A stretch of DNA of 64,000 bases from Candidatus Coprenecus stercoripullorum. GTDB lineage: Bacteria > Bacteroidota > Bacteroidia > Bacteroidales > UBA932. The notes under the pieces were generated by a model, which was not told where the DNA came from, did no database searches, and saw nothing but the letters and a program-made list of their open reading frames with translations. The stretch's first letter is position 1. Each line of letters begins with the position of its first letter. The position numbers were made by a program, and so were the translations under genes. The stretch is taken from NCBI GenBank assembly GCA_018715745.1, contig DVLA01000020.1, forward strand, positions 1-64,000. Direction: 5' to 3'. Positions 1-64,000 of this stretch are shown piece after piece.

Positions 1-1
1 C

Positions 2-895
2 AAGGCGCTTCCTGCGGCTGACTGGAAGAGGCGTGCGCAGACGGCTTTCACTCCAGGTGCCGGCTTCTCCAAGGCGGGGAAGGAGGACAGCGGGGTGTGG
101 ACCATGCTCGGGCGGATGCAGGAACAGTGGAGCATCTCATACCGGTTGCCTGCGGTAAATGAGGTCTGGACTGAAACAAAAACTGGAGCCATGACTGGAT
201 CCGACACCAATCCCGCTACTGATGCCGCCGCAATTCTTTCGGAATGCTGTGGGGCAGAACTGCATCTACGCCTGGGACTTACGGCATTCAAGCATGTCGG
301 CGTGTTTCCCGAGCAGGCTCCGAGCTGGGACTTTATCTACCGGCAGGTAGCCCGTCTGCGTGCCAACAATATAAAAAGGGGCGTCACTCAGCCGCCTCGG
401 GTGCTCAACCTGTTTGCATACACAGGGGCGGCATCTCTCGCCGCATGCGCCGCTGGGGCCGAAACATACCATGTGGATTCCGTAAGGCAGGTCGTCACAT
501 GGGCCAGAAACAACATGGAACTGTCAGGGCTCGAAGGTATAAGGTGGCTGATAGATGATGCTCTCAAATATGTCACGAGGCAAGTCAGAAAAGGCAGTGT
601 ATTCGACGGCATAATACTCGACCCCCCGGCTTACGGCAGAGGTCCTGACGGAGAAAGGTGGAAACTGGACGAAAACCTGTTCGACATCCTCAAAGGCTGC
701 GCCAGACTTCTCTCCCCTTTCAACAGTTTCCTCGTACTCAACCTTTATTCCAACGGATATTCGGCAATGCTCTCGGATACCATGGTAAAATGCGCATTCG
801 GTGAAAACGGCACCCGCACATCCGGAGAACTGGTATTGTGCGACAGCCACCGGAGAATCCTCCCGCTAAGCGTTTTTACACGTTTGGAGCGATAG
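2..895 (+). CDS. Class I SAM-dependent methyltransferase, RlmI/RlmK-like (5' end outside window)
   Basis: Frame stays open upstream of the listed ATG at 95 to base 2 (KALPAADWKRRAQTAFTPGAGFSKAGKEDSGVWTM...). Motifs VLNLFAYTGAASLAACAAGAETYHVDSV and IILDPPAYGRG (NPPY-like). Confidence 0.85.
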   Translation, partial: KALPAADWKRRAQTAFTPGAGFSKAGKEDSGVWTMLGRMQEQWSISYRLPAVNEVWTETKTGAMTGSDTNPATDAAAILSECCGAELHLRLGLTAFKHVGVFPEQAPSWDFIYRQVARLRANNIKRGVTQPPRVLNLFAYTGAASLAACAAGAETYHVDSVRQVVTWARNNMELSGLEGIRWLIDDALKYVTRQVRKGSVFDGIILDPPAYGRGPDGERWKLDENLFDILKGCARLLSPFNSFLVLNLYSNGYSAMLSDTMVKCAFGENGTRTSGELVLCDSHRRILPLSVFTRLER

Positions 896-957
896 CCTTT
901 GCTCCTCCCGTTTTTTTTAGTACTTTTACCTGTTTTTTCAAATAATATTGGACCGGC

Positions 958-1872
958 ATGGTTGATTTGTTGTCTGTAACATGGGGCGTTGACCCTTATA
1001 TATTCTCGATAGGGAACTTCCACCTGAAATGGTATTCCGTGCTGTTCGTGGCAGGCCTGTATCCTATCGGCTACTTCATCATGAAATCCTTCTACAAGCG
1101 GGAGGGAATCCCTACCGAAACACTGGATCCCCTGCTCTACGCCCTGCTAATCGGCACTTTTGTAGGAGCAAGGTTAGGACACGTACTGTTCTACGATCCC
1201 GTCTACTACTTTTCCCATCCATGGAAGATACTGATGACATGGGAGGGCGGGCTCGCATCCCACGGAGGGGCCATAGGGGTCCTGCTGGCCGTATGGTGGT
1301 ACGTCCACCGTTACGGAAAGAAAAACGGTTTCAGCTACATCTGGGTAATAGACAGACTGGTCATAGCAATATGCTTCGCAGGTATGCTCATCCGGCTCGG
1401 CAACCTTTTCAATTCGGAAATATACGGGCATCAGACAGACCTGCCATGGGGCTTCGTTTTCACTCTCAGGGGAGAGACCGTCCCAAAACATCCTACTCAA
1501 CTGTATGAAGCCTTATGCTACTGTCTTCTGGGGCTTTTCCTGTTGTGGCTCTATCTCAAGAAACTGCCAAGGCTTCACACCGGTACGATATTCGGCATAT
1601 TCCTTATAGGGCTGTTCGGCGCAAGGTTCCTTATAGAATTCGTAAAAGAGCCGCAGGAAGCCTTTGAAGAGGGAATGCTGCTGAACATGGGCCAGCTGCT
1701 GAGCATACCGTTCATAATAGCGGGCGTCATAATCCTCGTCTGGAGCATACGCAAGGGCTCTCCGGCAGCCGCACACGGACCTGTGCCGTCCGGGGACAAG
1801 GGGCAGGGTACAGGCAGGACGCCCAAGGGGAAAACCCCGCTGACCCACGTAAAAAGCACGAATGCAAATTAA
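958..1872 (+). CDS. lgt: Prolipoprotein diacylglyceryl transferase
   Basis: Multi-pass membrane protein with GGLASHGGAIG and HPTQLYEALCY motifs typical of Lgt. Confidence 0.95.
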   Translation: MVDLLSVTWGVDPYIFSIGNFHLKWYSVLFVAGLYPIGYFIMKSFYKREGIPTETLDPLLYALLIGTFVGARLGHVLFYDPVYYFSHPWKILMTWEGGLASHGGAIGVLLAVWWYVHRYGKKNGFSYIWVIDRLVIAICFAGMLIRLGNLFNSEIYGHQTDLPWGFVFTLRGETVPKHPTQLYEALCYCLLGLFLLWLYLKKLPRLHTGTIFGIFLIGLFGARFLIEFVKEPQEAFEEGMLLNMGQLLSIPFIIAGVIILVWSIRKGSPAAAHGPVPSGDKGQGTGRTPKGKTPLTHVKSTNAN

Positions 1873-1887
1873 TCTAATAATTACAAT

Positions 1888-4674
1888 ATGAAACGTTTGT
1901 TTTTTCTGACAATGATTGTTCCCCTGCTTTTCGCCTGCAAAAGCAGGGACGCCGTTAAAATCGATTATGAAAAGTATACTTTAGACAACGGGCTGGAGGT
2001 TGTATTGCACGAAGACCACTCCGATCCGGTTGTGGCCGTAGCCATACAGTTCCATGTAGGGTCCAGCCGCGAGAAACCCGGAAAGACGGGCTTTGCGCAC
2101 TTCTTCGAGCACATGCTCTTCCAGCGTTCAGAGCACCTGCCGAGAAATTCCTTCTTTGAAAAGATAGCCGCAATGGGCGGGGAATTCAACGGCGGTACCG
2201 GCCAGGACGGGACCATTTATTATGAAGCCGTTCCCAGAGACGGGCTTGAAAAGATACTCTGGATGGAGTCAGACCGCATGGGCTTCTTCGTAAATACGGT
2301 AACCCAGGCCGGCCTTGAGCGCGAAATAGACGTAATACTCAACGAAAAGAGACAGACAGCCGACAATACGGCCTACGGCCAGATTATGGCGATACTTTCC
2401 AAGGAGATGTACCCCGAGGGGCATCCCTACAGCTGGGCCGTCATCGGAGAGATGGATGACATACGTTCGGCTACAATCGAAGATGTAAAGGACTTCTACC
2501 ACACATACTATGTTCCGCAGAATGCAACGTTGTGCATTGCCGGAGACTTCGATCCCGTAGAAACAAAGGCAATGGTAGAGAAGTATTTCGGGGAGATAGC
2601 AAAAGGCAACGACGTACCTGTCCCGCAGCCGCAGCCGGCAGTCCTCGAAAGCATAAGGAAAGTCTATTACGAGGACCCGTTCGCCCCGTTCCCTTTCCTT
2701 CTCAGAGTATATCCCACGGCTGAAATGAACCATGAGGACGAACAGGCGCTTTCAGTGCTCAGCCAGTTGCTCGCAGGCAGCAAGAAATCCCCTCTCTACA
2801 GGACACTGGTATCTACCGGGCTCGCCCAGGAGGCATATTCCGCAAACTGGTCGCAGGAAATAGCCGGAATGACAATGTTCCAGGTTCCCGCATACCCGGG
2901 CGTATCCTTAGATTCCGTCGATGCCGGTATTGAGGAAGGGCTCAGGCTGTTTGAAAGCGAGGGCATCAACCCCGAATCGCTCGAAGCCGTAAAGGCATCA
3001 ATAGAAACAGGCATGTACGGACAGCTTTCAAGCGTGCTCAACAAGGCAATGACCCTGGCCCAGACAAACGAATTCTGCGGCAAACCGGACGCCTTCACCG
3101 ACCAGATAGAAGATCTCAAGTCCGTTACGGCAGAAGATGTAATGAGAGTATATGAAAAATACATCAAAGGGCACAACTACCTGTCCATAAGCATGGTTCC
3201 TCAGGGCAGCGCAGCTCTTGCGGTTACAGGCGGCACGCCTGCAAGGGTCACTGTTGAAAAGGTAGACGACGCCTCCAGCAGCCAGATGAGTTCACAGGCC
3301 GGGGCCATAGTGGATGACGACTATGAATTCACGCCGTCCTCTTTCGACCGCAGCATAGAACCGGCCTACCTGCCCAATACGCCCGAATCGAATATTCCCG
3401 CAATATGGAATGCCTCTCTCGACAACGGAATGGCCCTCAGCGGTATCACTCATGACGAAATACCCATGGTCAATTTCTCCATCATCATTAAGGGCGGACA
3501 CCTGCTCGACCCTGCCGGCAAACCCGGCGTGGCATACCTGAACGCCAGGATGATGAACAACGGTACGGCGCTCCGTACACCGGAAGACCTCGAAACAGCA
3601 CTGGACATTCTGGGGGCAATGGTAAATGTCTATGCAGGAAAAGACCGTACGACCATAAGCGGCTCCTGCCTGTCCAGGAATTTCGGCAAGACACTCAGAA
3701 TAGTAGAAGAAATGATTCTCCAGCCGAGATTCGACGAAGAATATTTCGAGATAGAAAAGAACAACGCCATTTCCATGATCCAAAGCGACAGGATGGACCC
3801 CGACGCTATTGCAAGAGATGCCATGGGCACTATCTTCTTCGGTGAGGGCAATCCCTACTCTACAGCTGTCTACGGTACCGAAGAAAGCATTGCTTCCATT
3901 ACCGTAGATGATCTGAAGAACTATTATGAAAACTACATGTCGCCTGTCGGGGCAGCTTTCCTGATAGCCGGTGACATTGATGAGGCATCCTGCAAATCGG
4001 CTCTTTCAAGCCTTGTAAATGACTGGAAAGGGGAAGCCGTTACGGTGACAAGGCCCGATTACGGACGGATGGAAGGTTCTGAAGGCGAACTTTATTTTAT
4101 AGATTTTCCGGGGGCCATGCAGTCCTCTATCCTGGTATTCGGTGAAGCCCCCACTTCAAAAGACCCTGACTTCCCCAAACTGCAGGTAGCGAACTTCCGT
4201 CTCGGTTCCGGCTCCAACGGCATGCTTTTCAAAAAGCTGCGTCTTGAAAGGGGCTACACGTACGGAGCATATTCAAGTTTCGTGACATCACCTGACTACG
4301 GTTACTTCATGGCAACGTCAAGTGTACAGGCCGCAGCGACCGAACCTTCTGTAGGACTGTTCAGGGAAATACTCGGAGGATACGGCGACAACTTCACCCA
4401 GGAGATGCTCGACCAGACCAAAGACGCGCTCATACGCCAGAACGCCTTCGCTTTCGAGACAAACTACAATCTTCTGGACATGCTTACAACCAGCTTTGTA
4501 GGCGAACTTCCGCAGGATTTCGTAAAACAGCAGGAAGATATAATACGCAATACTACGGTCGAAGACATAAGGGAAATATGCGATGAATACCTCAATCCCG
4601 ACGAACTTTCAATAGTCGTAGTAGGCGACGCCAAAACCCAGAAAAAGAATTTCAGAAACGCTAAATCACTCTGA
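1888..4674 (+). CDS. M16 family zinc metallopeptidase (two fused M16 units, lipoprotein-like signal)
   Basis: Signal MKRLFFLTMIVPLLFACKS; HFFEHMLF (HXXEH) in the N-terminal half; second M16 repeat without the motif. Confidence 0.92.
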   Translation: MKRLFFLTMIVPLLFACKSRDAVKIDYEKYTLDNGLEVVLHEDHSDPVVAVAIQFHVGSSREKPGKTGFAHFFEHMLFQRSEHLPRNSFFEKIAAMGGEFNGGTGQDGTIYYEAVPRDGLEKILWMESDRMGFFVNTVTQAGLEREIDVILNEKRQTADNTAYGQIMAILSKEMYPEGHPYSWAVIGEMDDIRSATIEDVKDFYHTYYVPQNATLCIAGDFDPVETKAMVEKYFGEIAKGNDVPVPQPQPAVLESIRKVYYEDPFAPFPFLLRVYPTAEMNHEDEQALSVLSQLLAGSKKSPLYRTLVSTGLAQEAYSANWSQEIAGMTMFQVPAYPGVSLDSVDAGIEEGLRLFESEGINPESLEAVKASIETGMYGQLSSVLNKAMTLAQTNEFCGKPDAFTDQIEDLKSVTAEDVMRVYEKYIKGHNYLSISMVPQGSAALAVTGGTPARVTVEKVDDASSSQMSSQAGAIVDDDYEFTPSSFDRSIEPAYLPNTPESNIPAIWNASLDNGMALSGITHDEIPMVNFSIIIKGGHLLDPAGKPGVAYLNARMMNNGTALRTPEDLETALDILGAMVNVYAGKDRTTISGSCLSRNFGKTLRIVEEMILQPRFDEEYFEIEKNNAISMIQSDRMDPDAIARDAMGTIFFGEGNPYSTAVYGTEESIASITVDDLKNYYENYMSPVGAAFLIAGDIDEASCKSALSSLVNDWKGEAVTVTRPDYGRMEGSEGELYFIDFPGAMQSSILVFGEAPTSKDPDFPKLQVANFRLGSGSNGMLFKKLRLERGYTYGAYSSFVTSPDYGYFMATSSVQAAATEPSVGLFREILGGYGDNFTQEMLDQTKDALIRQNAFAFETNYNLLDMLTTSFVGELPQDFVKQQEDIIRNTTVEDIREICDEYLNPDELSIVVVGDAKTQKKNFRNAKSL

Positions 4675-4678
4675 CGGC

Positions 4679-5614
4679 ATGGCAGACGGAAAAATACAGG
4701 TACTTATATTGGGAAGCGGGCCGGCCGGCTATACTGCTGCGATATATGCGGGCAGAGCCGGCCTCCGGACAGTTGTCTACGAAGGCATACAGCCCGGCGG
4801 ACAGCTTACCACGACCACTGATATAGAAAACTTCCCGGGATATCCCCAGGGCGTTTCCGGCCAGCAGATGATGGATGATTTCAAGGCTCAGGCCGAGCGT
4901 TTCGGAACGGAAGTACGTTTCGGCATTGCCACCAAAGCGGATTTTTCAGGCAAGCCTTTAAAAGTGGAGATAGACGGGGAGAAATGGATAGAGGCTGAAA
5001 GCGTAATCATTGCCACAGGGGCTACCGCACGCTACCTCGGACTGGAGTCGGAAGAGCGTTTCAAGGGACAGGGCGTATCGGCCTGCGCTACATGCGACGG
5101 ATTCTTCTACCGCAAGAAAGACGTGGCCGTAGTAGGCGGAGGGGATACGGCTTGCGAGGAAGCCACATATCTGGCCTCCCTCTGCAATAAAGTCTATATG
5201 ATAGTGCGCCGCAACGTGCTGCGAGCCTCGAAGGCAATGCAGGAGAGGGTATTCAACACGCCCAATATCGAGATACTGTGGGAATGCCAGACAAAGGAGG
5301 TTCTCGGAAACGATATGGGTGTTACCGGTGCCCTGCTCAGGCATAATGACGGTTCGGAAAAGACAATCGCAATAGACGGGTTCTTCCTCGCAATTGGCCA
5401 TCATCCCAATTCGGACGTATTCAAAGAGTGGATAGAAACCGACAGTGAAGGGTATATAATCACACAGGGCAAGGGGTGCCGGACCTCCCGAGAAGGCGTG
5501 TTCGCCGCAGGGGACGTACAGGACCCGACTTACAGGCAGGCCATAAATGCCGCTGCATCCGGTTGCAGGGCTGCAATGGATGCAGAAAAGTACCTTGCCT
5601 CCCAAAAGGCCTGA
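4679..5614 (+). CDS. trxB: Thioredoxin-disulfide reductase
   Basis: GSGPAGYTAAIYAGRAGL FAD motif, CATCDGFF redox motif, GVFAAGDVQDPTYRQAINAAASG. Confidence 0.95.
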   Translation: MADGKIQVLILGSGPAGYTAAIYAGRAGLRTVVYEGIQPGGQLTTTTDIENFPGYPQGVSGQQMMDDFKAQAERFGTEVRFGIATKADFSGKPLKVEIDGEKWIEAESVIIATGATARYLGLESEERFKGQGVSACATCDGFFYRKKDVAVVGGGDTACEEATYLASLCNKVYMIVRRNVLRASKAMQERVFNTPNIEILWECQTKEVLGNDMGVTGALLRHNDGSEKTIAIDGFFLAIGHHPNSDVFKEWIETDSEGYIITQGKGCRTSREGVFAAGDVQDPTYRQAINAAASGCRAAMDAEKYLASQKA

Positions 5615-5616
5615 AT

Positions 5617-6945
5617 ATGGACGGCAAGACATATTCAGACATACTGGAACTGCTTCACAGGGAAGTAAAACCGGCGCTGGGCTGTACAGAGCCCATCGCC
5701 GTTTCCCTTGCGGTAGCGAAGGCCTGCTCGCTTTTCAGGCCTCTCAAACCTGACTGCATCGACGTGCAGGTAAGCGCCAATATACTTAAGAACGGCATGG
5801 GTGTAGGCGTACCCGGTACAGGCATGGTGGGGCTCCACATCGCTGCAGCCCTGGCCATGGAATGCGGGAAACCCGAATACGGCCTGGAAGTACTCAAGGA
5901 TCTTACCAAAGAAGACGTGGAAAGGGCCAGGCTGTACATGGAAAGCGGGAAAGTGAAGATATCGCTTGCAGACACCGACAAGAAGCTGTACATACATGCA
6001 ACCTGCGACTTTACCGCCGCCGACGGACAGACGCACAGGGCCGAAACGGTAATAGCGGATGACCATGACGCCATCGTTTACGTATCGGAAGACGGCAGGG
6101 TACTCGTAGACAGGTCCAGTGAACCGGAAGCTGCCGAAGCCGCAAAGGGCGCCGGACAGTCCGAATACCGGAGCACCCTGGACTATAATCTGAATCTCAG
6201 GAAAATCTACGAATTCGCCACGACGGCCGACATGAATGACATAAAATTCATTCTGGATGCGGCCGACATGAACAAGGCCCTGTCTAAAGAAGGCCTGCTG
6301 CACAAATACGGCCTGCAGGTAGGACGGACAATCCAGGCCAACATCCACCGCAACGTGTTCGGACACGGACTTCTGACCCACTGCATGGCAATGACGGCAG
6401 CGGCTTCGGACGCCCGCATGGCAGGCTGCACGCTCCCTGCAATGAGCAATTCCGGCAGCGGCAACCAGGGTATAACGGTAACAATGCCGGTAGTGGCAGC
6501 CTCGGAGCAGCTGATGTCCTCATACGAGGAACTGGCACGGGCTTTGATATTAAGTCACCTGGTAGCAATACACATTAAGGGCTACCTGGGCAAGCTGTCT
6601 GCCCTGTGCGGATGTGTGATAGCTTCTACCGGCTCAGCCTGCGGAATAGTCATGCTCAGCGGAGGCAATTTCGACCAGATTTGCTATGCCGTAAAAAACA
6701 TGATAGGCAACATAACCGGCATGGTCTGCGACGGAGCCAAAGTCGGCTGCGCGCTGAAAGTGGCATCTGGAGTCTCATCAGCCGTACAGTCGGCGATACT
6801 CGCCCTTGACAATATATGCATATCCGGGAACGACGGCATTATAGAGGACGATGTGGAGAAGACCATACAGAACCTCGGCCACATAGGCTCCAAAGGTATG
6901 CAGGTGACTGACGAGATGATTCTCAATATTATGGTATGCAAGTAG
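5617..6945 (+). CDS. UPF0597 / L-serine dehydratase alpha-chain-like protein (L-cysteine desulfidase family)
   Basis: KPALGCTEPIAVSLAVAKA, GSGNQGITVTMPV and GVSSAVQSAILAL motifs. ATG at 5617 directly follows the trxB stop; the ORF-track start at 5476 overlaps trxB. Confidence 0.88.
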   Translation: MDGKTYSDILELLHREVKPALGCTEPIAVSLAVAKACSLFRPLKPDCIDVQVSANILKNGMGVGVPGTGMVGLHIAAALAMECGKPEYGLEVLKDLTKEDVERARLYMESGKVKISLADTDKKLYIHATCDFTAADGQTHRAETVIADDHDAIVYVSEDGRVLVDRSSEPEAAEAAKGAGQSEYRSTLDYNLNLRKIYEFATTADMNDIKFILDAADMNKALSKEGLLHKYGLQVGRTIQANIHRNVFGHGLLTHCMAMTAAASDARMAGCTLPAMSNSGSGNQGITVTMPVVAASEQLMSSYEELARALILSHLVAIHIKGYLGKLSALCGCVIASTGSACGIVMLSGGNFDQICYAVKNMIGNITGMVCDGAKVGCALKVASGVSSAVQSAILALDNICISGNDGIIEDDVEKTIQNLGHIGSKGMQVTDEMILNIMVCK

Positions 6946-6961
6946 TTAATTTTATTGTTTT

Positions 6962-9900
6962 ATGACACGTTTTCACAGATTATTTTTCTGCCTGCTCGCC
7001 GCCGCCGGCATAAGTGCCGCTTCGGCTCAGGAGAATGCAGGCGATTCACCACTGTGGATGAGGTACAGCGCAATCTCTCCCGACGGAACAACCATCGCAT
7101 TTGCCTACAAGGGCGACATTTTCACAGTCCCCGTTGAAGGCGGCCTGGCAAAGCAGATTACATCCAACTCTGCTTTCGACTCCCGGCCTGTCTGGAGTCC
7201 GGACGGACAGAAGATAGCTTTCGCATCCTACAGGATGGGCAGCGCAGACATATTTATAGTAGACAGGGAAGGCGGTGAGCCCAAACGGCTTACAACCCAC
7301 TCGGCCAACGAGTTCCCCATTGTATTCCGCAATGACAGTACAATACTGTACTCCGCATCCATACGTCCGGACGCGGAAAGCATGCAGTTCCCCTCGGGAT
7401 ACTCCCAGGTATACGCGGTAAGCACGGATGGCGGACGTCCGTCAATGTTCTCTACCCTCCCGCTTGAGGGCATAGTCTTTTCCGCAGACGGAAAAACGAT
7501 ACTCTATCACGACCTGAAAGGATACGAGGACACGTGGCGCAAACATCATACGTCTTCCATAGCCCGCGACATTTGGAGTTGCACATTCGAAGGCGACAAC
7601 GTGAAGGACGGGAATTTCAGGAAAATTACCGACTTCTCCGGCGAAGACCGCAATCCCGTCTTCGCCCCGGACGGAAAATCCTTCTACTACCTCAGCGAAC
7701 AGGACGGGACATTCAATATATGGCATAGAAACCTTGAGGGCAATGCGGCCGACAGACAGATTACGCATTTCTCCGGCAATCCGGTAAGGTTCCTATCCAT
7801 AGCCGGCAACGGGCGTATGTGCTTCGGCTATGACGGGGAAATCTATACCTGCGACCCTCAGGGGACAGTAAACAAGGTCCAGATTGACATCATAGCCGAC
7901 AGGCAGGACAGGGACCTTATCAAACGCAACGTCTCCGGTGCATCGGAAATAGCCGTAAGCAAGGACGGGAAGCAGGTTGCATTCATTTTCCACGGCGACG
8001 TATATGTTACGGCTACCGACTACAGGACTACGAAAAGAATAACCAACACTCCCGAACAGGAAAGGAACCTGGACTTCTCCCCTGACGGACGCTCCCTTAT
8101 CTATTCATCGGAAAGGGACGGGCTGTGGCAGGTCTACAGAAGCACCATAGTAAATGAGGATGAAAAGTATTTCCCCTATTCCACGGAAATAAGAGAAGAC
8201 CGCATTACAAACTCTGACGTACCGTCTTTCCAGGCCCTTTACAGTCCTGACGGAAAAGAAATCGCTTTCCTTGAGAACAGGACGGCAATCAGGGTAATCA
8301 ACCTCGAGAGCAAGGAAGTACGCACCGTCATGGACGGAAAGTGGCAATACTCCTACAGTGACGGGGATCAGTGGTACCAGTGGAGTCCTGACGGCAAATG
8401 GATTCTCTCCAACTGCATTTTCGTAGGCGGATGGAACAATCAGGACATTGCCCTCGTCAATGCATCCGGCAACGGTGAAATGCACAACCTCACCCGAAGC
8501 GGGTATACCGATACCATGCCCAAATGGGTGCTTGACGGAAAGGCCATGATATGGTTCAGCGACCGCGCCGGTTATCGCAGCCACGGAAGCTGGGGTGCCG
8601 AATCCGACGTCTATATCATGTTCTTCGACCTGGAGGCATACGAGAAATTCAGGATGACAGAAGAGGAACTCGCCCTCTATGAAGAAGAAGAGAAGGCAGA
8701 AGAGGACAAGGCTGCCGCCGAAGAAGAGAAGGACAAGAAAAAGGACAGGAAGAAATCCAAAAAGGATAAGGACGAAGAAGCCGTGGAGACTCTCGTACTC
8801 GATCTTGAAAATGCAGAATACAGGATCATGCGCCTCACTGTAAATTCTTCCAATCTCGGTGACGCCGTATTGAGCAAGGACGGCAGCAAACTCTATTATC
8901 TGACAAGCTTTGAAAACGGAATGGATCTCTGGGTTCACGACCTCAAGGAAGACGAAACCAAGATTCTCGCCAAGAACGTAGGCTACAGTAGCCTGATTCT
9001 CTCCGATGACGGCAAGGACATTTTCATGAACACATGGTCCGGCATCAAGAAAATAAACGTAGACAGCGGTACACCTACTCCCGTTGAAATGGAAGGTGTA
9101 TTCGAGTACAGGCCGTATGCCGAACGCGAATATATCTTCGGACATGCCTGGAGACAGGTCGTAGACAAATTCTATGATCCAGACCTGCATGGTGTGGACT
9201 GGGATGGATACAGGGAGACATATTCCAAATTCCTCCCTTATATCAACAACGGCTTCGACTTTGCCGAAATGCTCAGCGAAATGCTCGGAGAGCTCAACGC
9301 ATCCCATACCGGAGCGCGCTATTATTATTACGGAGTACAATATCCCACGGCGTCACTCGGCGTCTTCTATGATGACAGCTACTCCGGTAACGGTCTTAAG
9401 ATAAAGGAAATCATTAAGAGAAGCCCTCTTACCCTCATTACCTCCGACGTAAAGGCCGGCTGCATAATTGAAGAAATCGACGGGCAGCCCATCCTCGCAG
9501 GCGAAGACTATTTCCCTCTGCTCGAAGGCAAGACAGGCAAGAAAATACGTCTCGGCATCTTCGATCCGGAAACAGGCAAACGCTTCGACGTAACAGTAAA
9601 GGGTATAAACTCCGGACAGGAAACCGCGCTCCTTTACGAACGCTGGATCGAGAGGAACAGGGCCGCAGTAGATGAAATGTCGGGCGGAAAGATAGGCTAC
9701 GTGCATATCGAAGCCATGGACAGCCCGAGTTTCAGAAGGCTCTACAGCGAACTTCTCGGCCGCAACCGCGACAAGGACGCCGTCATAGTGGACACACGCC
9801 ACAATGGCGGAGGATGGCTGCACGATGATGTGGTCACTCTCCTTTCCGGCAAGGAATACGAACGTTTCGTGCCGCGCGGCCAGTACATCGGAAGCGACCC

Positions 9901-10231
9901 GTTCAACAAATGGCTCAAACCGTCATGCATGCTGATATGCGAAGACAACTACAGTAATGCCCACGGAACTCCCTGGGTATACAAAGAACTCGGTATAGGC
10001 AAGCTGGTCGGAGCCCCCGTTCCCGGCACGATGACCGCCGTATGGTGGGAAAGCCAGATAGACGGCAGCACAGTATTCGGGATACCCCAGGTAGGGTGTA
10101 TGGACATGGATGGCAACTATCTCGAGAATGTACAGCTCGAACCCGACGTAACGGTTTACAATGCCCCCGGCGATGTTATGAACGGCTTCGATGCACAGCT
10201 CGAAGCAGCCGTAAAGACACTGCAGGAATAA
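6962..10231 (+). CDS. S41 family / tricorn-like protease with N-terminal beta-propeller (WD40-like PD40 repeats)
   Basis: Signal peptide, repeated SPDG(K/R) propeller motifs, C-terminal PDZ and S41 region (DAVIVDTRHNGGGWLHDDVV). Confidence 0.9.
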   Translation: MTRFHRLFFCLLAAAGISAASAQENAGDSPLWMRYSAISPDGTTIAFAYKGDIFTVPVEGGLAKQITSNSAFDSRPVWSPDGQKIAFASYRMGSADIFIVDREGGEPKRLTTHSANEFPIVFRNDSTILYSASIRPDAESMQFPSGYSQVYAVSTDGGRPSMFSTLPLEGIVFSADGKTILYHDLKGYEDTWRKHHTSSIARDIWSCTFEGDNVKDGNFRKITDFSGEDRNPVFAPDGKSFYYLSEQDGTFNIWHRNLEGNAADRQITHFSGNPVRFLSIAGNGRMCFGYDGEIYTCDPQGTVNKVQIDIIADRQDRDLIKRNVSGASEIAVSKDGKQVAFIFHGDVYVTATDYRTTKRITNTPEQERNLDFSPDGRSLIYSSERDGLWQVYRSTIVNEDEKYFPYSTEIREDRITNSDVPSFQALYSPDGKEIAFLENRTAIRVINLESKEVRTVMDGKWQYSYSDGDQWYQWSPDGKWILSNCIFVGGWNNQDIALVNASGNGEMHNLTRSGYTDTMPKWVLDGKAMIWFSDRAGYRSHGSWGAESDVYIMFFDLEAYEKFRMTEEELALYEEEEKAEEDKAAAEEEKDKKKDRKKSKKDKDEEAVETLVLDLENAEYRIMRLTVNSSNLGDAVLSKDGSKLYYLTSFENGMDLWVHDLKEDETKILAKNVGYSSLILSDDGKDIFMNTWSGIKKINVDSGTPTPVEMEGVFEYRPYAEREYIFGHAWRQVVDKFYDPDLHGVDWDGYRETYSKFLPYINNGFDFAEMLSEMLGELNASHTGARYYYYGVQYPTASLGVFYDDSYSGNGLKIKEIIKRSPLTLITSDVKAGCIIEEIDGQPILAGEDYFPLLEGKTGKKIRLGIFDPETGKRFDVTVKGINSGQETALLYERWIERNRAAVDEMSGGKIGYVHIEAMDSPSFRRLYSELLGRNRDKDAVIVDTRHNGGGWLHDDVVTLLSGKEYERFVPRGQYIGSDPFNKWLKPSCMLICEDNYSNAHGTPWVYKELGIGKLVGAPVPGTMTAVWWESQIDGSTVFGIPQVGCMDMDGNYLENVQLEPDVTVYNAPGDVMNGFDAQLEAAVKTLQE

Positions 10232-10251
10232 AATACCGCAATCAGACAATA

Positions 10252-10295
10252 ATGCCCGGAAGTATCTCAATCGCTTCCGGGCATTTTATTTTTAT
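10252..10295. terminator. Intrinsic terminator between convergent genes
   Basis: Perfect 11-bp stem ATGCCCGGAAG...CTTCCGGGCAT followed by TTTTATTTTTAT. Confidence 0.85.
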
Positions 10296-11446
10296 GATTT
10301 TCTGTTCCCCTTTATCCTGAGGCACTCCCTTATCCTTTCATGCACATTTGCATCGGACAGGTCCTTAAAAAACATGTCCCTTTCAGGCGGCAGGGAGACG
10401 GAATATTCAAGGCACCTGTTTCCACCCAGGACATCGGCATATTCCATCTGCACCTTTACGGCCTCTATGGAAGAAAGCATGTCCACCCCTTTTGGAGTAT
10501 TGGCCAATACCGCGCTTGCCCCGCGGTTGTCGTCGAAAAGAGTGGAAAATCTCTCTATCCCCCAGAAATCCCCTATCGTAATATCGCTTCCGCTCCTGAA
10601 ACATCTTGCAGGGCATCTGTAACAGCTCGGTCTCGAATAAAGATCCGAGAGAAATCCCCTTATGAAAAGATTTTCTTCCTTTCCCTTTTCCGAAAACCTC
10701 AGCATACGCCTCCCGCCATGCACACCGCTTCCGGAAAAGAATATCGTAAAGTCATATCCTTTCCAACCCGAGAATTCCTTGTCACGGAAACGGACTTCCT
10801 CCACCTGTACATTCTCCATTCCGTTACGCGAACCCGCCGACAGTATTTCCTCCTGAAGATATTTTCCCCATACGGCGGGGGAAGGGACTCCGTGGCATAT
10901 CAGATCCACCGTAAGAAGCCTGTCATACGGCTTGCGCAAGAACGCATTCAGGCCGGCAACCTGACAGGGAGTACCGGTAAACATGACATCTCTGCCCTCG
11001 AGCAGAAACGAACGGACTTTCCTATAATTGTCCTCCATCCTGCTCTGGAGGTATTTGGAACCGGTAAAACGCGACAGTCCCGCGGCATCTTCGGCAAAGT
11101 CATGCACGGCCTGATGCCTGTCGTCAAAACGGGAGCCGAACACCACTCCCCCCCTTTCCAGGATTCTGCGTGCAATCTCCGGAAACGCGCCTCCGGATGC
11201 GCTCCTTTCAAGAAGTCCTGCATCTTCCGTTCTGAAAGCCAACGATAACAGGGGCTTTCGCGGCCCGCCCGCATTAAGGACGGGACATACCTTCTCGCAA
11301 AGACCGCAGCCGATACATGAGCCCGTATCAACTTCCGGATACAGGAACCCTTCTTCATCGGCTTTCATCGATATACATCCGGCCGGGCAGACCGACATGC
11401 AGGCCGTACACCCGCAGCAATCCCGTTTCTCAACTATCCTTATCAT
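10292..11446 (-). CDS. Coenzyme F420 hydrogenase/dehydrogenase beta-subunit family protein with N-terminal 2x[4Fe-4S] ferredoxin domain
   Basis: CCGCTACMSVCPAGCI and CIGCGLCEKVCP clusters; FTGTPCQVAGLNAFLRKPYDRLLTVDLICHGVPSP typical of the FrhB family. Confidence 0.88.
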   Translation of the reverse strand: MIRIVEKRDCCGCTACMSVCPAGCISMKADEEGFLYPEVDTGSCIGCGLCEKVCPVLNAGGPRKPLLSLAFRTEDAGLLERSASGGAFPEIARRILERGGVVFGSRFDDRHQAVHDFAEDAAGLSRFTGSKYLQSRMEDNYRKVRSFLLEGRDVMFTGTPCQVAGLNAFLRKPYDRLLTVDLICHGVPSPAVWGKYLQEEILSAGSRNGMENVQVEEVRFRDKEFSGWKGYDFTIFFSGSGVHGGRRMLRFSEKGKEENLFIRGFLSDLYSRPSCYRCPARCFRSGSDITIGDFWGIERFSTLFDDNRGASAVLANTPKGVDMLSSIEAVKVQMEYADVLGGNRCLEYSVSLPPERDMFFKDLSDANVHERIRECLRIKGNRKS

Positions 11447-12546
11447 TCGTACCTATAATCCAACGACTTGCCCAACTGAAGCCTGATGGAATTGTCGGCT
11501 ACGATTACCCCGTCCTCATGACGGAGAGAATATATTACGACGGCGAGATTGGAAACGTTACAGAGGCTTTCATCTACGTCGAATGAGAAAGACCTCTGGA
11601 TTTCCTCCCAGGCATCCATTGTGATATCCCCGTCGCCGAAAATACCTCCGTCCGAAATGGCCCTCAATACATTGTTATGGTTATACCCCTCACCGTAACT
11701 GCTTTGATAAGCAATGATATTGTCCTCAAGCAAGGCGGCCACGAGACGGTACTCGCCGGCCTCCTTTACTCCGAGAGAGACATTGACGGTAGCGCTGCCT
11801 CCATTGTACGATGACTCGGCACTGATTGCCGTAAGGGGAGAGAATCCCATACAATAGATCCAATCGTCCGAAGGATTGGTAAACTCACGGCGGAAATCTA
11901 CTATGATTCCAGGAAGGGTTCTGACTGACCACCGTCCGTCAGCGTCCAGGTCGGCGATAAGATCGTAAGAAAGCTGGGTGTTGTCAATCTCATCTTCCAC
12001 ATGAATATCCATCTGGATTATATGGTCGGCATGAGTCTCATCCTGAAGGTACTCTGCCATAGGATTCTTGTATTTCCCGTAGCAGGTACCGCACCAGGTG
12101 GCAGTGAAAGCCGTAAAGAGCACGTTCTTATGAAACTCCTTTGACGGATCGAACGTACTTGGATCAGGGTTCTCGGACTGGTCCGGAACTACCGTCACCG
12201 TCACCGGTAAGGATTCTTGCCCGAGATACGATGCCGTAAAATCATATTCACCCGGAATTTTCGTAGAAAAAGAGAATTTGCCGCCGAAAGGAATCATGCA
12301 CAGTCCGGCCGAGGAGCATATCGTAACCCCCTCTTCGGATGTTATATCGACCCCGTCCAACATAACGGTGAAGTTTACACAGTCAACCCCGTCTGCCATA
12401 ATTTCCGTCCTGTCGGCTATCAGTTCTGGCCTGCCGTCTGACGGTTCGGGTTCAGGGTCCTCTTTCTGAGACTTGGAACAGGAGGACGCCACAAGGGCGG
12501 ACAGGCTTAATGCCATAACAAACAATGTCGCGTATCTTTTCATCAT
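11443..12546 (-). CDS. Omp28-related outer membrane lipoprotein (thioredoxin-like)
   Basis: Lipobox ALVASSCSKS; FTATWCGTCYGKYKNPMAEYL thioredoxin-like motif; architecture matches Omp28. Confidence 0.75.
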   Translation of the reverse strand: MMKRYATLFVMALSLSALVASSCSKSQKEDPEPEPSDGRPELIADRTEIMADGVDCVNFTVMLDGVDITSEEGVTICSSAGLCMIPFGGKFSFSTKIPGEYDFTASYLGQESLPVTVTVVPDQSENPDPSTFDPSKEFHKNVLFTAFTATWCGTCYGKYKNPMAEYLQDETHADHIIQMDIHVEDEIDNTQLSYDLIADLDADGRWSVRTLPGIIVDFRREFTNPSDDWIYCMGFSPLTAISAESSYNGGSATVNVSLGVKEAGEYRLVAALLEDNIIAYQSSYGEGYNHNNVLRAISDGGIFGDGDITMDAWEEIQRSFSFDVDESLCNVSNLAVVIYSLRHEDGVIVADNSIRLQLGKSLDYRYE

Positions 12547-12584
12547 TTTAAGATTTAGTGGTTTTCAAATCCGTGACAATATCA

Positions 12585-12626
12585 TCAAAAAAGGGGCGGC
12601 CCGTAACCGTCCGGACTGCCCCTTTT
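12585..12626 (-). terminator. Intrinsic terminator downstream of the EF-G-like gene
   Basis: On the minus strand AAAAGGGGC...GCCCCTTTT stem followed by TTTTTT. Confidence 0.7.
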
Positions 12627-12643
12627 GTCTATAATAATAAATG

Positions 12644-14797
12644 TTACTCGTCTTTCTCTTCCTCCTGGTAGGCCTTAAGCAGCTTTTCCTGGACGTCGGA
12701 AGGCACCTGCTGGTATTCGGCCAGCTCCATAGTAAACGTAGCGCGTCCTGATGTCAGGGAGCTGAGAGTCGTAGAATACTTGTAAAGCTCTGCAAGAGGC
12801 ACTCTGGCCTTGAGGACTTCAAATCCCTTGACACTGCTCATTCCCTCTATCATGGCACGGCGGCCCTGAAGGTCAGACATCACATCTCCCATATATTCAC
12901 CGGGAACCATAATCTCAATATTGCAGATGGGCTCCATGATTTTCGGACCGGCATTACGGAATGCCTCCTTGAATGCATTGCGTGCCGCCAGCTTGAAGGA
13001 GATTTCGTTGGAGTCTACCGGATGCATCTTACCGTCATAGACATATACCCTGATGTCCCTTGCATAGGAACCGGTAAGGGGACCTTCTTCCATCTTCTCC
13101 ATTATACCCTTGAGAATAGCCGGCATAAAGCGGGCGTCGATAGCGCCGCCGACAATACAGTTGTAGAACTCGAGCTTGCCGCCCCAGTCCATGGTATATT
13201 CTTCCTTACCCTTAATGGTAAGCACCATCTCCTTGCCGTCAACCTTAAACTTGTTGTTCTGGGGAGCGCCTTCCACATAGGGTTCGAGAAGCAGATGCAC
13301 TTCACCGAACTGCCCTGCACCGCCGGACTGCTTCTTGTGACGGTAGTTTGCAGCCGCCACCTTGGTTATGGTCTCACGGTAGGATATTCTCGGAGGCATG
13401 AATTCGATTTCCATCTTGTGGATGTTGTTAATCTGCCATTTGAGAATATTTATATGCTGCTCACCCTGTCCGCTGAGAATAGTCTGCTTCAATTCCTTTG
13501 CATACTGGACTATGTATGTAGGATCTTCCGAAGCCGCCCTGTTGAGGATCTCGCCCAACTTCTCCTCATCCTTTTCGTCAACCGCCTTGATGGCCGTACG
13601 GAATTTGGGCTGGGGATACTCTATCGGCGTAAAGACTATGTCCTGACCGGCAACGCAAAGGGTCTGGTTGGACTTGACGGTTTTGAGCTTGACAGTGCAC
13701 CCTATGTCGCCGGCTACCATCTCCGACACTTTTTCCCTCTTCTTTCCGGCTACGGCAAAAATCTGGGAAATCCTTTCCTTATTGCCATTCTCGGGATTTA
13801 CGAGATCCTGTCCTTCCGTAAGCTTTCCGGACATCACCTTGAAGTATGAAACATCGCCGAGGTGCTGTTCAAGGGCATTCTTGTAGATGAATATGGCCGT
13901 AGGACCGTCAGGGTCGCAAGGAATGGAACGGCCGTCCTTCGTCATCTCGCTGTCCCCGGCGGGCGAAGGTGCAACGTTTATCACAAATTCCATCAGGCGT
14001 TTCACACCTATATCCTTTCTGGCCGAAAGGCAGAATACCGGCATAATCGAGCCTGCCAGGAAACCGGCGTTAAGCCCTTTTATCATATCCTCGTGGGACA
14101 GCGTCCCTTCCTCAAAATATTTTTCCATCAAGGCCTCGTCGCTTTCCGCAGCCATCTCCATAAGGGCCGACTGGAGTTCCTCGGCCTGTCCCATCTGGTC
14201 TGCGGGTATATCGGACTCTTCCCTTGTACCGTTCTCGTCCTTGAATGAGTACATCTTCATTTTCAGTACATCCACGAAAGAGTTGAATGCGGCGCCGGTA
14301 GCCACCGGGAACTGCACAAGGACTATTTTGCTTCCGAAAGCCTGCTTGAGGGAATCCACGGTAGTCTCCCAATTCGCCTTGTCCGCATCAAGCTGGTTTA
14401 TTGCAACTACAAGAGGCTTCTTATGTTCTTCGGCATAACGTCCGAAAAGTTCCGTTCCCACTTCCACACCCTGCTGGGCATTGACAAGCATTATGCCGGA
14501 ATCGCAGACCTTGAAAGCCGATATCACACCGCCGATGAAATCATCCGCACCCGGAGTGTCGATTATATTCAGTTTGTTGTCCATAAACTCCGTATAAAGC
14601 GGAGTGGCGTATATGGAGCGCTGGTTGATCTGTTCGATTTCCGTGTTGTCACTTACAGTGTTTTTCGCTTCTACTGTTCCCCTGCGGTCAATCACCTTGC
14701 CTTCAAACATCATAGCCTCCGACAGAGTGGTCTTCCCGGACTTGGAACTTCCCAAAAGCACGACATTTCTGATATGCCCGGTCTGGTATGTCTTCAT
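12644..14797 (-). CDS. Elongation factor G paralog (EF-G2 type)
   Basis: Full EF-G domain layout over 717 aa; divergent G1 GSSKSGKTT, switch II DTPGADDF, G4 NQLD. Confidence 0.9.
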   Translation of the reverse strand: MKTYQTGHIRNVVLLGSSKSGKTTLSEAMMFEGKVIDRRGTVEAKNTVSDNTEIEQINQRSIYATPLYTEFMDNKLNIIDTPGADDFIGGVISAFKVCDSGIMLVNAQQGVEVGTELFGRYAEEHKKPLVVAINQLDADKANWETTVDSLKQAFGSKIVLVQFPVATGAAFNSFVDVLKMKMYSFKDENGTREESDIPADQMGQAEELQSALMEMAAESDEALMEKYFEEGTLSHEDMIKGLNAGFLAGSIMPVFCLSARKDIGVKRLMEFVINVAPSPAGDSEMTKDGRSIPCDPDGPTAIFIYKNALEQHLGDVSYFKVMSGKLTEGQDLVNPENGNKERISQIFAVAGKKREKVSEMVAGDIGCTVKLKTVKSNQTLCVAGQDIVFTPIEYPQPKFRTAIKAVDEKDEEKLGEILNRAASEDPTYIVQYAKELKQTILSGQGEQHINILKWQINNIHKMEIEFMPPRISYRETITKVAAANYRHKKQSGGAGQFGEVHLLLEPYVEGAPQNNKFKVDGKEMVLTIKGKEEYTMDWGGKLEFYNCIVGGAIDARFMPAILKGIMEKMEEGPLTGSYARDIRVYVYDGKMHPVDSNEISFKLAARNAFKEAFRNAGPKIMEPICNIEIMVPGEYMGDVMSDLQGRRAMIEGMSSVKGFEVLKARVPLAELYKYSTTLSSLTSGRATFTMELAEYQQVPSDVQEKLLKAYQEEEKDE

Positions 14798-14834
14798 ACG
14801 TTCAAAAAATTAGATTCAAAAATATTTTAGCTCA

Positions 14835-14851
14835 CAAAATTAGCAAAAATA
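14835..14851 (-). promoter_or_regulatory. Candidate Bacteroidota -7 promoter boxes for the EF-G paralog
   Basis: On the minus strand TATTTTTG and TAATTTTG (TAnnTTTG) in a short AT-rich leader; a third copy at 14817-14824. Confidence 0.45.
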
Positions 14852-14852
14852 T

Positions 14853-15506
14853 TTAATTCAGGAACATCCCGTCTTTCATTTCCAGCATCCTGTCCGACAT
14901 GGAAGCCAGTTCCCTGTCATGTGTCACTATGACAATGCACTGTCCGTACTTGTCCCTGAGCTTGAAAAACAGGGAATGGATTTCCTGTTTGGTCCTGCTG
15001 TCAAGATTTCCCGACGGTTCGTCGGCAAGGAGGACCGATGGGTTGTTGATTATGGCCCTCGCTATAGCCACGCGCTGCTGCTCCCCGCCGGAAAGTTCGG
15101 AAGGCTTGTGGGAACTGCGCTCCGACAGGCCCATGTCCCTTAAAAGCCCTGCAGCCTTCTGCCTCGCCTCCGATGCGCCCATCCTGGCTATAAGGGCCGG
15201 TATCATCACATTCTCGAGTGCGGTAAATTCAGGCAGAAGATGGTGGAACTGGAAAACGAAGCCTATTTTGCGGTTGCGGAAAGACGACAGGGAGGCGGAA
15301 GGAAGTGAGAACACGTCTGTACCGTCTATGAGCACCCGTCCGTTATCGGGGCGGGAAAGGGAGCCGAGTATCTGCAGGAAAGTGGACTTTCCCGCACCGC
15401 TGGCTCCCACAATAGAAACGACTTCTGATGAAGTCGCTTTAAAATCAATACTTTTCAGAACCTTCAGCTGTCCGAAACTTTTTTCTATCCCTATTGCCTC
15501 TATCAT
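14853..15506 (-). CDS. ABC transporter ATP-binding protein, LolD-like
   Basis: Walker [10 protein letters not shown], signature [15 protein letters not shown], Walker [13 protein letters not shown]. Confidence 0.9.
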
Positions 15507-16048
15507 GGCTTCATCGGTTTTTCATGTCCGTCAGGACCTCCGGGAAAATCGCCTTCCGGGGGGCACTGGTTCCCGTCACGCCTGTGCTGGTCTTTCCACA
15601 TACGGATCATCTTCATCTTGAACTTGTCTTCGGCAAGATACATTTTCGCCACTTTCTTTACCGACAGTATCTTATAAAATTCAGGCAGATACAGGTTGTC
15701 AATATCCGCATCTTTTTCACGGGCATCGGTACACTCCTTCAGAAGTTTCTTATACTCTACATCCGATATCCCGTTCCTTTCACAGGCGGCTTTCAACGCC
15801 TCGAGGCTCTCCCTGCACCCTTTGTGCGAAAGCCGCTTTTCTTCGGCATACCTGTCGTATACAGGCCAGAATACTTTGGCTTCTTCCGGAGTAAGTTCCA
15901 TTTCCGAAGTGAAGAAAGCTATTTTCGCGCTCTCAAGCTGTTCCATGTTAGCCTTATGGTTATGCCTGTCTTTCGGCCTCTGGGCCATTGCACAGGTCAA
16001 CGGCAGGAACACCACCGCTGCCGCCATAATCATTTTTGTGTAATTCAT
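15503..16048 (-). CDS. Periplasmic Spy/CpxP-like (heavy-metal sensor-like) protein
   Basis: Signal peptide [23 protein letters not shown] followed by helical [22 protein letters not shown]. Start chosen at 16048. Confidence 0.55.
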
Positions 16049-16058
16049 TCTCATAACA

Positions 16059-16493
16059 TCAGTCATTATTACGTGAGACAATATATTCCTCCACCTCATT
16101 CTGTGTCATGGACGCAACAAGGTCGCCCGTCATAATCTCATCCACATAGACGGTTTTTTCGAGCGACGAATCCAGCGCCTCGCCGACATTTATCTCGTCC
16201 GACACATAATATATGAACTCAGGGTCTATATACCCTTCCTCTATCAGAGCCATGAACCCGTCTTCATAGGAGACAGTACCGTATACGGCTTCCGTAAGTT
16301 TCCTGACTCCGTATCCGAAACCTCCTATTACGGCAAAGACAAGGACCAGCATAAATGCCGGCTTTACCTTTCCGATAAAAACGGACATCCCGGACAACGG
16401 CCTGTGGATTTTCTTCCTGAGGGATTCCTCCACTTCCGCAATATATCCTTCGGGCAGGACAAACGGATCTTGTCTCAATCTTTCATCGTTCAT
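16059..16493 (-). CDS. Single-pass membrane protein, candidate anti-sigma factor or envelope protein
   Basis: ORF directly downstream of the sigma-factor gene; one predicted TM segment AFMLVLVFAVIGGFGYGV. Confidence 0.5.
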   Translation of the reverse strand: MNDERLRQDPFVLPEGYIAEVEESLRKKIHRPLSGMSVFIGKVKPAFMLVLVFAVIGGFGYGVRKLTEAVYGTVSYEDGFMALIEEGYIDPEFIYYVSDEINVGEALDSSLEKTVYVDEIMTGDLVASMTQNEVEEYIVSRNND

Positions 16494-16525
16494 ACAACTG
16501 TTAGACTATTTTAAACTGAAAAGGA

Positions 16526-17074
16526 TTAAACCGCATCCTCCTCCATACTTCTACAAATCTTGGTATAGGCATGGTGATACGAAGCCTTCAAAGAGCCGAC
16601 CGTACCCCCGAGAACGAAAGCTATCTCTTCATATTTCAAACCTTCGAAATATTTAAGAGTGAACACGGCCCTCTGCTTGGGAGGCAGCTTGGCGACTGCA
16701 CCGTAGAGCCTGCGCTGCACGTCATCGCCGCAAAAATACGGGTCGGCCGCAAGGGTCAGGGCAGCCTTGCCGTTTTTGTCTGAAAGCGAAAATGCGGAAC
16801 GGAGCCTTTCCCTGCGCAGGGCGGTTATCGTCTCATTGACCGCTATCCTGTACATCCAGGTGTACAGTCCTGACTCTTCCCTGAAATCCGGAAGGTACTT
16901 CCAGACTTTCAGAAAAGTATCCTGAAGCACATCATCCGCCTGCGAATGGCTCGAAGTCATCTTGCGGACAAGACGGTACAAACGTTCCCCGTATTTGCGT
17001 ACAATAAGGTTGAAGGCATATTCCTGTCTGCCTTCCATGTTATAAATTTCGAGAATTTCCCTATCGTCAGGCAT
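16526..17074 (-). CDS. ECF-type sigma-70 family RNA polymerase sigma factor
   Basis: Region 2 DDVLQDTFLKVWKYLPDF, region 4 LPPKQRAVFTLKYFEGLKYEEIAFVLGGTVGSLKASYHHA. Confidence 0.93.
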   Translation of the reverse strand: MPDDREILEIYNMEGRQEYAFNLIVRKYGERLYRLVRKMTSSHSQADDVLQDTFLKVWKYLPDFREESGLYTWMYRIAVNETITALRRERLRSAFSLSDKNGKAALTLAADPYFCGDDVQRRLYGAVAKLPPKQRAVFTLKYFEGLKYEEIAFVLGGTVGSLKASYHHAYTKICRSMEEDAV

Positions 17075-18044
17075 TCTTCCTGCTAACCGCTTTTCTTACG
17101 GCATCTGCGATATGGGCGGCATCCAGCCCGTAGGCAGACATCAGTTCTGACGGACGCCCGCTTTGGCCGAAACGGTCCGCCACGGCTACAAATTCCATCG
17201 GACAGGGGCAACGGCGTGCAAGCACCCCTGCCACAAGCTCCCCAAGCCCTCCGGCAAGCAGGTGTTCCTCAGCCGTAACCACGGCTCCAGTCACAGACAC
17301 CGATGCTATAACGGCTTCCTCGTCGAGGGGCTTGATTGTATGGATATTCAGCAAATCAACCGATATGCCCTCCTTTTCAAGCATGTCTGCTGCACAAAGC
17401 GACTCCCATACCAGATGCCCGGTAGCCAGAAGGGTAACATCGGAACCTTCCTTCATTCTGACGGCCTTTCCTATCTCAAAACGGGCCTCCGCCGGTGTAA
17501 AATTAGGGACGGAAGGCCTTCCGAAACGGATATAGACAGGACCTTTCCACGCCGCCGCCGCCAGGGTCGCAGCCTTGCACTGATTATAATCGCACGGATT
17601 AAGGACGACAAAGCCCGGAAGCATACGCATAAGGCCGATATCCTCCATAGTCTGGTGCGTGGCGCCGTCCTCGCCGAGAGTTATGCCGGCATGGGAAGCG
17701 GCTATCTTCACATTGGTATTGCCGTAAGCCACACACTGACGGAGCTGGTCATACACCCTTGCCGTCACAAAATTTGCAAATGAGCCGACAAAGGGAATAC
17801 GGCCGTTCAATGACAGTCCGGCCGCCACGTCTACCATATTAGCTTCCTGAATGCCGCACTGAAAGAACCTGTCAGGATGCTCGGAAGCGAATTCATCCAT
17901 TTTAAGGGAACCGGTAAGGTCGGCACACAGGGCCACCACATCCGGATTGGTGCGCCCGAGTTCTGCAAGCCCGGCTCCGAACCCTGAACGCGTATCCTTG
18001 TTTCCTGTATTTATATACTCCATATCAGACATATTAGAATTCAT
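17067..18044 (-). CDS. Transketolase C-terminal subunit (split transketolase)
   Basis: Pyrimidine-binding and C-terminal domains (GCALCADLTGS..., CGIQEANMVDVAAGLS, DGATHQTMEDIGLMR). Confidence 0.9.
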   Translation of the reverse strand: MNSNMSDMEYINTGNKDTRSGFGAGLAELGRTNPDVVALCADLTGSLKMDEFASEHPDRFFQCGIQEANMVDVAAGLSLNGRIPFVGSFANFVTARVYDQLRQCVAYGNTNVKIAASHAGITLGEDGATHQTMEDIGLMRMLPGFVVLNPCDYNQCKAATLAAAAWKGPVYIRFGRPSVPNFTPAEARFEIGKAVRMKEGSDVTLLATGHLVWESLCAADMLEKEGISVDLLNIHTIKPLDEEAVIASVSVTGAVVTAEEHLLAGGLGELVAGVLARRCPCPMEFVAVADRFGQSGRPSELMSAYGLDAAHIADAVRKAVSRKNA

Positions 18045-18901
18045 TACTGTATCGACTTATAATCCCCCAGCGTCTCCTCCAGCTCCGAAAGCGCCCGTTC
18101 GCACTGTTCCGCCGAAGGGGCCTTGCCGTGCCATTTATGTGTACCGGCCATAAAATCCACACCGTGACCCATTTCCGTCTTAAAAAGAATCATCACCGGA
18201 CGCTTTTCCCCGGAGCAGTGTCCGGCTTCCGCAAAAACATCGAGTATGGCCCGCATATCATGCCCGTCGGCTTCAAGGACACGCCATCCGAAAGCCTCCC
18301 ATTTGGCCCTCAGATTCCCGAGGGACATTACGGATTCCACCGGGCCGTCTATCTGTTGCCCGTTCCAGTCCGTCATGGCAATAAGGTTGTCTATTCCGTG
18401 CATGGCCCCGAAAAGGGCAGCTTCCCAGATCTGTCCCTCCTGGCTTTCGCCGTCCCCGCAAAGCACATACACTTTATGGTTGTCTCCCGAGAGGCGCTTG
18501 CCGAGAGCCGCGCCGCAGGCTACGGAAAGGCCCTGCCCCAGCGATCCGGAAGGCTCATATACTCCGGGAAGGCCTTTGGCTACCGAGGGATGTCCCTGAA
18601 GCCTGGAGCCGAAACGCCTGAATGTGGACAACTCGTCGACAGGGAAATACCCACTCCGAGCCAATACGCTGTAGAACAACGGGGAAAGATGGCCTGCCGA
18701 AAGGAAAAACATATCATTACCTTTACCGCTCCTGTCCCAATGTTCCGGAGAATGCTCCATAACCTCGAAAAAAAGCGCGGTGACGAAATCCGCACTGCTC
18801 AAAGAACCTCCCGGATGACCGGATGCAGCCCCGGTAACCATCCTGATTATGTCCCTGCGGACCTGGGAGGCAATTCGGGTCAGTTTCTCTTCATTTGACA
18901 T
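18044..18901 (-). CDS. Transketolase N-terminal subunit (split transketolase)
   Basis: TPP-binding motif GDGESQEGQIWEAALFGAMHGIDNLIAMTDWNGQQIDG. Confidence 0.92.
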   Translation of the reverse strand: MSNEEKLTRIASQVRRDIIRMVTGAASGHPGGSLSSADFVTALFFEVMEHSPEHWDRSGKGNDMFFLSAGHLSPLFYSVLARSGYFPVDELSTFRRFGSRLQGHPSVAKGLPGVYEPSGSLGQGLSVACGAALGKRLSGDNHKVYVLCGDGESQEGQIWEAALFGAMHGIDNLIAMTDWNGQQIDGPVESVMSLGNLRAKWEAFGWRVLEADGHDMRAILDVFAEAGHCSGEKRPVMILFKTEMGHGVDFMAGTHKWHGKAPSAEQCERALSELEETLGDYKSIQ

Positions 18902-18970
18902 ATCTGTATCTCGTATTCTGATTAATATTCTGCTAAGGTAACACGAATTTGAAGAAAATCAAAAGTAATG

Positions 18971-18978
18971 TATCTTTG
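18971..18978 (+). promoter_or_regulatory. Candidate -7 box (TATCTTTG) for lepA
   Basis: TAnnTTTG match 16 nt upstream of the lepA ATG. Confidence 0.6.
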
Positions 18979-18994
18979 CGCAAATTCGTCTTAA

Positions 18995-20782
18995 ATGAAA
19001 AATATCAGGAATTTCTGCATAATAGCACATATAGACCATGGCAAAAGCACCCTTGCCGACAGGCTGCTCGAGTACACCCATACATTGAGCGACAGGGAGA
19101 TGGAAGACCAGGTCCTCGACTCGATGGATCTGGAAAAGGAAAAGGGAATCACCATAAAGAGCCATGCCATACAGATGGTCTATAAATACAGGGGAACGGA
19201 GTACACCCTCAACCTGATTGACACCCCCGGACACGTAGACTTCTCTTACGAAGTGTCAAGGGCCATAGCTTCCTGCGAAGGGGCCTTGCTGGTAGTGGAC
19301 GCAACCCAGGGAATACAGGCACAGACCATATCCAACCTGTATCTGGCAATAAACCACAACCTTGAAATTATCCCTGTACTCAACAAGATAGACATGGATG
19401 CCGCCATGGTAGACGTAGTGAGCGACCAGATTATCGACCTGCTGGGCTGCGACCGTCAGGACATCCTGCTTGCCAGCGCCAGGACAGGGGAAGGTATCCC
19501 CGCCATACTGGACGCAATAGTCGAAAAATTCCCCGCCCCGTCCGGAGATCCCGCAGCGCCGCTCCAGGCTTTGATCTTCGACTCCGTATTCAACCCTTTC
19601 AGGGGCGTAATAGCTTACTTCAAGGTCGTAAACGGGACAGTGCGCAAGGGGGACAAGGTCAAGTTCTTTAATACCGGAAAGGAATACCAGGCAGACGAGG
19701 TGGGATGCCTGCGCCTCAAAATGTGTCCGAAAGACGAGGTAGGGACAGGCGATGTCGGCTATATCATATCCGGGATAAAATCGGCCGTGGAAGTGAAGGT
19801 AGGTGATACCATCACCCATGTGGACAACCCATGCCTGAATTCCATTGCAGGCTTCGAAGAAGTAAAGCCCATGCTTTTTGCCGGGGTCTACCCTGTAGAG
19901 ACGGATGAATACGAAAATCTCAGGGCCTCGCTCGAAAAACTGAGGCTGAACGACGCGTCGCTGGTATTCGACCCCGAGTCCTCCCTCGCCCTGGGCTTCG
20001 GGTTCAGGTGCGGATTTCTCGGACTGCTGCATCTGGAGATAATGCAGGAGAGACTTTACAGGGAATTCGACATGGACGTAATCACCACCGTACCCAACGT
20101 ATCGTACAAGGTATATACCACACAGGGGGAGACGGTGGACGTACACAATCCCTCCGGGCTGCCAGCCCCCACCCTGATAGACTATATAGAAGAACCGTAC
20201 ATCCGGGCGCAAATCATATCCAAAAGCGAATTTTTCGGGCAGATAATGAAACTGTGCCTTGACAAAAGAGGAGTACTCAAGGGCCAGCACTTCCTTACGG
20301 CAGACAGGGTGGAGCTCACCTACGACATGCCGCTGGCCGAAATAGTATTCGACTTTTACGACAAACTTAAATCCATTTCCAAAGGATACGCCTCATTCGA
20401 TTACCATATTACCGGATACCAGAGAGCGGATCTGGTAAAACTGGACATACTGCTCAACGGAGAGCCGGTAGACGCCCTGTCCTCCCTTATCCACAGGGAA
20501 AGGGCCTATGATTTCGGCAGGAGAATGTGCGAGAAGCTCAAGGAACTCATACCGCGACAGCAGTTCGAAATAGCAATTCAGGCCGCCATCGGGGCAAAGA
20601 TCATTGCCAGGGAAACCGTTAAGGCCGTCCGCAAGGACGTCCTTGCCAAATGCTACGGCGGCGATATAACCAGAAAACGCAAACTGCTGGAAAAACAGAA
20701 AAAAGGCAAGAAACGCATGCGCCAGATAGGTAATGTAGAGGTACCCCAGTCCGCATTTATGGCTGTACTGAAACTGGACTGA
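18995..20782 (+). CDS. lepA: Translation elongation factor 4
   Basis: [43 protein letters not shown]-terminal [26 protein letters not shown]. Confidence 0.98.
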
Positions 20783-20805
20783 AACAGAGATAAAGGCAAT
20801 AAAAC

Positions 20806-20840
20806 GACAATGCCCGGGTCTTCGGACTCGGGCACTGTCA
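20806..20840. terminator. Hairpin with UUCG tetraloop between convergent genes
   Basis: TGCCCGGGTC-TTCG-GACTCGGGCA stem; on the minus strand followed by GTCGTTTTATT. Confidence 0.6.
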
Positions 20841-20862
20841 TTTAGGATTGATTCAAAATCGT

Positions 20863-22521
20863 TTATCTGATTTTTGCAAATTCGATATCGTTTGCTGCAC
20901 GTGCTGCCAGAGCCTCGCTGCTTTCAGCAATCTTCAAGGCCGCATTGGCTGCATCAGCATTGCCCTGACGGGCCGCAATGACGGCTTTCAGATAATTCTT
21001 GCATGCGCACTTGGCATCGCCGAGAATGCCTGAAGCCGCATCGAGATTGCCTGTAAGGATGTTGGCAAGAGCCTCGTTGAAGCCGCCTTCTCCCTTGAGT
21101 TTTGTCTGTGCATCCGCATACTTGCCGTTAAGAATATCGATAACGGCCATATTGTACTGGGCCTCTTTCAGGCTGCATTTTCCGAACATCTCGGCAGCCT
21201 TTGCGTTATCGCCCTTGCGGAGATATACAACGCCCATTGCATTTGCATAATAAGGGCAGTCCTTTCCGTCCACGTTGGCCAGGGCCGCTTCTGCTTCGGC
21301 AAGTTTGCCCATACGGAGATAGGTGATACCGAGATTGAGGTCGGCGCGGTCGCTGCCGTATTTGTCTATGGCTTTCTGATAAACGGTTATCTTGACGTCA
21401 TTGTCATTTATCAGGGATGCGGCATGGAGAAGAGCTTCCTCGTCGAGTATCTCTATGTTGTCATTTACCAGAGCCACGAGTTCCTCGTCGCTGTAGTTCG
21501 TAAACTCAATGTTGGCGATGAATCTCGCACGACGCAGCTGGGGAAGTATCTCGTCCTTGAGAATGGTGTAGACCTCGGACATGTTCTTTATCTCCCTCTC
21601 ACGTACGGCAGGGTCGCTGTACATTTCAAGAACCCTGAGAATAAGATCCTTGTCCTCGATATTCGAGTTGCTTACAAGTTCCTGGAAGCCGTCCCAGTCC
21701 TCATCCACGTTCCTGCTGTCCACCGTTGTCTCGATAGCCACGTTCTTGTTGTTTATCCTCTTGTTGAACGCATCGGTAGCGGTCTTGGCACGTCTCTCCG
21801 AAAGTTCCGCATTGAAGTCCTCTTTTCCGTCAGGCGAGGCATAGGCTACGATTTCGGTATTCTTGATCGTTCTGCGGCTGTCTTCCTTGAGGTTGGTGAG
21901 GAATTCCTGGAAAGCCTTGATCTCGTCAGTCTTCAGCTGGGAAGGACGGACTGTTGAGCTGTTGATAAGATACAGTATCTGGGCCTCGTTCTGCTCTGCA
22001 ATGACGGGCTGGTAGGCGTCGGGAGCATAGGGAAGAGCCGTTCCTTTCTTGACAAGCATATAAGTGGTATTGGCACCGTCGGCTACCTTGTAGGGAGCTG
22101 CGAAAGGTATCCTTTCATCCTTATATATGACAGTCATTCTGAGTTCGAGATGGCATTTTTCCATACCTTCCACATAGTCGAAAGTGAAATTCCTGGAAAT
22201 CGAGCCGCCAGCCTCGCTTATAGGATAATAATTTCCCGCAACATCCTCACCCTGAAGCATGACAGGTTCCAAAGCGGACTCGCCGCCATCATATACGATG
22301 ACAGGAACCACCTCGACGACAGCTTTAGGATGGAAAAACTTCTCGGGGAACGATACGGTAACACCGGCATTGATCTTGCCTGCCACCACTTCAAGAACCT
22401 GAGGTTCGCATGTGACGGAAACCTGTTCGGCACTCTCGGCCATCTTGGACGGATTACCGCAAGAGGGTGCGAGAAGCCCGGCCAGGGCAATCATCAGAAA
22501 ATTAAAAAATACTCTTTTCAT
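20863..22521 (-). CDS. TPR-containing lipoprotein with OmpA-like domain
   Basis: Lipobox LAGLLAPSCGN; OmpA-like EIVAYASPDGKEDFNAELSERRAKTATDAF; C-terminal TPR-like repeats. Confidence 0.7.
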   Translation of the reverse strand: MKRVFFNFLMIALAGLLAPSCGNPSKMAESAEQVSVTCEPQVLEVVAGKINAGVTVSFPEKFFHPKAVVEVVPVIVYDGGESALEPVMLQGEDVAGNYYPISEAGGSISRNFTFDYVEGMEKCHLELRMTVIYKDERIPFAAPYKVADGANTTYMLVKKGTALPYAPDAYQPVIAEQNEAQILYLINSSTVRPSQLKTDEIKAFQEFLTNLKEDSRRTIKNTEIVAYASPDGKEDFNAELSERRAKTATDAFNKRINNKNVAIETTVDSRNVDEDWDGFQELVSNSNIEDKDLILRVLEMYSDPAVREREIKNMSEVYTILKDEILPQLRRARFIANIEFTNYSDEELVALVNDNIEILDEEALLHAASLINDNDVKITVYQKAIDKYGSDRADLNLGITYLRMGKLAEAEAALANVDGKDCPYYANAMGVVYLRKGDNAKAAEMFGKCSLKEAQYNMAVIDILNGKYADAQTKLKGEGGFNEALANILTGNLDAASGILGDAKCACKNYLKAVIAARQGNADAANAALKIAESSEALAARAANDIEFAKIR

Positions 22522-22573
22522 TTTATTGATATTTAATTACTATGGTCTAACTCATGCTTTTATGTTAATATCG

Positions 22574-22581
22574 CAAATATA
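22574..22581 (-). promoter_or_regulatory. Candidate -7 box (TATATTTG on minus strand) for the TPR/OmpA-like lipoprotein
   Basis: TAnnTTTG match upstream of the start at 22521. Confidence 0.4.
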
Positions 22582-22633
22582 ATCAATATTTCGGATTTTA
22601 TACAGGATTTACGAAAAGAGTGCCAAAAAATGG

Positions 22634-22641
22634 TATCTTTG
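22634..22641 (+). promoter_or_regulatory. Candidate -7 box (TATCTTTG) for the sigma-54 activator
   Basis: TAnnTTTG 5 nt upstream of ATG 22647; supports 22647 rather than GTG 22620 as start. Confidence 0.6.
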
Positions 22642-22646
22642 CGGAC

Positions 22647-23834
22647 ATGGATCTAAACGAAGTCAAAAACCGTTTCGGCATAATAGGCAACGATGCGAGG
22701 CTCAACAGGGCGCTCGACACGGCAATACAGATTGCCGGCACAGATCTGTCAGTACTGATCACAGGGGAAAGCGGAGTAGGTAAAGAAGTGATACCTAAAG
22801 TAATACATGCTTTCAGCCCGAGGAAGCACAATACATATATAGCCATCAACTGCGGAGCTATTCCGGAAGGCACCATAGAATCCGAACTGTTCGGGCATGA
22901 AAAAGGTTCCTTTACAGGGGCGAACGAGGCAAGGAAAGGCTATTTCGAAGTGGCCGACGGGGGGACCATCTTTCTGGACGAGGTCGGCGAACTTCCGCTC
23001 TCCACACAGGTCAGGCTGCTTAGAGTGCTGGAAACCGGCGAATTCATAAGGGTCGGTTCCTCCAGGACCCAAAAGACAAATGTCAGGGTCATTGCAGCCT
23101 CGAATATAAATTTCATGCATGCCATCAATTCGGGAAAATTCAGGGAAGACCTCTACTACAGGCTGAATGCCGTTCCGATCTCCATACCTCCGCTCAGGGA
23201 AAGGAGAAATGACATTCACCTGCTGTTCATGAAGTTTGCGCTTGACTTCGCAGACAAATACAACATGCCGGCAATAAGGCTTACTCCGGAGGCACGGGAA
23301 ATAATCGAAAATTACCGCTGGCCGGGCAACATACGGCAACTCAAGAATGTGGCAGAGCAGATGTCGGTGCTCGAAAGCGAGCGCACCGTAAGCGGGGAAG
23401 CCGCATCCAGGTATCTTCCAGCCGACACTCCGGATGCTTTTCCGGTAAAAGTAGGGCAAGGCGGCTCGGCCGACAGGGACGGACTTACGGACAGGGATAT
23501 CATATTCAAAATCCTGTTTCAGCTCAGACAGGAAGTAGACGAGCTGAAAGCGGCCGTGGAAGGCAGGGACCCCGCAGACCGGACAACCCTGCTGTCAGCC
23601 GACAGCCACAACCTGCCGGTGAAGATGGCAGACACTCCTGCAAACATACCTATTATAGTCAGTCCCGACATAATAGAGGAACATGATACCGGCCGTACGA
23701 TTAAGGACGTAAACTCGGAAATGATAAAAAAGGCGCTGGCAAAGCATGAAGGCCGCCGCAAAGCGGCTGCGGCAGAGCTGGGAATATCCGAAAGGACCCT
23801 ATACAGGAAAATAAAGGAATTGCATTTAGAATAG
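22647..23834 (+). CDS. Sigma-54-dependent transcriptional activator lacking a receiver domain (AAA+ and Fis-type HTH)
   Basis: GESGVGKEVIPK Walker A, GSFTGA loop, GGTIFLDEVGELP, RWPGNIRQLKN, C-terminal HTH RKAAAAELGISERTLYRKIKEL. Confidence 0.93.
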   Translation: MDLNEVKNRFGIIGNDARLNRALDTAIQIAGTDLSVLITGESGVGKEVIPKVIHAFSPRKHNTYIAINCGAIPEGTIESELFGHEKGSFTGANEARKGYFEVADGGTIFLDEVGELPLSTQVRLLRVLETGEFIRVGSSRTQKTNVRVIAASNINFMHAINSGKFREDLYYRLNAVPISIPPLRERRNDIHLLFMKFALDFADKYNMPAIRLTPEAREIIENYRWPGNIRQLKNVAEQMSVLESERTVSGEAASRYLPADTPDAFPVKVGQGGSADRDGLTDRDIIFKILFQLRQEVDELKAAVEGRDPADRTTLLSADSHNLPVKMADTPANIPIIVSPDIIEEHDTGRTIKDVNSEMIKKALAKHEGRRKAAAAELGISERTLYRKIKELHLE

Positions 23835-23838
23835 GACT

Positions 23839-24345
23839 ATGGGCAAAATCATCCATTCATTGGCCGCTGCGGCCCTCGCATGCCTGCTGTCAGCATGCGG
23901 AATCTACTCTTTCTCCGGAACATCCATACAGCCGGACGTCAAGACCATCGCAGTAGAATATTTCCAGAACAATGCCATGAGAGTCAATCCTTCCCTGAGC
24001 GCATCGCTTTCGGAAGCCCTTATAGACCAATACAGAAGGCTGACAGACCTGGACATTGTCAGCGAAAACGGGGATCTCAACGTGTCAGGGGAAATAATCG
24101 GCTACGATACTCGTCCCACTGCCGTTACTGCAGATGAAGTGGCCTCGCAGAACAGGCTGACGGTAACAGTCAAGGTTTACTTCACCAACAGGCTGCATCC
24201 TGAAGAGGACTTTGAAAAAAGTTTTTCGGCCTACGCCGACTACGACTCCATGCAGCTTCTCGATGCCGTCGAAGGTTCTCTTTGTGAGGATATCATAGAC
24301 ATACTAATCGAGGATATTTTCAACGCCACCGTCGCAAACTGGTAA
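23839..24345 (+). CDS. LptE family LPS-assembly lipoprotein
   Basis: Lipobox LACLLSACGIYSFSG and SLSEALIDQYRRLTDLDIVSENGDLNVSGEI, as in Bacteroidota LptE. Confidence 0.8.
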   Translation: MGKIIHSLAAAALACLLSACGIYSFSGTSIQPDVKTIAVEYFQNNAMRVNPSLSASLSEALIDQYRRLTDLDIVSENGDLNVSGEIIGYDTRPTAVTADEVASQNRLTVTVKVYFTNRLHPEEDFEKSFSAYADYDSMQLLDAVEGSLCEDIIDILIEDIFNATVANW

Positions 24346-24350
24346 GGACT

Positions 24351-24920
24351 ATGGATATAATGGAAATATCCTCGATGCCGTTGCCCGAACTGGAGAGAAC
24401 GGTCTCACAGTACCCGTGGTTTTCATTTGCAAGGCTGGAGCTGTGCAGGAAAATGTCCGCCCTCGGGGAGGAACACCGCAGGGAATGCCTGAAAAACGCC
24501 GCCCCGTTCATGGACCTGAACAGAAAGATTCTAAGGGATTGTTACAGAATTTCCGTCTCAGGGAGGCAGGAAACCGGGCCCTCATCCCGGAAACAGGCAT
24601 CCGCACCTGCCGCCAGCATCATAATCTCAGGCGGAGACTACTTCTCCAAAGCCGATTTCGATGAATTGCTCAAAGACGGCAGCACTTCCGCAATAGAAAG
24701 GGCCGGCTCAATGAAAATCAGGAATCAGGCGGCAACTGAAATTGCCGACGACGGCGTATTCGATGATCCGTCGTTTTTCACCGAAACCCTTGCCGGCATA
24801 TACGCAGACCAGGGGCTATTCGACAAGGCTTATGAAGTTTATGACAAACTAATTTTGCTATATCCGGAAAAAAGTGCTTACTTTGCATCCCTTAAAAATG
24901 AGATGAAGAAACAATTATAA
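24351..24920 (+). CDS. Conserved hypothetical protein with C-terminal TPR-like segment
   Basis: ORF between lptE-like and secG; FTETLAGIYADQGLFDKAYEVYDKLILLYPEKSAYFASL. Confidence 0.65.
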   Translation: MDIMEISSMPLPELERTVSQYPWFSFARLELCRKMSALGEEHRRECLKNAAPFMDLNRKILRDCYRISVSGRQETGPSSRKQASAPAASIIISGGDYFSKADFDELLKDGSTSAIERAGSMKIRNQAATEIADDGVFDDPSFFTETLAGIYADQGLFDKAYEVYDKLILLYPEKSAYFASLKNEMKKQL

Positions 24921-24922
24921 TT

Positions 24923-25282
24923 ATGTATATAGCTATTTCGATACTGATCATAATCGCAAGCCTCCTTCTTACATTCATTGTGCTTATACAGAATTCGAAA
25001 GGTGGCGGGCTTGCCGCTAACTTCACTTCCGGGAACCAGACTTTCGGAGTACGCCAGACTGCCGACTTTCTCGAAAAGGCCACATGGACCCTTGCCATAA
25101 TAATCCTTGTACTGTGTGTGGCAGCATCCGCATTCGCACACAACAGGGGAAAGCAGGGCAACAACACGGTAATAAACAAAATCGAGCAGACGCAGTCCAC
25201 TCAGGGACAGCCCGAATTCCCTTCCGCACTGCCCTTACAGCAAGGCGAACCGGCAAGCCCGACTGCAGCTCCGGAAGAATAG
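24923..25282 (+). CDS. secG: Preprotein translocase subunit SecG
   Basis: Two TM segments with LTFIVLIQNSKGGGLAANF SecG motif. Confidence 0.93.
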   Translation: MYIAISILIIIASLLLTFIVLIQNSKGGGLAANFTSGNQTFGVRQTADFLEKATWTLAIIILVLCVAASAFAHNRGKQGNNTVINKIEQTQSTQGQPEFPSALPLQQGEPASPTAAPEE

Positions 25283-25301
25283 AGCCGGCTCAGATACAGG
25301 A

Positions 25302-25327
25302 CGGGGAACGGTCATCCCCGTTTTTTT
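25302..25327 (+). terminator. Intrinsic terminator after secG
   Basis: CGGGGA-ACGGTCA-TCCCCG stem followed by TTTTTTT. Confidence 0.85.
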
Positions 25328-25337
25328 AAAAATTTTA

Positions 25338-25405
25338 TACCTTGCATTACAAGGTATTGTAATAATTAATATATTTGCCATGTAAAAATACCATGCCAGG
25401 CATGG
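25338..25405 (+). promoter_or_regulatory. Candidate operator/promoter of the PspC-PadR-PspC operon
   Basis: TACCTTG-catta-CAAGGTA (25338-25356), -7 box TATATTTG (25370-25377), CCATGCC-a-GGCATGG (25391-25405). Confidence 0.6.
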
Positions 25406-25428
25406 ATGAGTTATAAAAACAACAGATT

Positions 25429-26007
25429 ATGAAACGGATTTTAAATGTCGCCATCGGCGGCAGGAGTTTCATCATGGATGAAGACGCCTGCGACAAACTG
25501 CGCGACTATCTTGAAACATTCAAGGATAAGGCCAGGATGGGCTACTACACCGATGAGGTTATGGACGAACTTGAAATGAGAATTGCCGAAATCTTTACGG
25601 AATGTCTCAGGAGCTCCAGGCAGGATGTGGTGGATATGGCGCTCGTGGAGAAAATAATAGCACAGCTCGGCATGCCGGACGGCAGCGAAGGCGGCCCGGA
25701 CGAAGGGTACACAGTACATGACAGGGGCGAGAAACGGGAGCCATGGGCAGGGAAACGGCTTTTCAGGGACCCGGACTCACGCATAATAGGCGGGGTCTGC
25801 TCCGGACTTGCAGCATATTTTGACATAGACACGCTGCTTGTACGGGTCCTTGCGGTCTTCCTGCTGCTTTGCGGGTCGTCAGGATTCTGGATATATGTCA
25901 TACTGTGGATAGCAATGCCGGTTGCAAGGACAGCCACCGACAAGTGCATGATGCGGGGGCTTCCCCTGACAATCGCCAACCTGAGACGGTTTTCTAATCC
26001 CAAATAG
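25429..26007 (+). CDS. PspC domain-containing protein
   Basis: KRLFRDPDSRIIGGVCSGLAAYFDIDTLLVRVLAVFLLL PspC motif. Confidence 0.9.
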   Translation: MKRILNVAIGGRSFIMDEDACDKLRDYLETFKDKARMGYYTDEVMDELEMRIAEIFTECLRSSRQDVVDMALVEKIIAQLGMPDGSEGGPDEGYTVHDRGEKREPWAGKRLFRDPDSRIIGGVCSGLAAYFDIDTLLVRVLAVFLLLCGSSGFWIYVILWIAMPVARTATDKCMMRGLPLTIANLRRFSNPK

Positions 26008-26015
26008 ATACGGCC

Positions 26016-26354
26016 ATGGAAATCTACAGCAACAGTATAGAAAACGTAAAGGCCCAGATGCGAAAAGGGGTAATCGAATACTGCATCCTGAGCATCCTCG
26101 ACAAAAAGGATTCATACGCCTCATCTTTGATAGAAGAGCTCAAGAAGGCGCACATGATTGTCGTAGAAGGGACAATATACCCCCTGCTCATCCGCCAGAA
26201 AAACCAGGGGCTGCTCAGTTACAGATGGGAGGAATCGCCGCAAGGCCCTCCGAGAAAATATTATGCCATTACGGAAAAAGGGAGGGAAGCCCTGAGGGAA
26301 ATGGACGCAGCCTGGAATGAAATAGTAGACACAATCAAATATTTAAGACAGTAG
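26016..26354 (+). CDS. PadR family transcriptional regulator
   Basis: KGVIEYCILSILDKKDSYASSLIEELKKAHMIVVEGTIYPLLIRQKNQGLLSYRWEESPQGPPRKYYAITEKGREAL. Confidence 0.93.
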   Translation: MEIYSNSIENVKAQMRKGVIEYCILSILDKKDSYASSLIEELKKAHMIVVEGTIYPLLIRQKNQGLLSYRWEESPQGPPRKYYAITEKGREALREMDAAWNEIVDTIKYLRQ

Positions 26355-26360
26355 CATACC

Positions 26361-27833
26361 ATGGACAAAAAAATTAAGGCCAGCATAGGAAAGATGGCAT
26401 TCAGCCTCGATGCCGCAGCATATACCAAACTTGAGGAATACCTCGGTGAGCTTTCCGCACATTATGAAGGGAAGGCCGGCGGAAAGGACATAGTGTCCGG
26501 CATAGAGGAAAGGATAGCCGAGATTCTCACGGAAAGGGGATTCAAAGACAAAACCGTAACCGAGAGTGCAATAGACGAGATAATATTCACACTGGGAAAG
26601 GCGGATGACATAGACGGAGGTGATCCGTCGCAGGAAAACGGAAAGAAGATACGGAGAAGGCTGTACAGGGATACCGGAAACAGAATCATAGCGGGAGTAT
26701 GCTCCGGACTGGGAAATTACTTCAACATTGATCCCATAATATTCCGCCTGGTTTTCGCAGTCACAGGCATAGCCTGCCTTTTCAGTGACTGGGAGGCGTT
26801 ATGGATACTGCTGCTCCTGTATCCCGTACTCTGTATTATCATGCCCGCTGCAAGGACCTCCGCCCAGAAATGTGAAATGTACGGGCGGAAACAGTCTATC
26901 AGGGGAATAGAGGAAAGTATAGAAAACGGACGGCACGACTCCGGCCGGCAGGACGGCTTCGGGAAAACCGCCGGCAGGATATTCACATTCCTGATAGGGC
27001 TGATACTGTTCTGCATAGGTGTTTCAGGCATTACGGCAACAATACTCCTGCTGTTCGGAATCTCGATATGGAGCATCGCCATCCCTGCCGGGCTGGCCGG
27101 CTGGATTTCCGCTTTCGGATGCATATCAAGAGGGACGGCAATACTTGCAGAAGTCTTCCTCGGCCTTTCCGTATCCCTCATCTTCATAGGCATGACCTAC
27201 GGAGGTGTCATGATGCTGTTCGGCCTGCGGTCTCCCAAATGGAAACCCGGACTGATAATATTCGCCATGTGGCTGCTTTCCGTAATCGGGCTCGCGGCAA
27301 TAGTCACAATATCTTCCGTAAGGCAGCCCGTATTCCGGGACAGCATTGCCGTAGGCAAAAGCGAAAGTCTGCCGAGAAGAGACACCCTGTACATAGAACT
27401 TGCCGGCAGCGGGCAATGGAAATCCGAGAAAGCCGTGATAGATGCTGACCGGAACGAATTCAATATAATGTTCTTTAAGGAAGGAAAAGAACCGGAAATC
27501 ATATTCTATCCCAAAATAAGGCTCTCGCAGAGCGACAGATACAGAGCGGCAACGGAAATCTTCGTCTCTACGGAGGAACTACGCAGGCGCCCTGCTTCGC
27601 TTGCCGACTTCGGGAATGGCGGCAACATGGATTTTTATTCGATAAAGGGTGACACACTGGTCCTCAAGCCGCAGATCATAAGCAAGAAAAAGGCCCTTAC
27701 CGATATAGACAGAATGGTCAGAATCAGGACGGACGAGAATGTGACAGTTATAATTCCGGAGCCTGTACGCCACCAGTTCGACAGGTCACTGGAATTTTCG
27801 AGTTTCGGATATCTGCTGACAGATATTTTCTGA
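26361..27833 (+). CDS. PspC domain-containing multi-pass membrane protein
   Basis: RRLYRDTGNRIIAGVCSGLGNYFNIDPIIFRLVFAVTG followed by several TM helices. Confidence 0.88.
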   Translation: MDKKIKASIGKMAFSLDAAAYTKLEEYLGELSAHYEGKAGGKDIVSGIEERIAEILTERGFKDKTVTESAIDEIIFTLGKADDIDGGDPSQENGKKIRRRLYRDTGNRIIAGVCSGLGNYFNIDPIIFRLVFAVTGIACLFSDWEALWILLLLYPVLCIIMPAARTSAQKCEMYGRKQSIRGIEESIENGRHDSGRQDGFGKTAGRIFTFLIGLILFCIGVSGITATILLLFGISIWSIAIPAGLAGWISAFGCISRGTAILAEVFLGLSVSLIFIGMTYGGVMMLFGLRSPKWKPGLIIFAMWLLSVIGLAAIVTISSVRQPVFRDSIAVGKSESLPRRDTLYIELAGSGQWKSEKAVIDADRNEFNIMFFKEGKEPEIIFYPKIRLSQSDRYRAATEIFVSTEELRRRPASLADFGNGGNMDFYSIKGDTLVLKPQIISKKKALTDIDRMVRIRTDENVTVIIPEPVRHQFDRSLEFSSFGYLLTDIF

Positions 27834-27846
27834 TACAGGTACAACT

Positions 27847-28726
27847 AAAAAATACAGGATTATTTTAACGGTAAGAAAATTACTAGTAACTTGCGGCTGT
27901 CTCATGCGAAGGCGAGAAACCGGAACCGGGTCCCGATCCGGACGGAGGTTCTACACAGACGCCGGAATTTACCATACTGGACGAATCAATTGAAGACATA
28001 CCTTTGGAAGGGGGACAGATTATCGTACGCTACAAATTTGAAAACCGCCCTGAAGGGGAATTTTCCACAAGCCTTCCCGAAGGCCACTGGGTGTCAAACT
28101 TCTATGTCGTATCCGATACGTCTTTCTCTTTCAACATCCAGAAGAACATGGTACGCCCCCGCTCGGTAAAGTTTGCAATACAGTATACCGAATCCGACGG
28201 CAGCAGAATATATGTCGACAGCCTGACCGTCTCCCAGGGAGGCAACGACGCGGATGTCATAATAGAAGCCAAGAACCTTACGGGAGAATATTATTCCGAA
28301 GCTGGAATTTCGCCGAACCCGAACTACTATACCTGGGTGTCTGACCTGGGCCTGTGGGTCAAGGATTCGGAAGGCATCAATTTCGACATTTACGGGCCCA
28401 TACCGGAAAAAGAACAGGTAACCATAAACGGGAGTGTAAGAGACATTATCAAAACCCTTCCCGAAGGGACCTATTACTACGCCGCCGGTTCCTATGAATA
28501 TTATACTTTCTCGGAATATTCCTTCTACGGAGTATATACAGGGAGTCATACCTCAGGCCAGTTCGGATATGATCCACGCGTAGCTATTACGGGCGGAGAA
28601 CTCACCATTACGCACCTCGACTCAGAGGGCAGGGAAGTCAGCCTGAATGCCAGCGTTACCGGTGAGGACGGGAAAGTATACATGCTGACCTTTACAGGTC
28701 CTCTCACGAGATTCCTCTATTATTGA
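27847..28726 (+). pseudogene. Secreted lipoprotein gene with out-of-frame signal peptide (frameshift and missing ATG) or sequencing error
   Basis: Mature frame reads upstream to LAAVSC-EGEKPEPGPDPDGG and then TAA at 27887; KKYRIILTVRKLLV is encoded in the neighbouring frame. Track ORF 28004-28726 begins at an internal TTG. Confidence 0.6.
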
Positions 28727-28764
28727 CAAGGACGGCGGGCAACACAAGCCCGATAAGACCATAG

Positions 28765-28800
28765 AAGTGCTGCAACTGCCGGTTGCGGCACTTTGTTTAT
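28765..28800 (+). terminator. Intrinsic-type hairpin
   Basis: 12-bp stem AAGTGCTGCAAC-tgccg-GTTGCGGCACTT followed by a T-rich tract. Confidence 0.65.
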
Positions 28801-28820
28801 AACCGAAATTAAATTTTATC

Positions 28821-28828
28821 TATCTTTG
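28821..28828 (+). promoter_or_regulatory. Candidate -7 box (TATCTTTG) for rsmA
   Basis: TAnnTTTG 7 nt upstream of the ATG at 28836. Confidence 0.6.
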
Positions 28829-28835
28829 TTCCGAT

Positions 28836-29633
28836 ATGTACGTTAGGGCGAAAAAGGCATTGGGGCAGCACTTCCTTCACGACGGGGAAAAGGCGCGAGC
28901 CATAGTGCAGTCCCTGATGGATGCCGTTTCACCGGACAGTCCGGTTGCATACGGGGGAAAGTCCAATGTCCTGGAAGTCGGGCCAGGGACAGGGGCCCTG
29001 ACGAAATACCTCCTTGAAGAACGGAACATAACACTGAAAGCCGTAGAGATAGATTCCGAATCGATTGAGTTCCTGCATACCATGTACCCGGAACTGCCCG
29101 TAATCCGGGCGGACTTCCTGAAACTCGACCCGGACAGCATATTCCCCGGCATGCAATTCTGCATAATAGGGAACTTCCCTTACAACATATCGTCACAGAT
29201 ATTTTTCAGAATTATCGATTACAGGGACAGAATCCCGTTTGCAGTAGGCATGGTACAGAAAGAAGTCGCCGAAAGGCTTGCCTCCCCGCCCGGCTGCAAA
29301 GCATACGGGATACTGTCAGTACTTCTCCAGGCCTGGTATGACATAGAATACCTTTTTACAGTTGAACCGTCGGCATTCACCCCTCCACCCAAAGTACGGT
29401 CGGCGGTAATCCGCATAAGGAGGAACGGGCGCAAATCCCTCGACTGTGACGGGGCGCTTTTCAAAAGGGTCATCAAAACCGCTTTCAACCAGCGCCGTAA
29501 AACCATACGCAATTCCACGAAACAGCTTGCGGGCGAATATACTTTAGAAGATACGCCATTATCCGAAATGCGGCCCGAGCAGTTGTCAGTGGAGCAATTC
29601 ATCGAACTCACAAATAAATTCAAACATTTATGA
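28836..29633 (+). CDS. rsmA: 16S rRNA (adenine1518-N6/adenine1519-N6)-dimethyltransferase
   Basis: KALGQHFLHD, VLEVGPGTGALT, IIGNFPYNISSQIFF motifs. Confidence 0.96.
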   Translation: MYVRAKKALGQHFLHDGEKARAIVQSLMDAVSPDSPVAYGGKSNVLEVGPGTGALTKYLLEERNITLKAVEIDSESIEFLHTMYPELPVIRADFLKLDPDSIFPGMQFCIIGNFPYNISSQIFFRIIDYRDRIPFAVGMVQKEVAERLASPPGCKAYGILSVLLQAWYDIEYLFTVEPSAFTPPPKVRSAVIRIRRNGRKSLDCDGALFKRVIKTAFNQRRKTIRNSTKQLAGEYTLEDTPLSEMRPEQLSVEQFIELTNKFKHL

Positions 29634-31042
29634 AATACGCATTGATTTCCTTAGCCGCGATATGCGGCATTCTTGCAGGATGCTGCGAGAACATACAGTA
29701 TTGCGACACATCGCTGCCGTATGAAATAAACGACGGCAGGATAGTGTTTTCCGTCCCGCCCCGTTCGGAAGGGCAGGAATCCATGATCGGGTTCAGGACC
29801 GAACCGATTGATACCGTAAGGGTAGGCTTCATAGGGCTCGGCATGAGAGGCCCCGGCGCCGTGGAAAGATTTACCTATATTGAGGGGACCCGGATCAACG
29901 CCCTGTGCGATTTGTACCCTGAAAGGGTTGAAGAAGCCCAGAAAATACTGACTTCGCGCAACCTGCCCGAAGCTGCATCCTATAGCGGGGAAGACGGGTG
30001 GAAAGAACTGTGCATGCGCGATGACATCGACCTGGTATATATCGTGACACCCTGGCAGCTGCACGTGGAAATGGCCGTATTCGCAATGGAACACGGGAAG
30101 CACGTTGCCATAGAAGTCCCTGCTGCCACCTCTCTCGCCGAATGCTGGGCGCTCGTAAACACCTCCGAAAAGACACGCAGGCACTGTACCATTCTGGAGA
30201 ACTGCGTATATGACTTCTTCGAAATGACAGCCCTGAACATGGCACAGCAGGGCCTGTTCGGGGAGATAATCCATGCTGAAGGCGCATACATCCATAATCT
30301 TGAACCGTTCTGGGATGAATATCAGGGCAACTGGAGACTGGATTTCAACCAGAAGCACCGCGGTGACGTCTATGCCACACACGGGTTCGGGCCAGTATGC
30401 CAGGCTCTCGACATCCACAGAGGGGACAAGCTGGACTATCTGGTAGCAATGGACACCAAATCGGTCAATGGCAAAAAACTCGTACAGGAAAGGATGGACA
30501 TGGACGAATGCGCAAACGGAGACCATACGATAACTCTCATACGCACCCACCAGGGAAAAATGATCGAAATCCAGCATAACGTAATGACTCCGCGTCCTTA
30601 CAACAGGCTCTACCAGCTCACCGGCACGGAAGGCTTCGCAAACAAATACCCCATTGAAGGTTTCACTTTCATGCCTGAGAATATCGGCGAAGAAGAGGTT
30701 CCGGACCATGAAGACCTCAATGCCCACGGATTCATTCCTGCCGATGCAAGGGATGCACTCATGCAGAAGTACATGCACCCCATCCACAAGGAAGTCGGCG
30801 AAATAGCCAGAAAAGTCGGGGGTCACGGAGGAATGGACTTTGTCATGGACTACAGGCTCGTATATTGCCTGCGCAACGGACTGCCCCTTGATATGGACGT
30901 ATATGACGCAGCCGAATGGTCATGCGTAGGGGAACTCGGTTCAACATCCATGTATCACGGCAGCATGCCTGTCGAGTTTCCCGACTTTACAAGAGGGGAC
31001 TGGGACAAGACCGACGGGTTCTCATTCGCCTACGCCGAATAG
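29630..31042 (+). CDS. Gfo/Idh/MocA oxidoreductase-fold glycosidase, GH109-like (alpha-N-acetylgalactosaminidase family), lipoprotein
   Basis: Signal/lipobox CGILAGCC; RVGFIGLGMRGPGAVERFTYIEGTRINALCDLYPERVEEAQ and EVPAATSLAECWALV match the GH109 family. Confidence 0.85.
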   Translation: MKYALISLAAICGILAGCCENIQYCDTSLPYEINDGRIVFSVPPRSEGQESMIGFRTEPIDTVRVGFIGLGMRGPGAVERFTYIEGTRINALCDLYPERVEEAQKILTSRNLPEAASYSGEDGWKELCMRDDIDLVYIVTPWQLHVEMAVFAMEHGKHVAIEVPAATSLAECWALVNTSEKTRRHCTILENCVYDFFEMTALNMAQQGLFGEIIHAEGAYIHNLEPFWDEYQGNWRLDFNQKHRGDVYATHGFGPVCQALDIHRGDKLDYLVAMDTKSVNGKKLVQERMDMDECANGDHTITLIRTHQGKMIEIQHNVMTPRPYNRLYQLTGTEGFANKYPIEGFTFMPENIGEEEVPDHEDLNAHGFIPADARDALMQKYMHPIHKEVGEIARKVGGHGGMDFVMDYRLVYCLRNGLPLDMDVYDAAEWSCVGELGSTSMYHGSMPVEFPDFTRGDWDKTDGFSFAYAE

Positions 31043-31065
31043 GCCTTTCCGGCAGCCACAATCAG

Positions 31066-31098
31066 GAAGGCAGCTGTATGTACGGCTGCCTTCTTTTT
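31066..31098. terminator. Intrinsic terminator between convergent genes
   Basis: GAAGGCAGC-tgtatgtac-GGCTGCCTTC stem and TTTTT. Confidence 0.8.
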
Positions 31099-31115
31099 AT
31101 TATGCCCCGGCCATG

Positions 31116-32384
31116 TCATGAATTTATAGCCTTGACAGGGCTCATCCTCGCAGCCGAGTATGACGGTACCAGCCCGGAAAGAATACCTACTGCCACAGCC
31201 ACCGCCAGCCCCTTCATCACATTACCCATGGACAGGGTAAAGTCAAAACCTTCAATGTCGCGGAGAAACAGTGTGGCCACAGATACCAGGACCAGCCCCA
31301 CGACGCCGCCGGCCAGCGAAAGTACGGCAGATTCCGCCAGGAACTGAGTAAGGATGACATATCTCTTTGCCCCCAACGCCTTTTGGATTCCTATCTGCGG
31401 AGTCCTCTCCTTTACGGAGACAAACATTATATTGGCAATGCCGAAGCCGCCTATAAGCAATGAGAACCCCCCTATTATAAGGCCGGCTATATTTATCGTC
31501 CCCATCACCGAATCCATCACATCCATAAGGAAGGACATCCTGTCGATAGCGAAATCGTCCTTTTCCACCGGTGTCAGCCTCCTGAAAGACCTCATAAGCA
31601 GGCGCAGCTCGGCAATCATCCCGTCCTGGGAGACATTGTCCCTTGCAACCGCCCATATCTGGGCATTCGAGGAAAATACGCCAAGATTCTTCCCGAACCT
31701 TACCGGTACTATCACGGCATTATCCATATCCATCATGGACACCATGCTTTCACCCTGCGGGTCAGCCACACCTATAACGGTGACATTGGCCCCATTTACC
31801 TTTATACGCTTCCCGACAGGATCATCGGCAGGAAAAAGCTCCTGGGCCACATTATGCCCTATAACGGCAAGGCCTGAAGCTCCCCTTGATTCCCCCGAAG
31901 TGAAAAGACGCCCTTCCGCAATCCCGATATTTATTATTTTCTCCAGCCCCTCGGTGCTCATAATAACAACCGCATCTGAAAAGGAATTGCGCCCGCGCGA
32001 GAGATACCCGTAGAAATAATCGGAAAAGACAATGGTCTGCGCCGTTTCAGAATTGGAGCGTATATAGGAATACTCGTCTTCCGTAACCGGAGGCCTTTGC
32101 AGGTATTCCCACCACCTGTATTCCTCCCCCTCATCCACTGTAAACGGGAACTGCTGGATGATAACGACATCGCTCCCGAATGTCTTCAGGCCTTCGGATA
32201 TATTCTTTCTAAGCGCATCGACTGCACAGAACACTGTTACGACCGAAAAAATGCCTATCGCCACCCCGAACAGGGAAAGCACTGTCCTGAACCTGTCCGT
32301 CCTTATGGCCGAGAACGCAAAAACGATGCTTTCAGCCATAAGCCTGAATACTATCCTGACCTCATTAAAAAAGCCGCCCTTCAT
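31116..32384 (-). CDS. MacB/FtsX-type ABC transporter permease
   Basis: N-terminal TM and periplasmic MacB-PCD-like region, C-terminal FtsX domain (GIANIMFVSVKERTPQIGIQKALGAKRYVIL). Confidence 0.92.
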   Translation of the reverse strand: MKGGFFNEVRIVFRLMAESIVFAFSAIRTDRFRTVLSLFGVAIGIFSVVTVFCAVDALRKNISEGLKTFGSDVVIIQQFPFTVDEGEEYRWWEYLQRPPVTEDEYSYIRSNSETAQTIVFSDYFYGYLSRGRNSFSDAVVIMSTEGLEKIINIGIAEGRLFTSGESRGASGLAVIGHNVAQELFPADDPVGKRIKVNGANVTVIGVADPQGESMVSMMDMDNAVIVPVRFGKNLGVFSSNAQIWAVARDNVSQDGMIAELRLLMRSFRRLTPVEKDDFAIDRMSFLMDVMDSVMGTINIAGLIIGGFSLLIGGFGIANIMFVSVKERTPQIGIQKALGAKRYVILTQFLAESAVLSLAGGVVGLVLVSVATLFLRDIEGFDFTLSMGNVMKGLAVAVAVGILSGLVPSYSAARMSPVKAINS

Positions 32385-35030
32385 CTATCTGTTGTTTATC
32401 CCCACTTTCCTTTTCAAATCCCTCAAAAGGTCGAATGCGTCCATCGGTGTCATGGTATTCAGATCCGTCCTCTTCAAAGTATCCCTTATATCCTCCAGAG
32501 TAGGATCGTCAAGGCCGAAAATGGACAGCTGGACCCCTTCGCCGGGAGCTTCCGCAGCCTTCCTGCGATTCTGGGAACGGGAGTTTCCGCTTTCTTCCAG
32601 CTTCCTGAGAATCTTCTCGGCAGACTCCACCACCTCAGAAGGCATTCCCGCCAGCCTTGCCACATGTATACCGAAGCTATGCGCAACCCCTCCTCTGCAA
32701 AGCTTTCTCAAAAATAGGATTTTCCCGTCAACCTCCTTGACCGATATATGAAAATTTTTTACCCTCTGGCAATATTTCTCTATCTCGTTCAGTTCATGGT
32801 AATGCGTTGCGAACAGGGTCCTTGCCCCGCCGCTGCGGCCATGGATATATTCCACTATCGCCCTGGCTATGGACATCCCGTCAAAAGTGCTCGTCCCCCG
32901 GCCTATCTCGTCCAGAAGAATAAGGGAGCCGGATGTCATGTTGTTGAGTATGGATGCCGTCTCAAGCATTTCCACCATAAACGTCGACTCCCCGCGGGAA
33001 ATATTGTCAGAAGCGCCCACCCTTGTAAATATCTTGTCGCAACAGCCTATGCGGGCCGATTTGGCAGGCACGAACGATCCGCACTGGGCCATAAGGACAA
33101 TCAGGGCCGTCTGCCTCAGCAGCGCCGACTTGCCCGACATGTTGGGGCCGGTAAGTATGATTATCTGCTGGACAGCGTCATCAAGATACAGGTCATTCGC
33201 AACATACTCTTCCCCCATGGGCATCATACGCTCGATAACGGGATGCCGTCCTTCCTTTATGACAAGCAGGTTGCCCTCTTCCATCTGCGGGCGGCAATAA
33301 CCGTATCCGACAGCCGACAAGGCGAAAGACAGCAGGCAATCCGTACGTGCGATAACGGACGCATTGGCCTGAATCTCAGGAATGGCTTTCTGCACAGCCA
33401 GAATGATTTCCCCGAAAATGCGGCTTTCTATGGCGGCAATTTTCTCTTCGGCCCCGAGTATCTTTTCCTCATACTCCTTCAGTTCAGGGGTAATATACCT
33501 CTCCGCCGAAACGAGGGTCTGTTTGCGTATCCATTCGGGGGGAACCTTCTCCCTATGCGTATTCCTTACTTCAAGATAATATCCGAACACATTGTTATAG
33601 CTCACTTTAAGCGAACTTATCCCGGTACGTTCCATCTCCCTGCGCTGGATTTCCTGAAGAATCTCCCTGCCATGGCTTACAATATTGCGCAGGCTGTCCA
33701 GTTCGCTGTCCACACCGGCCGCTATCACCTCCCCTTTCCCGATCTGGGCCGCCGGTTCGGCAGCCAGCCTGCTGTCCAGCACTTCCATCAGGGCGGAGCA
33801 GTCACTCAGACCGGAGGCCATTTTGCCCAACACCCCTCCCCTGTCTTTGGATTCAAGCAGTTTCCGTACGGGGCCGAACTGCATTATACCTTTGCGAAGC
33901 TGGGCCACCTCCCTCGGGCTCACCCTGCCGGATGCGGCCCTGGAAACTATCCTCTCGAGGTCACCCATGTCGGAAATATGGGACACAAGTTCGTCCCTCA
34001 AGTCTTTATCCCCCACAAATACTTCTACTGCATCATGGCGGGACCTGATCTCGGCGAGACTGCGGGAAGGCATGCACAGCCATGAACGGAGCATCCTCCC
34101 CCCCATAGGGGACGAAGTCCTGTCGATAATATCTATCAACGCAGTACCCTCAGGCACAACAGGAGAAAGCAGTTCAAGGTTCCTTATCGTAAACTTGTCA
34201 AGCCAGACAAACTTGTCGGCATCGATTCTGGATATCGAGCATATCTGCGCCAGGCCCCTTTCAGGACAGTATTCCGATGATTCCAGATTATTGGCCTCAA
34301 GATAGAACAGCGCAGCCCCGGCCGCGGTCAGGCCGAGCCTGCACGACTCTACCCCGAAACCCTTTAGGGTATCCACCCCGAAATGTTTCAGCAGTTTCCT
34401 GTACCCGGATTCAAACACGAAAGCCCATTCGTCCATAGTGGAAATATAGACTTTGGAAGCCGGTGCAAGGAACCTTTCCCTTACACCCTTTTCAAAGCCT
34501 TTCTGGACCAGCAGCTCCTTGGGACTGAAATCCGAAAGCAGCAGGTCCATATAATCCAGGTCACCTTCGGCAATCCTGAAAATGCCGGTAGATATGTCAA
34601 GAAAGGCTATGCCCGCCCTGTCCTTATAAAAATAGACGGAGGCCAGATAATTGTTCTCATTGCGCGAAAGAATCCGGTCGCTATAGGCCACCCCCGGCGT
34701 AACCAGCTCCGTAACCCCACGCTTGACCAGTTTCTTGGCAAATTTGGGATCTTCCAGCTGGTCACATACGGCCACCTTGTATCCGGCCCTGACAAGTTTG
34801 GGCAGATGCACGTCCACCGCATGATGGGGGAAACCGGCCAGTTCTATATCCCCGGCATCTCCGTTTGCTTTCCTGGTAAGTACTATGCCGAGAATCCTGC
34901 TCACCGTAACAGCATCCTCCCCGTACGTCTCGTAAAAATCCCCGACACGCATCAGCAACAGGGCCTCGGGATGCAAAGCCTTGAATTTGAAATACTGCAC
35001 CATCAAAGGTGTCCCTTCGTTTTTCCCCAT
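32385..35030 (-). CDS. mutS: DNA mismatch repair protein MutS
   Basis: Mismatch-binding GDFYETYGEDA, Walker A TGPNMSGKSALLRQ, STFMVEMLETASILNN, LDEIGRGTSTFDG. Confidence 0.97.
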   Translation of the reverse strand: MGKNEGTPLMVQYFKFKALHPEALLLMRVGDFYETYGEDAVTVSRILGIVLTRKANGDAGDIELAGFPHHAVDVHLPKLVRAGYKVAVCDQLEDPKFAKKLVKRGVTELVTPGVAYSDRILSRNENNYLASVYFYKDRAGIAFLDISTGIFRIAEGDLDYMDLLLSDFSPKELLVQKGFEKGVRERFLAPASKVYISTMDEWAFVFESGYRKLLKHFGVDTLKGFGVESCRLGLTAAGAALFYLEANNLESSEYCPERGLAQICSISRIDADKFVWLDKFTIRNLELLSPVVPEGTALIDIIDRTSSPMGGRMLRSWLCMPSRSLAEIRSRHDAVEVFVGDKDLRDELVSHISDMGDLERIVSRAASGRVSPREVAQLRKGIMQFGPVRKLLESKDRGGVLGKMASGLSDCSALMEVLDSRLAAEPAAQIGKGEVIAAGVDSELDSLRNIVSHGREILQEIQRREMERTGISSLKVSYNNVFGYYLEVRNTHREKVPPEWIRKQTLVSAERYITPELKEYEEKILGAEEKIAAIESRIFGEIILAVQKAIPEIQANASVIARTDCLLSFALSAVGYGYCRPQMEEGNLLVIKEGRHPVIERMMPMGEEYVANDLYLDDAVQQIIILTGPNMSGKSALLRQTALIVLMAQCGSFVPAKSARIGCCDKIFTRVGASDNISRGESTFMVEMLETASILNNMTSGSLILLDEIGRGTSTFDGMSIARAIVEYIHGRSGGARTLFATHYHELNEIEKYCQRVKNFHISVKEVDGKILFLRKLCRGGVAHSFGIHVARLAGMPSEVVESAEKILRKLEESGNSRSQNRRKAAEAPGEGVQLSIFGLDDPTLEDIRDTLKRTDLNTMTPMDAFDLLRDLKRKVGINNR

Positions 35031-35034
35031 AGCG

Positions 35035-35042
35035 CAAATTTA
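35035..35042 (-). promoter_or_regulatory. Candidate -7 box (TAAATTTG on minus strand) for mutS
   Basis: TAnnTTTG 4 nt from the mutS ATG. Confidence 0.5.
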
Positions 35043-35072
35043 ATCCAAATTTGCCGATTGATTGAAATATAA

Positions 35073-35080
35073 TAATTTTG
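35073..35080 (+). promoter_or_regulatory. Candidate -7 box (TAATTTTG) for the glycosyltransferase
   Basis: TAnnTTTG 17 nt upstream of ATG 35098, divergent to the mutS promoter. Confidence 0.5.
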
Positions 35081-35097
35081 TATCCGAGGTTCGCATA

Positions 35098-36489
35098 ATG
35101 AAAAAAGTTCTCATTATCACATATTATTGGCCTCCGACCTCCGGCTCCGGTGTGCAAAGATGGCTGAAAATGTCCAAATACCTTCCGGAAAACGGATGGC
35201 AGCCAATAATATACACACCGGCCAACCCCGACATGCAACTGAGGGACGAAACCCTGTGCAAGGATATTCCGGAAGGCATTGAAGTCATAAGGAGACCTAT
35301 TGTGGAGCCTTATTCCCTTTTCCGTATCATCACCGGCAGGAAGCGCGGAGGTTCCGAAGGGGGAAATGTCAATCCCATAGGCTCTTCCGGTAAAAAATCC
35401 GTAGCCATGCGCCTTTCGTTGTGGATACGGGCCAACATATTCGTCCCCGATCCGAGGGTATGGTGGGTAAGGCCTTCCGTACGGTTTCTCAGACGGTATC
35501 TTGCAGAAAACAGGGTAGATGCCGTTGTCAGCACAGGCCCCCCGCACTCCATGCACATGATAGCCATGAAACTGCACAGGGCCACAGGGATAAGGTGGAT
35601 AGCAGATTTCCGCGATCCGTGGACAAAAATATTCTATTTCAAGCATCTGCCGCTTACAAAAAGGAACGCCCGCAGATACGGGGATCTTGAACGGGAAGTC
35701 CTTAAGGAGGCGGACGCCGTAGTGACCGTAACTGCGAAAATGACGGCCGAGTTCATGGAAACCCTCGGCGAATGCAATGCGGACACACCTGTGATAACCG
35801 TCGAAAACGGTTATGATGAAGATGATTTCAGAAACGGAGACATCCCGGCAAGCGAAAGTTTCACATTAGTACATACGGGACTGTTTTCATCCGAAGGAAA
35901 CCCTGCCGGATTCTGGAAGGTGCTCGGGGAAATAAGCGATTCACTGCCGTCATTCGGTACGGACCTGCGTATAGAGATTGCCGGGAAAACAGACAGGGAA
36001 ATAACAGAGGCCATCGTATCGGCTGGAATAGGGAGCCGGCTCGTCAATCACGGCTATATACCGCACCATCAGGCAAACTCGCTGCAACGGCAAGCGCGCG
36101 TACTGCTTCTGCCGTTAAGGCAGGAACCTGAAGCCGACGGCATCCTGACAGGCAAATACTTCGAATACCTGGCTGCAGGCAGGCCCATAATCGCATTCGG
36201 GCCGCACAACAGCGTACTGGAAGAATCCCTGAGAGAAACCGGGGCCGGAATGCTATTCGACTGGGAAGAAACGGCCGGCATGAAACTGTATATCGCAACT
36301 CTTTACAGGCACTACCTCGAAAGCCGCAAAAAAGACGTTTCGGACTGTGACATGCTCATAAGGGAAATTCTGGCGGAAATGCCGGAAGGCCGCATGCCGG
36401 ACTATCCGGAACCGGACAGGGATGCCGTTTCAAGATACTCCCGCAGGAAGCTCGCCGGAAAATTCGCCGGCATTTTATCAGGACAATAA
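35098..36489 (+). CDS. Glycosyltransferase (GT4-like)
   Basis: MKKVLIITYYWPPTSGSGVQRWLKMSKYLPENGWQPIIYTP; C-terminal EADGILTGKYFEYLAAGRPIIAFGP. Start moved to 35098. Confidence 0.85.
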   Translation: MKKVLIITYYWPPTSGSGVQRWLKMSKYLPENGWQPIIYTPANPDMQLRDETLCKDIPEGIEVIRRPIVEPYSLFRIITGRKRGGSEGGNVNPIGSSGKKSVAMRLSLWIRANIFVPDPRVWWVRPSVRFLRRYLAENRVDAVVSTGPPHSMHMIAMKLHRATGIRWIADFRDPWTKIFYFKHLPLTKRNARRYGDLEREVLKEADAVVTVTAKMTAEFMETLGECNADTPVITVENGYDEDDFRNGDIPASESFTLVHTGLFSSEGNPAGFWKVLGEISDSLPSFGTDLRIEIAGKTDREITEAIVSAGIGSRLVNHGYIPHHQANSLQRQARVLLLPLRQEPEADGILTGKYFEYLAAGRPIIAFGPHNSVLEESLRETGAGMLFDWEETAGMKLYIATLYRHYLESRKKDVSDCDMLIREILAEMPEGRMPDYPEPDRDAVSRYSRRKLAGKFAGILSGQ

Positions 36490-36500
36490 AAGAAGCTTGC

Positions 36501-36508
36501 TATCTTTG
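36501..36508 (+). promoter_or_regulatory. Candidate -7 box (TATCTTTG) for the YfhO-like gene
   Basis: TAnnTTTG 23 nt upstream of the ATG at 36532. Confidence 0.5.
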
Positions 36509-36531
36509 CCCATCTCTAAAACAGGACAATA

Positions 36532-39033
36532 ATGAACCACAGGATATCAGCGGCCATAAAGAAATACCTGCCCCACGTACTGATAATTGCAGGATTCGCA
36601 GCGTTTGCATACATCTATGCCCCGTATGTACTGCAGGGCAGGATAGTAAACCAGTCGGACATCTCCTCGTGGAAAGGCATGTCCCATGAGATACTCACTC
36701 ACAACGAAGCACACCCCGAAGACCCTGCCCTGTGGACAGGCTCGATGTTCGGCGGAATGCCGGCGACACAGATATCGGTAGACTATAAAGGGGATTTCAC
36801 CTCCTGGCTGTATGACCTGCTTTTCTGGGGGGAAAGGCCGCCGAGCTATTTCATAATATCAATGATAGGCGGATTCCTCCTGTTCCTGGCATTCGGGATA
36901 AACCCGTACCTGTCAGCCGCCGGAGCAATAGCCATAACGTTCTGCTCATACAACATGCAGATAATCCAGGTAGGGCACAATACCAAGATGGTCGCTATCG
37001 CATTCATGCCGTGGGTGCTTGCAGCCCTGGTTTACGCATACCGGAAAAGACCCGTACTCGGGGCTCTGCTCTTCGCCCTCGCCCTGAGTTTCCAGATAAA
37101 GGCAAACCATCCCCAGATCACCTACTATCTCGCCTTTATCGTAGCAGGTTATGTTATCGCCGAACTGTGCGGTGCAATAAAGTCCAAAACACTGCCCAAA
37201 TGGCTGAAGACCTCGTCCCTCATATTAGTGGCGGGAATAGCCGGGCTCGCGACCAACGCGAACAAGCTCATCCCTACATACGAATACGCGGAATACACCA
37301 TGAGGGGAGGTTCGGAACTTACCCACGACAAGGAAAACCAGACCGGGGACGGACTCAAGCTGGATTATGCAACTGCCTGGTCATACGGCATAACGGAAAC
37401 ACCGAACCTGCTCATACCTAATTTCAACGGAGGGTCGAGCTATGGTGAGATACCACGCAACTCCGAAACATTCAAGCTTTTGCAGGCATACTACCAGAAC
37501 GCGGAAAGCCTGCGCAAGGCAATGCCTGTATATTGGGGCCCCCAGCCGTTCACGGCAGGGCCGATGTACCTGGGGGCCGTATCACTGTTCCTTTTCGTAT
37601 TCGGCATGTGCGTAATTAAAGGACGGTACAAATGGTGGATAGCAGGTGTCTCCCTGCTGGCCCTGCTACTGGCCTGGGGTTCCCACCTCATGTGGTTCTC
37701 GGAACTGTTCTTCAAATATGCGCCCCTTTACAACAAATTCAGGACAGTATCGATGATTCTTGTCATCCTTCAGATAACCGTACCTGTCCTGGGCATACTC
37801 GGAGTCAATGAAGTGCTCTTCGGCAACAGCGCGCCGGACAGGAAAAAAACATGGAACGGCCTGATAACGGCCCTGTCCATTACCGGAGGCATCTGCCTTG
37901 TCTTCTCGCTTTTCCCGTCACTCGCCGGCAGTTTCTCATCGGCTTCCGACGCTTCGGTCTTCGGGGAAGGCTCGCCGCTCATAGAGAGAATCAGGGCGGA
38001 CCGCAGGAGCATGCTGAGGGCCGACGCTTTCCGTTCCCTTGTCTTTATCCTCCTTACTGCCCTCATACTGGCCTGCGCCATCAGCAGGAGGTTGAAAGGG
38101 CGTACCGACGAAGGCTGGAAAAGATACGCCGGCATAGCGGCAATAGGCGTATTGCTCGTTGCGGACCTGTGGAGCGTGGACAAAAGATACCTCAACGGCA
38201 GCCATTTCGTGACAGTAAGGAATTTCGACTCCCAGTTCTCTCCGAGACCGGTTGACAGCTATATTCTCGGCGACCCGGACCCGCACTACAGGGTACTCGA
38301 CCTCAGTCTGGGGAACAATATATTCAACGACGCCATAGTAAGCTACCACCACAAGACAATAGGGGGCTACAGCCCTGCAAAGCTGCAAAGGTACCAGGAT
38401 CTGATAGACTTCCACATCTCCCCCGAAATATACCGTCTGGTTTCCGACCTCAACAGCGGGAAAGGGACAGGCTATTATCCTGTCATAGCAATGCTGAACA
38501 CCAAATACCTGATAACGGACGGCAACCAATACCCGCTGGAATACGACAGACGATTAGGGAATGCCTGGTTCGTAGGCAAATCTGTCACCGCAGCCGATGC
38601 CGACGGGGAGATGGCTTTGCTCGGCAAGATAGATCCAGCCAGAGAAGCCGTCATCTACAATCCGGACACAGAGCCGGGCACGGTCACTGAATATCCCGGC
38701 GGAGGGGAGATCAGCCTTACGGAATACAGTCCAAACAGAATGGCCTACAGCTGTTCTTCACCCTCGGGCGGACTTGCGGTATTCAGCGAAATATATTATC
38801 CGGCCGGGTGGAAAGCGTTTGTAGACGGTAAAGAGAGTAAGATACTGCGCGCAGACTACGTCCTGCGCGCTCTGGAAATCGAGGAAGGGGACCACAATAT
38901 TGAATTCATATACGCACCGGAATCCTTCAGGACAGGGGAAGCCATATCCGCAGCGTCATCGCTGGCAATATTAGCATGCCTTGCCATATACATTATATTC
39001 TGTACAGTATCGTCCGGCAAACGGAGGCTTTAA
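36532..39033 (+). CDS. YfhO family membrane protein
   Basis: Multi-pass membrane protein with C-terminal YSPNRMAYSCSSPSGGLAVFSEIYYPAGWKAFVDGKE, typical of the YfhO family. Confidence 0.88.
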   Translation: MNHRISAAIKKYLPHVLIIAGFAAFAYIYAPYVLQGRIVNQSDISSWKGMSHEILTHNEAHPEDPALWTGSMFGGMPATQISVDYKGDFTSWLYDLLFWGERPPSYFIISMIGGFLLFLAFGINPYLSAAGAIAITFCSYNMQIIQVGHNTKMVAIAFMPWVLAALVYAYRKRPVLGALLFALALSFQIKANHPQITYYLAFIVAGYVIAELCGAIKSKTLPKWLKTSSLILVAGIAGLATNANKLIPTYEYAEYTMRGGSELTHDKENQTGDGLKLDYATAWSYGITETPNLLIPNFNGGSSYGEIPRNSETFKLLQAYYQNAESLRKAMPVYWGPQPFTAGPMYLGAVSLFLFVFGMCVIKGRYKWWIAGVSLLALLLAWGSHLMWFSELFFKYAPLYNKFRTVSMILVILQITVPVLGILGVNEVLFGNSAPDRKKTWNGLITALSITGGICLVFSLFPSLAGSFSSASDASVFGEGSPLIERIRADRRSMLRADAFRSLVFILLTALILACAISRRLKGRTDEGWKRYAGIAAIGVLLVADLWSVDKRYLNGSHFVTVRNFDSQFSPRPVDSYILGDPDPHYRVLDLSLGNNIFNDAIVSYHHKTIGGYSPAKLQRYQDLIDFHISPEIYRLVSDLNSGKGTGYYPVIAMLNTKYLITDGNQYPLEYDRRLGNAWFVGKSVTAADADGEMALLGKIDPAREAVIYNPDTEPGTVTEYPGGGEISLTEYSPNRMAYSCSSPSGGLAVFSEIYYPAGWKAFVDGKESKILRADYVLRALEIEEGDHNIEFIYAPESFRTGEAISAASSLAILACLAIYIIFCTVSSGKRRL

Positions 39034-40248
39034 ATGAATACACATCAAATACGACAGCGGGACAGGCTATTATCCCGCAGCTACTGCTTCATCCTTGCAG
39101 CCAACTTCCTGCTATATTTCGGGTTCTATCTGCTTATGCCGGTATTCCCGTTCTTCCTCGTTGAGGAATTCGGGGTCAGCAAAGGGGCCGTAGGGGCAAT
39201 GCTGGCCTGCTACACAGTAGCCGCCTTAGCCATCCGCCCGTTTTCGGGCTATCTTCTGGACACATTCGCGCGAAAACCGCTGTACCTTCTGTCGTTCTGT
39301 ATATTCACACTGATTTTCGGAGGATATGTCATCACCGGCACTATCCTGATGTTCATCGTATTGCGAATCGTACACGGATTGTCTTTCGGAACGGTCACCG
39401 TAGCAGGCAATACGATTGTCATAGACATAACCCCATCCTCAAGAAGAGGGGAAGCCGTAGGCTACTACGGACTGGCCAACAACATAGCGATGTCGCTCGG
39501 CCCGATGACCGGACTGTTCATGCACGATCATACGTCTTTCAATGTAATTTTCATGACTGCAATGGGATGCTGCCTGGCCGGGCTGGTATTCGCAGCCTGC
39601 GTCCGGACGGTAAAGAAAGAACCGGCACCGCGTACGGCCGTCTCCCTGGACAGGTTCATTCTCCTCAAGGGGATTCCCCTGGGAATCGACCTTATGCTCC
39701 TGTCCATTCCCTATGGAATGACCACCACATACGTTGCGATGTACGCCCAAAGTATCGGCATAACCGGAGGGACAGGGATATTCTTCACATTCATGGCAAT
39801 AGGTCTGGCCATATCGAGACTTTTCTCAGGAAGGCAGGTAGATCACGGACACATCACGGATGTCATACACATAGCCTTCTATCCGGTAATACTCTGCTTC
39901 CTCAGCCTGTTCCTGTGCGAAAAAGCGGCGGGCATATCCATACGTACAGCCGAGATTATGCTTTACTCCACAGCCCTTATCCTCGGGGCGGGATTCGGCA
40001 CGATGTTTCCAGCGTTCAACACCATGTTCGTAAATCTGGGAAGACACGACCAGAGAGGCACGGCCACATCCACATATCTCACTTCCTGGGACATAGGAAT
40101 AGGCATAGGACTTGTTCTGGGCGGAATGATCGGGGAAAGGTCGTCCTTTTCATATGCATACCTTGCCGGAGCATTCCTGAGTGTCATTTCCCTTATCGGC
40201 TTCGTATTCTACGCCGCGCCGCATTTCAAGCGCAACAGGATGGAATAA
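39034..40248 (+). CDS. MFS transporter
   Basis: 12-TM pattern with MFS motifs (AIRPFSGYLLDTFARKPLYLLSF, GEAVGYYGLANNIAMSLGP). Confidence 0.9.
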   Translation: MNTHQIRQRDRLLSRSYCFILAANFLLYFGFYLLMPVFPFFLVEEFGVSKGAVGAMLACYTVAALAIRPFSGYLLDTFARKPLYLLSFCIFTLIFGGYVITGTILMFIVLRIVHGLSFGTVTVAGNTIVIDITPSSRRGEAVGYYGLANNIAMSLGPMTGLFMHDHTSFNVIFMTAMGCCLAGLVFAACVRTVKKEPAPRTAVSLDRFILLKGIPLGIDLMLLSIPYGMTTTYVAMYAQSIGITGGTGIFFTFMAIGLAISRLFSGRQVDHGHITDVIHIAFYPVILCFLSLFLCEKAAGISIRTAEIMLYSTALILGAGFGTMFPAFNTMFVNLGRHDQRGTATSTYLTSWDIGIGIGLVLGGMIGERSSFSYAYLAGAFLSVISLIGFVFYAAPHFKRNRME

Positions 40249-40257
40249 TTCCGTATA

Positions 40258-41481
40258 TCAAGTCTTGTCAACAAGTTCCAGCGTTCCGCTCCATTTTATT
40301 TTCAATGATTTCGGATCGCTGTGGCAGTCATCGGTACAGTCTATGGATATGGAATATTCCTCACCGTCCCTGTCTATCGTGATCACGCCGTCGGACATCG
40401 GAGCATATCCGACAAGGCCGCTGTCATTGAAAAGCAGATACCAGGTCCCCTGTAAATATCCCCCGAGCACGAATCCGTAAAGAAAAGTTCCGGCCCCATA
40501 AGAAGATGACGGCCTGAAAGTACCCACAGGAAAGCCGTCCTCGAATGTCTTTGAACCATCTATATAAAAATCGAGCTGGAGCCCTTCTCCCGTTCCCGAC
40601 TCGGGATCTATCAGCACATACCAGTTGGATGTACCTGCATTATTCATGTCCCCCCAATAATAGGCCACAGCCACATGGGCATCCAGCTCGGTATCCACGT
40701 CGGAGCCGATGGTCGAAGCCGAGGAATTGTCCTCCACATCGCAGCTTCCCTCATAGACTACCGATATTTCCTCTTTCGTTACAGTAAGAAAACCGCATGT
40801 CAGCCGATACCCGGCTTCCGTATGCGCAACAGCCACCTCTGCCTCCGCGAAACTAACGGATGACTCTCCCCCCTCGGTTACATAAGCTGTCCCGCTTTGC
40901 ACAAGCGTTCTCGGAGTAGAGTAGGAGCCTTCCGGCAAGCGCAGGTCGGAATAGTCCAGCTCACCGTCAGCCATCGGTATCATAAAGGATATCCTGTAAT
41001 ATTCCGTAAAGTCCGGACTGTCGGAGAGCTTTACTGTCCACTGAGTGACGCCGGGCCCTGCAAGACCGTCATACGAGCAGTACATGTAGTCCATGACCTT
41101 TAGATTGCCGGCTTCCTGACGAATTTCTACGGATGCCGTATCGGCACCTCCATCCCATGAGTATACGAGCGTAAGGACAGCCGTCCTGGACTCCCCGCTC
41201 CCGTTCGCCCCGACATTGAATGACAATATGCCGTCGGAGGCCCTCATATCCCCTATCCAGTCCGTCCCCTCAGCCGAAGGCGACAGTATTCCGCCGTCCG
41301 TACCGTTCTCGATATTATACCCTACCTCGAACATCCCCCCTTCCATACCGACATCCATACCTGGAACGGCAAATGAAATTTCAGGGGCAGCTGCAATCTC
41401 CTGCCCGTCATCCTTGACGGAGCAGGAGAAAAACAACGGCAGGATTGCGGAACAGAGAATACAAACAAGTCCCTTTTCCAT
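40258..41481 (-). CDS. BACON-type lipoprotein with two copies of a beta-rich C-terminal domain
   Basis: Lipobox AILPLFFSCSVKD; BACON-like region ending VEIRQEAG; two internally similar segments. Confidence 0.65.
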   Translation of the reverse strand: MEKGLVCILCSAILPLFFSCSVKDDGQEIAAAPEISFAVPGMDVGMEGGMFEVGYNIENGTDGGILSPSAEGTDWIGDMRASDGILSFNVGANGSGESRTAVLTLVYSWDGGADTASVEIRQEAGNLKVMDYMYCSYDGLAGPGVTQWTVKLSDSPDFTEYYRISFMIPMADGELDYSDLRLPEGSYSTPRTLVQSGTAYVTEGGESSVSFAEAEVAVAHTEAGYRLTCGFLTVTKEEISVVYEGSCDVEDNSSASTIGSDVDTELDAHVAVAYYWGDMNNAGTSNWYVLIDPESGTGEGLQLDFYIDGSKTFEDGFPVGTFRPSSSYGAGTFLYGFVLGGYLQGTWYLLFNDSGLVGYAPMSDGVITIDRDGEEYSISIDCTDDCHSDPKSLKIKWSGTLELVDKT

Positions 41482-41495
41482 ATAGCGGATTACCG

Positions 41496-42365
41496 TTAAA
41501 AATATTTATAGAAAGGGTTCAGGTCAAACAGCAGTTCGCCTTCCCAGTCACACGCGAATTCCTTTCCGTTTTCGTCATACATGACCACATTGAGGACATA
41601 GGCGCCACCGGAGCGCTTCACCTCGATACTGCCATCGACAGGCTTGAAATATTCGCCCGTGTCATAGTCGGCATAGAAGCAGCCGAGTTCGTATATATCA
41701 TTTATGTAATAGGAAAATGCGGTAAAGGGGACCTTATTGTCAAGATCGTAATCGTAAAGGTCGACTATATCATAAGTACCTTCCGGAATGGTCTTCCAGG
41801 AGCCGGGAGTCACATTGAGGTTAATCTGCAGTTCCCGGCCTGTCTGGCCTATGTTGCCAAGATAGTTCGGGTCGGGCGTAAGGGTATAGTCTTCAGAGCG
41901 CAGCCATACCATTGCCCCGTCAAGAAGATCGTTCCCCTGTGAATCGGAGAACGCAACCGACTGATAGCCGGATGCGGCCACGTCAGGCACGAAAACCATT
42001 GACTTCTCCTTTACTACAACCTCGCAGACATCGCTTGCCTCTCCCGCCTGCGCCGTTACGGTTGCAGTGCCTGCCGCAACTGCAGTAACCAGGCCGTCCT
42101 CCACCGTAAGTATGCCTTCATCCGAAGACGACCATGTAACCGTCTTGTCATCGGCGTCTTCCGGCAGTACGGTAGCCTCAAGCGTAAATGTTTCCCCTAC
42201 GAACATCTCGTATGAATTCCTGTCGAGAGTGACATCGGTAACCTCTACCGTCTCGTCCGAGGGATCATCCGGAGTATCGGGGGTGTCCGGCGAGGATTTG
42301 GTGCAGGCGCATGACAATGCGAGCGCCAGGAAAATAAAACCGAAATTGTAAAAATAGCGTCTCAT
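41496..42365 (-). CDS. Big2 (Ig-like) domain lipoprotein with beta-rich C-terminal domain
   Basis: Lipobox LALALSCACTKS; VTDVTLDRNSYEMFVGETFTLEATVLPEDADDKTVTWSSSDEGILTVEDGLVTAVAAGTATVTAQAG (Big2). Start chosen at 42365. Confidence 0.75.
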   Translation of the reverse strand: MRRYFYNFGFIFLALALSCACTKSSPDTPDTPDDPSDETVEVTDVTLDRNSYEMFVGETFTLEATVLPEDADDKTVTWSSSDEGILTVEDGLVTAVAAGTATVTAQAGEASDVCEVVVKEKSMVFVPDVAASGYQSVAFSDSQGNDLLDGAMVWLRSEDYTLTPDPNYLGNIGQTGRELQINLNVTPGSWKTIPEGTYDIVDLYDYDLDNKVPFTAFSYYINDIYELGCFYADYDTGEYFKPVDGSIEVKRSGGAYVLNVVMYDENGKEFACDWEGELLFDLNPFYKYF

Positions 42366-42495
42366 AATAGTAATGTAATTTTTCCATACAAAACTACCGC
42401 AGGACATTGAAAAATACCTCTCCGGCATTTATACAACAGATATACACGAAACGGGGGCGGGTTATATAAAAGTATACAGGCACACCCGGCAAGGG

Positions 42496-44008
42496 TCATC
42501 CCGCATTGTATTTGGACAGAAATTCCTGCAGGGTCATGGAACTGCCTGTAAGTTTCAGTTTGTTCCTCAGGCGGCCTCGGGCAATATTTATACTGTGAGT
42601 ACTTTGCCTGGTGATTTCGGAAATTTCCTTGGTGGAAAGGTTATGGTTAAGCAGGGCGCAAAGCCTCCGCTCGTTTACCGTAAGGTCCGGGAAATCCTTG
42701 CACAGCCTGTCCATAAAACCGCTGCCGAACTCGGGAATGTAATTGGACACCTCTTTCCACAGTTCGTTTTCCGACAAAGCCATCAGGTCATCGCACAGCT
42801 TGCCTATCTTTTCCTTTCCTTCGGGCAGTTCCAGTTTTCCGAGCTTGTCGACAATCTCCTTTATGAGCCTGGACATCTGATACTGCTGCATGCGCTTTAT
42901 CTCCAGGGTCTCACGCTTGAGACGAATATCGCGCTCCTCTTTTTCGTTTTGCAGCTGTCTGATGGTCAGCAAATATTCCTTGTTCTTTATTCTTTCATTC
43001 CTTTTCCTCACATGAAAGTGCACCACTGTAAGGAGTATGACGGCAACGGCTATGCCGGATGTCATATAAAGCCTGTGCAGCCCGTTCCTTTCAGCGATTC
43101 TCTCATTTTCCTTTGCCTGCAGGACCTCATTCTGATACCTGAAAAGCTGCAGGTAGGCGTCATCCTCGCGCAGCTTTTTATTCAGGGCGTAATATGCGGA
43201 CAGCGAACGTGCCGCCCCAGCCGAATCCCCGACGGAATCATACATCTCATACAGCCTGGAATAACAGGTCTGCAATATTCAGATAAAAGCGGCAAAGGTG
43301 CGCAGAGTCCCCGGCCTTGCGGCTCAGCCTTATGGACTCGGCTACAAGATTCCTGCTCTTAAGCGAATCGGACAGCTGATTATTGTAGGCTGCAAGATTG
43401 TTCAGAGCCACCGCCATTATGCTTGTGTCATTAAGTTCCCTGGCTTTGTCCGAGAATTTCCTGAACCACATGGCCGCCTCGTCATAATCCCTGCACGCAT
43501 AATGCACCGCTCCCAATAAATTATAACAGTACAGCAGTTCCGGAGAAAGTCCTTTCCTCTCGAACTCCTTCATTGCGCGGGTCACACTCCCGAGAGTCCT
43601 GTGGTATTCCCCTTTCAGATACCACAGCCTCGCCAGGCGGTATTCCTCTTTCGCCGACTGATACCTGTAGCCGCGGCCGAGCCCTGAATAGATCCGGAAT
43701 GAATACTCCGCCCATTTCAGGGCCTCGGTAAAATCATATTCCTCTTTTTCATAATATTCCGCCAGAGTATCGGCAAGGGCGGCAAGGGCGGGCTCCAGGC
43801 AGGATGAGTCTGCAGTAGAAAGAAATATACCGGCATTGGCCGCCGCATTCCTCCTGTCTCCATCTTCCCACAGCTGCCTGTAAATTTCATAGAAAGTCAT
43901 GTCGCCTCCCCGGACGGTATGAGGCCGGGCGAGAGCGGTCTGCCCGACGGACAGGAATCCCGGCAGGGCAGCCAGGCCTAAGCGCAATAAAAAAATCAAA
44001 CGTCCCAT
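42496..44008 (-). pseudogene. TPR - TM - LuxR-type HTH regulator split by a frameshift (tracks 43247-44008 and 42496-43275)
   Basis: N-part ends ...FYLNIADLLFQAV*; C-part in the +1 frame continues LYEMYDSVGDSAGAARSLSAYY... then TM and HTH (LTVNERRLCALLNHNLSTKEISEITRQSTHSINIARGRLRNKL). Confidence 0.75.
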
Positions 44009-44021
44009 AACATCGGCTTTA

Positions 44022-44029
44022 CAAAGTTA
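44022..44029 (-). promoter_or_regulatory. Candidate -7 box (TAACTTTG on minus strand) for the TPR/HTH regulator
   Basis: TAnnTTTG 13 nt upstream of the ATG at 44008. Confidence 0.45.
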
Positions 44030-44053
44030 AAAATATTATCCGCCTGACGGACA

Positions 44054-45454
44054 CTAATGCCGCCGCCCGGCAGCCGGCCCAAGCCGCAAAAGGGACAGGA
44101 CGGCCCCGCATACAGTAAGGGCCGAGGCCATAAGCATGGCCTTTTCAGGAGCACCGTCCCCGTATATATTGAACATAAACGCCACTATGGCCGCACCGGC
44201 CGCCTGTCCAGTAAGCCTGGCGGTAGATATCATCCCGCTTGCGCTCCCGGCCCTGTGGTTGGGTGCGGAATTAAGCAGGAGGAAATTATTAGGCGACTGG
44301 AAAAACCCGAATCCGGCACCGCAAAGCATAAGCCTCCAGACAATATCGAAATGAGAGGCGTTTTCCGGCACGAATGACAGCAGTACACAGCCGGCACTCA
44401 TAAGCAGCAGACCCGACGAACCCACCGCACCTGGATGCACCTTGCCGGTTACGGCACCGGCAAGAGGGGCTATGAACATCACGACAAAAGGCCATGAAGT
44501 CATTACTATTCCGGTTTCAACGGCATTCATTCCGAAAGTATGCAACAGGAAAAAAGGCATGCCTACCAACACCAGGGTCTGTGCGGCATAGGATACGACG
44601 GAAGTAAATACCGATATGGTAAAAACAGGTATTTTAAGCAAGTCCAAAGGCAGCATGGGATACCTGCGATGCAGCTGCGTCCTTATATAAACCCATGCGG
44701 CAAGTACAAGCATTACAGCCCCGCCTGCCACAAGACAGGCCGGGGCGCCGTGGGAATACATCTCGACGCATCCTATGAGAAGCCCGAAAACGGCGGCATT
44801 GAGCAGGGCATCACGGAAATGGAAACGCCGGCCTTCCACATGGGTCGGATTCTCAGGCAGAAACCTGAATCCCATCAGAAACGTGACAATCCCGGCGGGA
44901 ATATTGATTGCAAACAGCCAGTGCCATGAAGCCACAGAAAGTATCGCGGCCGCAATAGACGGGCCGGAAACTGCCGCCAAAGCCACGACCGTGGCATTCA
45001 TGCCTATCCCCCTTGCCAGATAACGCCTGGGAAAAATGAGTTTGGCAACAGAAGTATTCACACTCATCATCATGGACGCACCGAATCCCTGGAATGCCCG
45101 GGAAAATATGAGCATCGGCAGGGAATCGGACAGGAAACAAAAAAGGGAGGCGACTGTAAAAACGGCTACACCCGACAGATAGACACGCTTGTAGCTGAAT
45201 ATTTCCCCAAGATTGGAGAAAGGCAGCAAAGTCATGACGATCACAAGCTGGAAAGCATTTACAACCCAGATGGAATCGGCAGGGGAGACCCCGAGGCGGG
45301 CCGCTATCGTAGGCAAGGCCACGTTACAGATATTACCGTCCACAACGGACAGGAATATCCCGCAAAAGACGGAGAACATGGCATAGTATATCCGCGGTTT
45401 CCCCAAACCGTCCCATTGCGGATTGCCCGTTATCCTCTCCTGTTTCTCTGTCAT
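44054..45454 (-). CDS. MFS transporter, DHA2 (EmrB/QacA) type
   Basis: FLSVVDGNICNVALPTIAARLGVSPADSIWVVNAFQLVIVMTLLPFSNLGEIFSYKRVYLSG. Start chosen at 45454. Confidence 0.9.
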   Translation of the reverse strand: MTEKQERITGNPQWDGLGKPRIYYAMFSVFCGIFLSVVDGNICNVALPTIAARLGVSPADSIWVVNAFQLVIVMTLLPFSNLGEIFSYKRVYLSGVAVFTVASLFCFLSDSLPMLIFSRAFQGFGASMMMSVNTSVAKLIFPRRYLARGIGMNATVVALAAVSGPSIAAAILSVASWHWLFAINIPAGIVTFLMGFRFLPENPTHVEGRRFHFRDALLNAAVFGLLIGCVEMYSHGAPACLVAGGAVMLVLAAWVYIRTQLHRRYPMLPLDLLKIPVFTISVFTSVVSYAAQTLVLVGMPFFLLHTFGMNAVETGIVMTSWPFVVMFIAPLAGAVTGKVHPGAVGSSGLLLMSAGCVLLSFVPENASHFDIVWRLMLCGAGFGFFQSPNNFLLLNSAPNHRAGSASGMISTARLTGQAAGAAIVAFMFNIYGDGAPEKAMLMASALTVCGAVLSLLRLGPAAGRRH

Positions 45455-45612
45455 TTTTCGGGTTCTGTCATAAATACGGTTCCGCAAAAGTACATAAAAA
45501 CAATGTCTCCGGCACTCCCGCAACCATAATGGCAAAAACAGCCGGCCCGTCCGCCCGCAAAATATGTGAATTTTATTATTTTTGCAGAAAGTACAAACAA
45601 ATATCGCGACAA

Positions 45613-47256
45613 ATGAAAACAATCTCCGTTAAATCCGTCTGTTCCGTACTGCTCGGAGTGACGGTAATCGCGGGCGCGACAGCCTGCCAGCAAAAAGCAG
45701 AATCCCCCATGAAACAGAAAGTTGAAGAATATGCCTCCTTTGAACTGACATCGCCACTGGCTTCACAGCTCAGCGATAATGAAAAACAGATAGTAGGACT
45801 GTTTTTCCAGATAGGGGAGATTGCCGACGGCCTCTTCTGGAAACAGACGTTCGGCGACAAGAGCCTGATGGATACGATTTCCGACCCCTATGCAAAACAG
45901 TTTGCCCGGATCAATTACGGGCCATGGGACAGGCTTGATGACAACAGGCCCTTTATCGGCGGCTACGGTGCAAAACCGGATGTATGCACATATTACCCTG
46001 CAGACATCACATACGAGGAATTCAATGCATTCAAGGATCCCGACAAGTCTTCGTGGTACACTGTACTGCGCAGGGACGAGGACGGCAGGCTGAAAACCGT
46101 CTGGTATCACCAGGAATATGCGGAGGAAGTGGAAAGCATGTGCGGGCTGATGCAGAGAGCGGCCGACATGGCAGAGGACCCGGGCTTGAAAAATTATCTT
46201 CTCAAACGCATAGAATCATTCAGGACAGACAATTATCTTCCCAGCGACCTTGCATGGATGGACATGAAGGACAGCAGGATAGATTTCGTTATCGGGCCAA
46301 TAGAAAGCTACGATGACAAATTCCAGGAGACCAAGACATCATACGAGGCCTTCATTCTCCTCAAGGACACCGAACGCAGCAAGGACCTGGCCAAGTTCGT
46401 GGCAATGCTTCCCGATCTCCAGAAAGAGCTGCCCTGCAAGCCGGAATACAAGACATTCGTACCCGGGACTTCTTCAGACCTGAACGTATATGATGTAGTC
46501 TACTATGCCGGTGACTGCAATGCCGGCAGCAAAACCATTGCCATCAACCTCCCCAATGACGAAAGGGTGCATGCAATGAAGGGTACAAGAAGGCTTCAGC
46601 TGCGCAACTCCATGAAAGCCAAATTCGACAAGATACTCATGCCGATAGGCGAACTTGTCCTTGCCCCCGAATTTCACGGCAACCTGAATTTCGATGCGTT
46701 TTTCTGGAACGTAACGTTCCATGAAGTGGCCCACGGCCTGGGTATCAAGGAAACCATAAACGGCAAGGGCAGCGTAGATGCGGCAATGGGAACTGAAAAA
46801 ACCTCATGGGAAGAAGCCAAGGCCGACATACTCGGACTCTTCATGGTCTGCCGCCTGATTGAAAAAGGGGAAATTACGAATATTACCGTTGAAGATGCCA
46901 TTACCACATATATCGCCGGCATACTCCGTTCTGTCCGTTTCGGCGCCGCATCCTCTCATGGAAAAGCGAATATGATGTGTTTCAACTACATGGAACAGCT
47001 GGGCGCTTTCAGCCGCAATGCCGAAGGCCTGTACACCATAGATTTCGCAAAGGCGAAGCAGGCCATAAACAGCTGGGCAGACCTGATTATCACAACCCAG
47101 GGTAACGGCGATGTAGAGTTCGCCACCGAGTTCAGAGAGAAGAACGGAGGCATAACACCCGCCCTTCAGGCCGATCTGGACAGAATCAACAATGCCGGTA
47201 TTCCAAAGGATATCCAGTTCATCCAGGGCTATGACGTGCTGTTCGGCAAGAACTAA
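45613..47256 (+). CDS. M49 (dipeptidyl peptidase III)-like zinc peptidase, lipoprotein
   Basis: Lipobox VIAGATACQQK; FHEVAHGLGIKETINGKGSV zinc motif and SWEEAKADILGLFMV. Start chosen at 45613. Confidence 0.78.
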   Translation: MKTISVKSVCSVLLGVTVIAGATACQQKAESPMKQKVEEYASFELTSPLASQLSDNEKQIVGLFFQIGEIADGLFWKQTFGDKSLMDTISDPYAKQFARINYGPWDRLDDNRPFIGGYGAKPDVCTYYPADITYEEFNAFKDPDKSSWYTVLRRDEDGRLKTVWYHQEYAEEVESMCGLMQRAADMAEDPGLKNYLLKRIESFRTDNYLPSDLAWMDMKDSRIDFVIGPIESYDDKFQETKTSYEAFILLKDTERSKDLAKFVAMLPDLQKELPCKPEYKTFVPGTSSDLNVYDVVYYAGDCNAGSKTIAINLPNDERVHAMKGTRRLQLRNSMKAKFDKILMPIGELVLAPEFHGNLNFDAFFWNVTFHEVAHGLGIKETINGKGSVDAAMGTEKTSWEEAKADILGLFMVCRLIEKGEITNITVEDAITTYIAGILRSVRFGAASSHGKANMMCFNYMEQLGAFSRNAEGLYTIDFAKAKQAINSWADLIITTQGNGDVEFATEFREKNGGITPALQADLDRINNAGIPKDIQFIQGYDVLFGKN

Positions 47257-48211
47257 ATTCGCGATACCCTGCATATTGGCGCTTGTCATAATACCGTCCT
47301 GCCGCACTGACAGCGGCAGGACCGGTATGTTTATACCGGATCCTCCGGACTGGTCCGATACGGCGGCGTGGTACATTTCCGGAACAGCTGCGGGCAATGT
47401 CGGGGAAGTCCCGGAAGCGGATATTTTCTACATACTTCCCACATGTATATGGGACTGGACGGACACGGAAGGACGGACATCCCGCTATTCTGACTATACC
47501 CGGGAAGAACATACCGAAGCATTCCGCCCGTCAGCCGATCTTGCCGAAAAGATATTCGCCCAGGGGCGGTATGGGTTTTACTGCCCGTATTACAGGCAAA
47601 TATCCCTCAATGTATGGGAAGAAGGCGAAAATGCAGTAGAAAGGCTGTTCCCCGTGGCCATGGAAGACATAGCCTCGGCTTTCAGCTATTATATGGAGAA
47701 TTATAATAACGGCCGGCCGTTTATAATCGCCGGGTTCAGCCAGGGGGCCAAAGGCGTCATAGAAACAGTCAAACGGATGCCGGCGGAAATATCGGAAAGG
47801 ATGGTAGCCGCCTACGCCATCGGCTACAGGATATCGGAAGAAGAACTGGAGAAATACCCGCAGCTCCGGCCGGCTTCCGACTCTGCCGGTACAGGATGTA
47901 TCGTATGCTACAACTCCGCAGCCTCTCCCGAAGCTGCCTGCGCGGTCCTATCCCCCTCCGACATCTGCATCAATCCTGTAAACTGGACCACAGACTCCAC
48001 CCCCGCCATCCTCAACGACTCCGTCACCGTCACCATCGATACTGACCACCACCTGCTGATAGTAGACGGCCTCGACCCGGAACAGTACTGGGTGCCTTCC
48101 CTGGCTCCCATGTTTCCCAAAGGCAACTACCACCTGCAGGAACTCACGCTCTACCAAGACCACCTGCGAAGCAACACAGCACTCCGCATCCGGAATTTTT
48201 CAGACAGATAA
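47231..48211 (+). CDS. DUF3089 domain-containing protein (alpha/beta-hydrolase-like lipoprotein)
   Basis: Lipobox-like ALVIIPSCRT; ADIFYILPTCIWDW..., PFIIAGFSQGAKGVIETVKRM (GFSQG nucleophile elbow). Confidence 0.8.
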   Translation: MTCCSARTKFAIPCILALVIIPSCRTDSGRTGMFIPDPPDWSDTAAWYISGTAAGNVGEVPEADIFYILPTCIWDWTDTEGRTSRYSDYTREEHTEAFRPSADLAEKIFAQGRYGFYCPYYRQISLNVWEEGENAVERLFPVAMEDIASAFSYYMENYNNGRPFIIAGFSQGAKGVIETVKRMPAEISERMVAAYAIGYRISEEELEKYPQLRPASDSAGTGCIVCYNSAASPEAACAVLSPSDICINPVNWTTDSTPAILNDSVTVTIDTDHHLLIVDGLDPEQYWVPSLAPMFPKGNYHLQELTLYQDHLRSNTALRIRNFSDR

Positions 48212-49897
48212 ATGAGACTCCGCCATCCTCTCTGCACGATAATCGCAGCTGCTGTCCTCGTCCCTGCTTCCTGTTCCGACCGAAGCGGGCAGGTGAGTTC
48301 CGCGCTGGCTACAGCCGACTCGCTGATGCTGACTCAGCCGCAGGCAGCCCTCGACATCCTGAGCGGCATCGACAGCGCCCTGGTCAGAAGGATGGACCGG
48401 AGCGAAAAAGTCTTCTACACCATGCTCAGGACCGAAGCCGAGTACAAATGCTGGCTGCCGGTGGCGAAAGACACGGCCATATCCGAGGCAGTGAGGTACT
48501 ACAGCCGCCGCGGACCGAAGGACAGGCTGGCACGGGCACTAACCATGCAGGGAGCGGTGCTCTCCGAGCTGGGAGACGCTGAAGGTGCGATGGCTGCATA
48601 TAAGGAAGCGGAGCCGATAACGGAGCGCGGCGGAGACCTCGAGCAGCTCGGACTGATCAATATCAGAATCGGGGAACTTTATCAAAGAAGCTTCATCAAT
48701 GCCTCAGCAGCAATAGCCAGATACCGGAAAGCCCTGAACTGTTTCGAGGAGGCAGGGCTGCCGGAAAGAATCATGTACACACATTCTTCCATTGCACGGA
48801 TGCTCATGCTGGACTCCGCAGATAAGGCCATCCCCCACCTTGAAAAAGCGATATCAATGGCGGAACAATCCGGGAACAGGTCCTTAACCCTCTCGTGTCT
48901 TGAGCTATACAGTCACTATTATTACTCAAGGCAAGACTTCCGAGGGATAATATCCGCAACAAGGAGAGCCCTGCCGGCATACAGGACAGGTGCGCAAAAC
49001 GGTGAAGAAGAGAACATGTTCAATGCGCTATTCTATAATGCTGCATTGGCATACTGCAGAATGGACCTGCCGGATTCGGCAAGAACCGCTGTTGAGAAGA
49101 TGGAAATGAACTCGTCCATAGACAGCATGATGGTCTACTATGCATGCGCGGAGATAGCCAGGACAGAGGAGAGATGGAAGGATGCGGACAAGTTCAGCAA
49201 CAAATCCAGGGACATCAACAAAAGAATCATAGCCGCAGCATACGATGAGAACATATATTCCCTGGAAAAAGAACTTGACTTCCAGAAAATAGCTTCAGAA
49301 CGGGACAAAGCGGAAGAGCGTCAGAAAATCTCAATATTCGTTTCTCTGCTCGCAGTATCATTACTTGGTATGGCTGTCCTCATTCTCTATTCCCGCAACA
49401 AAAAACTGAGGGCAGAAGGTGCGCTTCTTCTGGCATCCATCCGCTCATACGGACACGATGCGGCGGCCAAAGCCAGCCTGACTGTAAAAAATGAGCAGAC
49501 CGAACAGATAATGATGAATATGGTCGCCCTGATATGAGAACTCAACGATTCCTATTTCCGCTACGGCAGCACCAGCGCATTTCCAGAGAAAATAAAAACC
49601 GTCATCGAGAAATTCTTCCCGAAAAAAGACACTCCGGACAGAATATACGATATATGCAATAATCTGTATCCCGGAACCCTTGCAGACATCAGAAGCACTT
49701 ATCCGCATCTTACGGAGAACGACATATTCCTTATAGCGCTCATGGCCTGCGGTCTGCCCACAGGCGCTATATGTGCGATAAAAAGGGTGAGCGAAAATGC
49801 TGTAAACGTGCATAAATCGAGGGTCGCCTCGAAGATGAGACTTGACGGGCCTCTCTCAGATTTTGTATCCAGAACGTTCGTAAAGCACAAACAATAA
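48212..49897 (+). pseudogene. TPR - TM - HTH-type regulator interrupted by in-frame TGA at 49535-49537
   Basis: Track ORF 48212-49537 ends at TGA. The same frame stays open for 119 more codons to TAA 49895-49897, encoding the expected C-terminal domain (ELNDSYFRYG...PHLTENDIFLIALMACGLPTGAICAIKRVSENAVNVHKSRVASKM). Confidence 0.8.
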
Positions 49898-49984
49898 CTT
49901 ATCACTACACCGGGAACAGCCTGAATTCTAAATGCAAAACACCTGATTCTCAGGACTGTTTGCTTTGATAATGTCTGTTCAAAT

Positions 49985-50024
49985 TTATCAACTGTCAATC
50001 AATGTCTTACAATACAGTTGATAA
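49985..50024. promoter_or_regulatory. Inverted repeat (11-bp arms, 18-nt spacer) upstream of the GLPGLI gene
   Basis: TTATCAACTGT-caatcaatgtcttacaat-ACAGTTGATAA. Confidence 0.6.
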
Positions 50025-50089
50025 CATCGGAAAACTTGTCTCAGCCGTTTCTTAACACTATATTGGGAAACTAACTAAAATTACAATTT

Positions 50090-50977
50090 ATGAATATTAA
50101 GATTTTCACACTAATCATTGTTTTATTCGCAACGAGCATGTCATTGTCAGCCCAGAGTTCCATGACTTTCATTAAAGGAAGGGATGGTCAGAATAATGTA
50201 TTGATTCTGCTGGATAGCAAGGCCTATCCTATCGATACCCTTGAGGGAATCCAGATGCGGGCAAACTATTCCTATGCTTTTGTAAGGGATACTGTAAGCG
50301 GATATACCGAGACCGGTACAGGCACATTGGAGATAGGCCGCAACTTCACGAAATACTGGGACTGGAAGCTTTTTGAAAGCGACTCTCTTGTAAGGAACGG
50401 ATGTGTCAGGTCTTATTCAAAAGTCCTTGACGGAGCTGAAGTAGACCAGATTACTCTGATGGAGATATTCATACATGACCTCAAAAGCGGGAAATGGGCC
50501 TGCACAGGCAGGGTTGGAACTCAGGATTTCCTGTACGAAGACGAGATCACCGATATGGTGTGGGAGATTTCAGACAGTGTATCTTTGGTTGCGGGATACA
50601 ATGCAGTAATGGCTACGTGCTCATTCCGCGGCAGGGACTACACTGCATGGTTTACTCCTGATATCCCTGTAAGTGCCGGACCGTGGAAGTTCTCGGGACT
50701 GCCAGGGCTTATCCTCTCAGTAAGGGATGCTGACGGTTACTATGACTTTAGTCTGAAAGGAATCTACAGTACCGCTGGCAGCATTTACATGACTGACTGG
50801 CTTTATCTCAAGACTAAGCGTGATAAATACATGGAAGCGAGAAACCTAATGGATACACGACCGGCAGTCGCCAAACAAAGGTACTGGGTAAATACGGATG
50901 TAGAATACCAACCGTCCAGAAAAGCACTGAAACAAAATATTCCCTTAGGAAATGAATACATAGAAAAAGATCTTTAA
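50090..50977 (+). CDS. GLPGLI family protein
   Basis: Signal peptide; APVSAGPWKFSGLPGLILSVRDADGYYDFSLKGI-type signature (FSGLPGLIL). Confidence 0.93.
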   Translation: MNIKIFTLIIVLFATSMSLSAQSSMTFIKGRDGQNNVLILLDSKAYPIDTLEGIQMRANYSYAFVRDTVSGYTETGTGTLEIGRNFTKYWDWKLFESDSLVRNGCVRSYSKVLDGAEVDQITLMEIFIHDLKSGKWACTGRVGTQDFLYEDEITDMVWEISDSVSLVAGYNAVMATCSFRGRDYTAWFTPDIPVSAGPWKFSGLPGLILSVRDADGYYDFSLKGIYSTAGSIYMTDWLYLKTKRDKYMEARNLMDTRPAVAKQRYWVNTDVEYQPSRKALKQNIPLGNEYIEKDL

Positions 50978-50994
50978 GAAAATTCCCTGCAAAC

Positions 50995-53631
50995 ATGAAT
51001 AAGGAACTCCTCATCCTGCACATACTGTTTCTTATGACTGCATTCGGAGCATACGCTCAGGAAATCGGGGGAACAGTAAAGGACAGTGCGACAAGTGCCC
51101 CGATAGAGGGTGCGTTCATCTTTCTGCGCAACCCTTCCGGAGTGCCGGTCGCATACGGATCCAGCGCTGAGGACGGGACTTTCTCCATCAAAGTCCCGGA
51201 CAACAGGACTGCCGACAGCTTAGTATTCGAGGTCAGGATGCTGGGATACTCGCCATTCCGTCTGTTCCCCCCTTTTCCTGAAAATATCGAAGTAAGGCTG
51301 GAGGAAGACCGCACGGAACTGGCCGAAGTCGTAGTTACAGCCAAGCATGTGGAGAAAAAAGGAGATACCGTCACATACTACATCCCGACACTCGTAACCA
51401 CGGACGACAGGAACCTCGGGGACGTCCTCGTCAAGCTGCCGGGCATCAGCGTCGACAAGTCAGGGTACGTGAGAGTTTACGGAGAATCCATCAACAAGTT
51501 CTACATAGAGGGCAGCGACCTCCTGGAACACCGCTACAACATAGCCACCAAGAATCTTGACCCACGTGACATAAAGGAAGTCAAACTCTACGAGAGGCAC
51601 CAGCCCGTAAGGGCCCTTGAAGGGATAGTGGAGAGCGACCGGGCAGCCATCGATATCATCCTGAAGGAAAGTGCCAAGGCCCAGTGGCTGGGTACGCTGC
51701 AGGCCGAAGTCGGCGGAAGCACGCAGAAGCCGTGGGTCCCTTACTCCGCCGGCGGCATGCTTATGAACATCAGCAAGACATTCCAGACAATCAATGTCCT
51801 CAAAACCGACGCAGCGGGCAACACAGTCACATCCGTGCTCAACAACACAGACCTGGCCACGGATCTGAACAACTTCGACTTCCGGTACAGATACACCCCT
51901 TCCGCCTATACCGGTATCATCCACGATACAGCCCCGATTGACGACATCAGAACGAGGTTCAACAACACCTGGGCCGCATCCACAAACAACAAATTCACGG
52001 TAGGCAAGAAAAAGCAGCTGGTCATCGGCGTATCCGGACTGTACGAGGACGAGGTCCTGGACTCCGACAACTCCGTCTCGCGGACATACGACATGGGTGA
52101 CGGCACCGCCATCTCATTCACTGAAAGGAACGCGACGCACAGCAGAACATACGCCGGCTACGGCAACATCAATGCGACGGTCAACACCCGGCAGCTGTAT
52201 CTACGCGAGAACTTTCAGATTGAATTCTCCGGCAGCGACGCCGCCAACAGTCTCGGCGGGACAAGCAGCAGAACTGAAAATGCAGGACTCGAAGGGATGA
52301 ATATCCTGAACTACCTGCGGTTCGTAAAAAGACTGGAAAGAACGGGCTTCGGCCTCGAAATATTCACGCAGTACTCCGAACTCTCGGAAGACTTGGAAAT
52401 AACATCATCCGGGGAAGAAGAGACGGCAATACAGAACATCGACGGAAAGTATTTTTTCAACACGATAAAGTACAATTTCTCCCACTCTCCGGTAAAATGG
52501 CTGACCCTCCGCTCGTACACCAGTCTGGACTACCTTCACCGACGTTTCGTCTCAAAACTGTCCGGACTCACTCTTCCCGGACAACAGCCTGTCCTCGATA
52601 ACGACGTAACGCTGCAATACATCAAACCATACGAAAATCTCTACGTCGAGTTTTCCGTAAAACAGTTCAAAGCCACCGCAGGAGCTGAACTTTGGTATCA
52701 ATACATCAATTATCACACAGACAGCCGGGGCAATGACCATAAACTAGCAGTCAACCCCACCATCAGCATAAAGTACGATTTCGGTCCCCGATTCGGGATA
52801 ATGGCCGAAGCGGCATACAGACTCAGCCCGATAGACGAACAGCAGATATTTACCGGCCTGGTCATGCGTAACTACAAATACCTGACACAGGGCCGTACCG
52901 ACCTGGAACAGCTGCCCGGATACAGTGTCGACGGAGAAATAGACTTCCGGGACCCCATCTCCGGCTGGTACCTCAAAGGCTCGGCCTACTGGAGCGCAGG
53001 CCGCTCATTCGAACTCACCAGATACTTCATCGGAGACGACTACATAGTGAACGTACAGTCCAACGAGGTAAACGACTACTCGATACTCTCCGCCTCGGCA
53101 GAGATCTCCAAAGCCTTCACTTCCTTGGCAGGTAAGATTACCGGCATATTCGATTACACCCGGTATACATCGTCCATCCTCCAGAACAGCATCGTAACAG
53201 ACTACGACTCGGACAGCTACTCCGCCGGACTACGCTACAACGGAGGTCTGGCCTCATGGCTGAGTCTCCAGTATTCGGGGGACTACGTCTACTCCCTGTA
53301 CTACACAGGAGGGAAACGCAACGGAGAAGACAATCACGACATGAGCCATGCTCTCACACTTTCCTTCTTCCCGTTCCGGTCCATGGAGCTGGACCTGACC
53401 GGCGAATACTACTTCAGCCGATTCGGCTCCGATTCACCGGTCTGCTGCTTCTTCCTCGATCTCTCTGCATGGTATTTCGTCAACTCCCGCCTCCAGTTCT
53501 TCATCCACGCCAGGAACCTCCTGGACGAAAGAGAATACGCCTACTCCTACATCGGCCCCCTCGAGGCCATCCGGTACTCCTACCGCATCCGACCCCTGAA
53601 CATCCTACTCGGAGCGCAGATCAAGTTCTGA
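50995..53631 (+). CDS. Outer-membrane TonB-dependent-receptor-like protein with CarboxypepD_reg-like N-terminus
   Basis: IGGTVKDSATSAPIEGAFIFLRN; plug-like NLGDVLVKLPGISVDKSGYVRVYGESINKFYIEGSDLLEHRYNIATKNLDPRDIKEVKLYERHQPV; C-terminal beta-barrel. Confidence 0.85.
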   Translation: MNKELLILHILFLMTAFGAYAQEIGGTVKDSATSAPIEGAFIFLRNPSGVPVAYGSSAEDGTFSIKVPDNRTADSLVFEVRMLGYSPFRLFPPFPENIEVRLEEDRTELAEVVVTAKHVEKKGDTVTYYIPTLVTTDDRNLGDVLVKLPGISVDKSGYVRVYGESINKFYIEGSDLLEHRYNIATKNLDPRDIKEVKLYERHQPVRALEGIVESDRAAIDIILKESAKAQWLGTLQAEVGGSTQKPWVPYSAGGMLMNISKTFQTINVLKTDAAGNTVTSVLNNTDLATDLNNFDFRYRYTPSAYTGIIHDTAPIDDIRTRFNNTWAASTNNKFTVGKKKQLVIGVSGLYEDEVLDSDNSVSRTYDMGDGTAISFTERNATHSRTYAGYGNINATVNTRQLYLRENFQIEFSGSDAANSLGGTSSRTENAGLEGMNILNYLRFVKRLERTGFGLEIFTQYSELSEDLEITSSGEEETAIQNIDGKYFFNTIKYNFSHSPVKWLTLRSYTSLDYLHRRFVSKLSGLTLPGQQPVLDNDVTLQYIKPYENLYVEFSVKQFKATAGAELWYQYINYHTDSRGNDHKLAVNPTISIKYDFGPRFGIMAEAAYRLSPIDEQQIFTGLVMRNYKYLTQGRTDLEQLPGYSVDGEIDFRDPISGWYLKGSAYWSAGRSFELTRYFIGDDYIVNVQSNEVNDYSILSASAEISKAFTSLAGKITGIFDYTRYTSSILQNSIVTDYDSDSYSAGLRYNGGLASWLSLQYSGDYVYSLYYTGGKRNGEDNHDMSHALTLSFFPFRSMELDLTGEYYFSRFGSDSPVCCFFLDLSAWYFVNSRLQFFIHARNLLDEREYAYSYIGPLEAIRYSYRIRPLNILLGAQIKF

Positions 53632-53635
53632 GCAT

Positions 53636-53668
53636 AAAAAAACACAACCCCGCAAAGAGTTGTGTTCC
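53636..53668 (-). terminator. Intrinsic terminator of the tRNA-Ala gene
   Basis: Minus strand: AACACAAC-tctttgcggg-GTTGTGTT stem followed by TTTTTT. Confidence 0.8.
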
Positions 53669-53671
53669 GAG

Positions 53672-53745
53672 TGGAGCATATCGGACTCGAACCGATTACC
53701 TCGACACTGCCAGTGTCGCGCTCTAGCCAGATGAGCTAATGCCCC
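53672..53745 (-). tRNA. tRNA-Ala (anticodon GGC)
   Basis: Minus strand GGGGCATTAGCTCATCTGGCTAGAGCGCGACACTGGCAGTGTCGAGGTAATCGGTTCGAGTCCGATATGCTCCA folds as a cloverleaf. Anticodon loop CTGGCAG, G3:U70 wobble diagnostic for Ala, no encoded CCA. Confidence 0.95.
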
Positions 53746-53842
53746 ATTCCGCACCTTTCCGGGTGCGGCTGCAAAGATACAGTAATTTTTCATATTACAA
53801 AAGCCGCAGCCGGATAAGCCGGCCCAATCCGGAGACCGGCCC

Positions 53843-55171
53843 CTAAAGCCAGCCAAAAACCATTATCACGGCAATGACTATCGGTGCGATATAGCGTACG
53901 ATATAGAATATCGTATTGTAAAGCGCCCTGTTCTTCAATGTCCCCCCGTTGGAGAGTTCGTCCACGAATGCCTCCCTCTTCATCTTCCAGCCTACGAAGA
54001 CAACCACCAGCAGGCCGCACATCGGCATAAGGAAGTTGGCGGACACCATGTCGAAAAGGTCGAAAAATGTCCGTCCCAAAATCCTGACATCGGACAGCAC
54101 CCCACCGGAAAGCGCGCATAACGTGCAAAGTACAAGACATACGCCGGAAGAAGCAAGCACGGCCGAACGGCGCTTCATCCTGCATTCCTCAATAAGGAAT
54201 GTTACGAAAACTTCAAGCAGGGATATGGAAGATGTTATGGCGGCTATAAAAAGTACGAAAAAGAAAAGCACGGCCACAATCCCCCCGCCTGCAATCTGGT
54301 CGAAAATATCGGGCAACACTACGAAAAGCAGGCCCGGCCCCTCGCTTGGGGATATGCCGAAAGCAAATACGGCAGGCATTATGGCCAGACCGGCCAGAAT
54401 TGCAAAAAACGTATCCGAGATTGCCGTCAACGACGACATTTTTACAATTTTCTCGTTTTTCTTGACATAAGAGCCGTATGTAAGGATAGTCGCACAACCT
54501 ATGCTCAGGGAAAAGAACGCCTGTCCCAGGGCATCAAGAAAAGTATTGGCCGTCACCTTGGAAAAATCGGGATTGAAAAGGAAATCCAGGCCGGCCCCCG
54601 AGCCCGGCAGGGTTACCGAACGTACGGCGATGATAATAATGGTAAGGAACAGCAGCGGCATCATTATCTTGGTATAGCGTTCTATGCCGTCCTTTATCCC
54701 TGCAAGCAGGACAAGGGCCGTAAGTGCAAGGAAAATGTATGTATACAGCAATGTCCTGCCCGGAGACGACACGGCTGCCGCAAAGAATCCTTCGGATGAG
54801 CCCCGGTCCGGAAGGCTGAAAGTCACCGAATGCACCAGATAGTCTATGGTCCAGCCCCCTACAACACAATAAAACGAGATGAGGGCTACAGATGCAAGGA
54901 CACCGAGTATTCCGATTATTCCCCAACGGCCTTTCGGAGAAAGGACCTTGAAAGCCCTGACCGCATTGGTCTGGGCACGGCGTCCGACAACAAACTCGGA
55001 CATCATTATGGGAAGGCACAACAGGAAAACAAGCACAAGGTAAATAATAATAAACGCAGCCCCCCCGTTCGTCCCCATAAGGTAAGGGAAGCGCCACAGG
55101 TTTCCCAGCCCGATAGCTGAGCCGGCCATGGCGACAAGCACCCCGAAAGATGTGTTGAAATTGTCTCTCAT
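53843..55171 (-). CDS. Neurotransmitter:sodium symporter (NSS/SNF) family transporter
   Basis: VAMAGSAIGLGNLWRFPYLMGTNGGAAFIIIYLVLVF; LGQAFFSLSIGCATILTYGSYV. Confidence 0.94.
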   Translation of the reverse strand: MRDNFNTSFGVLVAMAGSAIGLGNLWRFPYLMGTNGGAAFIIIYLVLVFLLCLPIMMSEFVVGRRAQTNAVRAFKVLSPKGRWGIIGILGVLASVALISFYCVVGGWTIDYLVHSVTFSLPDRGSSEGFFAAAVSSPGRTLLYTYIFLALTALVLLAGIKDGIERYTKIMMPLLFLTIIIIAVRSVTLPGSGAGLDFLFNPDFSKVTANTFLDALGQAFFSLSIGCATILTYGSYVKKNEKIVKMSSLTAISDTFFAILAGLAIMPAVFAFGISPSEGPGLLFVVLPDIFDQIAGGGIVAVLFFFVLFIAAITSSISLLEVFVTFLIEECRMKRRSAVLASSGVCLVLCTLCALSGGVLSDVRILGRTFFDLFDMVSANFLMPMCGLLVVVFVGWKMKREAFVDELSNGGTLKNRALYNTIFYIVRYIAPIVIAVIMVFGWL

Positions 55172-55662
55172 AGTCTTTTATATGTTACAAATGAATACTC
55201 TACGCCCGATTTCCCGTCATACATGTTCTCCGAGCGGCTGTCCTCCTCCCACAGTCCGGGGTCAATCGCCGGGAAAAATACGTCGGCATCTTCCACATTT
55301 GCATGGACCTCCGTAATATACAATTTGTCGGCGTACTGCATGGCAGCCTTGTACAGCCTGCCTCCGCCTATTACGAATACTTCTTCCGTATCCGGGCGGG
55401 AAATCTCCATGGCAGCCTCCAGCGAAGAGCAGAACTCTACCCCGTCACGCAGGCCGGAAGCCTGCCTCGTGCTGACCACTATGTTTCTCCTGCCCGGCAA
55501 AGGCCGGCAGCCAAGAGAAAGAAAAGTATTATAACCCATAATTACAGGATGTCCTGAAGTGGTTTTCTTGAAATATTTCAGATCTTCGGATATATGCCAC
55601 GGCATATCGTTGTCCTTGCCTATCGCCCCGTTTCCGGAAACAGCCGCTATTATGGAAACCAT
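55168..55662 (-). CDS. folA: Dihydrofolate reductase
   Basis: MVSIIAAVSGNGAIGKDNDMPWHISEDLKYFKKTTSGHPVIMGYNTFLSLG...RPLPGRRNIVVS; VFVIGGGRLYKAAM. Confidence 0.96.
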   Translation of the reverse strand: MVSIIAAVSGNGAIGKDNDMPWHISEDLKYFKKTTSGHPVIMGYNTFLSLGCRPLPGRRNIVVSTRQASGLRDGVEFCSSLEAAMEISRPDTEEVFVIGGGRLYKAAMQYADKLYITEVHANVEDADVFFPAIDPGLWEEDSRSENMYDGKSGVEYSFVTYKRL

Positions 55663-55692
55663 CTGTCTGTGATTATTAATTTAAGTTTACTG

Positions 55693-56670
55693 TCAACGCC
55701 ATTCTTTTCTTTTGCTGTCCTCCGCACAGGCATGAGGCCGGACGGCATTGAGAAAACGCCCGTTGAGGACTGTCTCATATTTGCGCAGGTACGCCTCGGC
55801 CATAACTTTGGAATTGAACCTGTCCCGCGCATATTCATGACAGGTTTCCGGCCTGAACCGCCGCCCGTCCCGCAGAAATCCGACCATCTCGTCCTTGCTC
55901 CTGGTAAGGAAACCCACCTCCGGAATCACCAGTTCCGGCAGGGAACCGTAGGGAGTCCCGAATACCGGAGCGCCGAAATAAAGGCTCTCGATTATGGCAA
56001 GCCCGAAAGGCTCGTCCCATCTTGCCGGGAATACAAGCCCTTTCGAATGCCGGAGATAATGCTCCTTTTCCTCTCCCCCTACCATGCCTCTGAAACGCGC
56101 CTTGGGCGTAAGGGTCAGACGCAATCCCATTTTCAAATTAAAACGGCTGCCGCCCAATACGTACAGTCTCTCGCCTGGCAGAGCCCTGACCACATCGATA
56201 GCCCCTTTCACATTCTTCACGCGCCAGGCCGCCTTCCCCAGAAAATGATACCACATGCGGGACGCATTCAGATCGGCCTTGCCGTAACCGTTCCAGTCAA
56301 GGCCGTTGTACACGAACGAAGAGCTGCCGTATCTGCGGGCATGGTCGGATGATACGAATACCGCATTCCGGTCAAGTTCGCCTTTAAGGAAATTCCCGTG
56401 ATAAGTCACGATATAAGGTTTTCCGACATTTTCCGGCACCTTATCGTTAAAATGTACTATATCCGTATCTTCCGGTACCTGCGAGGCAACGGTTCTGGAA
56501 GGGTCAAAGACAATCACCCGCGCAAAATCGCAAAAAGACCCCTGCCTGGCAAGAAAACGGACATCGTGCCCCATTCCGGCAAGTTCCCTGGCCAGGGACC
56601 ACATCACTCTCTGCGTTCCGCCATAGGCCGTAACAGGTATCACCGAATCTATAAATATCAATATATTCAT
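55693..56670 (-). CDS. Glycosyltransferase family 4 protein
   Basis: MNILIFIDSVIPVTAYGGTQRVMWSLARELAGMGHDVRFLA; EHYLRHSKGLVFPARWDEPFGLAIIESLYFGAPVFGTPYGSLPELV. Start chosen at 56670. Confidence 0.9.
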   Translation of the reverse strand: MNILIFIDSVIPVTAYGGTQRVMWSLARELAGMGHDVRFLARQGSFCDFARVIVFDPSRTVASQVPEDTDIVHFNDKVPENVGKPYIVTYHGNFLKGELDRNAVFVSSDHARRYGSSSFVYNGLDWNGYGKADLNASRMWYHFLGKAAWRVKNVKGAIDVVRALPGERLYVLGGSRFNLKMGLRLTLTPKARFRGMVGGEEKEHYLRHSKGLVFPARWDEPFGLAIIESLYFGAPVFGTPYGSLPELVIPEVGFLTRSKDEMVGFLRDGRRFRPETCHEYARDRFNSKVMAEAYLRKYETVLNGRFLNAVRPHACAEDSKRKEWR

Positions 56671-56690
56671 CCGAGAGCTCTCTTGTCTTA

Positions 56691-56726
56691 CAAAAATAAC
56701 ATTTACTGCAAACAGTAACAAAAATA
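56691..56726 (-). promoter_or_regulatory. Candidate -33/-7 promoter for the GT4 gene, with internal TTACTG-CAAA-CAGTAA palindrome (56703-56718)
   Basis: Minus strand TTTG-N20-TATTTTTG; the 6-4-6 palindrome occupies the spacer. Confidence 0.55.
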
Positions 56727-56727
56727 G

Positions 56728-56761
56728 TGTCCGCCTGCGGACAATTGTCCGCAAACGGACA
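56728..56761 (+). promoter_or_regulatory. Tandem palindromes TGTCCG-N4-CGGACA (56728-56743 and 56746-56761), candidate sigma-54 enhancer (UAS)
   Basis: Two perfect 6-4-6 palindromes with 18-bp centre spacing, 46-79 bp upstream of the -24 element. Confidence 0.75.
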
Positions 56762-56806
56762 CATGTTTTTACACATAAACACATGATAATCAAATAAAAT
56801 GAACTC

Positions 56807-56822
56807 AGGCACAAGGTTTGCC
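56807..56822 (+). promoter_or_regulatory. Sigma-54 (-24/-12) promoter
   Basis: AGGCAC-AAGGT-TTGCC; GG and GC dinucleotides separated by exactly 10 bp; 40 bp upstream of ATG 56862. Confidence 0.8.
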
Positions 56823-56861
56823 GGAGCGTTGCACGATTAATAACGGACAACCTTGAAGAAG

Positions 56862-58112
56862 ATGGACAGAGCCTTGACATCCAAAGAAAAAGCCGGAAGG
56901 AAACTCAGGAAAATCCTGGGATGGGCTGCCCCCTGTGCAGGAATGCTTGCAGCATTGGTCACAGTACTGCTGCTTATAAAGCCATCCGTAAGATGGGACA
57001 GAATCAAAACCGGAACAGTTTCGGAAGGGGACATAGATTTCTCGGTATTCGCCTCCGGGCATATCGCCCCGGGACATCAGGAAACCATAAACTCCCCCAT
57101 CGAGTCACGCATACTGGAAGTTTTCAGGAAGGCCGGGGACATAGTGGAAAAGGGAGACCCCATTGTGCGTCTTGACCTTTCTGAAATACAGACAGAATAT
57201 CTTAACATGGAAGACGAGGCCAGGATGAAGGAACTGGAACTGGAAAAACTCAGGATAACGAACAGCAACAGCCTGGACGAGCTTCAAATGCAGATAGACG
57301 TAGACCGCATGGAACTCGAGAAGCTTGCTGCCGCCCTGGAAAATGAGATTTACCTCGATTCTATCGGGGCCGGAACGCCCGACAAGGTAAGGGAGGCCCG
57401 TCTTGCCCACACGGTAGCCGGCATAAAGCTGGACAACAACCTCCGGAAGATTGAGAATGAAAAACGCCTTGCCAAAGCCGACGAGAACATAAAAGACCTG
57501 GACCTGAAAATCTTCCGCAAGAAGATGGAATATGAGCGCAAATTGCTGGAAGAGTCGAGAATCCTCGCTCCGTGGCCAGCTACCGTGGTAGCCGTAAATA
57601 ATGAAATAGGTGCGCGGGTCTCGCAGACAGACATGGTCGTGACTTTGGCTGATCTCAGCAGGTTCAAGGTAGAAGGCCGGATAGGGGACAGGCAGAGCGA
57701 CAGAATAGGCCTCGGAATGGAAGTTGCCGTAATCGCCGGAGGGGACACCATCGGAGGAAGGGTGTCGGGGCTTTCGCCGGTCTCGTCCGAAGGAACTATA
57801 CCATTTACCGTACAGCTCGACAACGAAAGGAATCCGGCCTTGCGCTCGGGCCTGAGATGCGAAATCTATATTATATACGCATACGAAAAAAACGTACTAC
57901 GCCTGCCGAACGGGAACTACTATAAGGGTCCCGGAAAATACTGGCTTTTCGTAAAAGAAGGGAATGTGGCAAAAAGAAGGGAAATAACGCTCGGAGAGGC
58001 CAATTTCGATTACGTGGAAGTCATCTCGGGAATCGAGGGCGGTGATGAAGTGATACTCGAAAATACAGACAGATACAGAAAACTTGATAAAATTAAAATA
58101 AAGAAAACATGA
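56862..58112 (+). CDS. HlyD/RND-type periplasmic adaptor subunit
   Basis: Single TM, biotinyl-lipoyl-like and coiled-coil hairpin (QETINSPIESRILEVFRKAGDIVEKGDPIVRLDLSEIQTEYLNMEDEARMKELELEKLR). Start TTG 56853 or ATG 56862. Confidence 0.88.
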   Translation: MDRALTSKEKAGRKLRKILGWAAPCAGMLAALVTVLLLIKPSVRWDRIKTGTVSEGDIDFSVFASGHIAPGHQETINSPIESRILEVFRKAGDIVEKGDPIVRLDLSEIQTEYLNMEDEARMKELELEKLRITNSNSLDELQMQIDVDRMELEKLAAALENEIYLDSIGAGTPDKVREARLAHTVAGIKLDNNLRKIENEKRLAKADENIKDLDLKIFRKKMEYERKLLEESRILAPWPATVVAVNNEIGARVSQTDMVVTLADLSRFKVEGRIGDRQSDRIGLGMEVAVIAGGDTIGGRVSGLSPVSSEGTIPFTVQLDNERNPALRSGLRCEIYIIYAYEKNVLRLPNGNYYKGPGKYWLFVKEGNVAKRREITLGEANFDYVEVISGIEGGDEVILENTDRYRKLDKIKIKKT

Positions 58113-59413
58113 ACGCAGGTTTCTACTTCAAGCAGGCATGGTACAACATACGTACCGACAAGACCTACAGTGCGGTATTCATTCTGGGCACATCCATGTC
58201 CGTCGCACTCATAATGGCCTTCCTGTCAATTGCGTCCCTGAAGTTCGCAAACACGTATCCCGAAAGGCACAGGGACAGAACCATGACCGTAAACCACGCC
58301 AGACTGACTGTCGGCAACGGGAATATGGAGTCGACCATCTCCCCGAAATTCGTCGAAACTTTTATCGAAGGCATCCCGGGGATAGAAGAAATATCCACAG
58401 TCTATTCGGGCCTGTTCATCACTTCCCTGAGCTTTACTACGGAAGACGGGGAACTGGCTTTCAAGGCATCGCCCCTGTTCGTGGATACGGACTTCTGGAA
58501 AGTATTCGACTTCCAGACTGTAGAGGGAAGGCTGTTTACTGAAAACGGGACCTCCCCGTCCGCACCGGAAATAGTGATATCGAAAAGCACTGCCATGAGA
58601 GTATTCAACCGGACTGATGTCATAGGGGAAATTATTTTCCTAAGACGCACCCCGATGAAGATATGCGGCGTAGTCAGGGACGTACCGGTAACGGCAGGGT
58701 CCACATGTGCAGATATATATATACCAATAAGCGTGGCCGAGTCATGGCCGGAAGAATCGTTTTTCGATGAGAATCCCGGGGGGATTTTCGGCGATCACAT
58801 GGCCTACATTCTGGCAAAAGACAGAAAATATCTGAATTCCATCAAGGAAGAAGTCAATGCGAGAGTTCAGAGGTACAATGAAAGCAATCCTGACAAGTAT
58901 GTCCTCGACTGCTACGGAGCGCCGTTTACGACACTCGAACTGTTCCTGTACGATACTGGGAACGATTCCGGGGACTTGGCTGTCATTTCATTATGTTCCA
59001 TACTGTTAATCATGGCAATTCCGCTGTTCAACCTTTCCGGAATGGTCACTTCGAGAATCGAAAACAGATTCGAAGAGTTCGGCCTTAGAAAATCGTTCGG
59101 TGCAAGGCCAGGCAACATCCTGTGGCAGGTAATATGGGAAAACCTGCTTATGACCTCGGCAGGGGGGATTATCGGAGTAATAGGCTCATTCCTTATCATA
59201 ACGGCATTATCCCCGAGGCTTAACGGGATTTTGGGAAACTTTTTCGCTGTCAATCCCATATCCGAAACCATGCCTTTAAGGGAACTAATACGCACTGATC
59301 TCATACTGCCGCTTATAGCACTGATTCTTACCCTCAATATATTTTCAGCCATAATACCTGCCAGAAAAGCTATCCGCAGACCGATAGCGGAATCCCTGGC
59401 CCAAAAACAGTAA
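58109..59413 (+). CDS. MacB/FtsX-type ABC transporter permease
   Basis: MacB-PCD-like periplasmic domain and FtsX C-terminal TMs (IENRFEEFGLRKSFGARPGNILWQVIWENLLMT). Confidence 0.9.
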   Translation: MNAGFYFKQAWYNIRTDKTYSAVFILGTSMSVALIMAFLSIASLKFANTYPERHRDRTMTVNHARLTVGNGNMESTISPKFVETFIEGIPGIEEISTVYSGLFITSLSFTTEDGELAFKASPLFVDTDFWKVFDFQTVEGRLFTENGTSPSAPEIVISKSTAMRVFNRTDVIGEIIFLRRTPMKICGVVRDVPVTAGSTCADIYIPISVAESWPEESFFDENPGGIFGDHMAYILAKDRKYLNSIKEEVNARVQRYNESNPDKYVLDCYGAPFTTLELFLYDTGNDSGDLAVISLCSILLIMAIPLFNLSGMVTSRIENRFEEFGLRKSFGARPGNILWQVIWENLLMTSAGGIIGVIGSFLIITALSPRLNGILGNFFAVNPISETMPLRELIRTDLILPLIALILTLNIFSAIIPARKAIRRPIAESLAQKQ

Positions 59414-59418
59414 CAGCC

Positions 59419-60687
59419 ATGATCAGACACATATTCAAACAACTCTGGTTCTACAAAAAGAAAAGCGCATGGCTCCTTATCGAGTCGTTCATAATATTCA
59501 CATGCTCCTGGTTCATAATCAACTCCCTGTGGGAGAGATTCTACGTATCCAACCTCGAGGACAGGGGTTTCGACACGCGGGACTGCTGGGTGCTCACACT
59601 GCATAACGGGGGAGACGGCCAGGACATTATCGGCAAGGCAGAAACCGACATGATAAACGATTACCTGAAGAACCTGCCCGAAATACTGTATTCCGCTCCG
59701 GCAGACATGACTTACCCGGGACTTTACAGCAACAACAATTACATAATATACACCGACTCTACAAACCAGGTGCTGCAGCGGACAATAGACAGGCAGTCCG
59801 GAGCAGGCGACCTTGATGTCATAGGCATAAAGACAATCTTCCCCGCAGACGGGAAAATCTCCGATGCGCCGGGCACCGTGATTATTTCAGAAGATATCGC
59901 CAGAAAGTTCTTCCCGGGTGAAAACCCCGTAGGAAAGATAGTAAGAAGCAATTACGGCAACAGCAGTACATATATCGTATCCGGGGTCATAAACAGCATT
60001 ATAGAAGACTGTATGTCGGATACAAGCCCGGTGCCCGTAGTAATGTACAACCAAAGCAATCTGAACGAGGCAATAGACGACACCCCGATTATAATATTCC
60101 GCACAAGGCCCGGATGCGATTCGGAGAAGCTTAACGGAATGATAACCAAAGACCTCAACCGAATGCTTGAAAGCTGCGGATATATGGTGGAAGAGATAAC
60201 ATCGTACGAGGGGATAATCCAGGAAATGAGCAGAATGTTCGACAGGTCCCCCCTGCTTTACATAATTCTGGTTTTCCTTATCATAAATGCATTTCTTTCA
60301 ATAGCCTCCTACACATGGCTTTCGCTCGAAACAAGAAAACAGGAAACCGGACTCAGAAAAGCGGTGGGCGGGACTTCCGCCGCAATACGGCTCCAATATC
60401 TGACGGAAGCGATAATCCTCTGCATAACGGCGATAGTAATAGGAATTGCCATCATTCTGAATATTATCCTGATACTTGACATAGACATCGCTACCTCCAC
60501 CCAATACTGCGCGAGCATTCCGGAAACGATAAAAGAGCATCCGCTCCTATACGACAGCACGGCCAGGTTCATTGCAATCACATCCATAGCAGTCGTCATT
60601 TCCATCATCACCGCCGCAATATCGTCAGTAATCCCCACGGTAAAATCGCTCAAGGCATCCCCTACCGAAACACTGAAAGAAGAATAA
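59419..60687 (+). CDS. MacB/FtsX-type ABC transporter permease
   Basis: Same layout; TWLSLETRKQETGLRKAVGGTSAAIRLQYLTEAIILC. Confidence 0.9.
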   Translation: MIRHIFKQLWFYKKKSAWLLIESFIIFTCSWFIINSLWERFYVSNLEDRGFDTRDCWVLTLHNGGDGQDIIGKAETDMINDYLKNLPEILYSAPADMTYPGLYSNNNYIIYTDSTNQVLQRTIDRQSGAGDLDVIGIKTIFPADGKISDAPGTVIISEDIARKFFPGENPVGKIVRSNYGNSSTYIVSGVINSIIEDCMSDTSPVPVVMYNQSNLNEAIDDTPIIIFRTRPGCDSEKLNGMITKDLNRMLESCGYMVEEITSYEGIIQEMSRMFDRSPLLYIILVFLIINAFLSIASYTWLSLETRKQETGLRKAVGGTSAAIRLQYLTEAIILCITAIVIGIAIILNIILILDIDIATSTQYCASIPETIKEHPLLYDSTARFIAITSIAVVISIITAAISSVIPTVKSLKASPTETLKEE

Positions 60688-60708
60688 TCCGATAAAATAT
60701 CAAACATC

Positions 60709-61377
60709 ATGATAAAACTCACTCAAATATCAAAAATCTACCGCACTACGGAAATAGAGACAGTAGCGTTGGAAAACATCAACTTGGAAATACGCGGAGG
60801 CGAATTCGTCAGCATAATGGGCCCCTCGGGGTGCGGCAAGTCCACCCTGCTCAATATCGCGGGGATACTCGACGAGCCCACTTCCGGCAAGGTGGAACTT
60901 GACGGCAAAGACGTATCCTCCCTCGGCACAAAGGAGGCCGCAGCATTCCGCAACTGCAAGTTAGGCTTCGTATTCCAGAGTTTCCACCTTATACCCTCGC
61001 TCAACGTCATAGACAATGTGCAGATTCCGCTCATGTACCGCAAGGGTATCAGTCAAAGACAGAAAAAAGAGATGGCAACTGCAATGATAGAGAAAGTGGG
61101 GCTGATTCACCGCATGAAACATTTCCCGTCACAGCTTTCCGGGGGACAGTGCCAGAGGGTGGCGATAGCCAGGGCCCTGGTCGGAGACCCTAAAATCATC
61201 CTCGCCGACGAGCCTACAGGAAACCTCGACTCCAAAATGGGTTCGGAAATAATGTCCATGCTCCATCAAATCAACAAGAACGATGGTAAAACCATATTGA
61301 TGGTAACCCACAACGAGGCCCAGGCCAGGCAGACCGACCGCATAATAAGGATGATGGACGGAAGAATAATTGAATAA
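60709..61377 (+). CDS. ABC transporter ATP-binding protein (MacB/LolD type)
   Basis: [46 protein letters not shown]. Confidence 0.95.
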
Positions 61378-62881
61378 CGCTATGCCTGTCATACGCATCA
61401 TATTGCTGGCATGCTGCATGCTGCCCCTTGCGGTACCGGCGGCAGCCTCCGATGCCGGGAGAAATGTCATTAACCTGTCGCTGGAAAAGGCCATCGACCT
61501 GGCATGCATGCAGTCGGTAGATGCCGCCATAGCCGGGAACCAGCTCAAAAGCTCATATTGGGAATTCCGAACCTACAGGGCTGAACGGCTTCCCGAGCTC
61601 GTCCTGAGCGGCAACCTTCCGGATTACAGCAACAACTTTACGCCCTACCAGCATGATGACGGCAGCTATTCCTATGTAAGGAACAATCTGATAGGCATAT
61701 CCGGCGCCCTCTCCATAACCCAGAATATCCCGTTCACCGGCGGTACGCTGTCCCTGAGCACATCATTGGACCTGACACGCCAGCTCGGACATGGGGCAAT
61801 GAACGAATTTCTGGCCATCCCGGTATCGCTTACCCTGAACCAGCCGCTGTTCGGAGTAAACACATTCAAGTGGGACAAGAAGATAGAGCCGGTCAAATAC
61901 GAGGAAGCCAAAGCCCAGTACCTCCAGGATGTCGAAGAAATAAAGAAAAATGCCATAACATATTTCTTCAACTATCTATTGTCGGCGGAAAACCTGGGAA
62001 TCGCCGAACAGAACATGGAGAATGCGGACAGGCTGTACGTGATAGCCCTCGAAAAGAGACGGATGGGCCAGATCTCCGAGACAGAACTGATGCAGCTAAA
62101 GCTGTCCGCACTACAGGCAAAGGCCGATGTTACTGCATGCCAAAGTGATGTAAAATCCAAAATGTTTCAGCTCAGGGCCTTTCTCGGCCTTTCCGAAAAC
62201 GACTCGATTGCAGCAGAGTTACCGGATAAAATATCCGTCGGCCGGCTTGAATATGCGGATGTCCTCGACAAGGCCATTGCAAACAACCCTTTCACCCAGA
62301 ATATACTCAGACGCCAGCTCGAAGCCGACTATGAAGTTGCGGCCGCAAAAGGGGAACGATACCGGATAGACCTCACCGCCACTGTAGGTTATTCAGGTAC
62401 AAACAGGACTTTGTCCGGCTCTTACGGAAACCTCGGCAATGAACAGATAGTCTCCGTAGGGCTGTCCGTCCCTATCCTCGACTGGGGGAAAAGGAAGGGC
62501 GAGGTAAAGGTAGCCGAAAGCAACCGGGACGTGGTCGAATCCCAGATCCGTCAGGACAGGCTTAATTTCAATCAGGACGTATTCCTCATAGTGGAACAGT
62601 TCAACAACCAGGCCGGGCAGCTGTCAATAGCCGAAGAAGCCGACAAAATCGCGTCTGAACGCTACAAGTCATCGGTTGAAGCCTTTCTGCTGGGGAAAAT
62701 GGATGTCCTGGAGCTGAATGACGCAAGGGACGCAAAGGACGAGGCCAGGCGCAAGTACATATCGGAAATGTACTATTACTGGTACTACTTCTATGACATA
62801 CGTGCCCTTACCTTATGGGACTATATGGCCGACAGGAATATAAGGGGGGCCGACGAAGCAATTTTTGATATATCTTTGTAA
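61370..62881 (+). CDS. TolC-family outer membrane efflux protein
   Basis: Signal peptide, LEKAIDLACMQSVDAAIAGNQLKSSYWEFRTYRAERLPEL and paired coiled-coil repeats of the OEP family. Confidence 0.92.
   Translation: MNNAMPVIRIILLACCMLPLAVPAAASDAGRNVINLSLEKAIDLACMQSVDAAIAGNQLKSSYWEFRTYRAERLPELVLSGNLPDYSNNFTPYQHDDGSYSYVRNNLIGISGALSITQNIPFTGGTLSLSTSLDLTRQLGHGAMNEFLAIPVSLTLNQPLFGVNTFKWDKKIEPVKYEEAKAQYLQDVEEIKKNAITYFFNYLLSAENLGIAEQNMENADRLYVIALEKRRMGQISETELMQLKLSALQAKADVTACQSDVKSKMFQLRAFLGLSENDSIAAELPDKISVGRLEYADVLDKAIANNPFTQNILRRQLEADYEVAAAKGERYRIDLTATVGYSGTNRTLSGSYGNLGNEQIVSVGLSVPILDWGKRKGEVKVAESNRDVVESQIRQDRLNFNQDVFLIVEQFNNQAGQLSIAEEADKIASERYKSSVEAFLLGKMDVLELNDARDAKDEARRKYISEMYYYWYYFYDIRALTLWDYMADRNIRGADEAIFDISL
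62871..62878 (+). promoter_or_regulatory. Candidate internal -7 box (TATCTTTG) for the response regulator
   Basis: TAnnTTTG 7 nt upstream of ATG 62886, overlapping the last TolC codons (ISL). Confidence 0.35.
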
Positions 62882-62885
62882 TATT

Positions 62886-64000
62886 ATGATTCTTATCGTA
62901 GATGACGACGAAAGCGTAAGGGCGTCGCTCTCATTTCTGCTCAAGCGTTCAGGCTATGAGGCCATCGCCGTACCCACCCCGGAAGAGGCGGTCGCACAGG
63001 TCCGCGGCACAGAGCCGGAAGCCATATTGATGGACATGAACTATTCCCTGTCGATTACCGGGGAAGAAGGTCTCGAGTTGCTGAGAAAAATAAGGATACT
63101 GGCGCCCTCATCCCCGGTCATACTGATGACGGCATGGGGAAGCATCCCGCTGGCGGTAGAAGGCATGAGGATAGGTGCTTTCGACTTTATCACGAAGCCG
63201 TGGGACAATTTCAGCCTGCTTGAGAGAATCAGGACAGCCGTAGAACTGAACAGGAGCAGGGAACCGGATACGGAAACGGCCGCACACCGGGAAGGTTTCG
63301 ATAAAATAATAGGCAAAAGCAATATCCTTCGTGAAGTATTGGATGCAGTATCCATGGTGGCCCCGACAGGCGCCTCGGTTCTGATTACGGGAGAAAGCGG
63401 AACGGGAAAAGAGCTTATAGCGGAAGCAATCCACCTGAACAGCCCCAGGTCCGGGCACCCTTTTATAAAAGTCAATCTCGGAGGATTGAGTCCTACCCTT
63501 TTCGACAGCGAAATGTTCGGCCACAGAAAGGGGGCCTTTACCGATGCCTTTACCGACCGCAAAGGCAGGTTCGAACTTGCCGACAAGGGAACCATCTTCC
63601 TGGACGAGATAGGGGAGCTTGACCCGGTATGCCAGGTCAAGCTCCTGCGCGTGCTGCAGGACAGGACTTACGAGCCTCTCGGCGACAGCCGCCCGAGAAA
63701 GGCTGACGTTAGGGTAATATCGGCAACAAACAGGAATCTGGCCGGGATGGTCTCAGGCGGGACATTCCGGGAAGACCTGTACTATCGCATAAACCTGATT
63801 CCGATCCACCTTCCGGCATTGAGGGAAAGGCGCGGGGACATACCGCTGCTGGTACGGCATTTTGCCGATACCGTCAGACCGGGTGCGGAATTTTCGCCTG
63901 AAGCGATGGAATACCTCTGCCGTCTGCCGTGGCCCGGTAATATACGGGAACTGAAAAACCTCACCGAACGCGTCATAATCCTTAGCGGAAACAGGAGGAT
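62886..64000 (+). CDS. Sigma-54-dependent response regulator (receiver and AAA+; C-terminus beyond window)
   Basis: [29 protein letters not shown]...ILMDMNYS receiver; [21 protein letters not shown] loop; [40 protein letters not shown]. Open to window end. Confidence 0.95.

What the first reader, a model, noticed from the sequence alone, without database searches (positions are those of the whole stretch)
56728..56822. Tandem TGTCCG-N4-CGGACA palindromes at enhancer distance from a near-consensus sigma-54 promoter driving an export operon
Seen directly: TGTCCGCCTGCGGACA (56728-56743) and TGTCCGCAAACGGACA (56746-56761), centres 18 bp apart, followed by AGGCAC-AAGGT-TTGCC (56807-56822) with correct GG-N10-GC spacing. 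Known: bacterial enhancer-binding proteins bind paired palindromes roughly 80-150 bp upstream of -24/-12 promoters. The predicted start near 56833 puts the palindromes at about -98 and -80. The operon downstream ends in a sigma-54 response regulator. Inference: that regulator binds these sites and autoregulates a HlyD/ABC/TolC exporter of unknown substrate.
Basis: partly seen in the sequence, partly recalled or inferred. Interest (0 to 1): 0.85.

Follow-up and report, generated by a model that had tools for sequence, protein, structure and literature searches.

The report
Sigma-54 enhancer controlling a Bacteroidales exporter
Two matching DNA palindromes and a sigma-54 promoter, kept at a fixed distance from each other in gut bacteria of many families, very probably form the switch by which a sensor-regulator pair turns on an efflux pump of unknown substrate and, in some species, scattered spare parts of the same kind of pump.

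Summary
The sequence observation is exact. The two palindromes are the only perfect copies in the 1.69-Mb genome.

The window belongs to Candidatus Coprenecus (Bacteroidales). The operon is MFP, two MacB-type permeases, ABC ATPase, TolC and an NtrC-family response regulator (RR). It continues past the window into a histidine kinase.

In 61 of 64 named Bacteroidales loci where the MFP gene is promoter-proximal, the same palindrome precedes a -24/-12 element, 58-61 bp away (79-81 bp for the distal copy). The element tracks the RR:
- Three Coprenecus genomes lacking the RR and exporter orthologues lack it.
- 0 of 23 paralogous-RR loci have it, against 22 of 43 orthologous loci.
- In genomes with the RR it also occurs, unlinked, before orphan permease pairs and a second exporter operon.
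- The innermost half-site base is A instead of G in the RR clade whose recognition helix has Gly after Ser-Arg.

All scored kinases resemble intramembrane-sensing kinases of antimicrobial-peptide modules. Binding, sigma-54 dependence, signal and substrate are untested. I found no description of this operator in the papers searched. It is a new member of a known kind with an unusually clean, testable regulon.

The parts
56728..56743 (.). Distal RR-binding palindrome TGTCCGCCTGCGGACA, centre about -97.5 from the predicted start site
   Evidence: in the genus the distal palindrome starts 79 bp before the -24 element (78 in one genome)
56746..56761 (.). Proximal RR-binding palindrome TGTCCGCAAACGGACA, centre about -79.5
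   Evidence: proximal palindrome starts 60-61 bp before the -24 element in most orthologous loci
56807..56821 (+). -24/-12 element AGGCACAAGGTTTGC; predicted transcription start about 56833
   Evidence: rpoN present in genome
56862..58112 (+). Periplasmic adaptor (HlyD/MacA-like MFP); ATG start, MDR N-terminus invariant in relatives
58109..59413 (+). MacB-type half permease A (MacB_PCD + FtsX)
59419..60687 (+). MacB-type half permease B (MacB_PCD + FtsX)
60709..61377 (+). ABC ATPase, LolD/DarD/MacB-like
61370..62881 (+). TolC-family outer membrane channel
62886..64000 (+). NtrC-family response regulator (REC, sigma-54 activation domain, Fis-type HTH); continues to 64232 on the contig; followed by a histidine kinase from 64229, outside the window

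Best explanation
This is the enhancer and promoter of an autoregulated exporter operon. When the membrane kinase (encoded downstream of the RR) senses its signal it phosphorylates the NtrC-family RR. RR dimers bind the two palindromes, presumably nucleating the AAA+ hexamer. Through looping they open sigma-54 RNA polymerase at the -24/-12 element, which begins 61 bp after the start of the proximal palindrome. Transcription from about 56833 makes the MacAB-TolC-like exporter and, as the genes are contiguous, more RR and kinase. Shown: the sequences, the gene order, deep conservation of palindrome, promoter element and spacing, and their tracking with this RR. Inferred: binding, phosphorylation, sigma-54 dependence, and positive rather than negative action. 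Most speculative: that the exporter removes envelope-active compounds such as antimicrobial peptides, sensed at the membrane.
For: (1) Fixed geometry: of 64 named loci with MFP promoter-proximal, 63 have a palindrome with at most 3 mismatches (15 exact) and 61 a palindrome plus -24/-12 pair. The best pair is at 58-61 bp in 52 and 79-81 bp in 9. In a second, overlapping set, 32 of 40 sites are at 60-62 bp and 6 at 70-73 bp, one helical turn further. (2) It tracks the RR: genomes G001, G004 and G008 lack the RR orthologue, the MFP orthologue and the palindrome. In the genus, 8 of 9 hits of the composite pattern are the exporter promoter, with 0 control hits. (3) Composite scan of 395 Bacteroidales genomes: 26 hits, 18 of them in the roughly 28 genomes with the RR orthologue; 3 control hits. 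(4) 22 of 43 RR-orthologue loci carry the composite at a strict threshold; 0 of 23 paralogue loci; 1 of 43 at each set of off-phase spacings. (5) It acts in trans: unlinked composite elements precede an MFP-permease-ABC operon (L279) and orphan permease pairs (L278, L280). In several Coprenecus the RR-kinase pair is not next to the exporter (L271-L275). (6) All seven SRG-type RRs with a palindrome found have CCA-N4-TGG inner bases; SR[A/Q/P/S/T] types have mainly CG inner bases. (7) The genome has rpoN.
Against: No binding, expression or start-site data exist. The -24/-12 score in the window is not exceptional alone and has A for T at its first base. Some orthologous loci show a weaker -12 (GT or GA for GC), and a few RR-orthologue loci show no recognisable operator (L132, L145). 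The RR's sigma-54 contact loop reads GAFTDA rather than GAFTGA in most members. The SRG operator switch reflects only one or two evolutionary events. G305 has the operator and exporter, but no RR orthologue was found in that MAG.
Confidence: 0.86

Rival explanations
1. A different regulator, not this RR, binds the palindromes; the RR controls something else.
For: No direct binding data. In some Coprenecus the RR gene is unlinked from the exporter, and in G305 the operator is present without a detected RR orthologue.
Against: The operator is absent in the three genus members without the RR orthologue, absent from 23 paralogous-RR loci, and changes with the RR recognition helix. The site lies at enhancer distance from a -24/-12 element, which requires an enhancer-binding protein.
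Confidence: 0.08
2. The palindromes are a hairpin terminator, attenuator or repressor site, and the -24/-12 match is coincidental.
For: Each palindrome could form a 6-bp stem in RNA; -24/-12 matches are common by chance in this window.
Against: The intergenic region lies between two divergent genes, upstream of the predicted start, so no transcript need terminate there. Palindrome to -24/-12 spacing is kept at 60-61 or about 71 bp over many families, which a hairpin would not require.
Confidence: 0.03
3. The operator mainly controls the divergent glycosyltransferase gene (55693-56670), directly or by blocking its housekeeping-type promoter.
For: On the minus strand two TATTTTTG boxes (-7 type) lie at 56726 and 56698, next to the palindromes.
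Against: The neighbour on the other side differs among orthologous loci, while the operator always faces the exporter.
Confidence: 0.03

Closest known systems
QseF/GlrR (NtrC-family RR) enhancer sites upstream of glmY in Enterobacterales
   Same: NtrC-family RR with a sigma-54 promoter (own knowledge) and dyad sites beginning TGTC and ending GACA (TGTCN10GACA, PMC8745638)
   Different: Site here is TGTCCG-N4-CGGACA (TGTC-N8-GACA); target is an exporter operon containing the RR, not a small RNA
Bce/Vir-type antimicrobial-peptide resistance modules of Firmicutes
   Same: ABC exporter with a large extracytoplasmic permease domain coupled to a two-component system whose kinase has almost no external sensor domain (PMC7828314)
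   Different: Here the RR is a sigma-54 NtrC type, the exporter is tripartite with TolC, and permeases are MacB-type half-transporter pairs; transporter-dependent sensing is not shown
MacAB-TolC and darobactin (Dar) exporters
   Same: MFP, MacB_PCD-FtsX permease, LolD-like ATPase, TolC
   Different: ATPase and permease are separate genes, permeases come as unequal pairs, and Dar equivalog cut-offs are not reached
Predicted sigma-54 regulon of Bacteroidia (PMC12316311)
   Same: Reports enrichment of predicted sigma-54 promoters at COG0577 ABC permeases in Bacteroidia
   Different: I found no operator, cognate regulator or spacing described there in the passages read

Membership tests
Sigma-54-dependent promoter | -24/-12 element with GG-N10-GC | tested here: met
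   AGGCACAAGGTTTGC 56807-56821; conserved in position in orthologues
Sigma-54-dependent promoter | rpoN in the genome | tested here: met
   PF04552 hit G000:C46, E 1.2e-53
Sigma-54-dependent promoter | Transcription lost without rpoN and enhancer-binding protein | not testable with these tools
   needs mutants and 5'-end mapping
NtrC-family response regulator | REC, sigma-54 activation domain, Fis-type HTH | tested here: met
   PF00072, PF00158, PF02954 above cut-off
NtrC-family response regulator | GAFTGA loop contacting sigma-54 | tested here: inconclusive
   GAFTDA in most, GAFTGA in some members; F and T kept
Operator of this RR | Operator co-occurs with RR orthologues and not with paralogues | tested here: met
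Operator of this RR | Direct, sequence-specific binding | not testable with these tools
   EMSA or DAP-seq needed
MacAB-TolC-like exporter | MFP, MacB_PCD/FtsX permease, ABC ATPase, TolC | tested here: met
Darobactin exporter (DarC/DarD equivalogs) | Equivalog cut-offs reached | tested here: not met
   DarC 45.7 bits vs 450; DarD 252.7 vs 375
Intramembrane-sensing histidine kinase | Two N-terminal TM helices with a very short external loop | tested here: met
   loop of 8 aa in own kinase, 2-16 aa by hydropathy in all kinases scored
Bce-type transporter-sensing module | Kinase activity depends on the transporter | not testable with these tools
   needs genetics

The most novel reading that the evidence does not exclude
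A sigma-54 counterpart of the Bce module: a membrane-embedded kinase reads the exporter or membrane state, and one RR with a strict operator-promoter spacing code activates, in trans, dispersed and interchangeable MacB-type permease pairs that share one ATPase, adaptor and TolC, so that the cell assembles exporters of different specificity from a common chassis.
Probability: 0.3. Interest if true: 0.72.

Novelty: new member of a known kind. Interest (0 to 1): 0.52.

Why it matters
Sigma-54 regulons of Bacteroidales are poorly mapped and I found no published enhancer of this kind. The element is simple enough (palindrome, 60-61 bp, TGGCA) to name a regulator's targets across a major gut order, including cultured species such as Parabacteroides distasonis, P. 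goldsteinii and Bacteroides pyogenes. It links a sensor pair to a multi-part exporter whose substrate can then be sought by asking what induces the promoter.

Tried and rejected
Genome-wide regulon in the window's own genome: the other one-mismatch palindromes have no -24/-12 at the right spacing, except one weak off-consensus hit (L010, 82 bp).

Exact palindromes across 395 genomes are no commoner than the reversed control overall; the signal is local to the exporter loci.

A Bacteroides-type TAnnTTTG promoter for the exporter: none on the plus strand of the intergenic region.

Darobactin exporter: equivalog cut-offs not met.

PADLOC hits to the ATPase and RR look like generic ATPase matches.

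Literature: no paper found that describes the operator (open-access library only).

A bidirectional sigma-54 reading of the -24/-12 (its reverse also scores moderately in some loci) was not pursued.

Full report
OBSERVATION. Both palindromes and the -24/-12 element are present exactly as described. Perfect TGTCCG-N4-CGGACA occurs at only these two places in the 1.69-Mb, 86%-complete genome. The -24/-12 match on its own is at chance level for the window. The elements sit in a 191-bp region between a leftward glycosyltransferase gene (starts 56670) and the rightward exporter operon.

OPERON. The genes are: adaptor (HlyD/MacA-like), two MacB_PCD-FtsX half permeases, LolD/MacB-like ATPase, TolC, and an NtrC-family RR with REC, sigma-54 activation and Fis-HTH domains. 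Gaps are at most 21 bp. The window cuts the RR; on the contig it ends at 64232 and a histidine kinase begins at 64229, cut by the contig end at 65390. The first gene starts at ATG 56862, because the MDR N-terminus is invariant in 16 relatives. The predicted transcription start of 56833 leaves a 29-nt leader.

ORGANISM. Named relatives with the closest adaptor proteins are Candidatus Coprenecus MAGs, order Bacteroidales.

CONSERVATION OF THE ELEMENT. In other Coprenecus genomes the exporter is larger (at least four permease pairs around one ATPase in some) and the adaptor gene is usually internal. Even so, the region upstream of the first permease carries the palindromes, often as a tandem pair with 18-bp spacing, and a TGGCAC-N5-TTG element 79 bp (78 in one) from the start of the distal palindrome and 61 (60) bp from the proximal one. 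Outside the genus the proximal palindrome is mostly at 60-61 bp, or at 70-73 bp in six loci, one helical turn further. In 61 of 64 named loci with a promoter-proximal adaptor gene the pair is present: Parabacteroides distasonis, P. goldsteinii, P. gordonii, Tannerella, Proteiniphilum, Bacteroides pyogenes, B. luti, Porphyromonas. The distal palindrome is often reduced to its inner half-site (my reading of the sequences; not scored separately).

TRACKING WITH THE RR. Thirteen of 19 genus genomes have exact sites. Of the other six, G001, G004 and G008 have neither RR nor adaptor orthologue; G005 and G015 have contigs that end before the promoter; and G006 has the site with one mismatch on another contig (L277). 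A relaxed composite pattern hits nine places in the genus, eight of them this promoter, with no control hits. Over 395 Bacteroidales genomes the composite pattern hits 26 places, 18 of them in the about 28 genomes with an RR orthologue of at least 51% identity; the reversed control hits 3. At a strict threshold 22 of 43 RR-orthologue loci have the composite, 0 of 23 loci around paralogous RRs do, and off-phase spacings give 1 of 43 each.

TRANS-ACTING REGULON. In genomes with the RR, further composite elements precede TolC or ATPase genes in the same cluster (L120, L122, L125), an unlinked adaptor-permease-ATPase operon (L279) and unlinked orphan permease pairs (L278, L280). In several Coprenecus the RR-kinase pair lies away from the exporter (L271-L275); the assemblies are incomplete, so genome distance is not known. 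This argues for one trans-acting regulator serving dispersed parts of one kind of exporter.

RECOGNITION-HELIX CO-CHANGE. RRs with SRA, SRQ, SRP, SRS or SRT in the recognition helix go with TGTCCG or TGTTCG half-sites (some have one arm with A). All seven SRG RRs for which a palindrome was found go with CCA-N4-TGG inner bases, four of them scored at 71-73 bp spacing. On an RR tree built without the HTH, SRG needs one or two origins, so this is a clade-level switch: consistent with direct binding, not an independent repeat.

SENSOR. All scored kinases have two N-terminal TM helices separated by 2-16 residues by a simple hydropathy scan (8 in the window's own kinase), followed by PAS and kinase domains, with a HAMP domain recognised in some. 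That is the layout of intramembrane-sensing kinases, which in Firmicutes work with ABC exporters against envelope-active peptides (PMC7828314). The parallel is a lead for substrate and signal, not a test.

MECHANISM AND CONFIDENCE. Most likely: kinase signal, RR phosphorylation, binding of RR dimers to the tandem palindromes, hexamer assembly, sigma-54 activation by looping, and transcription of exporter plus RR and kinase (positive autoregulation, because the genes are contiguous). Shown here are sequence, gene order, conservation and co-occurrence. Binding, sigma-54 dependence, direction of regulation, signal and substrate are inferred. Caveats: GAFTDA instead of GAFTGA in most RRs, -12 variants, and a few orthologous loci without a recognisable operator.

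NOVELTY. RR-controlled sigma-54 promoters with paired dyads are a known kind, and QseF/GlrR uses a related dyad (TGTCN10GACA; PMC8745638). A 2025 survey predicts sigma-54 promoters enriched at ABC permease genes in Bacteroidia (PMC12316311). I found no description of this operator, its regulator or its regulon in the open-access library searched; subscription papers were not covered.

Noticed in passing
56691-56726 (minus strand): Two TATTTTTG boxes (Bacteroides -7 type) in front of the divergent glycosyltransferase gene, one directly beside the distal palindrome; RR binding might also affect that gene.
   Followed up: partly
L054, L055, L056, L058, L062 (Coprenecus relatives): Arrays of several MacB-type permease pairs (four or more in some) around a single ATPase and a single adaptor gene, against one pair in the window.
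   Followed up: partly
L278 6688-9410, L280 7473-10116: Orphan permease pairs without ATPase or adaptor, preceded by the same operator and -24/-12 spacing, in genomes that have the RR elsewhere.
   Followed up: partly
L059 5598-6884, L061, L062, L067: An AAA_14/DUF4143 gene (identified in L059; same-length gene in the others) sits in front of the RR and kinase genes, divergent from the exporter, in some Coprenecus.
   Followed up: partly
G018: C1 138131 and C13 36484: Two RR orthologues (70% and 73% identity) in one Coprenecus genome, one next to the exporter and one elsewhere.
   Followed up: partly
L123 5485-8091: An 868-aa histidine kinase with an ABC substrate-binding-like N-terminus inserted between TolC and permease genes of an orthologous cluster.
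   Followed up: no
window 22680-23180: A second sigma-54 activator gene in the window, a weaker relative of the RR (49% over the AAA domain); not studied.
   Followed up: no
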